Below, piece after piece: positions 1 to 52,928 of a stretch of 52,928 nucleotides of DNA. Within the stretch, counting starts at the first letter, position 1. Each line of letters opens with the position of its first letter. The translations under genes were made by a program, and so were the position numbers. Under the pieces are notes generated by a model. It saw only the letters and a list, made by a program, of their open reading frames with translations, was not told where the DNA came from and searched no databases. Source of the DNA: Oscillospiraceae bacterium (GTDB lineage: Bacteria; Bacillota; Clostridia; Oscillospirales; Oscillospiraceae); the NCBI GenBank assembly GCA_017624915.1, contig JAGAMC010000013.1:1-52928 (forward strand). The letters are read 5' to 3'.

Positions 1-162
1 ATCGAGGAAATCGACCCGTGTATGCTGCGAGAGCTGATAAAGGCGATCTATGTGGAAGCACCCGACAAGTCCAGCGGCAAGCGCAGACAGAAGATCCACA
101 TCGAATATGACGGCATCGGCTTTATCCCTTTGGAAGAACTTACGAAAAAGGAAACGGCGTGA
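1..162 (+). CDS. Serine recombinase, C-terminal end (partial)
   Basis: Reading frame 1 is open from the window edge to TGA at 160-162 and gives 53 residues ending IPLEELTKKETA. The tail matches the C-terminal DUF4368-type region seen in large serine recombinases of Firmicute mobile elements (lysine/arginine-rich stretch followed by an IHIEY strand). The catalytic resolvase domain lies outside the window, so the assignment rests on the tail only. Such enzymes excise and integrate conjugative or mobilisable elements, and they usually sit at an element end. The stop codon lies inside a perfect hairpin. What follows up to 575 has no gene, so the element boundary probably lies in that gap. Confidence 0.6.
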   Translation: MEEIDPCMLRELIKAIYVEAPDKSSGKRRQKIHIEYDGIGFIPLEELTKKETA

Positions 163-177
163 CCGAAGTCACGCCGT
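154..177 (+). terminator. Hairpin overlapping the recombinase stop codon
   Basis: ACGGCGTGAC (154-163), loop CGAA, GTCACGCCGT (168-177) form a perfect 10-bp stem that includes the TGA stop. No strong T-run follows. A second small hairpin (181-200, TTGAAAAC/GTTTTCAA) comes directly after it. Confidence 0.5.
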
Positions 178-226
178 CCCTTGAAAACAGTCGTTTTCAA
201 GCATTTTTCAAAATAACTGTTTTACG

Positions 227-250
227 AAGCCCCGCCTAAGGGCGGAGCTT
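227..250 (+). terminator. Rho-independent terminator after recombinase
   Basis: AAGCCCCGCC and GGCGGAGCTT pair with one wobble around loop TAAG, and TTTCTCGTTTTCC follows. It would end transcripts from the recombinase side. Confidence 0.6.
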
Positions 251-575
251 TTCTCGTTTTCCTTTCATATCCGCAAACAAAGCGGCGTCCAGATGGCCAT
301 TAGTATCAATTTGTATCAACATGGCACGTTGTGCCGTCCTTTGCAGCCGAATTTTGCCGAACCGGAGCCCTTTCTTTGGAAAATATATTGCATTTGGCCG
401 GAAAGCAAGCAAGCTGAACGCACCCGCCTGACCGGCAAAAGGGCCATTGATGCTCACAAATAACTGTAAATACTTTACTTTTAAGGCGGGATATGATAGG
501 CTTTTTTTGAAATTTTCTGAAAATTTTCTACTTTATAAAATCAAAGCAACTACACAGGCACAGAGGAGGGAGAAC
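251..575. other. Intergenic gap between mobile element end and pgs operon
   Basis: No convincing gene is seen in this AT-richer stretch. A TATGAT hexamer at 492-497 could be a -10 box for pgsB, but no good -35 box lies 16-18 bases upstream. The attachment boundary of the leftward mobile element is probably in here, but no repeat that would define it can be seen within this window. Confidence 0.4.
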
Positions 576-1706
576 ATGGCGTTGATCGCAGCCGGCTTGC
601 TTGTTGTCATCCTGACCTGTTTGGCGTTGGAGCGGCGCCGTGCTCTTCAGAATCGAAAAAAGCTGCAGCATGTCATTCATGTAAACGGGATTCGAGGAAA
701 GTCCACGGTCACCCGGATGATCGATGCGGGGCTTCGGGCGGGCGGCTTCAGGGTATTCTGTAAAACGACCGGAACCGTCCCCATGATCATTGGAACGGAT
801 CATACAGCTCGACCTTTGCGCCGGCGCGGACGGGCCAATATCAAAGAGCAACTTGATATTCTCCGTCTGGCGGCACAGGAGGAAGCTCAAATTCTGGTTC
901 TGGAATGCATGGCTGTTGATCCTGCCCTGCAGCGTGTAGCACAGCATGAAATGGTTCGAGCCGACATAGGTGTCATTACGAATGTGCGTTTGGATCACAC
1001 CGCTGAAATGGGGGAGACTCTGGAGGAGATTTGTGACTCTCTGTCCAGCACCATACCAAAGAACGGGATCTTATTTACTGCGGATGAGCAATTCTTTTCG
1101 CGGCTTGCCCACAACGGGGAGCAAATCGGCTGCCGAACAGAGTTGGCCAGGCCCAAAGGGAACGAGCCCGAGTTTGAGTTCCCGGAAAACCTGGCTCTGG
1201 CGTTGTCAGTCTGCCGTTACTTGGGAGTGGCAGAAGAAACCGCACTGAAGGGAATGCTCCATTACCAGCGGGATCCCTATGCCCTGTCTTTGTACCGCCT
1301 GCCCGGCGGCGGCATCTTTATCAACGGTCTGTCCATCAACGATCCCCAGTCGACCCGACTGGTATTTGAACGGCTGGCAGAACGGTTTGACTGGGACAGC
1401 CGGGATCTCATACTCCTGATCAACAACCGGCCGGATCGCGGCTACCGCACCGAGCATATGGTCATGGTGGCTCAAGCGCTGCAGCCGACCCAGGTGTGGC
1501 TGCTGGGCGCATCCCAGAGGGCGGCCGCCCGTGCCATTCTGAAAAAAGCCCCCCAGCTTGAGGTCCGTCGCTTTTCACGCGCCGGAGAGCTTCCGCTGGA
1601 TCAGATCCCTCAGGGCAAGGTGATCTTCGCGGTGGGGAATGTGGCCGGACCGGGCCATGAAGTAATGAGACGCGTGAGAGAGGAGGGCGAGGAATATGTA
1701 TCATGA
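576..1706 (+). CDS. pgsB: Poly-gamma-glutamate synthase subunit PgsB (CapB)
   Basis: ATP-dependent amide ligase that joins glutamates through gamma-carboxyl groups, working with membrane partner PgsC. The 376-residue product starts with a hydrophobic N-terminal segment, has a Mur-ligase-type P-loop GIRGKST (residues 38-44, K42) and continues with ECMAVDP and TNVRLDH blocks typical of PgsB/CapB. Length is close to the family norm (about 390). I place the start at ATG 576 because GAGGAGGG lies just upstream; the frame is open further upstream to 447 but without comparable signals. The gene overlaps pgsC. Whether glutamate is really the substrate here is not shown by sequence. Confidence 0.9.
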   Translation: MALIAAGLLVVILTCLALERRRALQNRKKLQHVIHVNGIRGKSTVTRMIDAGLRAGGFRVFCKTTGTVPMIIGTDHTARPLRRRGRANIKEQLDILRLAAQEEAQILVLECMAVDPALQRVAQHEMVRADIGVITNVRLDHTAEMGETLEEICDSLSSTIPKNGILFTADEQFFSRLAHNGEQIGCRTELARPKGNEPEFEFPENLALALSVCRYLGVAEETALKGMLHYQRDPYALSLYRLPGGGIFINGLSINDPQSTRLVFERLAERFDWDSRDLILLINNRPDRGYRTEHMVMVAQALQPTQVWLLGASQRAAARAILKKAPQLEVRRFSRAGELPLDQIPQGKVIFAVGNVAGPGHEVMRRVREEGEEYVS

Positions 1707-2130
1707 AGTTGTTCTTACGGGTGTGGCTGTCAGTCTGCTTTTTTCTGAGCTGACCGGGCTGTCCCCGGCGGGACTGGTGGTTCCGGGATACATTGCGCTT
1801 TCCCTCCAAACACCGCGGCGGGTGCTCTACACCCTGCTGATCGCCCTGCTGGCGTGGGGAGCCGCCCGCCTGCTGGAGCGCTGGATGATTTTATATGGCC
1901 GGCGGCGCTTCGCGGTTTTGATCCTGCTGTCCTTCCTGATCAATGAAGTGATTGTGGGGGCGGGGATCCTTCCCTATGACCCGGGCATGATCGGCGTACT
2001 GGTGCCGGGGATCATTGCCAACGAGTTGGAAAAACAGGGTGTGCTGAAATCGCTGCTGTCTCTGGCTGTCGTGGTGGGCATTCTGATTCTGCTGATGATG
2101 TGGCAGGGACTGAGGGTGTTTCCTGTATGA
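1696..2130 (+). CDS. pgsC: Poly-gamma-glutamate biosynthesis protein PgsC (CapC)
   Basis: Small polytopic membrane protein, 144 residues, partner of PgsB in polymer synthesis and export. Four or five hydrophobic segments are visible, with family blocks LTGLSPAGLVVPGYIAL near the N-terminus and PYDPGMIGVLVPGIIANE in the C-terminal half. The start overlaps the last codons of pgsB and the stop overlaps the next ATG (ATGA), which implies translational coupling of the three pgs genes. Confidence 0.92.
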   Translation: MYHEVVLTGVAVSLLFSELTGLSPAGLVVPGYIALSLQTPRRVLYTLLIALLAWGAARLLERWMILYGRRRFAVLILLSFLINEVIVGAGILPYDPGMIGVLVPGIIANELEKQGVLKSLLSLAVVVGILILLMMWQGLRVFPV

Positions 2131-3245
2131 GAAAGAAGGAAAACGCCATTCTTCGCCTTATGGCGGCAGTTCTGGCTCTGTTGACATTATCTGCGTTTTT
2201 GACCTATCAAAGCGCAGCCCGGACCCAAAACGAGTATTATGAGATCCAGGTGGAGGCCGCCCGGCGGTTGGAGCAGTACTTTGCCGCGGTGCGCGGCTAT
2301 AGGGAAGAACTGGGGATCCCGCTGAGCGATGACGACCTTCACAAGACCGGCATGATCGGGCTGCCCTACACCGGGATCACCACAACTTCGGGCGCATTGG
2401 AGGCCAAACGAACTGCCGCATGGCCTGATATGGCGGCGCTGTGTGTTCGTATGCTGTATGAGGCGGGAGTGCGCCCGGGAGATACTGTGGGCGCCGGATT
2501 TTCCGGTTCTTTCCCCGGAATGAACCTGGCTGTGGTGGCAGCCTGTGAGAGCATGAACGTGAAACTGGTCTGCATTTGCTCTGTAGGCGCATCTACATAT
2601 GGAGCGAATATCCCGGAGCTGACCTTCCCGGATATGATGTACCGCCTGAAACAGGGCGGGCTGATCCGCACGCAGAGCGCGGCGGTGACCATGGGTGGCT
2701 ATCACGATGTTGGCGCGGACATGGATACGGAACTGGCCGGCCAAATCAGACGGCGGCTGACAGATTTAGGGCTGAACCTGCTGGAAGAGGCTGATTTTCA
2801 GGCGAATCTGGAACTGCGGGAGACGCTTTACCTGCAGGAGGGCCCGATCGACTGCTTTGTGGCGGTGGGCGGAAACCTGACCTCTCTGGGGCAGGGCGAG
2901 ACGGGCGTATCTCTGGGGCAGGGCGTGCTCCGTCCCGAAAGGCCCCTGCAGATCAACGAGGCCAGCGGCCTGGTGCAGCGCTATCTTGCCCGGGGGCTTC
3001 CGGTCATCAACCTGCTGAATATCAAAAAGATCATGGCCGATTACAGCATGCCCTACGATCCGGCCCAATGGCCCCCCATCGGGCAGTCGGCGGTGTACAG
3101 CAGCATTCGGTATGAAAGAGGCTGGATCCTCCTCGGCCTTGGGGGGACGGCTGTGCTTTTGTCCCTTTGCCTGTGGATACGACGTCGGGGAAAGTATTGC
3201 ACAGGCGTTTTTAAAAAAGACGCAAACGCAAAGCGGGAAGGATGA
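2127..3245 (+). CDS. Poly-gamma-glutamate system protein (TIGR04332/PgsW type)
   Basis: A 372-residue protein with one N-terminal membrane segment, a long extracytoplasmic region and a C-terminal membrane anchor (about residues 332-352) followed by a basic tail. It matches in character the protein found beside pgsB-pgsC in organisms lacking pgsA (TIGR04332). A Gly/Ser-rich block GAGFSGSFPGMNLA lies near the middle. Biochemical role is unknown; by position it may take part in polymer export or anchoring. The start ATG 2127 overlaps the pgsC stop as ATGA. Confidence 0.75.
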   Translation: MRKKENAILRLMAAVLALLTLSAFLTYQSAARTQNEYYEIQVEAARRLEQYFAAVRGYREELGIPLSDDDLHKTGMIGLPYTGITTTSGALEAKRTAAWPDMAALCVRMLYEAGVRPGDTVGAGFSGSFPGMNLAVVAACESMNVKLVCICSVGASTYGANIPELTFPDMMYRLKQGGLIRTQSAAVTMGGYHDVGADMDTELAGQIRRRLTDLGLNLLEEADFQANLELRETLYLQEGPIDCFVAVGGNLTSLGQGETGVSLGQGVLRPERPLQINEASGLVQRYLARGLPVINLLNIKKIMADYSMPYDPAQWPPIGQSAVYSSIRYERGWILLGLGGTAVLLSLCLWIRRRGKYCTGVFKKDANAKREG

Positions 3246-3252
3246 GATATCC

Positions 3253-3912
3253 ATGTCAGACAGCGAACTGAAGATTTTGATGATCGATGACGACGAGCAG
3301 ATCCTCTTTGCACTTCATGCTGTGTTCCAGTTTCAGGGCTGGGAATCAGTTTCCGCCAAAGATGTACTGGCGGGGCTGGACCTGTTGCGCACAGAAGCCC
3401 CCGACCTGGTGCTGATCGATTACCATCTCCCCCGCATCAACGGGATCAAGGGGGTCGAGATGATCCGTGAGCTGGATGCCAATGTGCCGATCATCGTTTT
3501 TACGATTGACGAAAGCCAGGAAGTGGCAAACCAGTTTATCGAGGCGGGGGCCAGTGATTTTGCCCTGAAGCCCATCAAGGTCCCGGACATCATCAGCCGC
3601 ATTCGACTGCACATCCGGCTGCTTGACAGCAACAAAAGGCTGAAGGACAAGGATGAAGTTCGGCCGCCTGTCTCACAGGTGAAAGGGATCGGTGCGGCCA
3701 CGCTGGAATTGATTCAGGAGGCCTTCCGAAATGAAGATGAGTATCTCACTGTCGAAGCCATATCCGAGCGAACCGGCCTTGCCTATCAGACCTCCTACCG
3801 CTATTTGCAGCATATGGCTTCGCAGGAACTGGTGGAGATCAGTCAGAACTACGGAAAGGTCGGACGCCCCAAACAGAAATACCGTTTGAAGCAGCAACGC
3901 AGTTCCCTTTGA
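3253..3912 (+). CDS. Response regulator, receiver plus winged-helix output
   Basis: 219 residues. The receiver domain (1 to about 120) has acidic pocket DDD (12-14), phospho-acceptor D56 in LVLIDYHLP, T84 and K106. The C-terminal part (about 145-215) looks like the helix-turn-helix output of CitB/DcuR-type regulators (SERTGLAYQTSYRYLQHM). ATG 3253 is preceded by a GGAAGGATGAG ribosome site and follows the upstream stop by 7 bases. Its likely partner is the histidine kinase two genes downstream, so the pgs operon appears to encode its own sensing system. Confidence 0.85.
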   Translation: MSDSELKILMIDDDEQILFALHAVFQFQGWESVSAKDVLAGLDLLRTEAPDLVLIDYHLPRINGIKGVEMIRELDANVPIIVFTIDESQEVANQFIEAGASDFALKPIKVPDIISRIRLHIRLLDSNKRLKDKDEVRPPVSQVKGIGAATLELIQEAFRNEDEYLTVEAISERTGLAYQTSYRYLQHMASQELVEISQNYGKVGRPKQKYRLKQQRSSL

Positions 3913-3932
3913 AAAAGAAAGGTGGATGGGCC

Positions 3933-4760
3933 GTGAGACGGCGTGGCATGATTTTGTTTTTGATCGTTCCGGCACTTTGTCTTTCGCTGGCGGGCTGCGG
4001 AACCCGGGGCCTGGAGGCGGAACCGGAATTGTGGCGGCTGGACGACTTTGAAAGCTGCTTTGAGGCGCGGTTCAGCACAGACAACGAGGCGTATCTGCTG
4101 CTGGAGGGCACGCAGGAGGAGAATACCGTCCAGATCCTGCGGGGAAAAGAGGATGGCCCCACCCTCTACATCGTAGCCGGTGTTCACGGCGACGAGGTGG
4201 CCGGATGGCTGGCGGGAAACCTCTTGAAGCAGGCCACATTGAAGGCAGGGCAGCTCTATATTCTCAGTCCCGCCAATCTCTACGGCGCGGGGCAGAATCA
4301 GCGCAAGACCCAGTCCGGCCGGGACCTGAACCGAAACTTCCCGGGAAACTCCGTCGGCTGGGACGCCGAGCGCATCGCGGATTCCATCTATACGGACATC
4401 CGGGATAAGCAGCCTGAGCTGGTTCTGGATCTGCACGAGGCGATCGCCAAAGAGGATGATTATGAGTCTTTGGGCGCAAACTACGATGCTTTGGGCAACT
4501 CCCTGATCTGCCAGTCCCTGAACGGGATCGGAGAGCTGGTGCTTGACGCGCTGCTGGCCTCTGAGGCGGGGGAGCTGTGCTCCGGCGCCCTTACCCTGTA
4601 CGGCTCGCCTCCAACAGGAAGCCTGAACCGGACGGTGACAGAGGAGCTTGGTGTGCCTGTAATCACTGTGGAAACTTTGCGCGCCGAGCCGTTGGCGCAG
4701 CGGGTGCAAAACCAGCTGGAGCTGGTGGAGTTCGTGCTGGAGCACTACGAGATGCGATAA
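3933..4760 (+). CDS. Aspartoacylase/succinylglutamate desuccinylase-like zinc lipoprotein
   Basis: 275-residue secreted lipoprotein (lipobox LAGC, C22) of the M14/AstE-AspA metallohydrolase group. Predicted zinc ligands are H85 and E88 in GVHGDE and H168 in DLHEA; the catalytic glutamate would be E247 in TVETLR. It would cleave an amide bond to an acyl or gamma-glutamyl group outside the membrane. I prefer GTG 3933, preceded by AAGGTGG, over TTG 3909, which overlaps the previous stop. Placement between the response regulator and kinase genes suggests it processes the polymer or the sensed ligand; this is inference. Confidence 0.75.
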   Translation: MRRRGMILFLIVPALCLSLAGCGTRGLEAEPELWRLDDFESCFEARFSTDNEAYLLLEGTQEENTVQILRGKEDGPTLYIVAGVHGDEVAGWLAGNLLKQATLKAGQLYILSPANLYGAGQNQRKTQSGRDLNRNFPGNSVGWDAERIADSIYTDIRDKQPELVLDLHEAIAKEDDYESLGANYDALGNSLICQSLNGIGELVLDALLASEAGELCSGALTLYGSPPTGSLNRTVTEELGVPVITVETLRAEPLAQRVQNQLELVEFVLEHYEMR

Positions 4761-4784
4761 GCCTTGAGGAAGGGAGACAACAGG

Positions 4785-6197
4785 GTGAAACAAGAAACTC
4801 AAACGCAACCTGTGTTCCGTCTGGCTGCAGTGGATAAAAAAGAACTGCTGGTGGGGGTCGCTCTTATCGCGGCAAGTTTTTTCATGCCCCTTGTGTTCAA
4901 TGTACATAATTTCTCTGTGCTGAAATCCATCATTCGGGCTCTGTACCAGGCAGAGAAAATCGACATTATTGCCGCGTCGGTACAGCTGATCGCCCTAAAT
5001 TCCATCCGCGGCATCCCCCATTATGTGGGTGCGTATTTTGTGGGTGAGTCCCTGTCTTTTCGCTGGAGAGAGCACCGAGCGTGGCCGGTAAACTCTCTGA
5101 TCATTCTGGTGATCCTCCTGCTGACCTATTGGGGCATTGGCGCCGTTCATGGTATCCGCTATGACTTTGGTCTCCCGGCGGTGCTGGTATGCTTTTTTGT
5201 GCTTTTCTTCCGCAAGATCCATTGCCGCTATATTTCTCTAATGAAAAAGGCGAGCATGATCACGCTGGTACTGACAGCCTTCCAATTTTTGGACATCATG
5301 CCCGCCATGAGCAGATTCCCTGTAGGACGGGGGGAGACCTCCATGGACATCAAGATGGCCTCCATGATCCTGGATACAGATACGGCACTCAACACGGTTG
5401 GTACAGTTGGAATGCTGCTGTTTCTGGCCTTTGCGCTGGTCGTCTTTTTTCACCTGCGGGAAGAGAACAACCTGAAAGAACTGAATTTCCTCAGGGAACA
5501 GAACCAGACCATTTTGATGCAGTCCCAACTCAATGAGATGAAAAACCGCACCCATCAGGAGATGCAGTATTTGGTCCACGACTTGAAATCGCCCCTGACC
5601 GCGGTGCAGACGCTGGTGGGCGTGCTGAAAATGGAGAGTGAGGAAGACCGGCGGGAGCGGGACGTGGAGTATCTGGACCACATCGAAAACGCCGTGGAGC
5701 GCATGAGCGAGATGATCTCTGAGATCCTTTATCAGGACCAGCAGACCCTTCACACCACGCAGGAGCTGGTGGAGATCGCACTGGCGCAAAGTTCGGTAAA
5801 TGACTACGCAGACTATATTCGCGTGGACAATCAGGTTCCGGAGGCGTTGGTAAATGCCAACCGGTTCCTGTTCCCGCGGGCGCTGATCAACCTGATCGAA
5901 AACTCCGCGCAGGCTATGGAAGGGCAAAGCCGGCCGGAGATCTTACTGCAGGTGGATCGGTGCCGGAAGAAGGGCATTGTTTTCACCGTGCAGGACAACG
6001 GCGCGGGCATCGACGAGCAGCGGCTGGAGACCATATGGAACCGCGGGACCTCCGGACGTCACTCCAGCGGTCTTGGTTTGGCCTTTGTGCGCAATGTGGT
6101 TGACCGGATGAATGGCAAGATCCGCATCAAAAGCAAGGTGGGTCAGGGGACCAAAATTCATGTGATCCTGCCGGATGAGCCCGCCGGCAGTGATTAA
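4785..6197 (+). CDS. Membrane sensor histidine kinase
   Basis: 470 residues. The N-terminal half has about six hydrophobic segments with no large extracytoplasmic domain, suggesting a ligand bound in or near the membrane. Next come a short coiled coil (about 225-260), a HisKA segment with H265 (LVHDLKSPL), N-box N373, G1 box DNGAGID and G2 box SGLGLAFV. GTG 4785 is chosen because GAGGAAGGGAG lies 7-15 bases upstream. It is the likely partner of the upstream response regulator. A strong terminator follows, so this is the last gene of the operon. Confidence 0.88.
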   Translation: MKQETQTQPVFRLAAVDKKELLVGVALIAASFFMPLVFNVHNFSVLKSIIRALYQAEKIDIIAASVQLIALNSIRGIPHYVGAYFVGESLSFRWREHRAWPVNSLIILVILLLTYWGIGAVHGIRYDFGLPAVLVCFFVLFFRKIHCRYISLMKKASMITLVLTAFQFLDIMPAMSRFPVGRGETSMDIKMASMILDTDTALNTVGTVGMLLFLAFALVVFFHLREENNLKELNFLREQNQTILMQSQLNEMKNRTHQEMQYLVHDLKSPLTAVQTLVGVLKMESEEDRRERDVEYLDHIENAVERMSEMISEILYQDQQTLHTTQELVEIALAQSSVNDYADYIRVDNQVPEALVNANRFLFPRALINLIENSAQAMEGQSRPEILLQVDRCRKKGIVFTVQDNGAGIDEQRLETIWNRGTSGRHSSGLGLAFVRNVVDRMNGKIRIKSKVGQGTKIHVILPDEPAGSD

Positions 6198-6209
6198 GAA
6201 GAACAACGT

Positions 6210-6244
6210 CAGGCACGGAAGACCAGTGGTTTCTTCCGTGCCTG
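6210..6244 (+). terminator. Terminator of the pgs/two-component operon
   Basis: A 13-bp perfect stem (6210-6222 with 6232-6244) is followed by CTTTTTTAG. Confidence 0.88.
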
Positions 6245-6294
6245 CTTTTTTAGAAACCATAGCGTTTTTGCGCGGAGATAAATATGAGAAAAAG

Positions 6295-6324
6295 TTGACT
6301 GGCCCACATAGTAAAAATTATAAT
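6295..6324 (+). promoter_or_regulatory. Promoter of the ggt operon
   Basis: TTGACT (6295-6300), an 18-base spacer and a perfect TATAAT (6319-6324). It leaves a leader of roughly 95 bases before the ggt start. Confidence 0.75.
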
Positions 6325-6428
6325 TTGTGTATATCATACAGTCTGGATAACTATACATTGAAAGAAATGGGATGTTTTTTCCAAGCTGTGGGTATAGAGG
6401 ATTCCAATAAAAACGAGGAGGAAAAAGA

Positions 6429-8195
6429 ATGAAAAAGAAGGTATTGGCACTGTTCCTGGCTATGGCCATGGCCCTGTCCCTGGCCGCCTGCGGTACCACT
6501 CCCAGTGGTCCCGCGGTTTCCGACCCCGCCGAGGACGAGATTTGGTCCTCTACGGACGAAAACGGCAACCTGAAGCTGACCGAGCGTGACGATGTCGGTG
6601 AGAACGGCATGGTCACCACCGCCAACGTGTACGCCACCATGGCCGGTCTGGAAGTTCTGGAGCAGGGCGGCAACGCGGTTGACGCGGCTATCGCCATCTC
6701 TTACGCTCTGGGTGTCTGCGAGCCCAACGCTTCCGGTCTGGGCGGCGGCGGCTTCATGAACATCCATATGGCCGACGGCAGCGAGCTGGTCATCGACTAC
6801 CGCGAGGTCGCTCCCATGGCTCAGGACGCCTACACCTGGCTGGACGAAACCGGCGCGGTCAAGAACAACGGCACCGCCAACTCCGTCGGCGGTCTGGCCA
6901 CCGGCGTTCCCGGCACTGTCGCCGGTCTGGAGTACGCTCTGGAGAACTACGGCTCCGGCAAGCTGACCCGTCAGCAGATCATGCAGCCCGCCATCGATAT
7001 GGCTCGCGAGGGTTACAAGGCCGGCGGCACTCTGGTTGGCGCCATGAACGACTACTATGACTACATGGTCACCGATTACAAGGTTCTGGGCGACTACTAC
7101 CTGAAGGACGGTATGCCTTACGAGATCGGCGATGTTATCACCAACGAGGATCTGGCTGCCACTCTGGAGAAGATCGCTGAGGGCGGCAAGGACGCTTTCT
7201 ATACCGGTGAGATCGCTCAGGCCATCGTTGACACCGTCGCTTCTTACGGCGGCGTGCTGTCCATGGAGGATCTGGCTTCTTACGAGCCTGCCATCCGTGA
7301 GCCTGTCAAGGGCACCTATCGCGGCTATCAGATCGTTTCCTGCCCCCCCGCTTCCTCCGGTGGTACCCACATTGTTGAGGTCCTGAACATCCTGGAGAAC
7401 TATGACATGGCTTCCCTGGGTGTCAACACCGCTGAGTCCATCCACCTGTGGTCTGAGGCTCTGAAGGCCTGCTTCGCTGACCGCGGCGCCTACATGGCCG
7501 ACACCGCTTTCGCCGATGTGCCTCTGGCCGGCCTGACTTCCAAGGAGTATGCCAAGACCATCGCTGACAAGATCACCAACGAGTCTCAGTCCTGGAACGC
7601 TGGCGAGCCCGGCGCCTACGAGGGCAACTCCACCACCGCCTACTCCGTGGCTGACAAGGACGGCAACATCGTCTCCGTTACTCAGACCATCGAGTGCTTC
7701 TGGGGCTGCAAGATCGCCATCCCCGGCTACGGCTTCATTATGAACGACCAGCTGCACGACTTCGACACCAACCCCGAGTCCGTCAACAAGCTGGAAGGCG
7801 GCAAGAAGCCCCTGTCCTCCATGTCTCCCACCATCGTTCTGGACGCCGAGGGCAACGCTTTCATGTCTCTGGGCTCTCCCGGTGGCCTGCGCATTTGGCC
7901 CACCGTCGCTCAGGTCATCTCCAACGTCATTGACCACGGCATGAACATGCAGGACGCCATCGACTGCGCCCGCATCTATGAGCGCGGCAACGCTGACGGC
8001 ATCTGCTACGAGCCCGCCGGCGAGAACGCTCCCACCGCCGAGGCTCTGGCCGCTCTGCAGGCTCAGGGTCACGCTCTGACCGAAAAGGGCGCCTGGGACC
8101 TGTACTTCGGCGGCTGCCAGGGCATCCTGTTCACCGACGACGGTATCGAAGGCGGCGCCGATCCTCGCCGTGACGGCAAGGCCATCGGTTTCTGA
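6429..8195 (+). CDS. ggt: Gamma-glutamyltransferase lipoprotein
   Basis: 588-residue N-terminal nucleophile hydrolase that cleaves or transfers gamma-glutamyl groups outside the membrane. It has a lipoprotein signal peptide (lipobox LAAC, C21), GGNAVDAAIA and GLGGGGF blocks in the large chain and the autoprocessing site before T402 (GNSTTAYSV). PLSSMSPT and GSPGG blocks complete the small chain. The usual TTHYS motif reads TTAYS here: the histidine two residues after the nucleophile is alanine. GAGGAGG precedes the ATG. Codon use is strongly biased to C/G endings, unlike the pgs operon just upstream, suggesting high expression. Confidence 0.92.
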   Translation: MKKKVLALFLAMAMALSLAACGTTPSGPAVSDPAEDEIWSSTDENGNLKLTERDDVGENGMVTTANVYATMAGLEVLEQGGNAVDAAIAISYALGVCEPNASGLGGGGFMNIHMADGSELVIDYREVAPMAQDAYTWLDETGAVKNNGTANSVGGLATGVPGTVAGLEYALENYGSGKLTRQQIMQPAIDMAREGYKAGGTLVGAMNDYYDYMVTDYKVLGDYYLKDGMPYEIGDVITNEDLAATLEKIAEGGKDAFYTGEIAQAIVDTVASYGGVLSMEDLASYEPAIREPVKGTYRGYQIVSCPPASSGGTHIVEVLNILENYDMASLGVNTAESIHLWSEALKACFADRGAYMADTAFADVPLAGLTSKEYAKTIADKITNESQSWNAGEPGAYEGNSTTAYSVADKDGNIVSVTQTIECFWGCKIAIPGYGFIMNDQLHDFDTNPESVNKLEGGKKPLSSMSPTIVLDAEGNAFMSLGSPGGLRIWPTVAQVISNVIDHGMNMQDAIDCARIYERGNADGICYEPAGENAPTAEALAALQAQGHALTEKGAWDLYFGGCQGILFTDDGIEGGADPRRDGKAIGF

Positions 8196-8230
8196 TCGCA
8201 CTCCGATCCCGAGTTCCTTTTTGGACAAGC

Positions 8231-8260
8231 GGAGGCGGCGCTGAATCAAGCGCCGCCTCC
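8231..8260 (+). other. Intercistronic hairpin between ggt and DUF6305-like gene
   Basis: A perfect 12-bp GC-rich stem (8231-8242 with 8249-8260, loop GAATCA) without a T-run. It is probably an mRNA processing or stabilising element, or a leaky terminator, that sets unequal expression within the operon. Confidence 0.6.
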
Positions 8261-8309
8261 GAACAATAAGCAAATCCATTCTTTTAAGCTAAAAAAGGAG
8301 AACTTAATT

Positions 8310-8918
8310 ATGATCAAGAAGATTTCTGCATTGCTGCTGGCCGGCGCTATGATGCTGTCTCTGGTTGCCTGCGGCAGCCAGGGTTCCGGTTCCGCTTCCT
8401 CCGACCCCGCCGGTTCCGGCGCGGTCGCCGGCCTGACCGAGGCCTTCGCTGAGGCTCCCATCCTGGTCACCTCCGGCGGCCAGAGCGCCGACTATCAGAT
8501 GGTCGGCACCCTGATGGGTAAGGTTGGTATGGATTATGAAATCAAAAATCTGGCCACCTCCGCCGATCTGGGCAGCGCCAAGACCCTGATCATTGTTGTT
8601 GGCGGTTCTTCCAAGGGCCTGGGCGCTGCCGGTATTGATGCCGACGGCGAGCTGGCTCGTCTGGAGGAGCTGATCAACGGTGCCAAGTCTGCCGGTCTGT
8701 CCATTATCGCCATGCACACCGGCGGCGAAGCCCGCCGCGGCGAGCTGTCCGACAAGTTCATCACCCCCATCTTCGTGAAGGCCGATTACGCCATCGTGGT
8801 CAGCTCCGGTGACGAGGACGGCCTGATGGCCGGTATCTGCTCCGGCGCCGGTATCCCCATGGATTCCATCGGCAGCATCAGCAATGTGGCTACCGTCCTG
8901 CCTGCTGCGTTTAAGTAA
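8310..8918 (+). CDS. Small lipoprotein, DUF6305-like
   Basis: 202-residue lipoprotein (lipobox LVAC, C21) with a Gly/Ser linker and then a compact alpha/beta domain containing PILVTSGGQSAD, LIIVVGGSSKGLGAAG and MHTGGEARRG. The C-terminal portion VSSGDEDG resembles a nucleotide- or ligand-binding fold. I recognise it only as a probable DUF6305 member. Between a gamma-glutamyltransferase and a TRAP-like permease it could act as a short solute-binding subunit, but it is far shorter than a normal DctP (about 320 residues). AAAAAAGGAG precedes ATG 8310. Confidence 0.65.
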   Translation: MIKKISALLLAGAMMLSLVACGSQGSGSASSDPAGSGAVAGLTEAFAEAPILVTSGGQSADYQMVGTLMGKVGMDYEIKNLATSADLGSAKTLIIVVGGSSKGLGAAGIDADGELARLEELINGAKSAGLSIIAMHTGGEARRGELSDKFITPIFVKADYAIVVSSGDEDGLMAGICSGAGIPMDSIGSISNVATVLPAAFK

Positions 8919-8941
8919 TTTTATAAAACTGAAGAATGAGA

Positions 8942-8970
8942 AGAGGGCCAACGCGGTACGTTGGCCCTCT
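8942..8970 (+). other. Intercistronic hairpin before the permease gene
   Basis: AGAGGGCCAACG (8942-8953), loop CGGTA and CGTTGGCCCTCT (8959-8970) give a perfect 12-bp stem without a T-run. It lies 26 bases before the permease ATG and flanks the lipoprotein gene together with the 8231-8260 hairpin. Confidence 0.6.
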
Positions 8971-8996
8971 ACCAAAACAACCGTGGAGGTATTTTG

Positions 8997-10271
8997 ATGA
9001 GTATTGAACTTATTACCTTCATCGTGATGATCGCCGTGTTTCTGCTGGGCTGCTTTGCCGCAAAGCTGCCTGTCAGCATTTCCATGGTGCTCTCCGCGAT
9101 TAGTGGTGCTCTGGTGGCCGGACAGGGCATTCCCCTGCGTCACCTGGTCGAGGGTATGTTCTCCTACGTTGACACCATTCTGGTCATTGCCACCGCAATG
9201 ATCTTTATGAAGGTCATCCAGGAGTCCGGCGCTCTGGACGCCATCGCCTCGGTTATTATCGAGAGATTCCACAAGGTCCCCGCTTTGATGCTGTGCATGA
9301 TCATGCTGATCATCATGTTCCCCGGCATGATCACCGGTTCTTCCACCGCTTCCGTTCTGTCTGCCGGCTCTATCATGGCCCCCGTGCTGATGATGATGGG
9401 TGTGCCCATTGTGGAGACCGCATCCATTCTGGCTATGGGCGGCATTCTGGGCATGATCGCGCCTCCCACCAACATCCCCGCCATGGTCATCGGTGCCGGC
9501 ATCGATATCCCTTACAGCGGCTTCGGTCTGCCCCTGTCTCTGCTGACCTTTCCGCTGGCAGCCCTGTTTGTCCTGATGCTGGGCTATAAGCACGTCAAGA
9601 AGATGAACTTCCTGGAGGTGCAGGCCAAGCTGAATACCGAGTCCCGCAAAAAGTTCGGACTCAAGGTGTACATCCCCCTGGTACTGGCCATCGTGCTGAT
9701 GACCCTGACCAAGCTGGTTCCCGCCTTCTCCATTGGCATGCCTCTGGTGTTCCTGATCTCTGCCGTGGCAGGCTGCTTCACCGGCTACAAGATCAATCTG
9801 CTGAAGGTATCCAAGGACTCTGTCAACAGCGTTCTGCCCGTTATGGGTATTCTGATGGGCGTCGGCATGTTTATCCAGATCATGACTCTGACCGGTGTGC
9901 GCGGTTTCATCGTTACCACCTGTATGAGCCTGCCTGAGTGGGCCCGCTACATCGCCATCGCCGTCTCCATGCCTCTGTTCGGCGCTGTTTCTTCCTTCGG
10001 CTCCGCCAGCGTGCTGGGTGTTCCTTTCCTGCTCACCTTCCTGGCTCAGGACGAGATCATCGTGGCCTCTTCCCTGTCCCTGATCGCCGGTCTGGGCGAT
10101 ATGATGCCTCCCACCGCACTGGCCGGTATCTTCGCCGCTCAGGTCGTTGGCATGGAAAAGTACACCCCTGTTTTGAAGAAGTGCTTCGTCCCCTGTTTGA
10201 TCATCGTTGTCTGGGGCCTGCTCTTCATTGCCGGTGCCAACATCCTTGAGCCGTTCATCATTCTCGGTTAA
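8997..10271 (+). CDS. TRAP-like transporter large permease (DctM type)
   Basis: 424-residue polytopic inner membrane protein with about 11-12 hydrophobic segments. Repeated GMITGSSTAS / GMIAPPTNIPAMVIGAG and FGSASVLGVPF / GLGDMMPPTA blocks resemble the paired hairpins of the DctM/ion-transporter superfamily. It would import an organic acid or acyl amino acid with sodium or proton. No DctQ-size small subunit or DctP-size binding protein lies nearby; a DUF6305-like lipoprotein and a 48-residue membrane peptide flank it instead. ATG 8997 follows GGAGG. Confidence 0.78.
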   Translation: MSIELITFIVMIAVFLLGCFAAKLPVSISMVLSAISGALVAGQGIPLRHLVEGMFSYVDTILVIATAMIFMKVIQESGALDAIASVIIERFHKVPALMLCMIMLIIMFPGMITGSSTASVLSAGSIMAPVLMMMGVPIVETASILAMGGILGMIAPPTNIPAMVIGAGIDIPYSGFGLPLSLLTFPLAALFVLMLGYKHVKKMNFLEVQAKLNTESRKKFGLKVYIPLVLAIVLMTLTKLVPAFSIGMPLVFLISAVAGCFTGYKINLLKVSKDSVNSVLPVMGILMGVGMFIQIMTLTGVRGFIVTTCMSLPEWARYIAIAVSMPLFGAVSSFGSASVLGVPFLLTFLAQDEIIVASSLSLIAGLGDMMPPTALAGIFAAQVVGMEKYTPVLKKCFVPCLIIVVWGLLFIAGANILEPFIILG

Positions 10272-10290
10272 TCGGAAGGAGCGAGCAAGA

Positions 10291-10437
10291 ATGATCACTA
10301 TTATTTATCGACTGCTTGTCGTCTATGTCATCGGCCTGGTGGGCTGGAATCTGTTTACAGAAAAGAAACTCACCGCCCAGATGAACTGCGCCATGGTTTT
10401 GATTCCCCTGGTCCTGCGCGCCCTGATGATCAAGTGA
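10291..10437 (+). CDS. 48-residue membrane peptide
   Basis: A short gene preceded by GGAAGGAGCGAG and ending one base before the next ribosome site. Its product starts MITIIYRLLVVYVIGLVGW and has a second hydrophobic stretch (MNCAMVLIPLVLRALMIK), so two membrane passes are likely. It sits between the permease and the aspartoacylase-like gene with no gaps, so it is probably translated. It could be a mini small subunit of the permease. No family was recognised. Confidence 0.6.
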   Translation: MITIIYRLLVVYVIGLVGWNLFTEKKLTAQMNCAMVLIPLVLRALMIK

Positions 10438-10448
10438 GGAGGGTGAAT

Positions 10449-11597
10449 ATGACTAAGAAGAATTACATTTCTGCCGCCATTTGTCTTGCGGTGTCTGTGG
10501 CCATCATGATCAGCACCAGCATAAACTTCCTGGCCGCCCGCGAGGTTCCAATGCCCAAGGAGGGTCCCAGCGTCGTCGAGGTCAAGATGCTCTCTGACTG
10601 GTTCGACGGTCTGAAGGACACCAACGGCGACACCCCCGTCTATGTTCTGAAGGGAGAAAAGGAGGGTGGCTCCGCTCTTGTTCTGGGCGGCACCCACGCC
10701 AACGAGCCCTCCGGCTATATGTCCGCCTTTACCTTCATCGAGACCGCTGTTGTTGAGGCGGGCACGATCTATGTGATCCCCTACACCAACCACAGCGCCA
10801 TGACCCACAACGACCCCGGCGAGGGCAACCTGCAGTATTTTACCCTGCAGACCAAGAGCGGCGAGCGCACCTTCCGTTTCGGCTCCCGCGCCACCAATCC
10901 CATTGACCAGTGGCCCGACCCCGATGTCTACGTCCACTATCCCTCCAATCAGCAGCTGTCCGGCTCCGAGACCCGCAACATCAACCGCGGCTATCCCGGC
11001 CGTGCCGACGGCAATCTGACGGAACGGATGGCTTACGGTGTGGCTGAGCTGATCCGTGCCGAGAATGTGGGTATTACCTTCGACCTGCACGAGGCTTCTC
11101 CCGAGTATCCCGTGATCCACGCTACGGTTGCTCACCAGGACGCAATGGACATCGCCTCCGAGGGCTGCATCAACCTGCTGCTCAGCGGCATTGAAATGTC
11201 TCTGGAGGTATCTCCCACCAACTTCCATGGTCTGACCCACCGCGAGCTGGGCGACTACACCGACACCATGGCCATCCTGATGGAGACCGCCAACGCCTCT
11301 CAGGGCCGTCTGCGCGGCGCTACCACCCGAGAGCAGGTTCTGGGCGGTATTGACCGTTTCTATGTCATCAACGAGGGCCTGGATATGCTGTATGTGCCCT
11401 ACGACGAGACCGGCCATCCCATTGAGGAGCGCTGCGGACGTCATCTGCAGGGTGTTTATGAGTATATCGCCGCTTATAACAACGCAAATCCCGACGATGC
11501 CATCCTTTACAGCGGAGTTCCCGGCTATGCCGAGCTGTTCCTGAATGCCGACCCCGCCGCTCTGGGCGGCGCCCATCTGGGCAGCTTCCTGATGTAA
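10449..11597 (+). CDS. Aspartoacylase/succinylglutamate desuccinylase-like protein, exported
   Basis: 382 residues with an N-terminal signal anchor (about 8-28) and no lipobox cysteine. Zinc ligands are H83 and E86 (GGTHANEPSG) and H214 (TFDLHEA), with E279 in LMET as likely catalytic base. An insert of about 60 residues rich in aromatic and polar residues separates the two metal motifs, larger than in the 275-residue relative upstream. It would release an acyl or glutamyl group from an amide at the cell surface before uptake by the adjacent permease. ATG 10449 has GAGGAGGG upstream; GTG 10434 is in frame but overlaps the previous stop region. Confidence 0.78.
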   Translation: MTKKNYISAAICLAVSVAIMISTSINFLAAREVPMPKEGPSVVEVKMLSDWFDGLKDTNGDTPVYVLKGEKEGGSALVLGGTHANEPSGYMSAFTFIETAVVEAGTIYVIPYTNHSAMTHNDPGEGNLQYFTLQTKSGERTFRFGSRATNPIDQWPDPDVYVHYPSNQQLSGSETRNINRGYPGRADGNLTERMAYGVAELIRAENVGITFDLHEASPEYPVIHATVAHQDAMDIASEGCINLLLSGIEMSLEVSPTNFHGLTHRELGDYTDTMAILMETANASQGRLRGATTREQVLGGIDRFYVINEGLDMLYVPYDETGHPIEERCGRHLQGVYEYIAAYNNANPDDAILYSGVPGYAELFLNADPAALGGAHLGSFLM

Positions 11598-11700
11598 CTT
11601 CTTTCCTGCGGCCGATAACGGCACGGTACATTCTGTGCCTGTCTCCCGGCGCTTGGTCAGCGAAGCCTGTGCCATCGACCATATCGGCCGCCAGTGTCCG

Positions 11701-11748
11701 GCGCAAACAAACTGCCTGTTCCTTTCGGAACAGGCAGTTTGTTTGCGC
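11701..11748. terminator. Bidirectional terminator between convergent operons
   Basis: A perfect 22-bp stem (11701-11722 with 11727-11748, loop TTTC), followed by TTTTTT on the plus strand. It serves the rightward ggt operon and probably the leftward yesL gene. Confidence 0.9.
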
Positions 11749-11752
11749 TTTT

Positions 11753-12424
11753 TTACTTTGCAGCTTCCTCCAGTTCAGCCTGCACCCCGTCTTCCGTGCC
11801 GCTCGCCCGCTTCTCCAACGAGGCAAAGGGCTTTTTCATCAGCCAGACGGACACCAGAGATACCGTGCTGAAATACAGGAACAACCATACCACCGTCAGC
11901 ATAACAAAGTGTCCCGTGGCCAGAAAGAACATCGCCACCGGCGCCCAGGTCAGGACCCCCGACACAATGGACCGCAGGGGGTGTGCAATGACCATAAAGG
12001 CGCTGTTTTTCAGCAGCTGAAACAGTCTGCATTCAAACCGGGAATAAAACTGGAATACCATAGCGGCGATAGACATCACCACAACCAGACCCAGCAGGGA
12101 ACACAGGAACGCCGGCATATATCCCTCGGTCTTCATCGCGAAGATCGTATAGGCTACCTGCACCAGAAATACCAGCAGCGGGCACAGGATAAACCACGCC
12201 AGCGTTGAGCGCAGAAAGCCCGAGCGAAGCCCCCGGAAAAAGGCCCGGTAGCAGGGCTCGTCGCTCATGCGGGCCCGGCTGGCACTGTTCAGCGCCGTAA
12301 GCGCCGCTCCGATGGTGACCACCGGCACGCAGCACAGCAGGAACAGTATGTTCAGGATCATGGTGTCTGCCACGTGCTCCAGAATGGCCATAAACTTGGA
12401 ATCATAGGACAAAATGCTTTTCAT
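11753..12424 (-). CDS. YesL family membrane protein (DUF624)
   Basis: 223 residues with five or six hydrophobic segments. Residues from about 20 read LEHVADTMILNILFLLCCVPVVTIGAALTA (here split: LEHVADTMIL, NILFLLCCVP, VVTIGAALTA), the usual DUF624 opening of a membrane helix plus VVTIGAA. YesL-type proteins accompany membrane AraC regulators and sugar ABC permeases in Firmicute polysaccharide loci; the molecular role is unknown. It lies downstream of the regulator on the same strand with a 29-base gap, so the two are probably cotranscribed. Confidence 0.8.
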   Translation of the reverse strand: MKSILSYDSKFMAILEHVADTMILNILFLLCCVPVVTIGAALTALNSASRARMSDEPCYRAFFRGLRSGFLRSTLAWFILCPLLVFLVQVAYTIFAMKTEGYMPAFLCSLLGLVVVMSIAAMVFQFYSRFECRLFQLLKNSAFMVIAHPLRSIVSGVLTWAPVAMFFLATGHFVMLTVVWLFLYFSTVSLVSVWLMKKPFASLEKRASGTEDGVQAELEEAAK

Positions 12425-12453
12425 AATATATCTCCTTGGCTGCCTTTCTGCTT

Positions 12454-14625
12454 TTATTCACCCTGAGCAGGGACTGCCCCCACCAGAGTCTGTCCCGCCT
12501 GCCCAATGGCATTTTTATACTCCACAGGCGTTACATTATAATACTTTTTAAAGTTGCGGTAGAAGGTGCTCTCAACGGTATAGCCGCACTTTTCCGCCAC
12601 ACTGCTGATGGTTTCCCCTGTCTCCCGCAGCAGGCGTGCAGCCTCTTCCATGCGGGTCTGGGTCAGCAGGGTGCTCATATTCACGCCTGTGATCTCCTGG
12701 ACCGCATTATAGACAAACCGCTCGGACACGCAAAAGCGCTTAGATACCGATGCCATACACAAGCCGGGATCAAAAAAGTTTGTTTTGATGTGCTGAACGA
12801 TCTCCTCGCACATCAGCCGCTTGTCCGACATCTGCAGCGCCGCCTTTTGTTCAAACAGGTCGCTGACGATGGCTTTCAGCCGGCGAATATTGGTGGCAGG
12901 GGTCCCGGTGTGCTGATATGTCAGCTTCTCATACGCTTCAAAGGACAGCTTTCCCGAGTGCGCCGTATCACGCAGCAGGAACAAAACGCTGTAAAACAGT
13001 TCCTCCGCCGAGACACCGCCGCCCTTGCCCGCAAATACAGCAATTTGTTCAATCTGCATCAGAGCCTCATTTTGATTCCAACAGGCCAGGGCCTGCCGGA
13101 ACTGCTTCAAGTCCACATCTATGGCAATATCGGCAGCAGCAGTTCCTTCGGCGGCCTGCAGCACCATATACTCCCCGGTCTCGGGAATACAGAACTGTGC
13201 CTGTCTGATAGCTGCATTCAGCTCTCCCAGACCCTCAAACGGCATACTGACACCACACACGAACCGCGCCTGACGCTCCATACCGCCATTCAGCTGCCGC
13301 AGGACGTCCTGCAGTTCCATATAGGAGCGCGGCGCAGCCGGCAGCAGGATGATTGCCTCCTGCAGGTTGATGTACTCGCACAAAAACTGCTCCGGCATAT
13401 CCCTTCGCAGCATATTGATCATAGAGGACTCGTCCTCCACCGTGTGGTCAGGGGCACGGTCCCGCACGATCGCCACCCGCAGGGGCTGCTGAAACACCGG
13501 GAACGCGGCAGAAACTTTTTCGTACTCCGCTTCCGCAATAGACAGGCCCGACACCGTTCTTACCAGCAGGCTGGACAGCAGCATGCTGCGCAGGGCCACA
13601 TTTCGGTCCTTGGCGCTTCTCAAATACGTGTCAATGGCCGCCAGCTCGTTTTCCGGCCGGTCTGCATTTCGATCCATGTCGTGCACCTGGATCAGACGGC
13701 GGAAGGGCCTGACGCTGATATGGGAAAAGAGGAAACACATGGCGACTCCGATCAGAACGGACAGCACAAAAATAAGCTGGGCCACGGTCTGCGCTCCGCG
13801 GGTCGCTCCACGGAAATAGGAGCGCGGGATGCCAAGATGTGCCGTGCTCCCCAGCGCCGGCAAATCGCAGCTGAGCTGTATATAGTCGCTCTGCTCCCCA
13901 CTTGGGTCGCCGTGGGAAAACAGCGTATTCCCTTCCCGGTTTATGATCTGCAGCGAGGTGTTTGCCGGAAGCGCGTCCAGGCGGAACCGCGATGCCACCG
14001 CCTCCGCGGGATAGAGGAAGCCATAAACGGCATCTCCTGCGGCGCTTTTCACCAGCAGGGTAAGGTATTCTCCCGGCTTTTCACCTACAAGGATCGTTTC
14101 CGCGGGCAGCAGCTTCGGGCTCAGGGAGGACAGCCCCTCCTGCCCGAGCATATCTGTTACGTCGGTTTTATCATATTTTAAATAGTTTTCAAAGCAGTCG
14201 CGCCCCTGCGCGAAGAAACGGTACCTCGTCAGGCAGGACTGGCTTCGCCTGAAATACAGGAAACTCTCCGCGGGCAGGTCCATCAGCGTACACTGCTGGG
14301 CAAAGGCATCCCGCACCCGGACCAGATAGAGCAGTTCCCGGGTGTCCACCGGAGCCGCCACGCCGGCCGCCTTGGAGTAATCGGCCGAGTTCTCTACCGT
14401 GACCGGCAGAGAGCGGGTGTTGAACAGCTCGCCAACAAACAACTGGCAGTTTTGCTCAAAGTTGCCCCTGGCCTGTTCCAGATAGGACGTGCGCAGTGCC
14501 TTTGTAAATTCTCCTGTGGCTGTAGTCAGCGCCAGCAGAAACACCAGCACCACCGCTCCCAGAAGGATGAAGTAACGCCAAAACAGCGACAGCTTTGACA
14601 GGACCCGTCCGAGTTTCTCTTTCAT
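12454..14625 (-). CDS. Membrane-anchored AraC family regulator (YesS-like)
   Basis: 723 residues. One membrane segment lies near the N-terminus (about 17-35) and a second near 282-303. Between them is a roughly 240-residue extracytoplasmic sensor. After a HAMP-like stretch and a middle domain, the last 100 residues form two AraC helix-turn-helix units (CMASVSKRFCVSERFVYN and ISSVAEKCGYTVESTFYRNFKKYY). Such regulators sense external sugars and switch on adjacent ABC permeases. It is divergent from the permease genes and carries its own promoter. Confidence 0.85.
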   Translation of the reverse strand: MKEKLGRVLSKLSLFWRYFILLGAVVLVFLLALTTATGEFTKALRTSYLEQARGNFEQNCQLFVGELFNTRSLPVTVENSADYSKAAGVAAPVDTRELLYLVRVRDAFAQQCTLMDLPAESFLYFRRSQSCLTRYRFFAQGRDCFENYLKYDKTDVTDMLGQEGLSSLSPKLLPAETILVGEKPGEYLTLLVKSAAGDAVYGFLYPAEAVASRFRLDALPANTSLQIINREGNTLFSHGDPSGEQSDYIQLSCDLPALGSTAHLGIPRSYFRGATRGAQTVAQLIFVLSVLIGVAMCFLFSHISVRPFRRLIQVHDMDRNADRPENELAAIDTYLRSAKDRNVALRSMLLSSLLVRTVSGLSIAEAEYEKVSAAFPVFQQPLRVAIVRDRAPDHTVEDESSMINMLRRDMPEQFLCEYINLQEAIILLPAAPRSYMELQDVLRQLNGGMERQARFVCGVSMPFEGLGELNAAIRQAQFCIPETGEYMVLQAAEGTAAADIAIDVDLKQFRQALACWNQNEALMQIEQIAVFAGKGGGVSAEELFYSVLFLLRDTAHSGKLSFEAYEKLTYQHTGTPATNIRRLKAIVSDLFEQKAALQMSDKRLMCEEIVQHIKTNFFDPGLCMASVSKRFCVSERFVYNAVQEITGVNMSTLLTQTRMEEAARLLRETGETISSVAEKCGYTVESTFYRNFKKYYNVTPVEYKNAIGQAGQTLVGAVPAQGE

Positions 14626-14676
14626 TTTCTTTTCGCCTCATTTCACAAATCCGTCAGAAAGCACGTCTGCCTTTAT

Positions 14677-14705
14677 ATTATAATTAAACAACGCGGAAAT
14701 TGCAA
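14677..14705 (-). promoter_or_regulatory. Promoter of the AraC-type regulator
   Basis: Leftward -35 TTGCAA (14700-14705), a 17-base spacer and -10 TATAAT (14677-14682). The palindrome TGCAATTGCA (14701-14710) overlaps the -35 box and may be an operator. Confidence 0.7.
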
Positions 14706-14710
14706 TTGCA

Positions 14711-14995
14711 TTTTCCCCTCACCGGCAAAAAAGCGTCCGTGTGCCGAAAATGCAAGTGAAAACGCCATATTGCTTGTTGTGAAATTGGGCCATTCGTTTT
14801 AGGATAATAATGAAACCAGCGTCCCCATCCGCCGTGTTTTCAGTCATTTTCACCATCACGGCAGACCGGCGGCCGTTGTGTGTTGCGATCCGGCACCCTC
14901 AGGAGAAGGATGGACAGCCTCTCTCCGACCCGCCGAATGGCAATACACATTTATTCCCCGGCGAATACCCCGTAACACAGAAAGGATGTCAGTGC
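14711..14995. other. Divergent control region before the ABC permeases
   Basis: No gene is seen. The stretch must hold the activated promoter for the permease genes and the AraC-type binding sites. GGATAAT near 14802 could be a -10 box, but it has no good -35 box, as expected for an activator-dependent promoter. Confidence 0.45.
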
Positions 14996-15982
14996 ATGAA
15001 AACAAAGCAAGCGACACAGAGTGCTGCCCCCAGCGCTCTGGCACTCCAGCGCAACCGGACTCCCTTCCAGCGTTTTCTGGTTCGCTTCAAGAAGAACTGG
15101 CAGCTGCATCTGCTGATGCTGTTGCCCATCGCCTATATTCTGCTGTTCTACTACACCCCTATGTACGGCCTGCAGATCGCCTTCCGCGACTTCAAGCCCA
15201 GAGCGGGTATCTGGGGCAGTGAATGGGTCGGTCTGAAGCACTTCATCGAGTTCATGTCCAGCCCCAAGTTCTTTACATATGTTTATAACACGCTGGCTAT
15301 CTCTCTGTACAGCGTCTGCGTCTCCTTCCCCATCCCCGTCATTCTGGCCCTGATGCTCCACGTCAGCGAGCGCAAGGTGCTCAAAAAGGTCACCCAGAAC
15401 GTGGCCTATGTGCCCCACTTCATCTCCGTGGTGGTTCTGGTCGGTATTCTCAACCAGGTACTTAACCCCGTCAGCGGCATCGTGGGCACCTTCTATCATA
15501 TGTTTGGCGGTCTGGGCATCGCTCCGGACATCCGCGCAAACCCCGGCACCTTCCGCCACCTGTACGTGTGGTCCGGCATCTGGCAGCAGATGGGCTGGAA
15601 CACCATCATCTATGTCGCCGCTCTGGCCGGCGTGTCCCACGAGCTGCACGAGGCGGCCGAGCTGGACGGCGCCAGCCGCTGGAAGCGCGTGCTGAACGTG
15701 GATCTGCCTGCCATCTTGCCCACCGTGTCCATTATGCTGATCCTGCGCTTCGGCAGCATCATGAGCGTGGGCTACGAAAAAGTCCTGCTGATGCAGAATG
15801 ACCTGAACCTGTCCACCTCCGAGGTCATTTCCACCTACGTTTACAAGGTCGGTCTGGCTCAGAACCGTCTTTCTTTCGGTACCGCCGTCGACCTGTTCAA
15901 CTCCGTTGTCAACGTCACGCTCCTGGTCACTGTCAATGCCATCACCCGCAAGCTGACATCCGGCGAGCAGGGCTTGTTCTAA
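14996..15982 (+). CDS. Sugar ABC transporter permease (LplB/YtcP-type)
   Basis: 328-residue inner membrane permease with six predicted helices and the EAA loop HEAAELDGASRWKRVLNVDLP, which contacts the ATPase. The N-terminal basic and Pro-rich tail and the motif FYYTPMYGLQIAFRDF are typical of the LplB group, which imports oligosaccharides. ATG 14996 is preceded by GAAAGGATG. Together with the next gene it forms the permease heterodimer; no binding protein or ATPase is encoded nearby. Confidence 0.88.
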   Translation: MKTKQATQSAAPSALALQRNRTPFQRFLVRFKKNWQLHLLMLLPIAYILLFYYTPMYGLQIAFRDFKPRAGIWGSEWVGLKHFIEFMSSPKFFTYVYNTLAISLYSVCVSFPIPVILALMLHVSERKVLKKVTQNVAYVPHFISVVVLVGILNQVLNPVSGIVGTFYHMFGGLGIAPDIRANPGTFRHLYVWSGIWQQMGWNTIIYVAALAGVSHELHEAAELDGASRWKRVLNVDLPAILPTVSIMLILRFGSIMSVGYEKVLLMQNDLNLSTSEVISTYVYKVGLAQNRLSFGTAVDLFNSVVNVTLLVTVNAITRKLTSGEQGLF

Positions 15983-16001
15983 GAAAGCGAGGTTCAAGGT
16001 T

Positions 16002-16919
16002 ATGGCTAAGGTTAAACACAAGGATATCAAGATCAAGCGCCACCGCACGCTTGATGACAAGATCCTCTACGCAACCACCGACATTATTCTGGTTCTGCTG
16101 CTGCTGATCGTCGGCTATCCCATCGTTTACGTTCTGTCCTGCTCCTTCTCCTCCGGTATTGCCGTTTCCAACGGCCGCGTGATCCTGTGGCCCGTGGACC
16201 CCTCTATCATCGGCTATAAGCTGGTCTTTGCCTATAAGACCGTTTGGACCGGTTATGCCAACACCATTTTCTATACTGTGGTTGGTACCGCACTGAACAT
16301 GCTCCTGTCTATTCTGGCCGCCTATCCTCTGTCCCGCCCCAACTATCAGGGCCGCAAGGTGGCCACCATGCTGTTCACCATCACCATGATGTTCTCCGCC
16401 GGTATCATCCCCAAGTATCTGCTCATGTCTGATCTTCACCTGATCGACTCCCGCTGGGCTCTGATCCTGGCTTCCGCCATCAGCGCCTACAACATGATCA
16501 TCATCCGCACTTACTTCCGCAACAGCATCCCCGGCGAGCTGATCGAGGCCGCCCGTATCGACGGCTGCTCCGAGCTGCGCACTCTGTGGAGCGTTGTGCT
16601 CCCCCTGTCCAAGGCCGTTATCTCTGTGGTCACCCTGTACTACGCCGTGTCCCACTGGAACAGCTACTTCCAGGCCATGCTGTACCTGCGCGACCGCGAC
16701 CTGCTGCCCCTGCAGATGATCCTGCGCGAGATCCTGAACGCCAGCAAGATCAACGCGGAAGATGTCAGCGACCCCGCGCTGCTGGCCGAGCTGGCCGGTG
16801 CCGCCGATCTGGTCAAGTACGCCCTGATCGTTGTCTCCTCCGCCCCCATCATTGCCGCTTACCCCTTCGTCCAGAAGTTCTTCGAGAAGGGCGTTATGAT
16901 CGGTTCTGTCAAGGGCTGA
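16002..16919 (+). CDS. Carbohydrate ABC transporter permease (LplC-type)
   Basis: 305 residues with six predicted helices and the EAA loop IEAARIDGCSELRTLWSVVLP. The closing KFFEKGVMIGSVKG tail is characteristic of the MalG/LplC family. It starts 19 bases after the first permease gene and completes the transmembrane pore. The ATPase is presumably a shared MsmX-type protein encoded elsewhere. The absence of an adjacent solute-binding protein gene is unusual for this family. Confidence 0.88.
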   Translation: MAKVKHKDIKIKRHRTLDDKILYATTDIILVLLLLIVGYPIVYVLSCSFSSGIAVSNGRVILWPVDPSIIGYKLVFAYKTVWTGYANTIFYTVVGTALNMLLSILAAYPLSRPNYQGRKVATMLFTITMMFSAGIIPKYLLMSDLHLIDSRWALILASAISAYNMIIIRTYFRNSIPGELIEAARIDGCSELRTLWSVVLPLSKAVISVVTLYYAVSHWNSYFQAMLYLRDRDLLPLQMILREILNASKINAEDVSDPALLAELAGAADLVKYALIVVSSAPIIAAYPFVQKFFEKGVMIGSVKG

Positions 16920-16933
16920 TATCAAAACCTTAT

Positions 16934-16969
16934 TTAACGCCGCCGTCTCGAAAGTGACGGCGGCGTTAA
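16934..16969 (+). terminator. Hairpin after the permease genes
   Basis: A 14-bp stem (16934-16947 with 16956-16969) around an 8-base loop, with only a weak T-run downstream. It separates the permeases from the separately promoted downstream genes. Confidence 0.65.
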
Positions 16970-17033
16970 CTTCACCCCATATTTTCTTTCTTGAAATTTT
17001 CTTTTAAAATCTTGGTTTTTTCTCCTAAGATTG

Positions 17034-17062
17034 TTGACCCGATTATCCGTTTATGCTATGTT
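17034..17062 (+). promoter_or_regulatory. Promoter of the ceramidase-like operon
   Basis: TTGACC (17034-17039), a 17-base spacer and TATGTT (17057-17062), followed by a strong AGGAGG ribosome site before ATG 17100. Confidence 0.6.
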
Positions 17063-17099
17063 GACCCTGTAATACCTTTTAATAACAGGAGGATGTATT

Positions 17100-18410
17100 A
17101 TGGATATGAAAAACTGCTCTGCCGGCTTCGCCCGGCTGGATATTACCGGCCCTCTGGGCGTACACATCGCCGGTTACTACAATGAGCGCATCGCCGACGG
17201 CGTGCTCGACCCCCTGTACGTCAATGCCGTGGCATTCGGTCAGGATGACAAGATCGCCGTGCTGCTGGTATGCGATATGCTGGGCATTTACAGCACCGCC
17301 GCCTTTGAGTTCCCCCGGCACGTGGCCCGGACTTTGGGCCTGCCCGAGGACTCCGTGTTCCTGTGCCACACCCACAGTCACACCACCCCGGCAGTGGCCC
17401 ACTACCGCGAGCCCTGCGACCCACAGTATGACGAGTGGTTCCTGCGCCGTCTGTGCGATGCCGCCAAGCTGGCTATCGACGATCTCAAGCCTGTGACCGA
17501 CGTACAAATCGCAGAAGATGACATTCCCGGCCTGACTTTCGTGCGCCGCTTCTACTATAAGGATGGTCACTTCCAGACCTGGGCTCCGGCCGACCGTTCC
17601 CTTATTGACCGCCCCGGCTGCGACGGCGACGATTCCGCCCGCCTGATCCGCATCCTGCGCGAGGATGACGAGATCGCCCTGGTCAACTACCAGCTCCACC
17701 CCGACTGTATCGGCGGCTGCAAGTACTCCGCCGACTTCCCCGGCGCCTTCCGCAACCGGATCGAGGCTGAACGTCCCAACGTCCACTGCGTGTTCCTCAA
17801 CGGCGCTGAGGGCCAGATGATCGGCACCAACTTCAACATCCCCGCCCCTCCCAAGGCTAAGGGAAGCGACCGGGCCGTCCGGGTGGGCAACCAGCTGGCC
17901 GAGGGTGTACTGCCCATGTTCGAGCGCTGCAAGTCCACCAACATGACCGGCCTGTCCTTCGGTCAGGATATCGTCCGGGCAAAGACCAAGCGCGATCCCG
18001 CCCGCATGCCCGAGGCCGAGCGGCTGATCGCCCTGCACGAGGCCGGCAAGGACGCCGAGATCGGCCCCCACTGGCACGCGACCCCTCTGGTAGCTGAAGC
18101 CTACGTTCTGCGCCGTCTGGAGGCAGAAAACACTGACTATTCCGATCTGGCCGTCTCCGCCATCTCCTTCTGCGGCATGGCACTTCTGGGCATCCCCGGC
18201 GAGCCCTTTAACGAGGTCGGCAAGCACATTCGCGCAAACTCCCCCTTCCCCGCCACCTGCGTGTGCTGCCAGGCCAACGGCTGCGAGGGCTATTACCCCA
18301 TTGCCGAGGCCTACGATCAGGGCGGCTACGAGCCCCGCAATACCCGCTACCCCAAGGGCACTGCGGAGCTGCTGATGGAGGCTGCCGACAAGCTGCTGGC
18401 CGGTCTATGA
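17100..18410 (+). CDS. Neutral/alkaline ceramidase-fold hydrolase, cytoplasmic
   Basis: 436 residues matching the N-terminal domain of neutral/alkaline non-lysosomal ceramidase. It opens with the SAGFARLDITGPLG strand, has a zinc-type CHTHSHTTP motif (H90, H92, H94) and a NGAEGQMIG block, and lacks the C-terminal domain of true ceramidases. There is no signal peptide, so it should act inside the cell on an imported compound, possibly an N-acylated sugar amine rather than ceramide. It starts an apparent three-gene operon with the CBM9-like and NagA-like genes. Confidence 0.8.
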   Translation: MDMKNCSAGFARLDITGPLGVHIAGYYNERIADGVLDPLYVNAVAFGQDDKIAVLLVCDMLGIYSTAAFEFPRHVARTLGLPEDSVFLCHTHSHTTPAVAHYREPCDPQYDEWFLRRLCDAAKLAIDDLKPVTDVQIAEDDIPGLTFVRRFYYKDGHFQTWAPADRSLIDRPGCDGDDSARLIRILREDDEIALVNYQLHPDCIGGCKYSADFPGAFRNRIEAERPNVHCVFLNGAEGQMIGTNFNIPAPPKAKGSDRAVRVGNQLAEGVLPMFERCKSTNMTGLSFGQDIVRAKTKRDPARMPEAERLIALHEAGKDAEIGPHWHATPLVAEAYVLRRLEAENTDYSDLAVSAISFCGMALLGIPGEPFNEVGKHIRANSPFPATCVCCQANGCEGYYPIAEAYDQGGYEPRNTRYPKGTAELLMEAADKLLAGL

Positions 18411-18460
18411 TAGAGCGACGCCACACTTTGCGGTAATTGCTTTGTTTGAAAGAGGTCAAT

Positions 18461-19075
18461 ATGAAAACTTATACCATTACCAAGGTCTCCGGTCAGCCGG
18501 ACTGGGAGGCCATCCCCGCCCTTGAGATGGACGTTTCCTACCGCAAGAAGCTGGAGGACATCCCCATCCGCGCCTGGACTCAGGTGGCCTACAACGAGGA
18601 CGCGCTTCTCATCCGCCAGCGGGCGCTGGAGCCCGTTCTGCGGACTGAACTGACCGGGCTGACCGACGAGGTCTGTGAGGACAGCTGCCTTGAACTGTTC
18701 TTCTGCCCTGTCGAAGGGGATCTGCGTTACTTTAATATTGAGTACACCCCCATCTGCAACCGTTTTCTGGGCTTTGGCAGCGGCATCCCTGACCTGGTTC
18801 GCCTGCTGCCCGACGAGAACAACGACCGGTTCGACCCCGTTGTCACCACCTTTGAGGGCGGGTGGGAGCTGACCTATCAGATCCCCTACGAGTTTATCCG
18901 CCGCTTCTTCCCCAACTTCGCCCCCGAAACGGGCAAGACCATGCGGGTCAACTGCTCCAAGTGCGGCAACAAGACCGTCACCCCCCACTGGCTGACCTGG
19001 AATCCCCTGCCCTATTCCGATACACATTTCACCTTCCACAACCCCAGCGAGTACGGACAGATGATTTTTGGCTGA
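18461..19075 (+). CDS. Carbohydrate-binding family 9-like protein
   Basis: 204 residues with a beta-sandwich pattern like the CBM9 family: WTQVAYNEDALLIRQ, CLELFFCP and YFNIEYTP blocks, ending with a DTHFTFHNPSEYGQMIFG tail. There is no signal peptide and no attached catalytic domain, so it is a stand-alone intracellular protein, unlike the secreted xylanase modules. Its role is unknown. It lies 50 bases after the ceramidase-like gene, with AAAGAGG before the ATG. Confidence 0.75.
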   Translation: MKTYTITKVSGQPDWEAIPALEMDVSYRKKLEDIPIRAWTQVAYNEDALLIRQRALEPVLRTELTGLTDEVCEDSCLELFFCPVEGDLRYFNIEYTPICNRFLGFGSGIPDLVRLLPDENNDRFDPVVTTFEGGWELTYQIPYEFIRRFFPNFAPETGKTMRVNCSKCGNKTVTPHWLTWNPLPYSDTHFTFHNPSEYGQMIFG

Positions 19076-19123
19076 CCCGTCCCCGCAAACAAATAAAATT
19101 TTATTTAAGAAAGGCCAATCAAT

Positions 19124-20284
19124 ATGCTTGCTATTATCAACGCTGAGCTTGTCATGCGCGACTACCTCATCCCCGAAGCTGTCCTGTTCGTAGAGGATGG
19201 CAAAATTGCCGGCTTCGGCGAGATGCGCAACACCCCCATCCCCGAGGGCTGCGAGATCCTGGACGCCAAGGGCCTGTATGTGGGCCCCGGTCTTGTGGAC
19301 ATCCACTGCCATGCCGGTGACGGGGTGCGGTTCCAGCACGACCCGTTCCACGCCGCCGCCCCCCACATGAAAAACGGCACCACCACCGTGCTTGCCACCC
19401 TGGGCTATGGCACCACGGTGCCCGACTATCTGGTGTTCATCGACCGCATCCGGGAGGCCATGAGCCAGCCCGGCGGTGCCAACATCGGCGGCATCTACAT
19501 GGAGGGCCCCTACATCAACACCGATTTCGGCTCCAACGCCCACCTCAACCCCTGGGCCGGCAAGCCCATCGTGTCCGAAGACTACCAGCCCGTGATCGAC
19601 AAGCTGGGCGATCTGGTCAAGGTTTGGGCTCTGGGCCCCGAGCGCGAGGGGATCGAGGAGTTTGTCAAGGCCGCCAAGAAGGGCAACCCCACCGTGAAGT
19701 TCACCGTGGGCCACTCCGAGGCCACTCCCCAGCAGATCGAGGCTCTGATGCCCTATGGCCTGTGCATCGGCACTCACCACACCAACGCCACCGGAACCAT
19801 CGTCAACTATCCCGAGTGCCGGGGCGTTTGCGTGGACGAAGCGGTCAACTACAACCACGACATCTACGCCGAGATCATCTCCGACAGTCTGGGCATCCAC
19901 GTGGATCCCTATATGCAGCGTCTGGTCCGCAAGATCAAGGGCGATGACCGGATCATCCTCATCACCGACCAGACCGCTCACAACGAGCCCACTCCTCCGG
20001 GCTTCGAGCATATCACCGACCTGTACTTCACTCCCCGTGCCGATGGTACGACCGATGTGTCCGGCTCCAAACTGACCCTGAACGTGGCCTGCCGCAACTG
20101 GATGAAGCACACCGGCGCCTCCATCGTGGACGCTTTCCGCTCCGCCTCCTACAACCCCTCCAGAGCCGTGGGCTTTACCGACCGCGGCGAGATCGCTGTG
20201 GGCAAGCGGGCCGACCTGATCATCACCGACCACAAGATGAACGTTTCCACCGTCCTGCTGGGCGGCAAGATGCAGAACATCTGA
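19124..20284 (+). CDS. N-acetylglucosamine-6-phosphate deacetylase-like amidohydrolase
   Basis: 386-residue cytoplasmic TIM-barrel amidohydrolase of the NagA group. Visible metal and catalytic residues are H61 and H63 (DIHCH), E127 (YMEGPY), H197 (GHSEAT), H218/H219 (GTHHTN) and D282 (ITDQ). Several surrounding residues differ from classical NagA, and the usual SDG becomes TDQ, so the substrate may be another N-acyl sugar. It sits last in the operon before a strong terminator. Together with the ceramidase-fold protein it suggests stepwise removal of N-acyl groups from an imported amino sugar. Confidence 0.8.
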   Translation: MLAIINAELVMRDYLIPEAVLFVEDGKIAGFGEMRNTPIPEGCEILDAKGLYVGPGLVDIHCHAGDGVRFQHDPFHAAAPHMKNGTTTVLATLGYGTTVPDYLVFIDRIREAMSQPGGANIGGIYMEGPYINTDFGSNAHLNPWAGKPIVSEDYQPVIDKLGDLVKVWALGPEREGIEEFVKAAKKGNPTVKFTVGHSEATPQQIEALMPYGLCIGTHHTNATGTIVNYPECRGVCVDEAVNYNHDIYAEIISDSLGIHVDPYMQRLVRKIKGDDRIILITDQTAHNEPTPPGFEHITDLYFTPRADGTTDVSGSKLTLNVACRNWMKHTGASIVDAFRSASYNPSRAVGFTDRGEIAVGKRADLIITDHKMNVSTVLLGGKMQNI

Positions 20285-20303
20285 TACGGTACGTCAACAA
20301 CAT

Positions 20304-20336
20304 AAAGGGCGCGCTGCCATTGGCAGCGCGCCCTTT
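20304..20336. terminator. Bidirectional terminator between NagA-like gene and pncB
   Basis: A perfect 15-bp stem (20304-20318 with 20322-20336) flanked by A- and T-runs on both sides. Confidence 0.9.
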
Positions 20337-20358
20337 TTATATGCAAACCGGTTGCGTC

Positions 20359-21801
20359 TTAATTCTTCTGATTGCCTGCTCCGTCAAGCAGGGAGCGCTT
20401 GATATCCCACAGCTTCTGGGACAGGTCCACGTAGTAGTTGTGGGGGTTCTCAAAACGCTTGACCTCGTCCCACAGGGCATCCACCTGCCGCTGGCAGTAG
20501 GCGCGGCTGGCCTGCAGATCAGGCACCTGATAAACAAGCTCGCCTTTCCGGAACACAGGAACCAACAGCTCCTTGGCCTCGTAATCGGTGTACACCTTGC
20601 GCTTCCAGGTCGCCTCCGGATCAAACAGCTCCAGAGGCTGGGTAAAGTCAAATTCTTCGTCGTGCAGGCAGATCAGATCGGCCTCCGCCTTTCCGCTGTC
20701 CTTGGAGAAGATGCGATACACCTTTTTAAAGTGGGGCGTGGTGATCTTGGCAGAGTTCTCGCTGATTTTGATTTTGGGGATAATGTTCCCCTGCTCGTCC
20801 TCGATGGCGGCCAGCTTGTAGACGCCGCCGAACACCGGCTCAGAGCGGGAGGTGATCAGCCGCTCGCCCACGCCGAAGGAGTCGATGCGGGCACCCTGAC
20901 GGACCAGATCGCGGATAATGTACTCATCCAGTGCGTTGGAGGCCACGATCTTACATTCGGTCAGTCCCGCCTCATCCAGCATCTGACGGGCTTTGCGGGA
21001 CAGGTAGGTCAAATCGCCGCTGTCCAGACGGATGCCGCAGCGGGTGATACCCTCCTCCTTGAACACCCGGATGGCGTTGGGCACACCGGACTTGAGCACG
21101 TTATAGGTGTCCACCAGCAGGGTTGCATTGTTGGGGTAGAGCTTGCAGTAGGTCTTGAATGCCGTATACTCATCCGGGAACATCTGCACCCAGGAGTGGG
21201 CCATGGTGCCCGTGGCAGGGGCGCCGAACCACTGGTCTGCCATGGTACAGGCGGTGGCTGCACAGCCGGCGATGTAACTGGCTCTTGCGCCCAGAATAGC
21301 GCCATCCGCACCCTGAGCCCGGCGGGAGCCAAACTCGGCCACCGGCCGGCCCTCCGCGGCCCGGACGATGCGGTTGGACTTGGTGGCGATCAGGCACTGG
21401 TGGTTCATGGTCAGCAGCAGGAACGTCTCAATAAACTGGGCCTGAATGGCAGGGGCGCGCACGGTAATGATGGGCTCGTTGGGGAACACAGGGGTGCCTT
21501 CAGGCACGGCCCAGATGTCACCGGTGAACTTGAAATTGCGCAGATAGTCCAGAAAGCCCTCATCAAAACAGCCCTTGGAGCGCAGGTACTCAATGTCTTC
21601 CTCGTCAAACTTCAGGTCCCGGACATACTCCACCACCTGAGCGAGACCTGCCGCGATGGCAAAGCCGCCGTTGTCGGGCACAGAGCGGTAGAACATATCA
21701 AAGTAGCAGATCCGGTCGGCCAGGTCGGCACGGAAGTAACCGTTGCTCATGGTCAGCTGGTAATAATCGCACAGCATGGTAAGATTGGTTTTCGCTTTCA
21801 T
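20359..21801 (-). CDS. pncB: Nicotinate phosphoribosyltransferase
   Basis: 480 residues. It converts nicotinate and PRPP to nicotinate mononucleotide, the entry step of NAD salvage. Family marks are YYQLTMSNGYF near the N-terminus, FGSRRAQGADGA, the catalytic histidine region GTMAHSW and the phosphate-binding IRLDSGDL. It is transcribed alone from a good promoter with an inverted repeat at the start site that resembles the one near the NiaR-adjacent transporter, so NiaR repression is likely. Confidence 0.95.
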   Translation of the reverse strand: MKAKTNLTMLCDYYQLTMSNGYFRADLADRICYFDMFYRSVPDNGGFAIAAGLAQVVEYVRDLKFDEEDIEYLRSKGCFDEGFLDYLRNFKFTGDIWAVPEGTPVFPNEPIITVRAPAIQAQFIETFLLLTMNHQCLIATKSNRIVRAAEGRPVAEFGSRRAQGADGAILGARASYIAGCAATACTMADQWFGAPATGTMAHSWVQMFPDEYTAFKTYCKLYPNNATLLVDTYNVLKSGVPNAIRVFKEEGITRCGIRLDSGDLTYLSRKARQMLDEAGLTECKIVASNALDEYIIRDLVRQGARIDSFGVGERLITSRSEPVFGGVYKLAAIEDEQGNIIPKIKISENSAKITTPHFKKVYRIFSKDSGKAEADLICLHDEEFDFTQPLELFDPEATWKRKVYTDYEAKELLVPVFRKGELVYQVPDLQASRAYCQRQVDALWDEVKRFENPHNYYVDLSQKLWDIKRSLLDGAGNQKN

Positions 21802-21842
21802 CCTGCCGGATGCCTCCTTATAAGCGGCCTGAGCCGCCGGGA

Positions 21843-21862
21843 ACAGGTGTCTTGTCCCCTGT
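21843..21862. promoter_or_regulatory. Putative NiaR operator at pncB
   Basis: ACAGGTGTC (21843-21851), TT and GTCCCCTGT (21854-21862) form an inverted repeat with 7 of 9 positions pairing. It lies just downstream of the pncB -10 box, at or after the expected start of transcription. The ACAGGTGTC arm is identical to an arm of the larger repeat at 25874-25905. The NiaR link is inference from gene function and neighbourhood. Confidence 0.6.
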
Positions 21863-21874
21863 CAAATTGATACT

Positions 21875-21903
21875 ATTATATCCGATGCCGCCGCGGTTGG
21901 CAA
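21875..21903 (-). promoter_or_regulatory. Promoter of pncB
   Basis: Leftward -35 TTGCCA (21898-21903), a 17-base spacer and a perfect -10 TATAAT (21875-21880). Confidence 0.8.
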
Positions 21904-21967
21904 GAGGGAGGATTAATTTCCTCCAGAGCGGGCATATTTAACTATCCATAACAAAGGAGGGTTCTCT

Positions 21968-22558
21968 ATGTCCGTTGACCTTGCCAAAAGCCAGACCTGT
22001 CTGAACCTCATGCGCGCCTTTGCCGGAGAGAGTCAGGCACGAAACCGCTACACCATGGCCGCCGAAATTGCCCGGGGCCAGGGTCTGTTCGTCATCCAGC
22101 GCGTGTTTCAATTCACCGCCGATCAGGAACTTGCCCATGCGAAGCTCTTCTACCGCCATCTGCAGGAGCTGTCCGGTCAGAACCTGAAAATCGACGGCAC
22201 CTACCCCGTCGATCTGTACCCCGACACCCTGTCCCAGCTGCGGGCGGCCCAGCACAACGAATATCAGGAGTGGGAGCACGACTACCGGGAGTTCGGCCGT
22301 ATTGCCCGTGAGGAGGGTTTTGAGGAGATCGGCAAGCACTTTGAAACTATTGCCGACATCGAGCGGGTCCACGGCGACCGCTTCGGGCGGTTCGCCGATC
22401 TGGTGGAGAGCGGAGAACTGTTTTCTGCCAAGGAGAAGGTGCGCTGGATCTGCCTGAACTGCGGACACGTGGTGGAAGGCAGTCTGGCTCCCGCCCACTG
22501 CACCGTGTGCAAGCACCCACAGGGCTACTTCGTACGCATGGACTGCTCGCCCTTCTGA
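21968..22558 (+). CDS. Rubrerythrin
   Basis: 196-residue cytoplasmic non-haem iron protein that reduces hydrogen peroxide in anaerobes. The four-helix di-iron domain shows E21 (GESQAR), E54 and H57 (ADQELAHAK) and E-containing helices near 90-125. The C-terminal rubredoxin-like domain has CLNCGH and CTVCKHP iron-binding pairs. AAAGGAGGG precedes ATG 21968. It is a single-gene unit ended by a terminator. Confidence 0.94.
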   Translation: MSVDLAKSQTCLNLMRAFAGESQARNRYTMAAEIARGQGLFVIQRVFQFTADQELAHAKLFYRHLQELSGQNLKIDGTYPVDLYPDTLSQLRAAQHNEYQEWEHDYREFGRIAREEGFEEIGKHFETIADIERVHGDRFGRFADLVESGELFSAKEKVRWICLNCGHVVEGSLAPAHCTVCKHPQGYFVRMDCSPF

Positions 22559-22564
22559 GCAAAA

Positions 22565-22594
22565 AACGCCCCGCCGTTTTCACGGCGGGGCGTT
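22565..22594. terminator. Terminator between rubrerythrin and proS
   Basis: A perfect 13-bp stem (22565-22577 with 22582-22594, loop TTTC) with T-rich sequence downstream and an A-run upstream. It can serve both converging genes. Confidence 0.85.
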
Positions 22595-22612
22595 GGTTCG
22601 TTTTTCTGTTGT

Positions 22613-24058
22613 TTAGTATGCCACGCCCCAGTAAATCATGTGCTTGGCGGGCTTTGCGCAGCACACGCAGGTGTCGGACACCTTCTCCTGCACCAGCGGC
22701 ATGCAGCGGGAGGAGACACCGGCCTCCTCTTTCATCTTCAGCTCGCACGCCAGCTCGCCGCACCACATGGTCTTGGCAAAGCCGCCCTGAGTCTGGATAA
22801 AGTCCTTGACCTCGTCCACAGTCAGGCAGGTGCGGGTGTTGTTCTCCAGATTGGCCTTGGCCCGGGCGAACAGGCCGTCGTGCACCTCGTCCAGCAGCTT
22901 GGCCACGGTGGCCTCCAGCTCAGCCAGAGGGACGAACACCTTCTCGCCGTTGTCACGGCGGCAGATGCAGCACTGACCCTTCTCCATATCCTTGGGGCCG
23001 ATCTCCACCCGCAGGGGCACGCCCTTCATCTCGTACTCGGCGGCCTTCCAGCCCATGGACTGGTCGGAGTCGTCCATCTTGGCGCGCACGCCGGCGGCGG
23101 TCAGGCGGTCAAGCAGGTCGGCGGCGGCGTCCAGCACGCCCTCCTTATGCTGGGCCACGGGGATGACCATGGCCTGAATGGGGGCGATGCGGGGGGGCAG
23201 AACCAGACCGTTGTTGTCGCCGTGGGTCATGATAATGCCGCCGATCATGCGGGTGGATACGCCCCAGCTGGTCTGGTGGGGATAATGCAGGGTGTTGTCC
23301 TTGCCGGTGTAGGTGATGTCAAAGGCCTTGGCAAAGCCGTCGCCAAAGTAGTGGGAGGTGCCGGACTGGAGGGCCTTCTTGTCGTGCATCATGCACTCCA
23401 CGGTGTAGGTCTCCTCCGCGCCGTTGAACTTCTCCTTGTCGGTCTTGCGGCCCTTGACCACGGGCATGGCCAGCACGTTTTCAAGGAAGTCGGCATAGAC
23501 ATTGAGCATCTGTTCGGTCTCCCGCCGGGCCTCCTCCTCGGTGGCGTGCATGGTGTGGCCCTCCTGCCACAGGAATTCCCGGTGGCGCAGGAAGGGGCGG
23601 GAAGTCTTCTCCCAGCGCAGGACAGAGCACCACTGGTTATACTTCTTGGGCAGGTCCCGGTGGGAGTGGATGATGTTCTTGAAGTGCTCGCAGAACAGGG
23701 TCTCGGAGGTGGGACGGATGCAGTAGCGCTCCTCCAGCTTGTCACTGCCGCCATAGGTGACCCAGGCGCACTCGGGGGCAAAGCCCTCCACATGGTCCTT
23801 CTCCTTCTGGAGCAGGGACTCGGGGATCAGCATGGGCATGGACACATTTTCATGTCCGGTCTTCTTGAACATATCATCCAGAGTGCGCTGGATGTTCTCC
23901 CAAATGGCATAGCCGTAGGGACGGTAGATAAACATGCCCTTGATGGAGGAGTAGTCGATCAGCTCCGCCTTTTTGCACACATCGGTGTACCACTGGGCAA
24001 AGTCCACCTCCATGTCGGTGATCTGCTCCACCTGCTTTTTATTGGTATCCTTAGCCAT
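22613..24058 (-). CDS. proS: Prolyl-tRNA synthetase (short, archaeal-type)
   Basis: 481-residue class II synthetase charging tRNA-Pro. Motif 2 and 3 regions are visible ([37 protein letters not shown]), then the anticodon-binding domain ([12 protein letters not shown]) and the C-terminal zinc-type domain ending [18 protein letters not shown]. No editing insert lies between motifs 2 and 3, as expected for the archaeal/eukaryote-like (type 3) form common in clostridia. The leader is short and I see no T-box. Confidence 0.96.
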
Positions 24059-24104
24059 ATCGTTTCAGTCCTTTATAAAAAGAATGTTGTCTGCAGTATT
24101 CTTT

Positions 24105-24133
24105 ATTGTATAAATACCGGGAAGAAAAGTCAA
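24105..24133 (-). promoter_or_regulatory. Promoter of proS
   Basis: Leftward TTGACT (24128-24133), a 17-base spacer and TACAAT (24105-24110), about 45 bases from the ATG. Confidence 0.75.
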
Positions 24134-24179
24134 GGTCTGCCGGAAAGTTTCCCCGCGCATTCCTCCGGGCAAAAAAACA

Positions 24180-24201
24180 GCGGCGGACCGAAGTCCGCCG
24201 C
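24180..24201 (-). terminator. Hairpin at the 3' end of the four-helix membrane protein gene
   Basis: A 9-bp GC-rich stem with loop CGAA lies just after the leftward stop codon region and is flanked by an A/T-run on each side. Confidence 0.7.
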
Positions 24202-24207
24202 CATTTT

Positions 24208-24594
24208 TCACTTCTTGCTGAAAAAGTAGAGATAGACCGGATAACTCAGGGCCAGCACCAGAATGCCCGCCATACCGATCACGATGCCCAGCAGCAGGAA
24301 TACTTTACCCGTCTGGGTCAGGGCAAGAGACATGCCGATGCCCAGCAGCAGGCAGCCCACCAGACCGCTGAGGATAGCCGCCAGCGTGGTCTTTTCCACA
24401 TGGAGGGGCGTTCTGGGATGCTCCTTGCGGTACATGGGGTAAATGGGCAGCAGAATCAGCACACCCAACACACAGGCCACCACGCCCGGCCAGAACAGGT
24501 CCCACTCCGGAATCAGACACATGCACATACCCACAGAAAAAATCAAACCGCCCACGGTGCCCAGAACGATCTGGATCAAAGTCTCCTTTTTCAT
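24208..24594 (-). CDS. Four-helix membrane protein with internal duplication
   Basis: 128 residues, four predicted membrane helices. The two halves look like copies: SVGMCMCLIPEW...GVLILLPIYPMYRK and GIGMSLALTQTG...GILVLALSYPVYLY, each a helix pair ending in a YPxY motif. No family was recognised. It is divergent from a TetR gene, with overlapping promoters and a shared palindrome, so it is probably the regulated target of that repressor. It could be a small transporter or envelope stress protein. Confidence 0.65.
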   Translation of the reverse strand: MKKETLIQIVLGTVGGLIFSVGMCMCLIPEWDLFWPGVVACVLGVLILLPIYPMYRKEHPRTPLHVEKTTLAAILSGLVGCLLLGIGMSLALTQTGKVFLLLGIVIGMAGILVLALSYPVYLYFFSKK

Positions 24595-24616
24595 ATTTCA
24601 CACTCCTTTTATTATT

Positions 24617-24689
24617 GCAACACTTGTTGCTTTAATCAATTTGGAGTATACTTTAGTTGCACACACAAAACAAGCAACAGCTTTTGTGT
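24617..24689. promoter_or_regulatory. Overlapping divergent promoters with TetR-type operator
   Basis: Rightward: TTGTTG (24624-24629), 17 bases, TATACT (24647-24652). Leftward: TTGTTT (24668-24673), 17 bases, TATACT (24645-24650); both share the symmetric AGTATACT. GCAACACTTGTTGC (24617-24630) is a palindrome over the rightward -35. ACACAAAA (24663-24670) and TTTTGTGT (24682-24689) form a second inverted repeat, with a GCAACA half-site between its arms. Confidence 0.65.
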
Positions 24690-24715
24690 TTTTGTTGTTT
24701 TAATGGAGGAGCGCC

Positions 24716-25240
24716 ATGAATACCGCCAATAATCGCCGCCGCAAAGACAGCCAGACCCGACTGGAAAATGCCTTCATCCACCTGTTGGAACACAGGGACA
24801 TTGCCGACATCACCGTCACCGACCTGTGTCAGGCGGCACAGGTCAACCGCTCCACGTTTTATTCCAACTACGAAGATATCTATCATATGGCCGTGGGGCT
24901 GCAGCAGCGGCTGGCGCAGGAAGTGCTGGACTCCTTCCGTCCTCTTTCAGAGGGCGAGGGCTACGAGGACCGCTGTATGCTGGCCCTGTTCCACATGATC
25001 CGGGATAACCAGAACCTGTTCAAGGCCTGCTTTCAGTTGGGCATTGACCAACTGGACCCCCAGTGGCCTCTCGATGCAAAAAACGCCCGTCTGCGCTATA
25101 ACAATCAGCATTTGGACTATCATGTTGCTTTCTTCCGGGCGGGGCTGAATGCCATCATCCGCCACTGGCTGGAGCTGAGCTGCGCCCAAGATCCGGAGGA
25201 ACTGCTGGACATCCTGCACCGGGAATACGGCGTCCTGTAA
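24716..25240 (+). CDS. TetR family transcriptional regulator
   Basis: 174 residues. The N-terminal DNA-binding domain has the helix-turn-helix TVTDLCQAAQVNRSTFYSNY (about 37-56), followed by an all-helical ligand/dimer domain. The C-terminal region resembles the group of TetR proteins in Firmicutes with RHWLELSCAQDPEELLDIL endings. GGAGGAG precedes the ATG. It likely represses itself and the divergent membrane protein gene. Confidence 0.88.
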   Translation: MNTANNRRRKDSQTRLENAFIHLLEHRDIADITVTDLCQAAQVNRSTFYSNYEDIYHMAVGLQQRLAQEVLDSFRPLSEGEGYEDRCMLALFHMIRDNQNLFKACFQLGIDQLDPQWPLDAKNARLRYNNQHLDYHVAFFRAGLNAIIRHWLELSCAQDPEELLDILHREYGVL

Positions 25241-25247
25241 CCCTCTC

Positions 25248-25276
25248 TTGCGTCCCGGCCGCCCGCGTGATATACT
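25248..25276 (+). promoter_or_regulatory. Promoter of niaR, possibly leaderless
   Basis: TTGCGT (25248-25253), a 17-base spacer and TATACT (25271-25276). ATG 25283 lies only six bases past the -10 box, so the transcript would begin at or near the start codon. Confidence 0.55.
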
Positions 25277-25282
25277 ACCGTC

Positions 25283-25828
25283 ATGACATCCATCCTGACA
25301 AAGGAAGTGACCTTTTTGGACGCACAGGAGAGAAGAAACGCAGTCGCCCGTGAACTGGAATCCTCCCCCGCTCCCGTCAGCGCCACCGCGCTGGCAAAGC
25401 AGTTTTCCGTCAGCCGCCAGATCATCGTGGGCGACATTGCCCTTTTGCGGGCGGCGGGCGCCGACATCACCGCCACCCCCAGAGGATACATCACCCCCCG
25501 CTCCGCCGCCGGCGTCAGGCGCACGCTGGCCTGCCGCCACAGCGGCGAAGATATGGAGGCGGAACTCAATGCCATCGTGGACCATGGCTGCACCGTTCTG
25601 GACGTGATCGTGGACCATCCCATCTACGGCCAGCTGACAGGCCCGCTGAACCTGTCCAACCGCTACGAGGTGAGCCAGTTCATCCTGCACTGCCGGGAGG
25701 AGTCTGCCGCCCCCCTGTCCCTGCTGACCGAGGGCATCCACCTGCACACCGTCCTGTGCCCCGACGAGCAGGCCTTCTCCCGGGTCCGGGAGGCCCTGAG
25801 ACAGCAGAATGTGCTTTTGGAGGACTGA
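25283..25828 (+). CDS. niaR: Niacin-responsive repressor NiaR
   Basis: 181 residues as drawn. The N-terminal winged helix (SATALAKQFSVSRQIIVGDIALLRAAG, about 34-60) is followed by the 3H domain with conserved histidines (CRHSGEDME, VDHPIYGQL, EGIHLHTV). NiaR binds nicotinic acid and represses niacin salvage and uptake genes. Start is uncertain: ATG 25283 has no ribosome site and may head a leaderless mRNA, while TTG 25316 has AAGGAAG eight bases upstream and would give 170 residues starting at DAQERR. It is followed by a transporter with a palindromic operator. Confidence 0.88.
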   Translation: MTSILTKEVTFLDAQERRNAVARELESSPAPVSATALAKQFSVSRQIIVGDIALLRAAGADITATPRGYITPRSAAGVRRTLACRHSGEDMEAELNAIVDHGCTVLDVIVDHPIYGQLTGPLNLSNRYEVSQFILHCREESAAPLSLLTEGIHLHTVLCPDEQAFSRVREALRQQNVLLED

Positions 25829-25844
25829 ATCTTTTGTCCGGGTA

Positions 25845-25872
25845 TTGACAATTGAAAAATCTTTGCTACAAT
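25845..25872 (+). promoter_or_regulatory. Promoter of the IIC-like transporter
   Basis: Perfect -35 TTGACA (25845-25850), a 16-base spacer and TACAAT (25867-25872). Confidence 0.82.
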
Positions 25873-25873
25873 G

Positions 25874-25904
25874 TGGTGGACACCTGTCAAGACAGGTGTC
25901 CACC
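25874..25904. promoter_or_regulatory. Putative NiaR operator (long palindrome)
   Basis: Arms TGGTGGACACCTGTC (25874-25888) and its reverse complement (25891-25905) pair perfectly across AA. The repeat begins one base after the -10 box and covers the transcription start, the classic place for a repressor. It contains the same ACAGGTGTC unit as the pncB repeat. Confidence 0.65.
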
Positions 25905-25935
25905 ATTATATTATATAGAAAAGTGGTCTGTACAC

Positions 25936-27003
25936 ATGAAAGAATTTCTCAAGCGCAAAAACATTGAATTCTCCGCCAAGCGCTACGGCATTGACGCATT
26001 GGGCGCCATGGCGCAGGGATTGTTCTGCTCCCTGCTCATCGGCACCATCATTAAAACCCTGGGCCAGCAGCTGGCTGTCCAGTACCTGATCGACATCGGC
26101 ACTTACGCCATGGCGGTGTCCGGCCCGGCCATGGCCGTGGCCATCGGCTATGCTCTGAAGGCCGACCCCATGGTGCTGTTCTCTCTGGCCGCCGTAGGCT
26201 GGGCCGCCAACGCCGAGGGCAAGGCGGGCGGTCCGCTGGCTGTGCTGATCATCGCCATCATCGCCGCCGAGTGCGGCAAGGCCGTGTCCAAGGAGACTAA
26301 GGTGGACATTCTGGTCACTCCCGGCGTCACCATTCTGGTGGGCGTGGCCCTTGCCAAGCTGATCGCGCCCCCCATCGGCGTGGCCGCCTCTGCCTTCGGC
26401 ACCATGATCGATAAGGCCACCACCCTGCAGCCCTTCTGGATGGGCATTGCCGTGTCTGTGCTGGTGGGCATCGCCCTGACGCTGCCCATCTCCTCCGCCG
26501 CCATCTGTCAGGTGCTGACCCTGACTGGTATTGCCGGCGGTGCCGCCGTGGCGGGCTGCTGCGCCCACATGGTGGGCTTCGCCGTCATGTCCTTTAAGGA
26601 AAACCGCTGGGGCGGCCTGGTGAGCCAGGGTCTGGGCACCTCCATGCTCCAGATGCCCAATCTGGTCCGCCACCCCCTGTGCTGGCTGCCCCCCATCCTC
26701 ACCTCCGCCATCACCGGCCCCATCGCCACCTGCCTTTTCAAGCTGCAGATGAACGGCGCGCCCATCAACTCCGGCATGGGCACCTGCGGTCTGTGCGGCC
26801 CCATCGGCGTGTGGACGGGCTGGCTGACTCCCGGTGCGGACGCCGCGGCCAAGGGTGCCGTGGCCATTATTCCCACCGCCTTCGACTGGCTGGGTCTGGT
26901 GCTGATCTGCTTTGTCCTGCCCGCCATCCTGTGCTGGGCTTTCGGACTGCTGTTCCGCAAGCTTGGCTGGATCAAAGAGGGCGACCTCACCCTTCCTCAG
27001 TAA
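25936..27003 (+). CDS. PTS EIIC-like membrane transporter, orphan
   Basis: 355 residues with about ten hydrophobic segments, resembling the PTS_EIIC_2 family (FSAKRYGIDALGAMAQGLFCSLL opening, PISSAAICQVLTLTGIAGGAAVAGCCAHMVGFA and MNGAPINSGMGTCGLCGP blocks). No EIIA or EIIB gene is nearby, so sugar phosphorylation by PTS is unlikely. Position directly after niaR, and an operator like that of pncB, point to uptake of niacin or a related NAD precursor. The ribosome site is weak (AAAAGTGG) before ATG 25936. Confidence 0.7.
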   Translation: MKEFLKRKNIEFSAKRYGIDALGAMAQGLFCSLLIGTIIKTLGQQLAVQYLIDIGTYAMAVSGPAMAVAIGYALKADPMVLFSLAAVGWAANAEGKAGGPLAVLIIAIIAAECGKAVSKETKVDILVTPGVTILVGVALAKLIAPPIGVAASAFGTMIDKATTLQPFWMGIAVSVLVGIALTLPISSAAICQVLTLTGIAGGAAVAGCCAHMVGFAVMSFKENRWGGLVSQGLGTSMLQMPNLVRHPLCWLPPILTSAITGPIATCLFKLQMNGAPINSGMGTCGLCGPIGVWTGWLTPGADAAAKGAVAIIPTAFDWLGLVLICFVLPAILCWAFGLLFRKLGWIKEGDLTLPQ

Positions 27004-27005
27004 AT

Positions 27006-27048
27006 GCATAAAGGAACGGCCCGCCAATGGCGGGCCGTTCCTTTATGC
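27006..27048. terminator. Bidirectional terminator
   Basis: A perfect 20-bp stem (27006-27025 with 27029-27048, loop AAT) between the converging transporter and gltS genes; it extends a few bases into the gltS end. Confidence 0.88.
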
Positions 27049-28248
27049 AAAGCTTGCGATCCACGGCGCAATGAGCGAACACAGAATAGGGTTGACGATG
27101 TCCAGCACGATCAGGGCAAAGGGCGGGAAAATGACCCATGCCACGTTGGACGGGCCGTACTCGGCAATGACCGCCCGCTCGTTGGCCATGGTGTTGGGTC
27201 CGGAGCCAAGTCCCATGCCCACATGGCCTGCGGCCATGACGGCCGCGTCATAGTTGCGTCCGCAGGTGTTAAAGGTGACAAAGTATGCCCACAGGATCAT
27301 CAGGACGACCTGAGCCGCCAGAATGATGACGAAGGGACCGAAGACGCTGGCCAGCTTGGTCACATCGATGGTCATCATGGTCATGGCAAGGAACAGGTCA
27401 AGGCAGATGGAGCCGAAGGTCTCGATCTCCTCCTCCCGGAAATCGTAGCTGGTCTGGTCCAGGATGTTCCGGATGATGACGCCGCCCAGCATACAGCCGA
27501 TAAAATAGGGGAACTCAATATAGGGCACCCTGCCCGCCAGAATGGCGATGTAGGAGCCCAGTCCGGCGGAGATGATGATGACCGCCACACTGCCCATCAG
27601 GCTTTTTGCGTTCAGCGGAGTAACTGTGTTGTCCTTCAGGGTGCTGGCGTCCACCTCGTCCCTGTTGCCGGACAGCTTGTGCTTTTTGATCAGCGCCCGG
27701 GCGACTGGCCCGCCCACAAGGCTTGCAAAGATCATGCCGAAGGTGGCGCCCATGACGCTGATGACCACGGCGTTGTCCGCCCCCAGTTCCTCATACAGGG
27801 GCGCGATGGCGCCCGAAGTGCCCACGCCGCCCATGAGGGACAGGGATCCAAGCCCGATGCCGTGCAGGGGATGCATACCAAGCGGCACGGCCAGCGCGAT
27901 GCCAAGGACGTTCTGTGCCACGATCAGCCCGCAGATGGTGATGGCGATCCCTCCGCACAGCCGCGCCCCGCCCTTTTTGATCAGCTTCCACGAGGCGGTC
28001 AGCCCCACGCCGGTGAAAAAGATGTCCATAAACCACTCCTTCAGCACAGCCACATCCCAGTTCACCACCAGAATATTGCCGCTTCTGAGCAGGCCAAGCA
28101 CCAGGCTGATGATGAGCCCGCACACAATGACCCCGGGTATGCAGTAGGTCTGAAAAAATTTAACTCTCTTCACAATTACCCGCCCCACCAGCACCACGGC
28201 GGCGGCGATGGCACAGCTCTGCATTACGTCAAATGACAGTTCTATCAC
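27043..28248 (-). CDS. Sodium/glutamate symporter family protein (GltS-like)
   Basis: 401 residues with about ten membrane helices. The two inverted halves each carry a GltS-type signature: GGVGTSGAIAPLYEELG and GHVGMGLGSGPNTMANE. GltS imports glutamate with sodium. The start is GTG 28248 with GGAGGGG five bases upstream. Given the pgs and ggt operons, glutamate uptake would fit, but substrate cannot be read from sequence. Confidence 0.85.
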   Translation of the reverse strand: MIELSFDVMQSCAIAAAVVLVGRVIVKRVKFFQTYCIPGVIVCGLIISLVLGLLRSGNILVVNWDVAVLKEWFMDIFFTGVGLTASWKLIKKGGARLCGGIAITICGLIVAQNVLGIALAVPLGMHPLHGIGLGSLSLMGGVGTSGAIAPLYEELGADNAVVISVMGATFGMIFASLVGGPVARALIKKHKLSGNRDEVDASTLKDNTVTPLNAKSLMGSVAVIIISAGLGSYIAILAGRVPYIEFPYFIGCMLGGVIIRNILDQTSYDFREEEIETFGSICLDLFLAMTMMTIDVTKLASVFGPFVIILAAQVVLMILWAYFVTFNTCGRNYDAAVMAAGHVGMGLGSGPNTMANERAVIAEYGPSNVAWVIFPPFALIVLDIVNPILCSLIAPWIASFA

Positions 28249-28402
28249 GTTGACCCCTCCGTTTCTTCGATTCCGGCCCTTCCGGCCGGTCTTCCACTGG
28301 GGAGGACTGCCGCCGTTCTCCCCATTTGCCTTAGTATATGCACCTCAGGGGGTAAAATAGCCCGTTTCCCCCGGAGTCAACATTCTTTTTCCCGATATCC
28401 TC

Positions 28403-28430
28403 TTGACAACAGAGATTTTTTCGGTATAAT
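28403..28430 (+). promoter_or_regulatory. Consensus promoter of rpsF-ssb-rpsR
   Basis: Perfect TTGACA (28403-28408) and perfect TATAAT (28425-28430) with a 16-base spacer. The leader holds a hairpin GCCTTTGC/GCAAAGGC (28469-28488); it may be part of an S6:S18 autoregulatory element, which I cannot verify. Confidence 0.85.
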
Positions 28431-28517
28431 GATTAAGCCTGTCTTTATCTTGACGGGCGTTCATCCTTGCCTTTGCAAATGCAAAGGCCATATGTCCATA
28501 AGGAGGTGCAAAATAAA

Positions 28518-28817
28518 ATGGCAAAGATCACTGCTAACTACGAGGCTGTCTACATCCTCGACCCCGCCCTGAGCGAAGAGGCTATCGCTTCTCTGATTGC
28601 CAAGTTCAAGGGTGTGGTGGAGGCCAACGGCACTGTCTCCGAAGTCGACGAGTGGGGCAAGCGCCGTCTGGCCTATCCCATCAATGACCTGATGGAGGGC
28701 TACTACGTGCTGATGACCTTCAACGCCGCCGCCGCGATCCCCGCTGAGCTGGACCGCGTGTTCCGTATCACCGACGGCGTGATGCGCTCCATGATCGTCT
28801 GCAAGGACGAGCAGTAA
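28518..28817 (+). CDS. rpsF: 30S ribosomal protein S6
   Basis: 99 residues, MAKITANYEAVYILDP opening and DRVFRITDGVMRSMIV near the end, as usual for bacterial S6, which pairs with S18 on the small-subunit platform. ATG 28518 has AGGAGGTG upstream. First gene of the classic rpsF-ssb-rpsR operon. Confidence 0.97.
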   Translation: MAKITANYEAVYILDPALSEEAIASLIAKFKGVVEANGTVSEVDEWGKRRLAYPINDLMEGYYVLMTFNAAAAIPAELDRVFRITDGVMRSMIVCKDEQ

Positions 28818-28829
28818 GGAGGCGCTCAT

Positions 28830-29288
28830 ATGCTCAACAAGATCATCATCATGGGTCGTCTGACCCGTGACCCCGAGCTTCGCCGCACCCAGACCGGCAC
28901 GCCCGTGGCGTCCTTCTCTCTGGCCGTTGACCGGGATTTCAAGGACAAGGCTACCGGTGAGCGTTCCACCGATTTTATCGACGTGGTGGCCTGGCGTCAG
29001 ACCGGCGAATTTGTCAGCCGTTACTTCACCAAGGGCCGCATGGCCGTGGTGGAGGGCCGTCTGCAGATGCGCGACTGGACCGACAAGGAGGGCAACAAGC
29101 GCCGCTCCGCCGAGGTCGTGGCCGACAATGTGTATTTCGGTGACTCCAGACGCGAGGGTGACGGCGGCTACTCCGCCCCCGCCTACAGCGCGGCTCCCGC
29201 TGACTATGCTCCCTCCGGTTACTCCGCCCCCGCCGAGGGCGACCAGTTCGCCGAACTGTCCGGTGACGACGGCGAGCTCCCGTTCTGA
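28830..29288 (+). CDS. ssb: Single-stranded DNA-binding protein
   Basis: 152 residues. OB-fold domain (1 to about 108) with MLNKIIIMGRLTRDPELR opening, then a flexible Tyr/Ala/Pro-rich tail with repeated YSAPA units and the acidic tip ELSGDDGELPF, which recruits partner proteins. It protects single-stranded DNA in replication and repair. It starts 12 bases after rpsF. Confidence 0.96.
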   Translation: MLNKIIIMGRLTRDPELRRTQTGTPVASFSLAVDRDFKDKATGERSTDFIDVVAWRQTGEFVSRYFTKGRMAVVEGRLQMRDWTDKEGNKRRSAEVVADNVYFGDSRREGDGGYSAPAYSAAPADYAPSGYSAPAEGDQFAELSGDDGELPF

Positions 29289-29347
29289 TTCCAAGCGTCT
29301 TTACGCTTCATCTTTGACCGTTATGGTCTGAAAAAGGAGGTTTCCCC

Positions 29348-29593
29348 ATGGCTATGGAACGTGATAATCGCGCCCCCCGCGGCCGCAAGCGCCGCAAGGT
29401 GTGTGCTTTCTGCGTGGACAAGGTCGAGTGCATCGATTACAAGGACGCCGCCAAGCTGCGCCGCTATGTGTCCGAGCGCTCCAAGATCCTGCCCCGCCGC
29501 ACCACCGGCACCTGCGCCATGCATCAGCGTCAGCTGACCGAGGCCATCAAGCGCGCCCGTCAGATCGCTCTGCTGGCTTACGTGACCGACTGA
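29348..29593 (+). CDS. rpsR: 30S ribosomal protein S18
   Basis: 81 residues with [32 protein letters not shown] and [26 protein letters not shown], the standard S18 core. Cysteines CxxC and a third in TGTC suggest the zinc-binding (C+) paralogue. Preceded by AAAAAGGAGG. Confidence 0.97.
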
Positions 29594-29606
29594 TTTGTCC
29601 GGTTTG

Positions 29607-29634
29607 AACTCCCCTTCCCAACGGAAGGGGAGTT
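29607..29634 (+). terminator. Terminator of the rpsF operon
   Basis: AACTCCCCTTCC / GGAAGGGGAGTT perfect 12-bp stem, then TTTCTTTT. Confidence 0.9.
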
Positions 29635-29705
29635 TTTCTTTTCCCCCGGAATACCCGCACAGCCCGGCGGGCAGACTAAGGAAAACCCGAAAGGACGTGT
29701 GGTAC

Positions 29706-29981
29706 ATGGTTAAAGGGATCAACCGCCGGGTCATTGTGGTAAAAGCCCCCGACCCGAAACTATTCGACGAGGCCATCTTCCTGCTGCGGGAGGACGCCTT
29801 TTCCGCCGCCGGCGTCTCGCCCGAGCAGGTCATCCGCCAGGCCCGGCAGGCTGCGGACGGCTACCTGCGCAAAAACACCGTGCGCGGCAGAGTGTCCGCC
29901 CGGTTTTCTCCCGCCGTGTGGGGCGCTATGGGGGCAGTCCTTGCCTCTCTGGTATGGGCGGCGGGCATTTTTTTGCTGTAA
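29706..29981 (+). CDS. Conserved small protein with C-terminal membrane anchor
   Basis: 91 residues. The opening MVKGINRRVIVVKAPDPKLFDEAIF is basic and followed by a helical segment; a single hydrophobic helix closes the protein (WGAMGAVLASLVWAAGIFLL). Similar clostridial proteins are sometimes mislabelled translation initiation factor 2; no real IF-2 domain is present. ATG 29706 has GAAAGGACG upstream. Function is unknown; it may be a tail-anchored factor linked to SecG or ribosomes, next to which it sits. Confidence 0.65.
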   Translation: MVKGINRRVIVVKAPDPKLFDEAIFLLREDAFSAAGVSPEQVIRQARQAADGYLRKNTVRGRVSARFSPAVWGAMGAVLASLVWAAGIFLL

Positions 29982-30028
29982 GCTGCCGGGATTTTGGCCC
30001 ATAGCGTGATAAAATTAAGGCAAACCCC

Positions 30029-30057
30029 TTGCTTTTCCTCCCGGGGCATGGTATAAT
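30029..30057 (+). promoter_or_regulatory. Promoter of secG
   Basis: TTGCTT (30029-30034), a 17-base spacer and perfect TATAAT (30052-30057). Confidence 0.7.
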
Positions 30058-30132
30058 GCACTCTACGTTCGGACATTTTGTCCGTCTGACCAAAGATTTG
30101 TCCCCCCCGGGATTTGAAAGGAACGATGAACA

Positions 30133-30360
30133 ATGCAGTTTGCTCTTACTATCCTTCAGGTGATCCTGTGCCTGGTTCTGGTGGCCGTCGTTATGCTTCA
30201 GTCCGGCAAGAGCGCCGGCCTGTCCGGTGCCATCGCCGGCGGCGCTGAGACCTTCCTGTCCAAGAACAAGGCCAAGAGTCTGGACGCCAAGCTGGCCAAG
30301 GGTACCAAGTGGGTCTGTGCCGTGTGGCTGGTGCTGACCCTGGTGCTGAACCTGATCTGA
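30133..30360 (+). CDS. secG: Preprotein translocase subunit SecG
   Basis: 75 residues with two membrane helices separated by the loop QSGKSAGLSGAIAGGAETFL, the SecG signature. It helps SecYE-SecA in protein export. It has its own promoter and terminator. Confidence 0.95.
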   Translation: MQFALTILQVILCLVLVAVVMLQSGKSAGLSGAIAGGAETFLSKNKAKSLDAKLAKGTKWVCAVWLVLTLVLNLI

Positions 30361-30373
30361 TTTGTTGCATTGC

Positions 30374-30411
30374 AAAAAGAAAGCAGACACGCCGGTGTCT
30401 GCTTTCTTTTT
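30374..30411 (+). terminator. Terminator of secG
   Basis: A perfect 17-bp stem (30374-30390 with 30395-30411) ending in a T-run. Confidence 0.9.
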
Positions 30412-30432
30412 TTCTGCCCCGCTCAATATTTC

Positions 30433-30461
30433 TTGACATCCACAAGTTGAACCATTAAAAT
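30433..30461 (+). promoter_or_regulatory. Promoter and structured leader of rny
   Basis: TTGACA (30433-30438), a 17-base spacer and TAAAAT (30456-30461). The leader, over 100 bases, contains a stem-loop GTCGCGGAGC / GCTCTGCGAC at 30504-30526 that could affect stability or self-cleavage of the message. Confidence 0.7.
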
Positions 30462-30574
30462 ATATGTGGACAATTATGAAAAACATGGGGACGTTTTTCA
30501 CTTGTCGCGGAGCGGTGCTCTGCGACTGATTTTATTTTACCATTGTCTGTACTATAGGAGGTGTTAATAACCCA

Positions 30575-32131
<1,557 letters not shown>

Positions 32132-32142
32132 ATTTGTCCCCC

Positions 32143-32176
32143 AAACCGCTGTGCAGACCCATCTGCACAGCGGTTT
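32143..32176 (+). terminator. Terminator of rny
   Basis: A perfect 15-bp stem (32143-32157 with 32162-32176) closing in a T-run. Confidence 0.9.
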
Positions 32177-32181
32177 TTTCG

Positions 32182-32210
32182 TTGTCTTTTCTCCGTGTTT
32201 GCCGTATAAT
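32182..32210 (+). promoter_or_regulatory. Promoter of the SASA-type hydrolase gene
   Basis: TTGTCT (32182-32187), a 17-base spacer and perfect TATAAT (32205-32210). Confidence 0.72.
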
Positions 32211-32243
32211 AATTTTAACAAACCAATATACGAGGTGCTTGCA

Positions 32244-32987
32244 ATGACAAAAATAAACGATGGCATTTCTAAAGAGGACAGCAAGATCAGATCCTTCCTG
32301 ATGATCGGTCAGTCCAACATGGCAGGCCGCGGCGAATTTGCCGACGTCCCCCAAATCAAGAACGACCGCTGCTTTATGCTTCGCATGGGCCGCTGGCAGC
32401 CTATGAGCGAGCCCATCAACGTGGATCGCGACATTCTGAACATCAAGTTCCACAGCGGTGTGTGTCTTGCCACCAGCTTCGCCGACGAGGTGGCAAAGCT
32501 CACCGGCTGGGAGGTGGGCCTGATCCCCTGCGCCGACGGCGGCACCACCATCAGCCAGTGGCAGCCGGGCGGTCTGCTGTTTGACCACGCGGTGATGACC
32601 ACGGGTCTCGCCACGCGCACCTCGGAGCTTGCCGGCATCATTTGGCATCAGGGAGAGAGCGACTGTCTCGACTTTGACCCCGAGCGGTATGCGCGGGATT
32701 TTCTGAATACCATGACCACCCTGCGCAGGCAGCTCAATGCCGAGCATCTGCCCCTGATCATCGGGGAGCTGTCGGAGAAGTGCACCGTCCGGCCTTTGGA
32801 CGTCCTGCGCAGCTTCAACCGGCTTTTGCCCCAGCTTGCCGATCAGCTGCCCTGCTGCGGCGTGGTCAACACCCAGGGGCTGGAGATGAAGCCGGATAAT
32901 CTGCATTTCAATTCTGCCTCCCTGCGCAAGCTGGGCGTCCGGTATTTTGAAAAGTATAAGGAGCTGACCGCGGCAAATGACCTTTGA
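32244..32987 (+). CDS. SGNH/sialate O-acetylesterase-like hydrolase
   Basis: 247 residues. The SASA-type block GQSNMAGRG contains nucleophile S24; WHQGESD gives the oxyanion/Gly-Asn region, and DNLHFN near the C-terminus supplies the catalytic Asp-His pair. The family removes O-acetyl groups from sugars. There is no signal peptide, so it acts in the cytoplasm. It has its own promoter and lies between rny and ymdB, which are usually direct neighbours. Confidence 0.82.
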   Translation: MTKINDGISKEDSKIRSFLMIGQSNMAGRGEFADVPQIKNDRCFMLRMGRWQPMSEPINVDRDILNIKFHSGVCLATSFADEVAKLTGWEVGLIPCADGGTTISQWQPGGLLFDHAVMTTGLATRTSELAGIIWHQGESDCLDFDPERYARDFLNTMTTLRRQLNAEHLPLIIGELSEKCTVRPLDVLRSFNRLLPQLADQLPCCGVVNTQGLEMKPDNLHFNSASLRKLGVRYFEKYKELTAANDL

Positions 32988-33010
32988 CCGCACACAAAGG
33001 AGGTCCGTTC

Positions 33011-33790
33011 ATGTTGTTGAATCTGCTGGCTGTGGGCGACGTGGTGGGCGACGCCGGTCTTGACTTTCTGGCTAAAAATCTGCGCAGGCTCAAGCAGGAG
33101 TACGACGTCCACTTCACCGTGGTCAACGGTGAGAATGCCGCTACCGTAGGTATCCTGCCCCAACAGGTGCAGGACATCTATGACGCTGGGGCCGATGTGG
33201 TCACCCTGGGCAACCACACATGGAACAAAATGCAGATCCGCGACCGGCTGGAGGACGACCCCTACCTGCTGCGTCCGGCCAACTTTGCCAAAAACCTGCC
33301 CGGACGGGGCTTTGGCGTGTATGATGGCCCCCGAGGTCTTCGCATCGGAGTCATGAGTCTGATGGGCCGGCTGCACCTGAACTCCAATCTGGACAGCCCC
33401 TTCGCCACGGCAGACGCCCTGCTGGCCGGCTGCGACGCCGACATCGTGGTGTGTGATTTCCATGCCGAGATCACCAGCGAAAAGGGCGCCATGGCCTGGT
33501 ATCTGGACGGCCGAATGCAGGTCCTGTGGGGCACCCACACCCACGTGCCCACCGCCGACACCCAGGTGCTGCCAAAGGGTCTGGGCTTCGTCACCGACCT
33601 TGGCATGACCGGACCGGCCCAGTCCGTGTTGGGCGTGCGGCCGGAGGACTCGGTCAACCTGTTCCTGGGCGGTATCCCCCGGCGGTTCACCGCCGCTGCC
33701 GGCCCCTGCAAGCTCAATGCCTGCCTGTTCACCATCGACACCGACACGAAGAAATGCGTTCAGGTGCGCCGGGTAGATGTGTTCCAATAA
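33011..33790 (+). CDS. YmdB family metallophosphoesterase
   Basis: 259 residues. Metal-binding blocks GDVVGD, NGENAA, LGNHTWN, DFHAEITSEK and WGTHTHVPTAD define the YmdB group (TIGR00282), a dinuclear-metal phosphodiesterase acting on 2',3'-cyclic nucleotides and linked to RNase Y-dependent behaviour in Bacillus. ATG 33011 has AAAGGAGG upstream, 23 bases after the SASA gene. Confidence 0.93.
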   Translation: MLLNLLAVGDVVGDAGLDFLAKNLRRLKQEYDVHFTVVNGENAATVGILPQQVQDIYDAGADVVTLGNHTWNKMQIRDRLEDDPYLLRPANFAKNLPGRGFGVYDGPRGLRIGVMSLMGRLHLNSNLDSPFATADALLAGCDADIVVCDFHAEITSEKGAMAWYLDGRMQVLWGTHTHVPTADTQVLPKGLGFVTDLGMTGPAQSVLGVRPEDSVNLFLGGIPRRFTAAAGPCKLNACLFTIDTDTKKCVQVRRVDVFQ

Positions 33791-33815
33791 TCCGTTCACG
33801 AAAGGGGGCTTCCCC

Positions 33816-34904
33816 ATGCTGAAGATCATACACGCCGCGGACTTCCATCTGGACAGCCCCTTCTCCGGCCTGTCCCCGGAGCAGGCCGCCCTGCGCAGGG
33901 CGGAACAGCGCGCGCTGCTGGACCGTATTGCCGACCTTGCCAACGAGGAGCAGGCCGATCTGGTGCTGCTGGCCGGCGATCTGCTGGACAGCGGACGGCT
34001 CTACCGGGAGACAGCCCAGAGTCTGGCCCACACTCTGGGGCGCATCCGCGCCCGGGTGTTCATCGCGCCGGGCAACCACGACCCTTACTGCGTTGGTTCC
34101 CCCTACACCCTGCCCATCTGGCCGGAAAATGTGCACATCTTCTCCTCCCCTCAGCCTGCCGGGGTGGAACTTCCCGAGCTGGGCTGCACCGTGTACGGCG
34201 CGGCATTTCTGCAGGAGCAAACTGACGCCGCCCCGCTGGATGGCTTCTGCGCCCCCGACGACGGCCGCATCCACCTGATGGTGCTCCACGCAAACACCGA
34301 GGGTGCAGGCTACGCCCCCATCTCCCCCGCCCAGATCGCCGCCACCGGCCTTGACTATCTGGCTCTTGGCCACATCCACCAGACCTCCGGTCTGATGAAA
34401 AACGGCCGCACCTTCTGGGCCTATCCCGGCTGCCCCGAGGGGCGGGGCTTTGACGAGCTGGGTGAAAAGGGCGTTCTGGTCCTTGAAGTGGACCGGGACA
34501 CCGTCAGTAGCCGCTTTGTCCCCCTGTGCCGCCGCCGCTATGCGATCGTCAGCGTGGATCTCACCGGCTGCAGCCAGCCTCTGGCCCCCATCGAAGCCGC
34601 CCTGCCTGCCGGCACCGGACAGGATATCTACCGTATCCTGCTGACCGGGGAATTTCCCATGGATCCCGCCACCCTCGCCGATTTGGAACAGGCTCTCTCT
34701 CCCCGCTTTTGGGCCCTGGAGCTTCGGGACAAGACGCGCACCCCTACCGACCTGTGGGCCAGAGCCGCAGAGGACTCCCTGGCCGGCCTGTTCCTGCAGA
34801 TCATGCAGCCTCTGTGTCGGCAGTCCCCCGATGACGAACATTTGCAGCTGGCTGTGCGCTATGGCCTTGCCGCGCTGGAGAACGGGGAGGATGTGGCACC
34901 ATGA
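33816..34904 (+). CDS. DNA repair exonuclease, SbcD/YhaO-like
   Basis: 362 residues. N-terminal calcineurin-like metallophosphoesterase with HAADFHLDSPF, LAGDLLDSG, GNHDP and LGHIHQ metal motifs, then a capping C-terminal region. It is expected to be the nuclease subunit partnering the ATPase encoded by the overlapping next gene. ATG 33816 follows AAAGGGGG. The stop overlaps the next ATG (ATGA), which implies coupled synthesis. Confidence 0.88.
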   Translation: MLKIIHAADFHLDSPFSGLSPEQAALRRAEQRALLDRIADLANEEQADLVLLAGDLLDSGRLYRETAQSLAHTLGRIRARVFIAPGNHDPYCVGSPYTLPIWPENVHIFSSPQPAGVELPELGCTVYGAAFLQEQTDAAPLDGFCAPDDGRIHLMVLHANTEGAGYAPISPAQIAATGLDYLALGHIHQTSGLMKNGRTFWAYPGCPEGRGFDELGEKGVLVLEVDRDTVSSRFVPLCRRRYAIVSVDLTGCSQPLAPIEAALPAGTGQDIYRILLTGEFPMDPATLADLEQALSPRFWALELRDKTRTPTDLWARAAEDSLAGLFLQIMQPLCRQSPDDEHLQLAVRYGLAALENGEDVAP

Positions 34905-37153
34905 TCATCAAAAAAATGACCGCCACCTTCGGCCGCCTGACTCAGTCCTGTCTGGAGCTGGAGGATGGCCTGAATGTGATCCACGCCCCCAACGAGGCCG
35001 GAAAATCCACGTGGTGCGCTTTTTTGCGCGCCATGTTCTACGGCATCCCCACCCGGGAACGGGACAGAAAGGGGTTTCTGGCGGAAAAGAACCGCTACCT
35101 GCCCTGGTCCGGCGCCCCCATGGAGGGCCAGATCGACCTTGTCTGGCAGGGACAGAACATCACCCTGCGCCGTTTTCAGCGCGGGAGTACACCCTTCGGC
35201 GGCTTTTCCGCCGTCTACACCGGCACCGGCGACCCGGTCCCCGGCCTGACCGCCCAGAATTGTGGGGAACATCTGCTGGGTGTGGGCCGCGAGGTGTGGG
35301 AGCGTTCCGCTTTTGTGGGTCAGGCCCCCACCCTGGCCATCGACGGCACGCCGGAACTGGAGCGGCGTATCGCCGCCATGTTTTCCTCCGGGCAGGAGGA
35401 CATCTCCTACTCTCAGGTGGATGCCCGCCTGCGGGAGTGGCAGCGCCGCCGCCAGCACAACAAAAGCGGCCTGATCCCCCGCATCGAGGCGCAGCTGGCT
35501 GAGATCACCAGCACTCTTGGGCGCATGGAGGCCGCTGATCTGCGTCTGGCCCAGACTCAGGAACGGTGCACCCAGCTGGAGGCCCGGCAAAAGGAACTGG
35601 AGGCCGATCTGCACATCCACCGCAGACTGGCCCAGCGTCAGCTGAATGCCCGCTACGCCGAAGCCCTGCAGGAACTGGAGCAGGCCCGCGCCAAGCTGGA
35701 CGCCCTGCAGGCGCAGCAGGCCCGATTCGGCACACTGCCCCACCGGGATCTGCTGCGGGATGCCCAGGGGCAGCTTCAGCGGCTGTCCGTATTGGAGGAG
35801 GAGCTGCTGCACACCCAGCAGCAGTCCCGCCACGCCGAGCAGGCCGCCCGGGAAGCGGCCGACTTCCCCTATAACCCCCGGTTTGCCGGCATGGACCCGC
35901 AGCAGGCCGCCGCACAGGCTCACCGGGACCGCGCCGCCGCCGAAGCGCTGCTTTCCAAAGCCCAACGCAGCCGGAAGCTGCGCCCCTTGTTTTCTCTGAC
36001 CGGACTGATCCCGGCGGCAGCATGTGCCCTCGGGCTTCTTACCGAACACAAGCTGCTCTTCACCGGTATAGGCTTTGCCGCCCTGCTTGTGACCTCTCTT
36101 TCCGCTGTGCTCCTGTGCAGCCACGCCATAAAAAGGACCCAATCGCAAGCGGAACAGCTGCTGGACAGCTATGCTGTCCAGCGCCCCGACCAGATCTCCG
36201 CCGCCGCAGAGGACTTCTGCCGCCGGCAGGAGCAGTCTGTTCGGGCTCAGGAAGATGCCCGCCGGCTGCAGGCCGACCTGCTGCGTCAGCAGGAGCGGCT
36301 GGATGGCGACCGGGCCGATCTGCTGTCTTTCGTGGGCAGTTTTGCCGCGGGCGTCACTTCCCTCACCGGCTGCGCCGCCGCCCTCACCGGGGCGCTGGAA
36401 CTGGAGGACAGACTGCGCGAATGCCGGGAGCGGCTGGACCTGTCCGCCCGCCGCTGCGAGGATCTGAAGGCGCAGGGCGCACAGGAAGCGGATACGCTGG
36501 AACTGTTTCACGCCCCCTCGGCCTCTCCGGAGCAGACCCGGCAGGAGCTGGAACAGGTGACTGCCGAGCTGGCCGCCGCCCGGGCTCAGCTGGCCATGAC
36601 CCGGGGCGAGCTTCTCACTTTAGGTGACCGGTCCGGGCTGGAGTCGGCTCGGGAGGAACTGTCCCGGCAGCTTGAGCGCCGCCGGAAGGAATATGAGGCT
36701 CTGGACATCGCGCTGGACGCTCTGCGCCAGGCCAATACACAGCTGCAGGCCCGTTTCGCCCCCGAACTCAGCCATCGGGCCGGTCAGATCCTGTCCCGTC
36801 TGACGGCCGGACGGTATGAGTCCCTGTCTCTGGACCGGGAGTTCGAAGCCTGTGCCCGCAGCGACGACAGTCTGCTTCCCCACAGCGTTCTGGCCCTGTC
36901 CCGGGGCACGGCCGACCAGATCTATCTGGCGGTACGCCTTGGGGTGTGTCAGTTGGTACTGCCTCAGGAGGACCCCTCCCCCCTGATCCTGGACGATGCT
37001 CTGCTCACCTTTGATGATGCCCGCATGGTCCTTGCGGTGGAGCTGCTTTCCGCTCTGCAGCGGCAGGTGCTTCTGTTTTCCTGCCAGCAGCGGGAGAGCA
37101 AGCTGGGCAGGGGCAATATCCTGCACTTGCAAACGCAGCAGAACGTGATATAA
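34901..37153 (+). CDS. SbcC/YhaN-like ATPase with mid-protein membrane hairpin
   Basis: 750 residues. Walker A is NEAGKST (31-37); the C-terminal lobe has the ABC signature-like LSRGTADQIYLAVRLG and Walker B LILDDALLTFDD. Two Gln/Ala/Arg-rich coiled coils (about 175-330 and 400-640) are split by a hydrophobic hairpin near residues 360-405, so the coiled-coil tip may sit in the membrane as in YhaN-type proteins. It is shorter than SbcC or YhaN (about 960-1050). It should regulate the SbcD-like nuclease on DNA ends. Confidence 0.85.
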   Translation: MIIKKMTATFGRLTQSCLELEDGLNVIHAPNEAGKSTWCAFLRAMFYGIPTRERDRKGFLAEKNRYLPWSGAPMEGQIDLVWQGQNITLRRFQRGSTPFGGFSAVYTGTGDPVPGLTAQNCGEHLLGVGREVWERSAFVGQAPTLAIDGTPELERRIAAMFSSGQEDISYSQVDARLREWQRRRQHNKSGLIPRIEAQLAEITSTLGRMEAADLRLAQTQERCTQLEARQKELEADLHIHRRLAQRQLNARYAEALQELEQARAKLDALQAQQARFGTLPHRDLLRDAQGQLQRLSVLEEELLHTQQQSRHAEQAAREAADFPYNPRFAGMDPQQAAAQAHRDRAAAEALLSKAQRSRKLRPLFSLTGLIPAAACALGLLTEHKLLFTGIGFAALLVTSLSAVLLCSHAIKRTQSQAEQLLDSYAVQRPDQISAAAEDFCRRQEQSVRAQEDARRLQADLLRQQERLDGDRADLLSFVGSFAAGVTSLTGCAAALTGALELEDRLRECRERLDLSARRCEDLKAQGAQEADTLELFHAPSASPEQTRQELEQVTAELAAARAQLAMTRGELLTLGDRSGLESAREELSRQLERRRKEYEALDIALDALRQANTQLQARFAPELSHRAGQILSRLTAGRYESLSLDREFEACARSDDSLLPHSVLALSRGTADQIYLAVRLGVCQLVLPQEDPSPLILDDALLTFDDARMVLAVELLSALQRQVLLFSCQQRESKLGRGNILHLQTQQNVI

Positions 37154-37154
37154 T
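37127..37154 (+). promoter_or_regulatory. Promoter of lepB inside the preceding gene end
   Basis: TTGCAA (37127-37132), a 16-base spacer and perfect TATAAT (37149-37154), overlapping the stop codon of the ATPase gene. Confidence 0.7.
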
Positions 37155-37204
37155 ATCCCAAGCTGGGTATGATACTCACAAACCCTTTTTTGGAGGTGAC
37201 GCAC

Positions 37205-37801
37205 ATGACAGACGATCAGGAGCTGACCGTTTCCCAACCTGCGGACCGGGAGGACGGTCTTGCCCAGAATCTATACTACTGGCTGCAGACACTGGTGCTG
37301 GCCGTAGTGTCCATCGTGCTTGTTTTCTCGTTTCTGGGCCGTATCACCCGGGTAGAGGGCAACTCCATGCTTCAGACCCTGCACAACGGCGACCTGCTTG
37401 TGCTGCGTTCCGTGGGCTATACCCCCAAGGTCGGTGACATCGTAGTGCTGAACAAAACTACCGACGAGACCATCTCCCTTCTGGGCGGTGAGGCCATTGT
37501 CAAGCGTGTCATCGCCACCGAGGGGCAGACCGTATACATTGACTACGCCTCCAACACTCTTTTTATAGACGGAAAGCCTGTGGATGAGCCCTACTTGTGG
37601 GAGCGTATGCAGCCCCGGCACGGCCCCTACTCCGGCCAGACCCCCTTTGTTGTCCCCGAGGGCAGCGTATTCGTCATGGGCGACAACCGCAACGAATCCA
37701 CCGACAGCCGGCAGGAGCTGCTGGGTCCGGTGGACACCGGCTATATTCTGGGCGGTGTGGTGTGTATCCTGTTCCCCCTGTCTGACATAGGTCTGCTTTA
37801 A
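37205..37801 (+). CDS. lepB: Signal peptidase I
   Basis: 198 residues with one N-terminal membrane anchor (about 24-45). Catalytic S54 lies in GNSMLQTL and K100 in IVKRVIA; the GDNRNESTDSR block completes the S26 signature. It cleaves signal peptides of exported proteins at the outer face of the membrane. GGAGGTG precedes ATG 37205. Confidence 0.95.
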   Translation: MTDDQELTVSQPADREDGLAQNLYYWLQTLVLAVVSIVLVFSFLGRITRVEGNSMLQTLHNGDLLVLRSVGYTPKVGDIVVLNKTTDETISLLGGEAIVKRVIATEGQTVYIDYASNTLFIDGKPVDEPYLWERMQPRHGPYSGQTPFVVPEGSVFVMGDNRNESTDSRQELLGPVDTGYILGGVVCILFPLSDIGLL

Positions 37802-37807
37802 GCATGC

Positions 37808-37841
37808 AAAAGCCCTGCCGCTGATCAGCGGCAGGGCTTTT
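37808..37841. terminator. Bidirectional terminator between lepB and rqcP
   Basis: A perfect 15-bp stem (37808-37822 with 37827-37841, loop GATC) with A- and T-runs on the flanks. Confidence 0.9.
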
Positions 37842-37848
37842 TCTCTTG

Positions 37849-38091
37849 CTACAGAATTTCCCGGTACATGGCGGCGGCATCCGCCTTTCCCACGTTGTCG
37901 GCCACAACCAGCACTTCTACTTTGACGGTGCGCTCGCCGAAGCGCAGCTCCAGCACATCCCCCGCCTTTATATCGTAGCTGGCCTTGACCGCCCGGCCGT
38001 TGGCGGTCACTCTTGCGTTATCACAGGCCTCGTTCGCCACCGTCCGCCGTTTGATGAGCCGGGACACCTTCAGCCATTTGTCCAGTCGCAT
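37849..38091 (-). CDS. rqcP: S4-domain RNA-binding protein RqcP (YabO)
   Basis: 80 residues, a single S4 domain (MRLDKWLKVSRLIKRRTVANEAC, then VKASYDIKAGDVLEL). RqcP assists RqcH in alanine tailing of stalled nascent chains on the 50S subunit. I choose ATG 38091 because AGGAGG lies 5 bases upstream. It is the last gene of the spoVB-mazG-hup-rqcP cluster. Confidence 0.9.
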   Translation of the reverse strand: MRLDKWLKVSRLIKRRTVANEACDNARVTANGRAVKASYDIKAGDVLELRFGERTVKVEVLVVADNVGKADAAAMYREIL

Positions 38092-38110
38092 ATTTTCCTC
38101 CTGAAAAGCC

Positions 38111-38136
38111 AACGGCAGGGATCTCTCCCTGCCGTT
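38111..38136 (-). terminator. Hairpin between hup and rqcP
   Basis: A perfect 11-bp stem (38111-38121 with 38126-38136) followed leftward by a short T-rich stretch. It is probably a partial terminator that keeps HU mRNA above rqcP. Confidence 0.65.
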
Positions 38137-38148
38137 TTTCAATATCTG

Positions 38149-38424
38149 TTACTTGGCGACAGCTTCTTTCAGAGCCTTGCCGGGCTTGAAAACGGGAACC
38201 TTGGATGCGGGGATCTTGATGCTCTCCTTGGTCTTGGGGTTGCGGCCGATGCGCTCAGCGCGAGCCTTAACCTCAAAAGCGCCAAAACCGACCAGCTGCA
38301 CCTTCTCGGTGTCAGCCAGAGCGCCGGTGATGACTTCGATGGCGGCGTTGATGACAGTCTCAGTATCCTTCTTGGACAGGCCGGTCTTCTCCGCCGCGGC
38401 ATTGATGAGTTCCGCTTTGTTCAT
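38149..38424 (-). CDS. hup: DNA-binding protein HU
   Basis: 91 residues, MNKAELINAAAEKTGLSKKDTE opening, VGFGAFEV beta-arm base and the RNPKTKE arm tip. HU bends and compacts DNA. GAAGGAGGAAAC precedes the ATG. Position between mazG and rqcP matches the usual clostridial order. Confidence 0.97.
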   Translation of the reverse strand: MNKAELINAAAEKTGLSKKDTETVINAAIEVITGALADTEKVQLVGFGAFEVKARAERIGRNPKTKESIKIPASKVPVFKPGKALKEAVAK

Positions 38425-38522
38425 TTTCTGTTTCCTCCTTCAAATATTCGGCGTTACGCCGATTAGATATATATCACTTAAAGCGAGCACCTCGCTGTTA
38501 AGCCGTATTGTTCCCAGCTTCT

Positions 38523-39236
38523 TCAGTTTTGTTCCACCCGGGCGCGAAAATCGCAAATAAAACGATCCGTAGCATCCGTCAGGGCCGCCTCGGGATCCAC
38601 ACCCAGCCTGCGGGCAAGGGCCACCGTTTCAAAAAGGAGCTGGCCCAGCGCCCGCTGTACATCGCCCTGCTTCTGAACCGCGGATCTCAGCCGGTCCGTT
38701 TCGCCGCAGAGCTTGTCCACCTGGCCGGCGGTGTCCGGCCATTGGGTGCCCGCCTTTTCCGCCTTTTTCTGCACCTTTTCGGCACGCCACAGGGCCGGCA
38801 GCGCCCGGGCCACTGCCTGCAGCGCATCGGTGTCGGTGTCCTGCCCCTTTTCCGCGCGCTTGAGCACTTCCCAATTGGAAAGCACCTCGTCTGTGCCGGA
38901 AACTGTCACCTCACCAAAGACATGAGGATGGCGATAGATGAGCTTTTTGCACACGCCGTCCGCCACCTGATCCAGGGTCAGACCGTTGTGCTCCCGCTCG
39001 ATACCCGTGTGGAAAACCACCTGCAGCAGTACGTCTCCCAGTTCTTCCTTGATGCCGGCCGGGTCCTTTTGCCCGATGGCGTCCACCACCTCGTAGGCTT
39101 CTTCCAGCAGATCACGGCAGATGCTTTCGTGGGTCTGGACCTGATCCCAGGGGCAGCCGCCGGGCCCGCGTAGAATTTTGACGATTTCCACAAGGTCTTG
39201 CACGTCATAAGACGCCTTATATAGAAAATTTACCAC
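38523..39236 (-). CDS. mazG: Nucleoside triphosphate pyrophosphohydrolase MazG
   Basis: 237 residues. GGCPWDQVQTHES and the EExxE-type helices LLEEAYEVVDAI and KEELGDVLLQVVFH bind magnesium in the first MazG domain; a weaker second copy follows. It hydrolyses abnormal NTPs. Unlike B. subtilis YabN it has no N-terminal methylase domain. The start is GTG 39236 with GAGGATG upstream. Confidence 0.92.
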   Translation of the reverse strand: MVNFLYKASYDVQDLVEIVKILRGPGGCPWDQVQTHESICRDLLEEAYEVVDAIGQKDPAGIKEELGDVLLQVVFHTGIEREHNGLTLDQVADGVCKKLIYRHPHVFGEVTVSGTDEVLSNWEVLKRAEKGQDTDTDALQAVARALPALWRAEKVQKKAEKAGTQWPDTAGQVDKLCGETDRLRSAVQKQGDVQRALGQLLFETVALARRLGVDPEAALTDATDRFICDFRARVEQN

Positions 39237-39276
39237 AATTTATCATCCTCTGCAAGATGTTTTTTGCAAATTTGTT

Positions 39277-40962
39277 TCAAAATCTTAAAATTTTTGCAAT
39301 TTTTTCGCCCTTTGGCATGAGCAACACATCATCCCGGGATACTGCGCGCATGGCCACCACAAGTACCAAATAAAGGACTGCTGCGCCCCCGATGGCAAGG
39401 AAGACAGCAAGGGCATTTCCGGCACCGGACAGTACTGCAGCCCCTGTTCCCTGCGCCCCAACGCTTTGGAACGCGGGCACACCGATCAGCAGCCGCTCCA
39501 GAAGCCCATAGCCGGCCCAAGCCGCGGCTCCCATAACGGTGCTTGCCAGCAGGGGTTTGCCAAACACCTTGGCATACCTGCCAATGCCCGGCACGATCCT
39601 GCGCAGCAGGATCAGGTCCAGAAGCAGCACCACTACATAGCAAAGCAGCGTGCCCACCGGCGCGCCGTAAATGTGTATGTCAGGCACGGACACCAGATTA
39701 TAATTGGCAATGATCTTCACCGCTCCGCCCACAAGGGTGGTGGCGATGGGCAGGAACACATGGCCATAGGCCTGAAAGACCGCATTGCACACCAGCACGA
39801 GGCATACGCATACCGCCGCCGGACCCAGAATTGCCAGCATGGGTCCGGTCAGGGTCACATTGTAGCGGGGGTAGAGCAGCTTCATAATAGGCCGGGCAAG
39901 CACCAGCAGGCCCACCCCCATGGGCATTGCCAGCAGGCCCGTTATGCGCAGCACCGAACCGGTGATCCGGGCGGAGCCGTCCCGGTTGCCCCGGGCAAGG
40001 GCGGCGGACACCGCGGGGATGATAGCCGCAGTAAGGGCGGTCATGAAAGAACCGGGCAGGTTGTGCAGGCTGACGGCCACGGTATAGTTCCCGTACAGGG
40101 CGCGGCTGGCCTGCTCCGTCATGCCCAGAGCATCCTGCAGCTGACCCTGGACAAGGGCGTTGTCCAGCACGTTGATAATGGGGACCAGCGATGTGGACAG
40201 GGTGATCGGGACGGCAATGCGCATCAGATTTTTGAAAATGTGCCCCGCTCCATCGGGCCGGTCCGTTCCGCCGCGCTCCGCGCGTGTGCGGGTGCGCAGA
40301 TAATTGACAGCCATGTACACCAGAGCCAGCACTGTGCCCACCGTCACGCCGGTGATGGCGCCGGCCGCGGCAAGGGAGGTCTGCTCCTGGGCCATAGCCC
40401 CGGTAAAGGTCCGGGACATGATGAAGGAGGCAAGGGCAAGGCCCAAAATCAGCTTGCACAGCGCCTCGATGATCTGGGAGACGGAGGTTGGGGTCATATT
40501 CATATGCCCCTGAGCATAGCCGCGGAAGGCAGACAGACAGCCCACGCACACCACCGCCGGGGCCAGCGCCCGGATGCCGGGGGCGGCGTGGCTGTTGTTC
40601 ATCAGTCCGGCCAGCCAATCCGCTCCAAACCACATCACGATGAAGGACGCAAGGCCCATGGTCAGAAAGGCACTTAGGGCCACACGGAACACCCGCTGTT
40701 TCTGGTTGTGCCGTCCCAGGGTATTGGCCTCGGCCACCGTTTTGGACAGCGCCACAGGCAGGCCGGCTGTAGACACGGTGAGCAGGACCGCATAGATGCT
40801 GTAAGCGTTGTAAAAGTCCGCCGAGCCGGTCTCCCCCAGCACGTTGAACAAAGGGATCTTGAACAGCGCACCGATCAGCTTCACGATGGCAATTCCCGCG
40901 GCAAGGATCGCCACCCCGCCGAACATGGTATTCTGTTTTTGCTTCCCGTTATGGTTGGACAT
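39277..40962 (-). CDS. SpoVB/YabM-like MOP family flippase
   Basis: 561 residues with about 14 membrane helices. LGETGSADFYNAYSIYAVLLTVSTAGLPVALSK (quoted in parts: LGETGSADFYNAYS, LLTVSTAGLPVALSK) opens the family core. Members move lipid-linked glycans across the membrane during wall or spore cortex synthesis. I choose ATG 40962, with GGGAGGGAC upstream, over the upstream in-frame start at 40995. It is the first gene of the spoVB-mazG-hup-rqcP run. Confidence 0.9.
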   Translation of the reverse strand: MSNHNGKQKQNTMFGGVAILAAGIAIVKLIGALFKIPLFNVLGETGSADFYNAYSIYAVLLTVSTAGLPVALSKTVAEANTLGRHNQKQRVFRVALSAFLTMGLASFIVMWFGADWLAGLMNNSHAAPGIRALAPAVVCVGCLSAFRGYAQGHMNMTPTSVSQIIEALCKLILGLALASFIMSRTFTGAMAQEQTSLAAAGAITGVTVGTVLALVYMAVNYLRTRTRAERGGTDRPDGAGHIFKNLMRIAVPITLSTSLVPIINVLDNALVQGQLQDALGMTEQASRALYGNYTVAVSLHNLPGSFMTALTAAIIPAVSAALARGNRDGSARITGSVLRITGLLAMPMGVGLLVLARPIMKLLYPRYNVTLTGPMLAILGPAAVCVCLVLVCNAVFQAYGHVFLPIATTLVGGAVKIIANYNLVSVPDIHIYGAPVGTLLCYVVVLLLDLILLRRIVPGIGRYAKVFGKPLLASTVMGAAAWAGYGLLERLLIGVPAFQSVGAQGTGAAVLSGAGNALAVFLAIGGAAVLYLVLVVAMRAVSRDDVLLMPKGEKIAKILRF

Positions 40963-40997
40963 AACCTTTGTCCCTCCCGAAAGAGAATTTCCCACCC

Positions 40998-42302
40998 TCA
41001 GCCAAACAGCAGGGGCAGGGCGTAGCCTTCCACCTCGCTTCGCACCCGGGCAAGGTCGATGGTGAAAAACTCCCCATTTTCATATATGACCTGTCCCCGG
41101 GCCATATTCATCACCACATTGGACCCGTGAGCGGAAAAGACAAGATTTTCCGCCGGGTCGTGGCAGGGCATCAGGTTGGGGGCAGTAAAGTCCACGAGGA
41201 TCAGGTCGGCCACATAGCCCGGTGCGATGACACCGGTATCCGTACGGCCCAGAGCCCGTGCGCCCCTGACGGTGGCCATCTCCAGCGCGTCCCAGGCGCC
41301 CATGGCCATGGGATCCCGGCCTGCGCCGCAGTGGAGAGCGGCGGCCAGCTTCATGTCGGAAAAGAGGTCCGCGCTGTTGTGGGAGGACATGCCGTCGCTG
41401 CCCAGGGCCACGTTGACTCCCGCCTTCAGCATGGCGGGCACGGGCGCGATGCCGGAGCCCAGCTTCAGGTTGGACCAGGGGTTATGGACGCAGGTCACGC
41501 TCTTGTCCTTCATGATCTCCCAGTCTTCGGGCGTGGTATACACACAGTGGGCGGCGATGCCGCCATTCTCCCACGCGCCGTGGTCGCCCAACACCTGAAC
41601 AGGCGTGCGGCCGTGGCGGGAGATGCTGGCCTGATGCTCGCTGACCGTTTCTGAAATGTGGGCGTGCATACGCAGGCCGTGCTTTTGGGCGTAGTCGGAC
41701 ATCCACCGCCACAGAGGAGCGTTGGAGGTATACTCCCCGTGGATAGAGGCGTCCACCCGGATCTGCCCCCCGCCGTAGTTGTGCCAGCTGTCGGTCAGCT
41801 CCTGCTGATTGCGGCAGTCATTGCATTTGTCGGGGGAAAACTCCTCCGCCGCGCCAAAGTAGACGCCTCCGCAGGACAGGTTTGCGCTCAGTCCCGCCTT
41901 GACGATCCGATCGGCGATCACGCCGGTGTGCATGTACATATCCGCCACACAGGTCACTCCGGTGGCGATCATCTCCGCCAGACCCAGATCCGTACCTGCG
42001 GCTACTGCCCGCGGATCCAGCTTTGCTTCTGCGGGGAAAATATAGTCATACAGCCAGGTCTGCAGGTCGTGCCCGCCGCCGTAGCCCCGCATAAGGGTCA
42101 TGGGCAGATGGGTATGGGCGTTAACAAAACCGGGCATCATCACCTTCCCGGAACAGTCCACCACCCGGTCAAAAACACCTTCGGGCCGCTCTGCACCCAC
42201 ATAGGTGATCTTGTGTCTCTCCACTGCTACAAAGGCGTTTTTCAGCGGTTCGCGACTGCCGTCCATGGTCAGAACGGCAGCATTGGTAAAGAGAACAGAC
42301 AT
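40998..42302 (-). CDS. MTA/S-adenosylhomocysteine deaminase-type amidohydrolase
   Basis: 434-residue cytoplasmic enzyme. Metal ligands are in NAHTHLPM, the HAHISET block and AAHCVY; the catalytic aspartate is in GSDGMSSH. It belongs to the group that deaminates 5'-methylthioadenosine, SAH or adenosine. ATG 42302 is chosen because AGGAGG lies nine bases upstream; ATG 42308 would be too close. It directly follows the purine nucleoside phosphorylase gene, so the pair forms a nucleoside salvage unit. Confidence 0.88.
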   Translation of the reverse strand: MSVLFTNAAVLTMDGSREPLKNAFVAVERHKITYVGAERPEGVFDRVVDCSGKVMMPGFVNAHTHLPMTLMRGYGGGHDLQTWLYDYIFPAEAKLDPRAVAAGTDLGLAEMIATGVTCVADMYMHTGVIADRIVKAGLSANLSCGGVYFGAAEEFSPDKCNDCRNQQELTDSWHNYGGGQIRVDASIHGEYTSNAPLWRWMSDYAQKHGLRMHAHISETVSEHQASISRHGRTPVQVLGDHGAWENGGIAAHCVYTTPEDWEIMKDKSVTCVHNPWSNLKLGSGIAPVPAMLKAGVNVALGSDGMSSHNSADLFSDMKLAAALHCGAGRDPMAMGAWDALEMATVRGARALGRTDTGVIAPGYVADLILVDFTAPNLMPCHDPAENLVFSAHGSNVVMNMARGQVIYENGEFFTIDLARVRSEVEGYALPLLFG

Positions 42303-42316
42303 GGGCATACTCCTCC

Positions 42317-43141
42317 TTACAGCTTTCTCAGGCACGCCCGTACAAGACCGGAAAACTTCTCTCTGGCGGTCACGCCTGCATCCAGTACCTCCTGCTCGCT
42401 CAGGGGCTGGTCCAGAATGCCCGCGGCCATGTTGGACAGCAGGGTAAAGCCCAGTACCTCCATGCCGCAGTGTCCGGCCACGATGACCTCGGGGGCGGTG
42501 GACATACCCACCGCGTCGCCCCCCAGCACCCGGGCGGCCCGGATCTCGGCAGGGGTCTCGTACTGGGGTCCGTAGCAGTAGAAATACACGCCCTCCCGCA
42601 GAGGGATGTTCAGCTCCCCGGCGGTCTGCCGGGCCAGCTGCTGCAGTCTTGGCGTATACAGATGGCTCGCATCGGGAAACCGCACCCCAAACTCTGGGAT
42701 ATTCTCCCCCCGCAGAGGGGATTCGGAAAACATTTTGATGTGGTCGGTAATGAGCATCAGGTCACCCGCCTGCCAGTCGGTGCGCACACAGCCGGCGGCG
42801 TTAGTGACGATGAGCGTGTCACAGCCCAACAGCCGCAGCACCCGCACCGCATAGGCCACCTCCTCGTAGGAATAGCCCTCGTAATGGTGCATACGGCCCT
42901 GCATGACTGCCACGGGTCTTCCCTCCAGCATGCCGAACACAAACTGCCCCTTGTGCCCGGGGGCGGTGGATGCCTTAAAGTGGGGGATGTCGCCGTAGGG
43001 GATGACGATGGGATTTTCCACCTCGTCACCCAAATAGCCCAGACCGGATCCCAGGATCATGGCCACCCGGGGCGCAAACACCCCCAGTCTGCTCCTGATG
43101 GCCTCGGCGCTGGCCTTATACTCTTCAAAGGTAAAGCCCAT
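42317..43141 (-). CDS. Purine nucleoside phosphorylase
   Basis: 274 residues, trimeric low-molecular-weight type. GSGLGYLGDEV, MQGRMHHYEGY, TNAAGCVR, GPQYETPAEIRA and MSTAPEVIVA motifs mark the phosphate, ribose and base sites. It splits inosine and guanosine to base and ribose-1-phosphate. AAAGGAG precedes the ATG. It is cotranscribed with the amidohydrolase 14 bases downstream. Confidence 0.95.
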   Translation of the reverse strand: MGFTFEEYKASAEAIRSRLGVFAPRVAMILGSGLGYLGDEVENPIVIPYGDIPHFKASTAPGHKGQFVFGMLEGRPVAVMQGRMHHYEGYSYEEVAYAVRVLRLLGCDTLIVTNAAGCVRTDWQAGDLMLITDHIKMFSESPLRGENIPEFGVRFPDASHLYTPRLQQLARQTAGELNIPLREGVYFYCYGPQYETPAEIRAARVLGGDAVGMSTAPEVIVAGHCGMEVLGFTLLSNMAAGILDQPLSEQEVLDAGVTAREKFSGLVRACLRKL

Positions 43142-43252
43142 ATCGGCACTCCTTTCAGCACATTACTCCACATTATAGTTTACACGAAACCCGCAGAAAA
43201 ATCAACCGAATGGACTCTGTGCGCAACATTTGTGCAGGTCCTGCCCAAAGAC

Positions 43253-43281
43253 ATGACAAGCGGGATATAGTGTGGTATGAT
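43253..43281 (+). promoter_or_regulatory. Promoter of the NusG-II/Gx transporter pair
   Basis: ATGACA (43253-43258), a 17-base spacer and TATGAT (43276-43281). Confidence 0.55.
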
Positions 43282-43307
43282 ATATGCGTATGGCAAGGGG
43301 GCATTTC

Positions 43308-43676
43308 ATGAAAAGCAACAGATTCTGGATCCTTCTTTTTGCGTTTATCGGTGCAGTGTGTCTTGCTGCGGCAGTGCTGCTGCAGCTGCCCGGCAAGCGG
43401 GGCGTTTCCATCGAGATCTATCAGCAGGGCGCTCTGCTGCACACCCTGCCGCTGGACACACCCGCCCGGCTCACCATAGACGCTCCCAACGGGGGCAGCA
43501 ACACCGTTTGGGTGGAAAACGGCGCGGTCTGCGTGTCCCACGCCTCCTGCCCCGATCAGGTGTGCGTCAACCAGGGCTGGGTGGACAGCGGTGCTGTGCC
43601 CATCGTGTGCCTTCCCAACCAACTGGTGATCCAGATAAAAGGAGGTGAACAGACCGTTGACACAGCAGTCGGATAA
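43308..43676 (+). CDS. NusG domain II-containing exported protein
   Basis: 122 residues: N-terminal membrane anchor (about 7-27), then a small beta-barrel with IEIYQQGALLHTLPLD and a conserved CPDQVCVNQGW block carrying two cysteines. Such proteins are found beside Gx transporter genes in clostridia; function is unknown. ATG 43308 follows AAGGGG. Its 3' end overlaps the next gene by 20 bases. Confidence 0.82.
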   Translation: MKSNRFWILLFAFIGAVCLAAAVLLQLPGKRGVSIEIYQQGALLHTLPLDTPARLTIDAPNGGSNTVWVENGAVCVSHASCPDQVCVNQGWVDSGAVPIVCLPNQLVIQIKGGEQTVDTAVG

Positions 43677-44172
43677 ACACCCCACCCGCCGCCTGACGCG
43701 CATGGCGCTGCTGACTGCCATCGCCCTGACTATTTTTATGGTTGAGGCACAGATCCCCAACCCGCTTCCCATCCCGGGAGCAAAGCTGGGGCTTGCCAAC
43801 ATCGTCACTGTGTACGCCATGTTCGTTCTTGGCCCGGCGGACACGCTGATGATCCTGCTGGCCCGGATCTTCCTGGGCAGTGTTTTCTCCGGTCAGATGA
43901 TGACCTTTTTTTACAGCCTGGCCGGCGGTCTTCTGTGCTATGCCGCCATGCTCCTCCTGCGCCGCATCCTCACCCTGAACCAAATCTGGGTGTGCAGCGT
44001 AATCGGCGGTGCCTGCCACAATATCGGCCAGCTCGTTGCCGCTATCACGATTGCCCGCACCCCGGCTCTGATCGTCTACCTCCCCTTCCTGCTTCCCGCC
44101 GGTATGGGGGCCGGCCTGTTTACCGGTCTGTGCGCTCAGTTCCTGATCGGGCGGTTGTCGTTTAAAAAATAA
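43657..44172 (+). CDS. Gx transporter family protein
   Basis: 171 residues with five or six membrane helices, beginning TRRLTRMALLTAIALTIFMVEAQIP and containing IPGAKLGLANIVTVYA. This fold resembles ECF S-components and was once annotated as heptaprenyl diphosphate synthase component I. I prefer TTG 43657, with AAAGGAGGTGA 8 bases upstream, over GTG 43645, which lies inside that ribosome site. Confidence 0.82.
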   Translation: MTQQSDKHPTRRLTRMALLTAIALTIFMVEAQIPNPLPIPGAKLGLANIVTVYAMFVLGPADTLMILLARIFLGSVFSGQMMTFFYSLAGGLLCYAAMLLLRRILTLNQIWVCSVIGGACHNIGQLVAAITIARTPALIVYLPFLLPAGMGAGLFTGLCAQFLIGRLSFKK

Positions 44173-44207
44173 ACAGAAGGTGCAGCCTATGGCTGCACCT
44201 TCTGTTT
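44171..44207. terminator. Bidirectional terminator
   Basis: A perfect 17-bp stem (44171-44187 with 44191-44207) between the converging Gx transporter and nhaC genes, with A/T-runs on both sides. Confidence 0.9.
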
Positions 44208-44211
44208 TCTT

Positions 44212-45513
44212 TTATTTTTTCCGGCTCTTGCGGAACAATTCCACGCTCAGCCGCCACAGGGGCAGCAGGTACAGGTAGCATGCCAGAGCCATGCCGGCCA
44301 TAGGCGCCCCCGCAGCAGACAGGGAAACTGCACCGGCGATGGACCACGGGACCAGAGGCGCAATCACCACGGCGGAGTCCTCCAGATGTATGGCCATGCT
44401 GCTGTTGTCGGTTTCCGCCTGCGCACACAGCTGGTGGGTCAGCATAATGCCCAGCGTCTGATTACAGGCAATCATATTTGCTCCAATGGCAGTGCACAAA
44501 GTAGCAATGTACGGTGTGGTGCGCCGGGCCAGCGCGGCCACCACACCCCGGGCTCCGTCCAGCAGACCGGACACCCGGAACAGTCCGGAATAGGAGGAAG
44601 ACAGGCACACGATAGCACCCACCCGAACCATAGAGATGATGCCGCCGCCGTTCAGCATTGCTCCAACATCTTCACCTGCAGCCTCATAACCCATAACCAG
44701 CAGCTGGGGCAGCTCGGCAAGCTTTGTCCCCTGCACCGCCAAGGCGATAGGCAGGGCGGTAAGGATACTTGCGGCCATGGCCTTCTTCACGCCCACCTTC
44801 ATCATGGGCAGGATCAGAATCACCACTGCAGGCAGCAGGCAGATCCAGTGGATGACGAACTCCCGCTCAAACACGCCGCGCAGGTCGGGCGCCTGCCCTT
44901 CCCCCTGTGTGAGCATGCCCAGCACGAAATAGACTGCGCAGGTCGCCGCAAAGGGCACGATGCAGGTGCGGATCATATTTTTGATGTTGCTCAGAACGTC
45001 CGTTTTGGTCAGCTCCGCCACCAGCATTGCGCTGGTGGACACCGGCGAGCAGCGGTCCCCAAAGTAGGCTCCCGCCAGCACCGCACCGCCCGTGAACACA
45101 AGGCTTACCCCCATGGTGTTGGCCATGGTCACACAGATCACGCCCATGGTGGCCGAAGTGCCGAAAGCCGTGCCCGTCAGCACCGACACAAGGCAGTTGA
45201 GCAGGAAGGTCATCAGCACAAACACAGACGGGTGTATCAGGGTGGCCGCATAGCTCACAATGGCAGGGATCGTCCCCGCGTCCCGCCACAGGGCCGTAAG
45301 CATTCCAATCAGCACAAACGCGATCAGGATATTACGCACCGACTTCACGCCGGACAGGGCGCTGCGGACAAGCTCAGTCCAGCCGACACCCTTATACCTG
45401 CCATAGGCAAGAAACAACAACAAGCCAGCCCCCAGAGCGTAGAGGATGGACAAATCCAGCAGGATACAGCCCAACAGTCCCGCGCAGAACAGCGACAGCA
45501 CAAGTAGTTCCAT
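44212..45513 (-). CDS. NhaC family Na+/H+ antiporter
   Basis: 433 residues, about 11 membrane helices. GTAFGTSATMGVICVTMA, GAYFGDRCSPVSTSAMLVAE and LEDSAVVIAPLVPWSIAGAV are hallmarks of the NhaC/malate-lactate antiporter group. It exchanges sodium for protons or organic acids at the membrane. AGGAAG precedes ATG 45513. It is the last long backbone gene before the tRNA fragment. Confidence 0.88.
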   Translation of the reverse strand: MELLVLSLFCAGLLGCILLDLSILYALGAGLLLFLAYGRYKGVGWTELVRSALSGVKSVRNILIAFVLIGMLTALWRDAGTIPAIVSYAATLIHPSVFVLMTFLLNCLVSVLTGTAFGTSATMGVICVTMANTMGVSLVFTGGAVLAGAYFGDRCSPVSTSAMLVAELTKTDVLSNIKNMIRTCIVPFAATCAVYFVLGMLTQGEGQAPDLRGVFEREFVIHWICLLPAVVILILPMMKVGVKKAMAASILTALPIALAVQGTKLAELPQLLVMGYEAAGEDVGAMLNGGGIISMVRVGAIVCLSSSYSGLFRVSGLLDGARGVVAALARRTTPYIATLCTAIGANMIACNQTLGIMLTHQLCAQAETDNSSMAIHLEDSAVVIAPLVPWSIAGAVSLSAAGAPMAGMALACYLYLLPLWRLSVELFRKSRKK

Positions 45514-45567
45514 ACCAAATTACACTTCCTTCGCTCCGCAGCCCGCAGCTGTGGAAAATACGAACCT

Positions 45568-45882
45568 TCAGTCTGCCGCCTCGTCCATGGCCTCGATGAG
45601 AAAGCTCACCGGACGAAAGCCGTCATTGCAGGAGATCATAGCCGACCTTTTGTTCTTCATCCACCCGCCATAGAAGTCCTGCGCCCCATGGGCCAGCGCC
45701 ATGACAAAAGGTGAAAGGGACTGCCACGCGCTTTCGCAAAAGCCATCCGGCTTGTTCCAGCCGTCGGCGATGAAGACTCGGCCCACTTCCATGTCGCAGG
45801 CGTGCTCTATGGGGTTTTCATATTGGGCGATCAGATCGTCGTGCCGCACCATCTTCATTACAGTGATCCTGCACTTGGTCAT
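45568..45882 (-). CDS. TIGR04076 family protein
   Basis: 104 residues: MTKCRITVMK opening, KPDGFCESAWQSLSPFVMALAHG middle and ISCNDGFRPVSFLIEAM end, matching the small TIGR04076 family with conserved cysteines. Function is unknown; it has been seen as a stand-alone small domain in anaerobes. ATG 45882 is chosen for GGGGTGAGGG upstream. Confidence 0.8.
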   Translation of the reverse strand: MTKCRITVMKMVRHDDLIAQYENPIEHACDMEVGRVFIADGWNKPDGFCESAWQSLSPFVMALAHGAQDFYGGWMKNKRSAMISCNDGFRPVSFLIEAMDEAAD

Positions 45883-45937
45883 ACCCTCACCCCCGAATTG
45901 AATCTGTTCTGATTGTATCACGAGTACAGAAAAATAA

Positions 45938-45967
45938 AAAGCCTTGAAACCAAAGTTTCAAGGCTTT
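45938..45967 (-). terminator. Terminator of the interrupted tRNA-Thr gene
   Basis: A 13-bp stem (45938-45950 with 45955-45967, loop CAAA) followed leftward by a T-run. It remains beside the tRNA 3' fragment. Confidence 0.85.
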
Positions 45968-45968
45968 C

Positions 45969-46014
45969 TGGAGCTGCTGGGCGGATTCGAACCGCCGACC
46001 TCATCCTTACCAAG
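45969..46014 (-). tRNA. 3' half of tRNA-Thr(GGT), a tRNA attachment-site fragment
   Basis: Leftward sequence runs from the anticodon loop (TTGGTAA, anticodon GGT) through stem GGATG, variable AGGTC, T-arm GGCGG TTCGAAT CCGCC, acceptor strand CAGCAGC, T and encoded CCA. To the right of 46014 the expected 5' half is absent and unrelated AT-rich DNA begins. The fragment is the crossover remnant left when an element integrates at the 3' half of a tRNA gene. The intact tRNA-Thr should lie at the other island end, beyond the window. Confidence 0.88.
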
Positions 46015-46536
46015 CGATTTTTGCCGGTTTTTATAACAATTTTCGCTTGTTTTCAGTCGTTTTCATTCCGAACAACATCGTTTCCAGAACTTTCTTGAAG
46101 CACCGTCTCCGTTGTTTCCACGCCTGTCTGTGGTGGAACTGTGGTCAAGCAACGATTTGCGCAAACGATGTCTGCACAAATCTCATCAGTGCCGCACAGC
46201 GGAGAACACCTGCCATTCCGTGTGATTTCCCATCTTCATTCCGTGCGATTTTTCTTTTTGCTTGCAACCGGTACTACTGACCCGGCAATCGCAAGCAGAA
46301 CACAGTAATTTCTTCGAGAATTAATATGACCACAAAGAGGCACGATAATCGCATCATATTTTGCGCTGCTGTAAACAATAAGAGTCCGCTCCGTGCCATT
46401 CTATTGTTGGCCTCTCAATTTGAACCGTCCGGAAATTCCGGATAGTTGCGCTCTATAAATTACCTCCTGTGTCAGAATAATTTTAAGCTGGGGGCGAAAT
46501 GATGTCAGCTCTCATAGGAAATAAATCTACGTTGCA
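46015..46536. other. Non-coding end of the genomic island
   Basis: About 520 bases without a convincing gene. It holds a direct repeat (CATTCCGTGTGATTT 46214-46228 and CATTCCGTGCGATTT 46237-46251, 23-base period) and a palindrome TCCGGAAATTCCGGA (46428-46442). A start-less open frame of 60 codons (46056-46235, minus) could be an integrase remnant but is not convincing. Confidence 0.6.
46214..46251. repeat. Tandem 15-base direct repeat near the attachment site
   Basis: Two copies of CATTCCGTGYGATTT, 14 of 15 identical, spaced one to two helical turns apart and 200-240 bases from the tRNA fragment. Placement fits arm-type integrase binding sites; this is inference. Confidence 0.5.
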
Positions 46537-47238
46537 TTAACACAGTGGTACCGTTTCTATATCCTCATCGTTTGTCAGATTGCCGTCCCCGCTCACGGGA
46601 ATTATCTCGCCCAGATAGGTCGGGGCGGGTTTCAGAATGCTTGTCGCAAAATCCTTGTTGCGGGCAAGGCTCTCACGCAGCTCACGGTATGCCTGTCCCA
46701 CATAAGTATGATAATCTGCGGCAACGCCATACGCCTCCACACCCAAAGCATTGGCAATATGGAGCGCACGGTAGAGGTGATACTCTTGCGTGACAATGAT
46801 GATCTTATCCGCGGCAAACACATCTCTTGCCCGGAAGATGCTTTCATATGTAGAGAAGCCAGCGTGGTCCATGAAGATATCTTCAGAGGAGATTCCCTCC
46901 TCCATGGCCTCCAGCTTCATGGCTTTGACCTCGTTATAGTCCTTCTGGCCGTGGTCGCCGCTCATGAGCAGCTTCGGCGCCGCACCGGACTGGTACAGTT
47001 CAATGCCTCTGCGTAGCCGATCTGCCAGCATATCACTGGGACGGCCACTGTCGTGGACATAGCAGCCTAACACCAGGATGCAATCCACATCCGTCAGCTC
47101 TGCCGCCTCTTCAGGCGAAATAATCTGGTCAAAGGTGCTTTTCTTTACGTGGCCATTGATGCTGAAAATGGTAATGCCACCAATCAGAGCCAGACAGAGC
47201 AGCACAACGAAAAGGCGTTTCCATATTCGTTTTTTCAT
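46537..47238 (-). CDS. SanA/YdcF family membrane protein (DUF218)
   Basis: 233 residues. N-terminal signal anchor (about 8-27), then the DUF218 domain with DCILVLGCYVHDSGRPSDMLADRL, LLMSGDHG and IVTQEYHLYRAL blocks, as in SanA, linked to envelope barrier function. It sits 20 bases after the previous stop, last in a leftward run of nine genes, and ends in the non-coding island edge. Confidence 0.85.
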   Translation of the reverse strand: MKKRIWKRLFVVLLCLALIGGITIFSINGHVKKSTFDQIISPEEAAELTDVDCILVLGCYVHDSGRPSDMLADRLRRGIELYQSGAAPKLLMSGDHGQKDYNEVKAMKLEAMEEGISSEDIFMDHAGFSTYESIFRARDVFAADKIIIVTQEYHLYRALHIANALGVEAYGVAADYHTYVGQAYRELRESLARNKDFATSILKPAPTYLGEIIPVSGDGNLTNDEDIETVPLC

Positions 47239-47258
47239 GTCTACCGCCTTCCCTGTTT

Positions 47259-47681
47259 TTATAGATACAGTTCCGTCCCATAGTGGCAGCTCTGAAATTT
47301 GTCATCCAGAAACACATTGAAGAACGGAGTCATTTTGTTGTAGGTTTCAGTGTCAGCAGGCTTCGGCAGGCCAAGAAGCATCTGCACGAACTCCGGCGTC
47401 ACCGCACCGGTGATGATCTTACCGTACTGCCAATCATCTTCTTTCAGACTGCCATATTGGAGCGCCAGATCGATCCACTCGGTCTCTTCGGTCCAGCAGT
47501 GGATTTCGAAGGTCTTTGCTCCACCCAATGCCGCCGTGATATAGGACAGCCACTTGCTGTTGTCTGACTCTGAACGATCCAGAGTTACCTCTTCAAGTTC
47601 AATGGGTTCATCCGGGATAGGCGCAGGCTTGAGATCCATAATTGCATCGGACAGAGCATTCTTCAAATCTTTAAATACCAT
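47259..47681 (-). CDS. Unidentified 140-residue soluble protein
   Basis: No signal peptide or membrane helix. The N-terminus is acidic and proline-rich (APIPDEPIELEEV); the rest is mixed alpha/beta with many aromatics (EIHCWTEETEWIDLAL). No family was recognised. GGAGG precedes ATG 47681, and it starts 14 bases after the preceding coiled-coil protein gene, so it is part of the same transcript. Confidence 0.6.
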   Translation of the reverse strand: MVFKDLKNALSDAIMDLKPAPIPDEPIELEEVTLDRSESDNSKWLSYITAALGGAKTFEIHCWTEETEWIDLALQYGSLKEDDWQYGKIITGAVTPEFVQMLLGLPKPADTETYNKMTPFFNVFLDDKFQSCHYGTELYL

Positions 47682-47695
47682 GATGCGCCTCCAAT

Positions 47696-48691
47696 TTACC
47701 GATAATCAGCCTCATCCACTTCATAGAGAACATTTCCATCTGTGTCAAGGATCTGCTCAAACAAATCCCGCAGGCCAAAATAATCATCATCCACAGGTTC
47801 GCCCTTTTCATTCACAGCCCAATATTCCAATACAGTCCGATAGCGCAGGCCGTTACCGTCCACCACTTCGGCCAGCAGTTCAAGCGTGCTTCCGAAGGGG
47901 ATGTTGAACTCCCGATCAATCATGTGATAGAAGGACTCAGCTCCATCTACTTGTATGCCGGATGTTGGAGGAGGTGCCGGTTCTTCTTTTGCATTTTTTC
48001 TCTGGGTGCTCTCCGTACTGGTCAGAGGGATCTCGGTACGACCAACTTCTACACCATCCAGTTCCTCAACAAGCGTGACCGACCGTACATCAATGACCTG
48101 TCCTTTTCCCTCTACGTTAATCCGGACTTCTCCCTCACGGTGCCAGGTATAGACACCATTTGCAGCCGTACCACGACCGCTGCCGCCAAGTCGCCCATGA
48201 ACACTCGGCAACAATTCATAGCGGGGAGACCACTGCTCATCCAGCGTCTCGGTCCGGATCACATCATCCTCGCGGAACTCCACCTTTTCAACTCGCGCGT
48301 CTTCAAATACCGGCAGGTCGAGCTGAATCGTATAGGTACCGTTGGCGAGCTCCATGGGATAAGCCTTGCCATTGACAGTCAGGAATGCCTCAGTCACACC
48401 CGGCTGATGCTCTTTGGGTGTCACACTGCCACTCAGTACGAAGGTCTTATCTGCCAGATCCAACTCGTCCAGAGAAAAGTTTGTCTGCGTCAGAATGCTG
48501 GCTTCCTGCTCCATCAGTTCCTGCATACGGGAAAGTGCCGCACTCTGATTGGACTGCAGCATGGAGACGCTATTATTCAATTGGTTCTCCAGTTGGTGGA
48601 TCTCGCTTTGCAAATTAGAGATACGAAACTGTGATACAACAGCAATGACAAGTGCCAGCACCGTCGCAACGGTTGATAAATGTTTTTTCAT
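47696..48691 (-). CDS. Anchored coiled-coil extracytoplasmic protein, unidentified
   Basis: 331 residues. Single N-terminal membrane anchor (about 5-22), then a coiled coil (25-68, SNLQSEIHQLENQLNNS), then beta-rich domains with repeated charged strands, probably outside the membrane. No catalytic motif is seen and no family recognised. Its ATG overlaps the stop of the DUF1835 gene (ATGA), so the two are translationally coupled and may interact. Confidence 0.65.
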   Translation of the reverse strand: MKKHLSTVATVLALVIAVVSQFRISNLQSEIHQLENQLNNSVSMLQSNQSAALSRMQELMEQEASILTQTNFSLDELDLADKTFVLSGSVTPKEHQPGVTEAFLTVNGKAYPMELANGTYTIQLDLPVFEDARVEKVEFREDDVIRTETLDEQWSPRYELLPSVHGRLGGSGRGTAANGVYTWHREGEVRINVEGKGQVIDVRSVTLVEELDGVEVGRTEIPLTSTESTQRKNAKEEPAPPPTSGIQVDGAESFYHMIDREFNIPFGSTLELLAEVVDGNGLRYRTVLEYWAVNEKGEPVDDDYFGLRDLFEQILDTDGNVLYEVDEADYR

Positions 48692-49653
48692 AAAGCACCT
48701 GCTTTCCTCAGCTTCTGCCGGTAAACCGGATGATCAGACGGAGCACGCTCAACAATCTCAAGCTTACCCTCAGCAATCATTTTATCGATTCGCTGTGCGA
48801 CCCATGCGTCGCCAATGCCCAGCTGATACTTGCCCAAAACATTTCCAATCACGAAAGCCTCATTGAACTCCTCTGGTTGGGCGATGATTTCACGAAGGAT
48901 GAAGCTGTCGTAGATATCTTCCGATGCGCTTTGGAGCTGGCCGTTCAGGAATACACGCAACGGCGCATTCTCCTCTTTGAGCTGACTCCACTTGGTCGCG
49001 CAGAGGGAGAGAAACGCGGGCTGCGTTTCCTGCTGCAGGGGGAGATAGCGACCCCATTCACCGGGGCCGATCTCACCCCAACCGTTGCGCATGGACACTG
49101 TATTCTCTCCCGTATATTCCCACTCAGGCAGCTTGACCAGGTAGATTGAACCTCTTTGTTTCAAGGGACGAAGCTGCGCCAAAATCCAGTACATACCACA
49201 CATCTCGTCCGGATTATGGCTATACCAGACCCGGATAGTCTCTCCTGCGGAGCAGCGCTCTAAAATCGCGGCCAGCGCAGTTTGGGCGTCTTGAAGTTTC
49301 TTGTCGATCATCTGCGCTGCATTCTCTCTTGGCCAAACAGCCATAAATTTTTCCATGACTTCGCGCCGTTGAAAACCAATCCCGTTTTCTGATATCTCGC
49401 CCACGCTCCAAGCAAGTGAAATGAAATAGAGGTCTTCCTGCCTACCGCCCAGAGGGATGGCATTCTCCCAATCACGTTGCGCTCGCTCTTCCGCACGTTT
49501 TTGGGCTTCTTGCATCTGGGCCTTGGTGGGCTCGGCACCGCCTTGACCACGGAGAAATACCGATGTAGCTGCGCCATGGTATTTCCCAACGCCATAGTGC
49601 TGCGCCACCTTCAAGCTGCCATATGCGCTCTCACTGAAAACAACTTCGATCAT
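48688..49653 (-). CDS. DUF1835/DUF3658 domain protein
   Basis: 321 residues. N-terminal DUF1835 block MIEVVFSESAYGSLKVAQHYG and a middle SLAWSVGEISENGIG region; C-terminal DUF3658-like helical part (GKYQLGIGDAWVAQRIDKMI). Cytoplasmic; biochemical role unknown. Members are widespread in Firmicutes, often in stress or accessory loci. GAGGTT-type ribosome site before ATG 49653. Confidence 0.8.
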   Translation of the reverse strand: MIEVVFSESAYGSLKVAQHYGVGKYHGAATSVFLRGQGGAEPTKAQMQEAQKRAEERAQRDWENAIPLGGRQEDLYFISLAWSVGEISENGIGFQRREVMEKFMAVWPRENAAQMIDKKLQDAQTALAAILERCSAGETIRVWYSHNPDEMCGMYWILAQLRPLKQRGSIYLVKLPEWEYTGENTVSMRNGWGEIGPGEWGRYLPLQQETQPAFLSLCATKWSQLKEENAPLRVFLNGQLQSASEDIYDSFILREIIAQPEEFNEAFVIGNVLGKYQLGIGDAWVAQRIDKMIAEGKLEIVERAPSDHPVYRQKLRKAGAL

Positions 49654-49664
49654 GTTGGAACCTC

Positions 49665-50306
49665 TTACTCAAAAAGATATCTACTTAAAATGTCGGTATA
49701 GATTTCTGGTATTGCATAGCAGGTGATCGTCCCCTCACTGGCTGGTTGACCTACCGTGAGATACCAATGCCCGTCTATGGTTCCCATATAACCAATGTAC
49801 TCTGTGGCAACAGGACAACCTTCATAACCTGCGTAAAGCAAACGCATATGTTGATTATCCTTCAGCTGAAAGATACCGTCAGTAACATACTCAAAATTAG
49901 CTTCTGCACCGGCAAGAATCTCAGTTACAGCCTGCTTAAACTCCTCATCGGCAATGTATTCTCCGTTCCAGGAAAGCGTCGTGATCTCTCCGGAGCGTGG
50001 AATTTGATAATCTTCCCTCACCAGAAGGCTCTGGTCAAGGAAGCTCCGCATGACAATAAAGGTGTGAGTGTCATCTTCCTCCACCTCATTGATCTGCCAT
50101 CCATCATTCGTTTTCGCAATGGTCTTTCCCTCACTATACTCGCCAGAGGCAGGGACATATAGGGCATTGTTCCAGTACACGCCTTCGCCCCTTCGCACAC
50201 CGCTGTGATCAAATACTATGATGCCATTTGCAAACAGGAAAGCAAGTAGCATCGCCATTGCCACGACTATGCCAATCAGCATTTTAGCTTTTTCCTGTTT
50301 TTGCAT
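49665..50306 (-). CDS. Anchored extracytoplasmic protein, unidentified
   Basis: 213 residues with one N-terminal membrane helix (about 9-32, LIGIVVAMAMLLAFLFANGI) and a roughly 180-residue outer domain, beta-rich (WYLTVGQPASEGTITCYAIPEIY near the end, quoted in part). No family was recognised. AGGAAGTGAG precedes the ATG. It ends 11 bases before the DUF1835 gene. Confidence 0.65.
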   Translation of the reverse strand: MQKQEKAKMLIGIVVAMAMLLAFLFANGIIVFDHSGVRRGEGVYWNNALYVPASGEYSEGKTIAKTNDGWQINEVEEDDTHTFIVMRSFLDQSLLVREDYQIPRSGEITTLSWNGEYIADEEFKQAVTEILAGAEANFEYVTDGIFQLKDNQHMRLLYAGYEGCPVATEYIGYMGTIDGHWYLTVGQPASEGTITCYAIPEIYTDILSRYLFE

Positions 50307-50334
50307 CGAGGCTCACTTCCTATTTAAAATTGGA

Positions 50335-50355
50335 GCAGCGGCAACTGACCGCTGC
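50335..50355 (-). terminator. Weak terminator after the EcsC gene
   Basis: GCAGCGG / CCGCTGC around a 7-base loop, followed leftward by TCCAATTTTAAA. It lies in the 125-base gap that divides the nine-gene run into two parts. Confidence 0.5.
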
Positions 50356-50431
50356 CGCTACTCGCAGTCGCAGCTTAATCGTACTATGGATTTCCAATCA
50401 GTTCATGTAGATTGTGTAAACGATAGATTTT

Positions 50432-51259
50432 TCAAATAGATCTCAAAGAAATTCCACTGCGCTGGGCCACTGCCAATAGGTATCGCTTCTGATATTTGAG
50501 CTGCACATAACGCATGACCATGTTGTAATAGATGGGATTAGCCGCTCCGCCGATGACACCCACAAGCGGGAACCCCTGCACGAATTTCAAGAGCAACATA
50601 TCCACCGCAAAGGCACTTCCCGTCTTCTGAATCTGAGCCAACACTTCATCATCACCAGCCTGCGGCATCTCCTCGATCATGCCGTCCACCCGTGCATTCT
50701 TTACAGCAAAGGCGTGACCTTTTGTAAGAGTAGCTTCCATCATGCGAAGGATAAACAGCCGCTCCTCCGGGGTATCGTAGGAAAAGCCATAGCTCAGGGC
50801 AGTTTCATAAATACCTTTGAGCAGCATACCGACAAACACGACAATATCAGGCAGACCAATGCCCAGTGCTCCAAGGCCAATTCCCTCCACAGTTGTCAAT
50901 GCAGTATTTGCCAGACCGGTTCGACCGGCATTTCGCTTGACCTGCTTCAGTTCCTTACGGCCGCCTTTGACCTGCACGGCATAGTCCTGAACAGAATACG
51001 TTTCTTCAAGATTCTGGCGGTTGTAGGTTTTTTCAATGACCCCTACGCCCTGAGTAAATACCACGGAAAACGCCTTGCTGAAGGCCGCCTCCAGGCTGTG
51101 ATAGACTTTCTCCGGCACTTTCTTTTCCAGATCCGTTTTCCAACGGGGCGCTGTCGCCTTCATGGCGCTCTGCTTTAGCTGCGTTTCTTTTTTCAGCACG
51201 GCAGCATACTCTTTCTCAAGAGCAGCACGCTTTTTATCTTTTTTCTGAAATAACACCAT
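50432..51259 (-). CDS. EcsC family protein
   Basis: 275 residues. Basic N-terminal coiled segment, then the EcsC-type region: glycine-rich TVEGIGLGALGIGLPDIVVFVGMLLKGIYE (quoted in part: GIGLGALGIGLPDIVVF) and GFPLVGVIGGAANPIYYN near the C-terminus. EcsC proteins accompany ABC exporters or stress loci; function is unknown. ATG 51259 leaves 10 bases after the DUF4177 stop; the longer frame from 51286 would overlap it. Confidence 0.82.
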   Translation of the reverse strand: MVLFQKKDKKRAALEKEYAAVLKKETQLKQSAMKATAPRWKTDLEKKVPEKVYHSLEAAFSKAFSVVFTQGVGVIEKTYNRQNLEETYSVQDYAVQVKGGRKELKQVKRNAGRTGLANTALTTVEGIGLGALGIGLPDIVVFVGMLLKGIYETALSYGFSYDTPEERLFILRMMEATLTKGHAFAVKNARVDGMIEEMPQAGDDEVLAQIQKTGSAFAVDMLLLKFVQGFPLVGVIGGAANPIYYNMVMRYVQLKYQKRYLLAVAQRSGISLRSI

Positions 51260-51269
51260 AGTTCTCCGC

Positions 51270-51476
51270 TTATGCTTCTTTCTCAAAAATCAGATCCAGT
51301 TCCTGAATATGGCCTGTTCCACGCTGCTTTGTCGGCATATATCCAACATATCGCCATCCTGCTTCTGCGCTGCGATTGATGATCGACTGATAATCTCCAA
51401 TGCCGTAGATATTGCCGGAGCCAAATCCCCAGCCGCCGAAATCACAGCTCACCGTTTCATACTCGTATTGATACAT
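51270..51476 (-). CDS. DUF4177-like small protein
   Basis: 68 residues: MYQYEYETVSCDFGG opening, EAGWRYVGYMPTK and IQELDLIFEKE blocks, the usual compact alpha/beta DUF4177 fold. Function is unknown. ATG 51476 follows GGGAGG. Confidence 0.78.
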   Translation of the reverse strand: MYQYEYETVSCDFGGWGFGSGNIYGIGDYQSIINRSAEAGWRYVGYMPTKQRGTGHIQELDLIFEKEA

Positions 51477-51497
51477 TATTTTCAATCCTCCCGGAGT

Positions 51498-52481
51498 TCA
51501 GTTATTTGCGCTATTAGATGCCGCGGCACTGGCTGCAATCGCAGCACACATAGCCGTCTGTTGCGCGATGATGAGTGAGATCGTGCTGCTGACCGCCGCC
51601 GCCTGCATTGAGGTATTCTGATCCAGATAATCACTGGTCACGATCAAGCCGGCGTGCATCAGGCGCTGGCGCTTGGTCATACCCAACATGCCATATCCCC
51701 TTTGACTGGCCAGGAACTCTGCCACCTGCACGATATCATCTGCAATCGTATCCAAATCAGCCGGGAGCATTGCCAGAACGCCCAGCGTAGCAAGTTCATA
51801 GCCAGTACCGTATTTATAGCCTTGGTCTTTCAGCTTATAAAAGAGTTTCATTGCACGGTTGCATTTCATCTCAGTGTCGCCCTCACAAAGAGCAAGCACA
51901 TGGCTTAGCGATTGAACTGCATTGCTGGAAAAGAACTGCGGCTTGAGAATATCGAAACATTCCTCGGTGTTTTGAACGATAACTTCATCAGAAGCATTGG
52001 ATAATGCCAAGAGCGCTGCGAATACGCTATCCTCTCCAGAGGTAAGGAAAGGATGTTCCTGTTTCATCAAATCATAGATACGGCGCGTTCTACGCGCAAC
52101 AACTTCATAATGGACAGGCTCGATGTAGTCTGAAATGGTCATGGATGCCAGAGGGAGATAGGTGGACGAGAAGAAATGCTGCTTCAGCAATTCATATACA
52201 GCCAAAGCCTTTTTTAATTTCTCTTCAGGATCACTGCTGACTGCCATCATAGAAATCATGGGCAGTTTGACATAGTTACGGAAATTAGAGAAAAATCCAG
52301 TGTTTTCTTTCAGAATATCTCCGCACATCTCCAGGCGCTCTCTGTCGGCGGTTACACGCTTATCAACAAAGACCGCTGCTGCCACAGGATAGATATAGGA
52401 ACTTCCCCAAAAGAACGTTTCTTTTATCGTGTCTCTGCTCTCAATAAAGCTGTTACACAGGGATTGCAATGATGTTCTCAT
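51498..52481 (-). CDS. DUF4003 family protein
   Basis: 327 residues, all-helical, resembling DUF4003 (FSNFRNYVKLPMISMMAV, SGEDSVFAALLAL, YKYGTGYELATLGVLAML, repeated helix hairpins; quoted in parts). The C-terminal tail is an Ala/Ser-rich helix (AAIAASAAASNSANN). Soluble, unknown role; often found near tellurite/stress-type genes, which is not evident here. ATG 52481 has AGTGAGG upstream; GTG 52493 is in frame but less likely. Confidence 0.78.
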   Translation of the reverse strand: MRTSLQSLCNSFIESRDTIKETFFWGSSYIYPVAAAVFVDKRVTADRERLEMCGDILKENTGFFSNFRNYVKLPMISMMAVSSDPEEKLKKALAVYELLKQHFFSSTYLPLASMTISDYIEPVHYEVVARRTRRIYDLMKQEHPFLTSGEDSVFAALLALSNASDEVIVQNTEECFDILKPQFFSSNAVQSLSHVLALCEGDTEMKCNRAMKLFYKLKDQGYKYGTGYELATLGVLAMLPADLDTIADDIVQVAEFLASQRGYGMLGMTKRQRLMHAGLIVTSDYLDQNTSMQAAAVSSTISLIIAQQTAMCAAIAASAAASNSANN

Positions 52482-52543
52482 AGTAAACCTCACTGGTCAC
52501 AGGCGTTAGGCCTTGCTCCCAACGCCCCGTTGCTTGATACATT

Positions 52544-52928
52544 TCAGTTAAGAGGCAAGCTCTCGATGGCTGCACCGGCCTCACCAAAGAATGCCTCCAG
52601 CGATTCATGAGAGCTGGCGTCAAACCCGTCATTGAGAATAAAGGTGCCGGATGCGGAAACGCTGTTGTCCTCACCCCTCACGAAAGAGACGGCTGCTGGG
52701 CAGGCGTTTTCATACACATAGAGATAGATTGCGTCGCCATCGCCCTCAGAGCTGACGAAGGTTTTCCCTGCAGCGCAGATGGTCGTGGCAGCAAGGGTGG
52801 TGGCTCCGTTCTGGGCATTGATCTGCGTGATCAGTGCGGCGCCAAATGCTTTCTGACGCATAGCGGTTTTCAGGTTTTCGGAAAGGCCCTCCAGCCCGCT
52901 CAGCATATCCCACGCCTCCATGGCCTTC
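52544..52928 (-). CDS. Unidentified protein, C-terminal part
   Basis: The frame is open to the right window edge, so the start may lie outside; an ATG at 52921 is internal or the true start, with no visible ribosome site in the 7 bases left. 125-128 residues are visible: a helical start (GLSENLKTAMRQKAFGAALITQ) followed by a beta-rich domain (GKTFVSSEGDGDAIYLYVYENACPAAVSF, quoted in part). No family was recognised. It heads the leftward island gene run as far as can be seen. Confidence 0.5.
   Translation of the reverse strand, partial: KAMEAWDMLSGLEGLSENLKTAMRQKAFGAALITQINAQNGATTLAATTICAAGKTFVSSEGDGDAIYLYVYENACPAAVSFVRGEDNSVSASGTFILNDGFDASSHESLEAFFGEAGAAIESLPLN

Follow-up and report, generated by a model that had tools for sequence, protein, structure and literature searches.

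Integrative elements of the IME and CIME kinds are described as accreting in tandem at tRNA 3′ ends (PMC5704250). Set against them, the locus analyzed here is alike in its insertion at a tRNA 3′ end, its tandem accretion, and its varied cargo, and the arrays of its relatives likewise hold integrases and one relaxase; it is unlike them in that the assembled part of its element carries neither an integrase nor a relaxase. For one of its genes the described counterpart is E. coli SanA, whose role in peptidoglycan synthesis is exerted in the periplasm and which in strain K-12 requires T125, H149, and E182 for function (PMC12176290); a further source links it to lipid II supply (PMC13251401). Another of its proteins matches the EcsC family (PF12787) over its full length, and no transporter partner was found by Pfam among the nine genes of the run described below.

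A nine-gene run beside a tRNA-Thr 3′ fragment

The window, that is, the whole stretch of 52,928 bases that was analyzed, is a single contig (C3) from a draft genome of 1.71 Mb, assembled in 49 contigs and 96.6% complete. The host draft is a gut-type Clostridia genome. Nine co-directional open reading frames (ORFs) occupy the minus strand at 46537–52928, all of them present where a first-pass annotation had placed nine genes; since the window ends with the contig, the ninth is incomplete and the number nine is a lower bound. The run points toward a 3′ fragment of tRNA-Thr with its end at 46014, in agreement with the earlier statement that the genes point to the attachment (att) site. The features are as follows.

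45936–45969, minus strand: terminator-like hairpin of 15 pairs adjoining the tRNA 3′ fragment (scan; within a stretch common to relatives)
45969–46014, minus strand: 3′ fragment of tRNA-Thr(GGT), the att copy and left edge of the island (pattern match, relatives' tRNAs)
46015–46148, no strand assigned: conserved left-end sequence of the element (comparison with relatives)
46537–47238, minus strand: SanA-like DUF218 protein, 233 aa, with an N-terminal hydrophobic segment (Pfam, NCBIfam, alignment to E. coli SanA)
47259–47681, minus strand: 140-aa soluble protein of no named family (Pfam and genome search)
47696–48691, minus strand: 331-aa protein with an N-terminal anchor, a long helix, and then beta-rich domains (structure model)
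48688–49653, minus strand: DUF1835 + DUF3658 protein (Pfam)
49665–50306, minus strand: 213-aa single-pass protein of no named family (Pfam, hydropathy)
50307–50431, minus strand: 125-nt gap with a 13-bp hairpin (fold)
50432–51259, minus strand: EcsC family protein, likely start ATG 51259, longest frame from TTG 51286 (Pfam, ORF)
51270–51485, minus strand: DUF4177 protein, start TTG 51485 or ATG 51476 (Pfam, ORF)
51498–52493, minus strand: DUF4003 protein, start GTG 52493 or ATG 52481 (Pfam, ORF)
52544–52927, minus strand: 127-aa ORF, incomplete at the contig edge and matching no family above cut-off (ORF, Pfam)

The families named in the first-pass annotation were confirmed by Pfam. DUF218 (E 1.1e-24; 87.3 bits against a gathering score of 27.6), EcsC (E 2.4e-37), and DUF4003 (E 8.5e-92) matched above their gathering scores, which DUF1835, DUF3658, and DUF4177 also exceeded, and the 140-, 331-, 213-, and 127-aa proteins had no Pfam match above cut-off. 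Kyte–Doolittle profiles placed an N-terminal hydrophobic segment in the SanA-like, 331-aa, and 213-aa proteins and internal hydrophobic segments in the EcsC protein.

The tRNA 3′ end at the island's edge is the att copy that marks a tRNA-targeting integrative element (IME/ICE/CIME). Positions 45981–46014 served as the search pattern for this copy, and the left bound of the fragment was set by the same core lying inside tRNA-Thr(ggt) genes called by ARAGORN in the loci of seven relatives. The window holds no full tRNA, and the far end of the element, its integrase, and its intact tRNA-Thr were found nowhere in the assembly; the three longest matches to an array integrase in the host's own genome are 26–30% identical, lie on other contigs, and are unlinked to the element. 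Relaxase and conjugation genes were likewise absent among the nine proteins by Pfam. The element extends past the contig end, and the run probably stands at its integrase-distal end.

From the 46537 side, the intergenic gaps measure 20, 14, −4, 11, 125, 10, 21, and 65 nt. The earlier description of the genes as tightly spaced thus holds for most gaps, from −4 to 65 nt, but not for the one of 125 nt, and the overlap it reported was located at 48688–48691, where the stop of the DUF1835/DUF3658 gene and the start of the 331-aa gene share ATGA. The hairpin in the 125-nt gap (13 bp, fold z −2.87) is absent from the list of a simple terminator scan, in which promoter and terminator counts were no different from chance; it is a possible end of the upstream transcription unit, and the gaps together with this one hairpin suggest that the run comprises two such units. 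Third-position GC content (GC3) is 0.46–0.64 in the nine genes against a host mean of 0.735 (sd 0.087, range 0.55–0.88) in 26 mechanically picked host ORFs, a shifted but overlapping composition.

A simple Nei–Gojobori count put dN/dS of the 140-aa gene at 0.09 and 0.12 and that of the 331-aa gene at 0.14, rough values given that dS had already reached 1.2–1.3; for part of the 331-aa gene and the end of EcsC, dS was saturated and dN was 0.18 and 0.19. These rough estimates suggest purifying selection on the 140-aa and 331-aa genes, the two with a usable estimate, so that the cargo is not plainly decaying. With its ORFs open as well, the run does not show the decay that had been named earlier as a sign against a functional cassette.

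Elements at the same site in related genomes

With 45560–46540 as the query, at least 59 of 63 same-genus genomes gave a match, many of the listed matches being 31–36 bases long and internal to the tRNA. The stretch of hairpin and tRNA is repeated in the same direction, 6–21 kb apart, in several genomes, such as G007, G017, G055, and G020. An intact tRNA-Thr(ggt) coincides with an att copy in the loci of seven genomes; five of these (G007, G055, G017, G020, and G022) have further copies to the left of the intact tRNA, and in loci L119 and L126 the intact tRNA is the sole copy in the stretch. Among the array proteins tested, three were phage integrases according to Pfam, which also identified a relaxase in one array element of a relative.

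The left flank of the window is the same in G024, where the antiporter is 67.5% and the ECF component 81.4% identical, and the att copy and left end are 86% identical over 214 bp, after which that contig ends. In G059, G055, and G007, the hairpin/tRNA stretch and left end are 69–76% identical, and the cargo behind the left end differs: HsdM, a type I methyltransferase, in G059; DUF4956 and CotH in G055; and, in G007, two elements with the left end, the first carrying a CAP protein and the second a CAP look-alike, recognized by eye, with a type III methyltransferase further on. None of the nine cassette genes was found in the 20 array loci. The att copy, the shared left end, and the relatives' arrays all uphold the earlier placement of the run as island cargo beside an att site. 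Moreover, since one element end stands before different cargo in the window and in three relatives, an operon-like run of uncharacterized genes can be cargo assembled from separate genes.

Recurrence of the nine genes

The genome-wide searches took in six families, that is, all but sanA, DUF4177, and the 127-aa ORF, and were run on differing sets of 199–400 genomes drawn from a larger group. Counting the host's own genome, relatives were found in 8 of 199 genomes for DUF4003, 21 of 270 for the DUF1835 protein, 32 of 400 for EcsC, 8 of 400 for the 213-aa protein, and 44 of 400, mostly as weak matches, for the 331-aa protein; the 140-aa protein had relatives in 14 of 260 genomes, 13 of them besides its own. 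Wide stretches around the relatives were examined in 16 of 31 other genomes for EcsC, 7 of 7 for DUF4003, 5 of 43 for the 331-aa protein, and 4 of 7 for the 213-aa protein, and for the DUF1835 protein they consisted of two plasmid records. In the resulting 55 loci (35 around relatives and 20 arrays), each of the nine proteins served as a phmmer query, and a profile was used in addition where there was more than one match.

Among the 55 loci, the 331-aa and 140-aa genes were the only two of the nine to occur side by side. Each of the six families was found solely in the loci of its own query, apart from the 140-aa gene, which also stood beside the 331-aa gene, and sanA, DUF4177, and the 127-aa ORF had zero matches in these loci. 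Inspection of the genome match tables by eye disclosed no other pair within about 110 kb on one contig, and in G331 the relatives of four of the nine genes are spread over five contigs. The sampled relatives thus do not keep the set together as a conserved nine-gene operon would. Of the earlier proposals, that of one cassette with one function finds no support in the genomes sampled, which show the scatter named beforehand as a sign against it, the 331/140 pair excepted, and the suggested check that the families recur together in other islands returned that pair alone. Sampling of this extent could have overlooked an intact cassette that occurs rarely. In addition, the 331/140 pair of G207 runs up to a contig edge, and an EcsC protein (72% identity over 64 aa) lies at the edge of a different contig in that genome, so the two could be neighbors in a partial cluster.

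The 331/140 pair recurs in two other genera (at L043, and at L045 with the 331-aa gene split across L046), and the same 14-nt gap separates the two genes in all three genomes and genera, the window's included. Relatives of the 140-aa gene in nine loci, viewed by eye, stand mostly next to unrelated genes.

Probable mixed cargo and competing readings

Mixed cargo is the reading of the run that we consider likely: an integrative element inserted in the 3′ end of tRNA-Thr(GGT) would carry these genes at its integrase-distal end. This reading is drawn from the fact that the relatives' genes lie mostly apart in unrelated places, and also from the GC3 shift, the left end shared with G024, and the integrases in the arrays. 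As the relatives suggest, recombination with the tRNA 3′ end would be the work of a tyrosine integrase encoded at the opposite end of the element, outside the assembled part, and tandem stacks would build up as insertion is repeated. Both units would probably be transcribed toward the att site, the first comprising the 127-aa, DUF4003, DUF4177, and EcsC genes and the second the 213-aa, DUF1835/DUF3658, 331-aa, 140-aa, and SanA-like genes, a division proposed from the gaps and the hairpin. The genes are probably for the most part loners of the host's family, each retained singly; the anchored 331-aa coil protein, with its beta-rich outer domains, probably forms a small two-gene module with the cytosolic 140-aa protein. 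Co-direction, small gaps, and the ATGA overlap are marks of a true operon and stand against mixed cargo, as do the absence of the element's far end, integrase, and intact tRNA from the assembly and the possible partial cluster in G207. On balance, the run looks like ordinary cargo of a common island kind and not a new nine-part system, with the 331/140 pair mildly notable.

The SanA-like protein is the one product of the nine from which a documented envelope role might be borrowed by analogy. Its sequence identity to E. coli K-12 SanA is 30%, with T125, H149, and E182 of the latter aligned to its T130, H154, and E189. Like E. coli SanA, it is an anchored DUF218 protein with a conserved putative Thr/His/Glu catalytic triad, and it most likely acts, as its namesake does, outside the membrane on peptidoglycan synthesis. 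It scored 109.4 bits against the 363-bit cut-off of the NCBIfam SanA equivalog PRK10834.1, and so may work like SanA but is not filed as SanA. Its setting also differs from that of E. coli: the named members of the family here are Eubacteriales and Oscillospiraceae drafts, and the host is therefore presumably without an outer membrane.

Could the second unit nonetheless be a dedicated envelope-protection operon, in which damage to the wall or membrane would be registered by anchored sensors, with the SanA-like protein adjusting the flow of peptidoglycan precursors? Its co-direction, ATGA overlap, gaps of 11–20 nt, three N-terminal hydrophobic segments, intact SanA triad, and 331/140 pair with an identical gap in three genera are what such an operon would show, but that pair is the sole pairing in 55 loci, and the 213-aa, DUF1835, and 140-aa relatives lie amid unrelated genes in the loci examined by eye; we judge the operon unlikely. 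The envelope link drawn by the first-pass annotation is accordingly reasonable for the SanA-like protein, through its triad, and for two anchored proteins by topology only, but does not extend to a single envelope system. It had also raised the prospect of a defense system while seeing no known defense gene. The latter observation agrees with PADLOC, of which no model was matched by any of the nine proteins at E up to 1, and an unrecognized anti-phage system, in a slot that also accepts restriction-modification genes, appears very improbable: its single positive point is the type I (G059) and type III (G007) methyltransferases in two elements sharing the left end, against which stand the PADLOC result, the absence of any nuclease or NTPase domain above the Pfam cut-off in the nine proteins, and a gene set that is not conserved. 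Least credible of all is an assembly chimera that joined a run from another organism to this contig, an idea to which the 49-contig draft and the shifted composition lend themselves and against which the flank, att copy, and left end shared with G024 speak.

A further reading, which we hold to be distinctly doubtful, would make the anchored coiled-coil 331-aa protein and its cytosolic 140-aa partner the heart of a new mobile envelope-sensing module, with the SanA-like peptidoglycan regulator and a second anchored protein added by the island. Should the 331/140 pair turn out to be a real two-part module, it would open a way into an anchored protein family that has no assigned role. The model of the 331-aa protein (mean pLDDT 77.7) has a helix at residues 2–63 followed by beta-rich domains, and its structural matches are common sandwiches; the quality of the 140-aa model was too low for use. 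A collection of 84,980 species was scanned by pattern with the alignment of the 331-aa protein, and four relatives were confirmed. All four are metagenome-assembled; by title, one is a Eubacteriales, two are Oscillospiraceae, and one is a Ruminiclostridium. Two of these four carry the labels sheep colon and goat rectum.

The tRNA-Thr(GGT) site

In same-genus genomes, tandem att-like copies were found at tRNA-Thr(GGT), spaced 6-21 kb apart (genomes G007, G055, G017 and G020, in the fetched stretches L108-L110, L116, L117-L118 and L122, respectively). With them come integrases and varied cargo, for example a type III methyltransferase. The tRNA-Thr(GGT) site seems to be a hot spot for the window's genus. 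In the window itself, the ORF listing also placed a small ORF here:

45913-46098, plus strand: small ORF with GRIRTADLILTK

This ORF runs antisense to the tRNA 3' end and is probably a false gene.

Relatives of the island genes and their neighbours

Sequence comparison of fetched stretches gave the following features:

L041:14998-15960: DUF3658 gene, 56% identity to the window's, on an 861-kb replicon of Vescimonas fastidiosa
L145:160-765 and L159:1-1458: protein pair, 42% alike across 171 aa
L155:423-872 and L156:2522-2968: unnamed protein, 65% identity between copies

The Vescimonas fastidiosa DUF3658 gene is adjoined by TnpV, with conjugation genes nearby, and the family may therefore be mobile in its own right. 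A Pfam search returned no match for the members of the protein pair, whose neighbours are, in one genome, a DUF1835 relative and, in another, a relative of the 140-aa protein. In each of two genera, the unnamed protein lies close to a relative of the 140-aa protein; the 140-aa-like part in L156 forms the end of a 322-aa ORF.

An apparently interrupted ORF in a relative

One further ORF was noted:

L046:744-1693: sigma-factor-like ORF

It is apparently interrupted and, judged by eye, appears to resemble a sigK gene carrying an inserted element.
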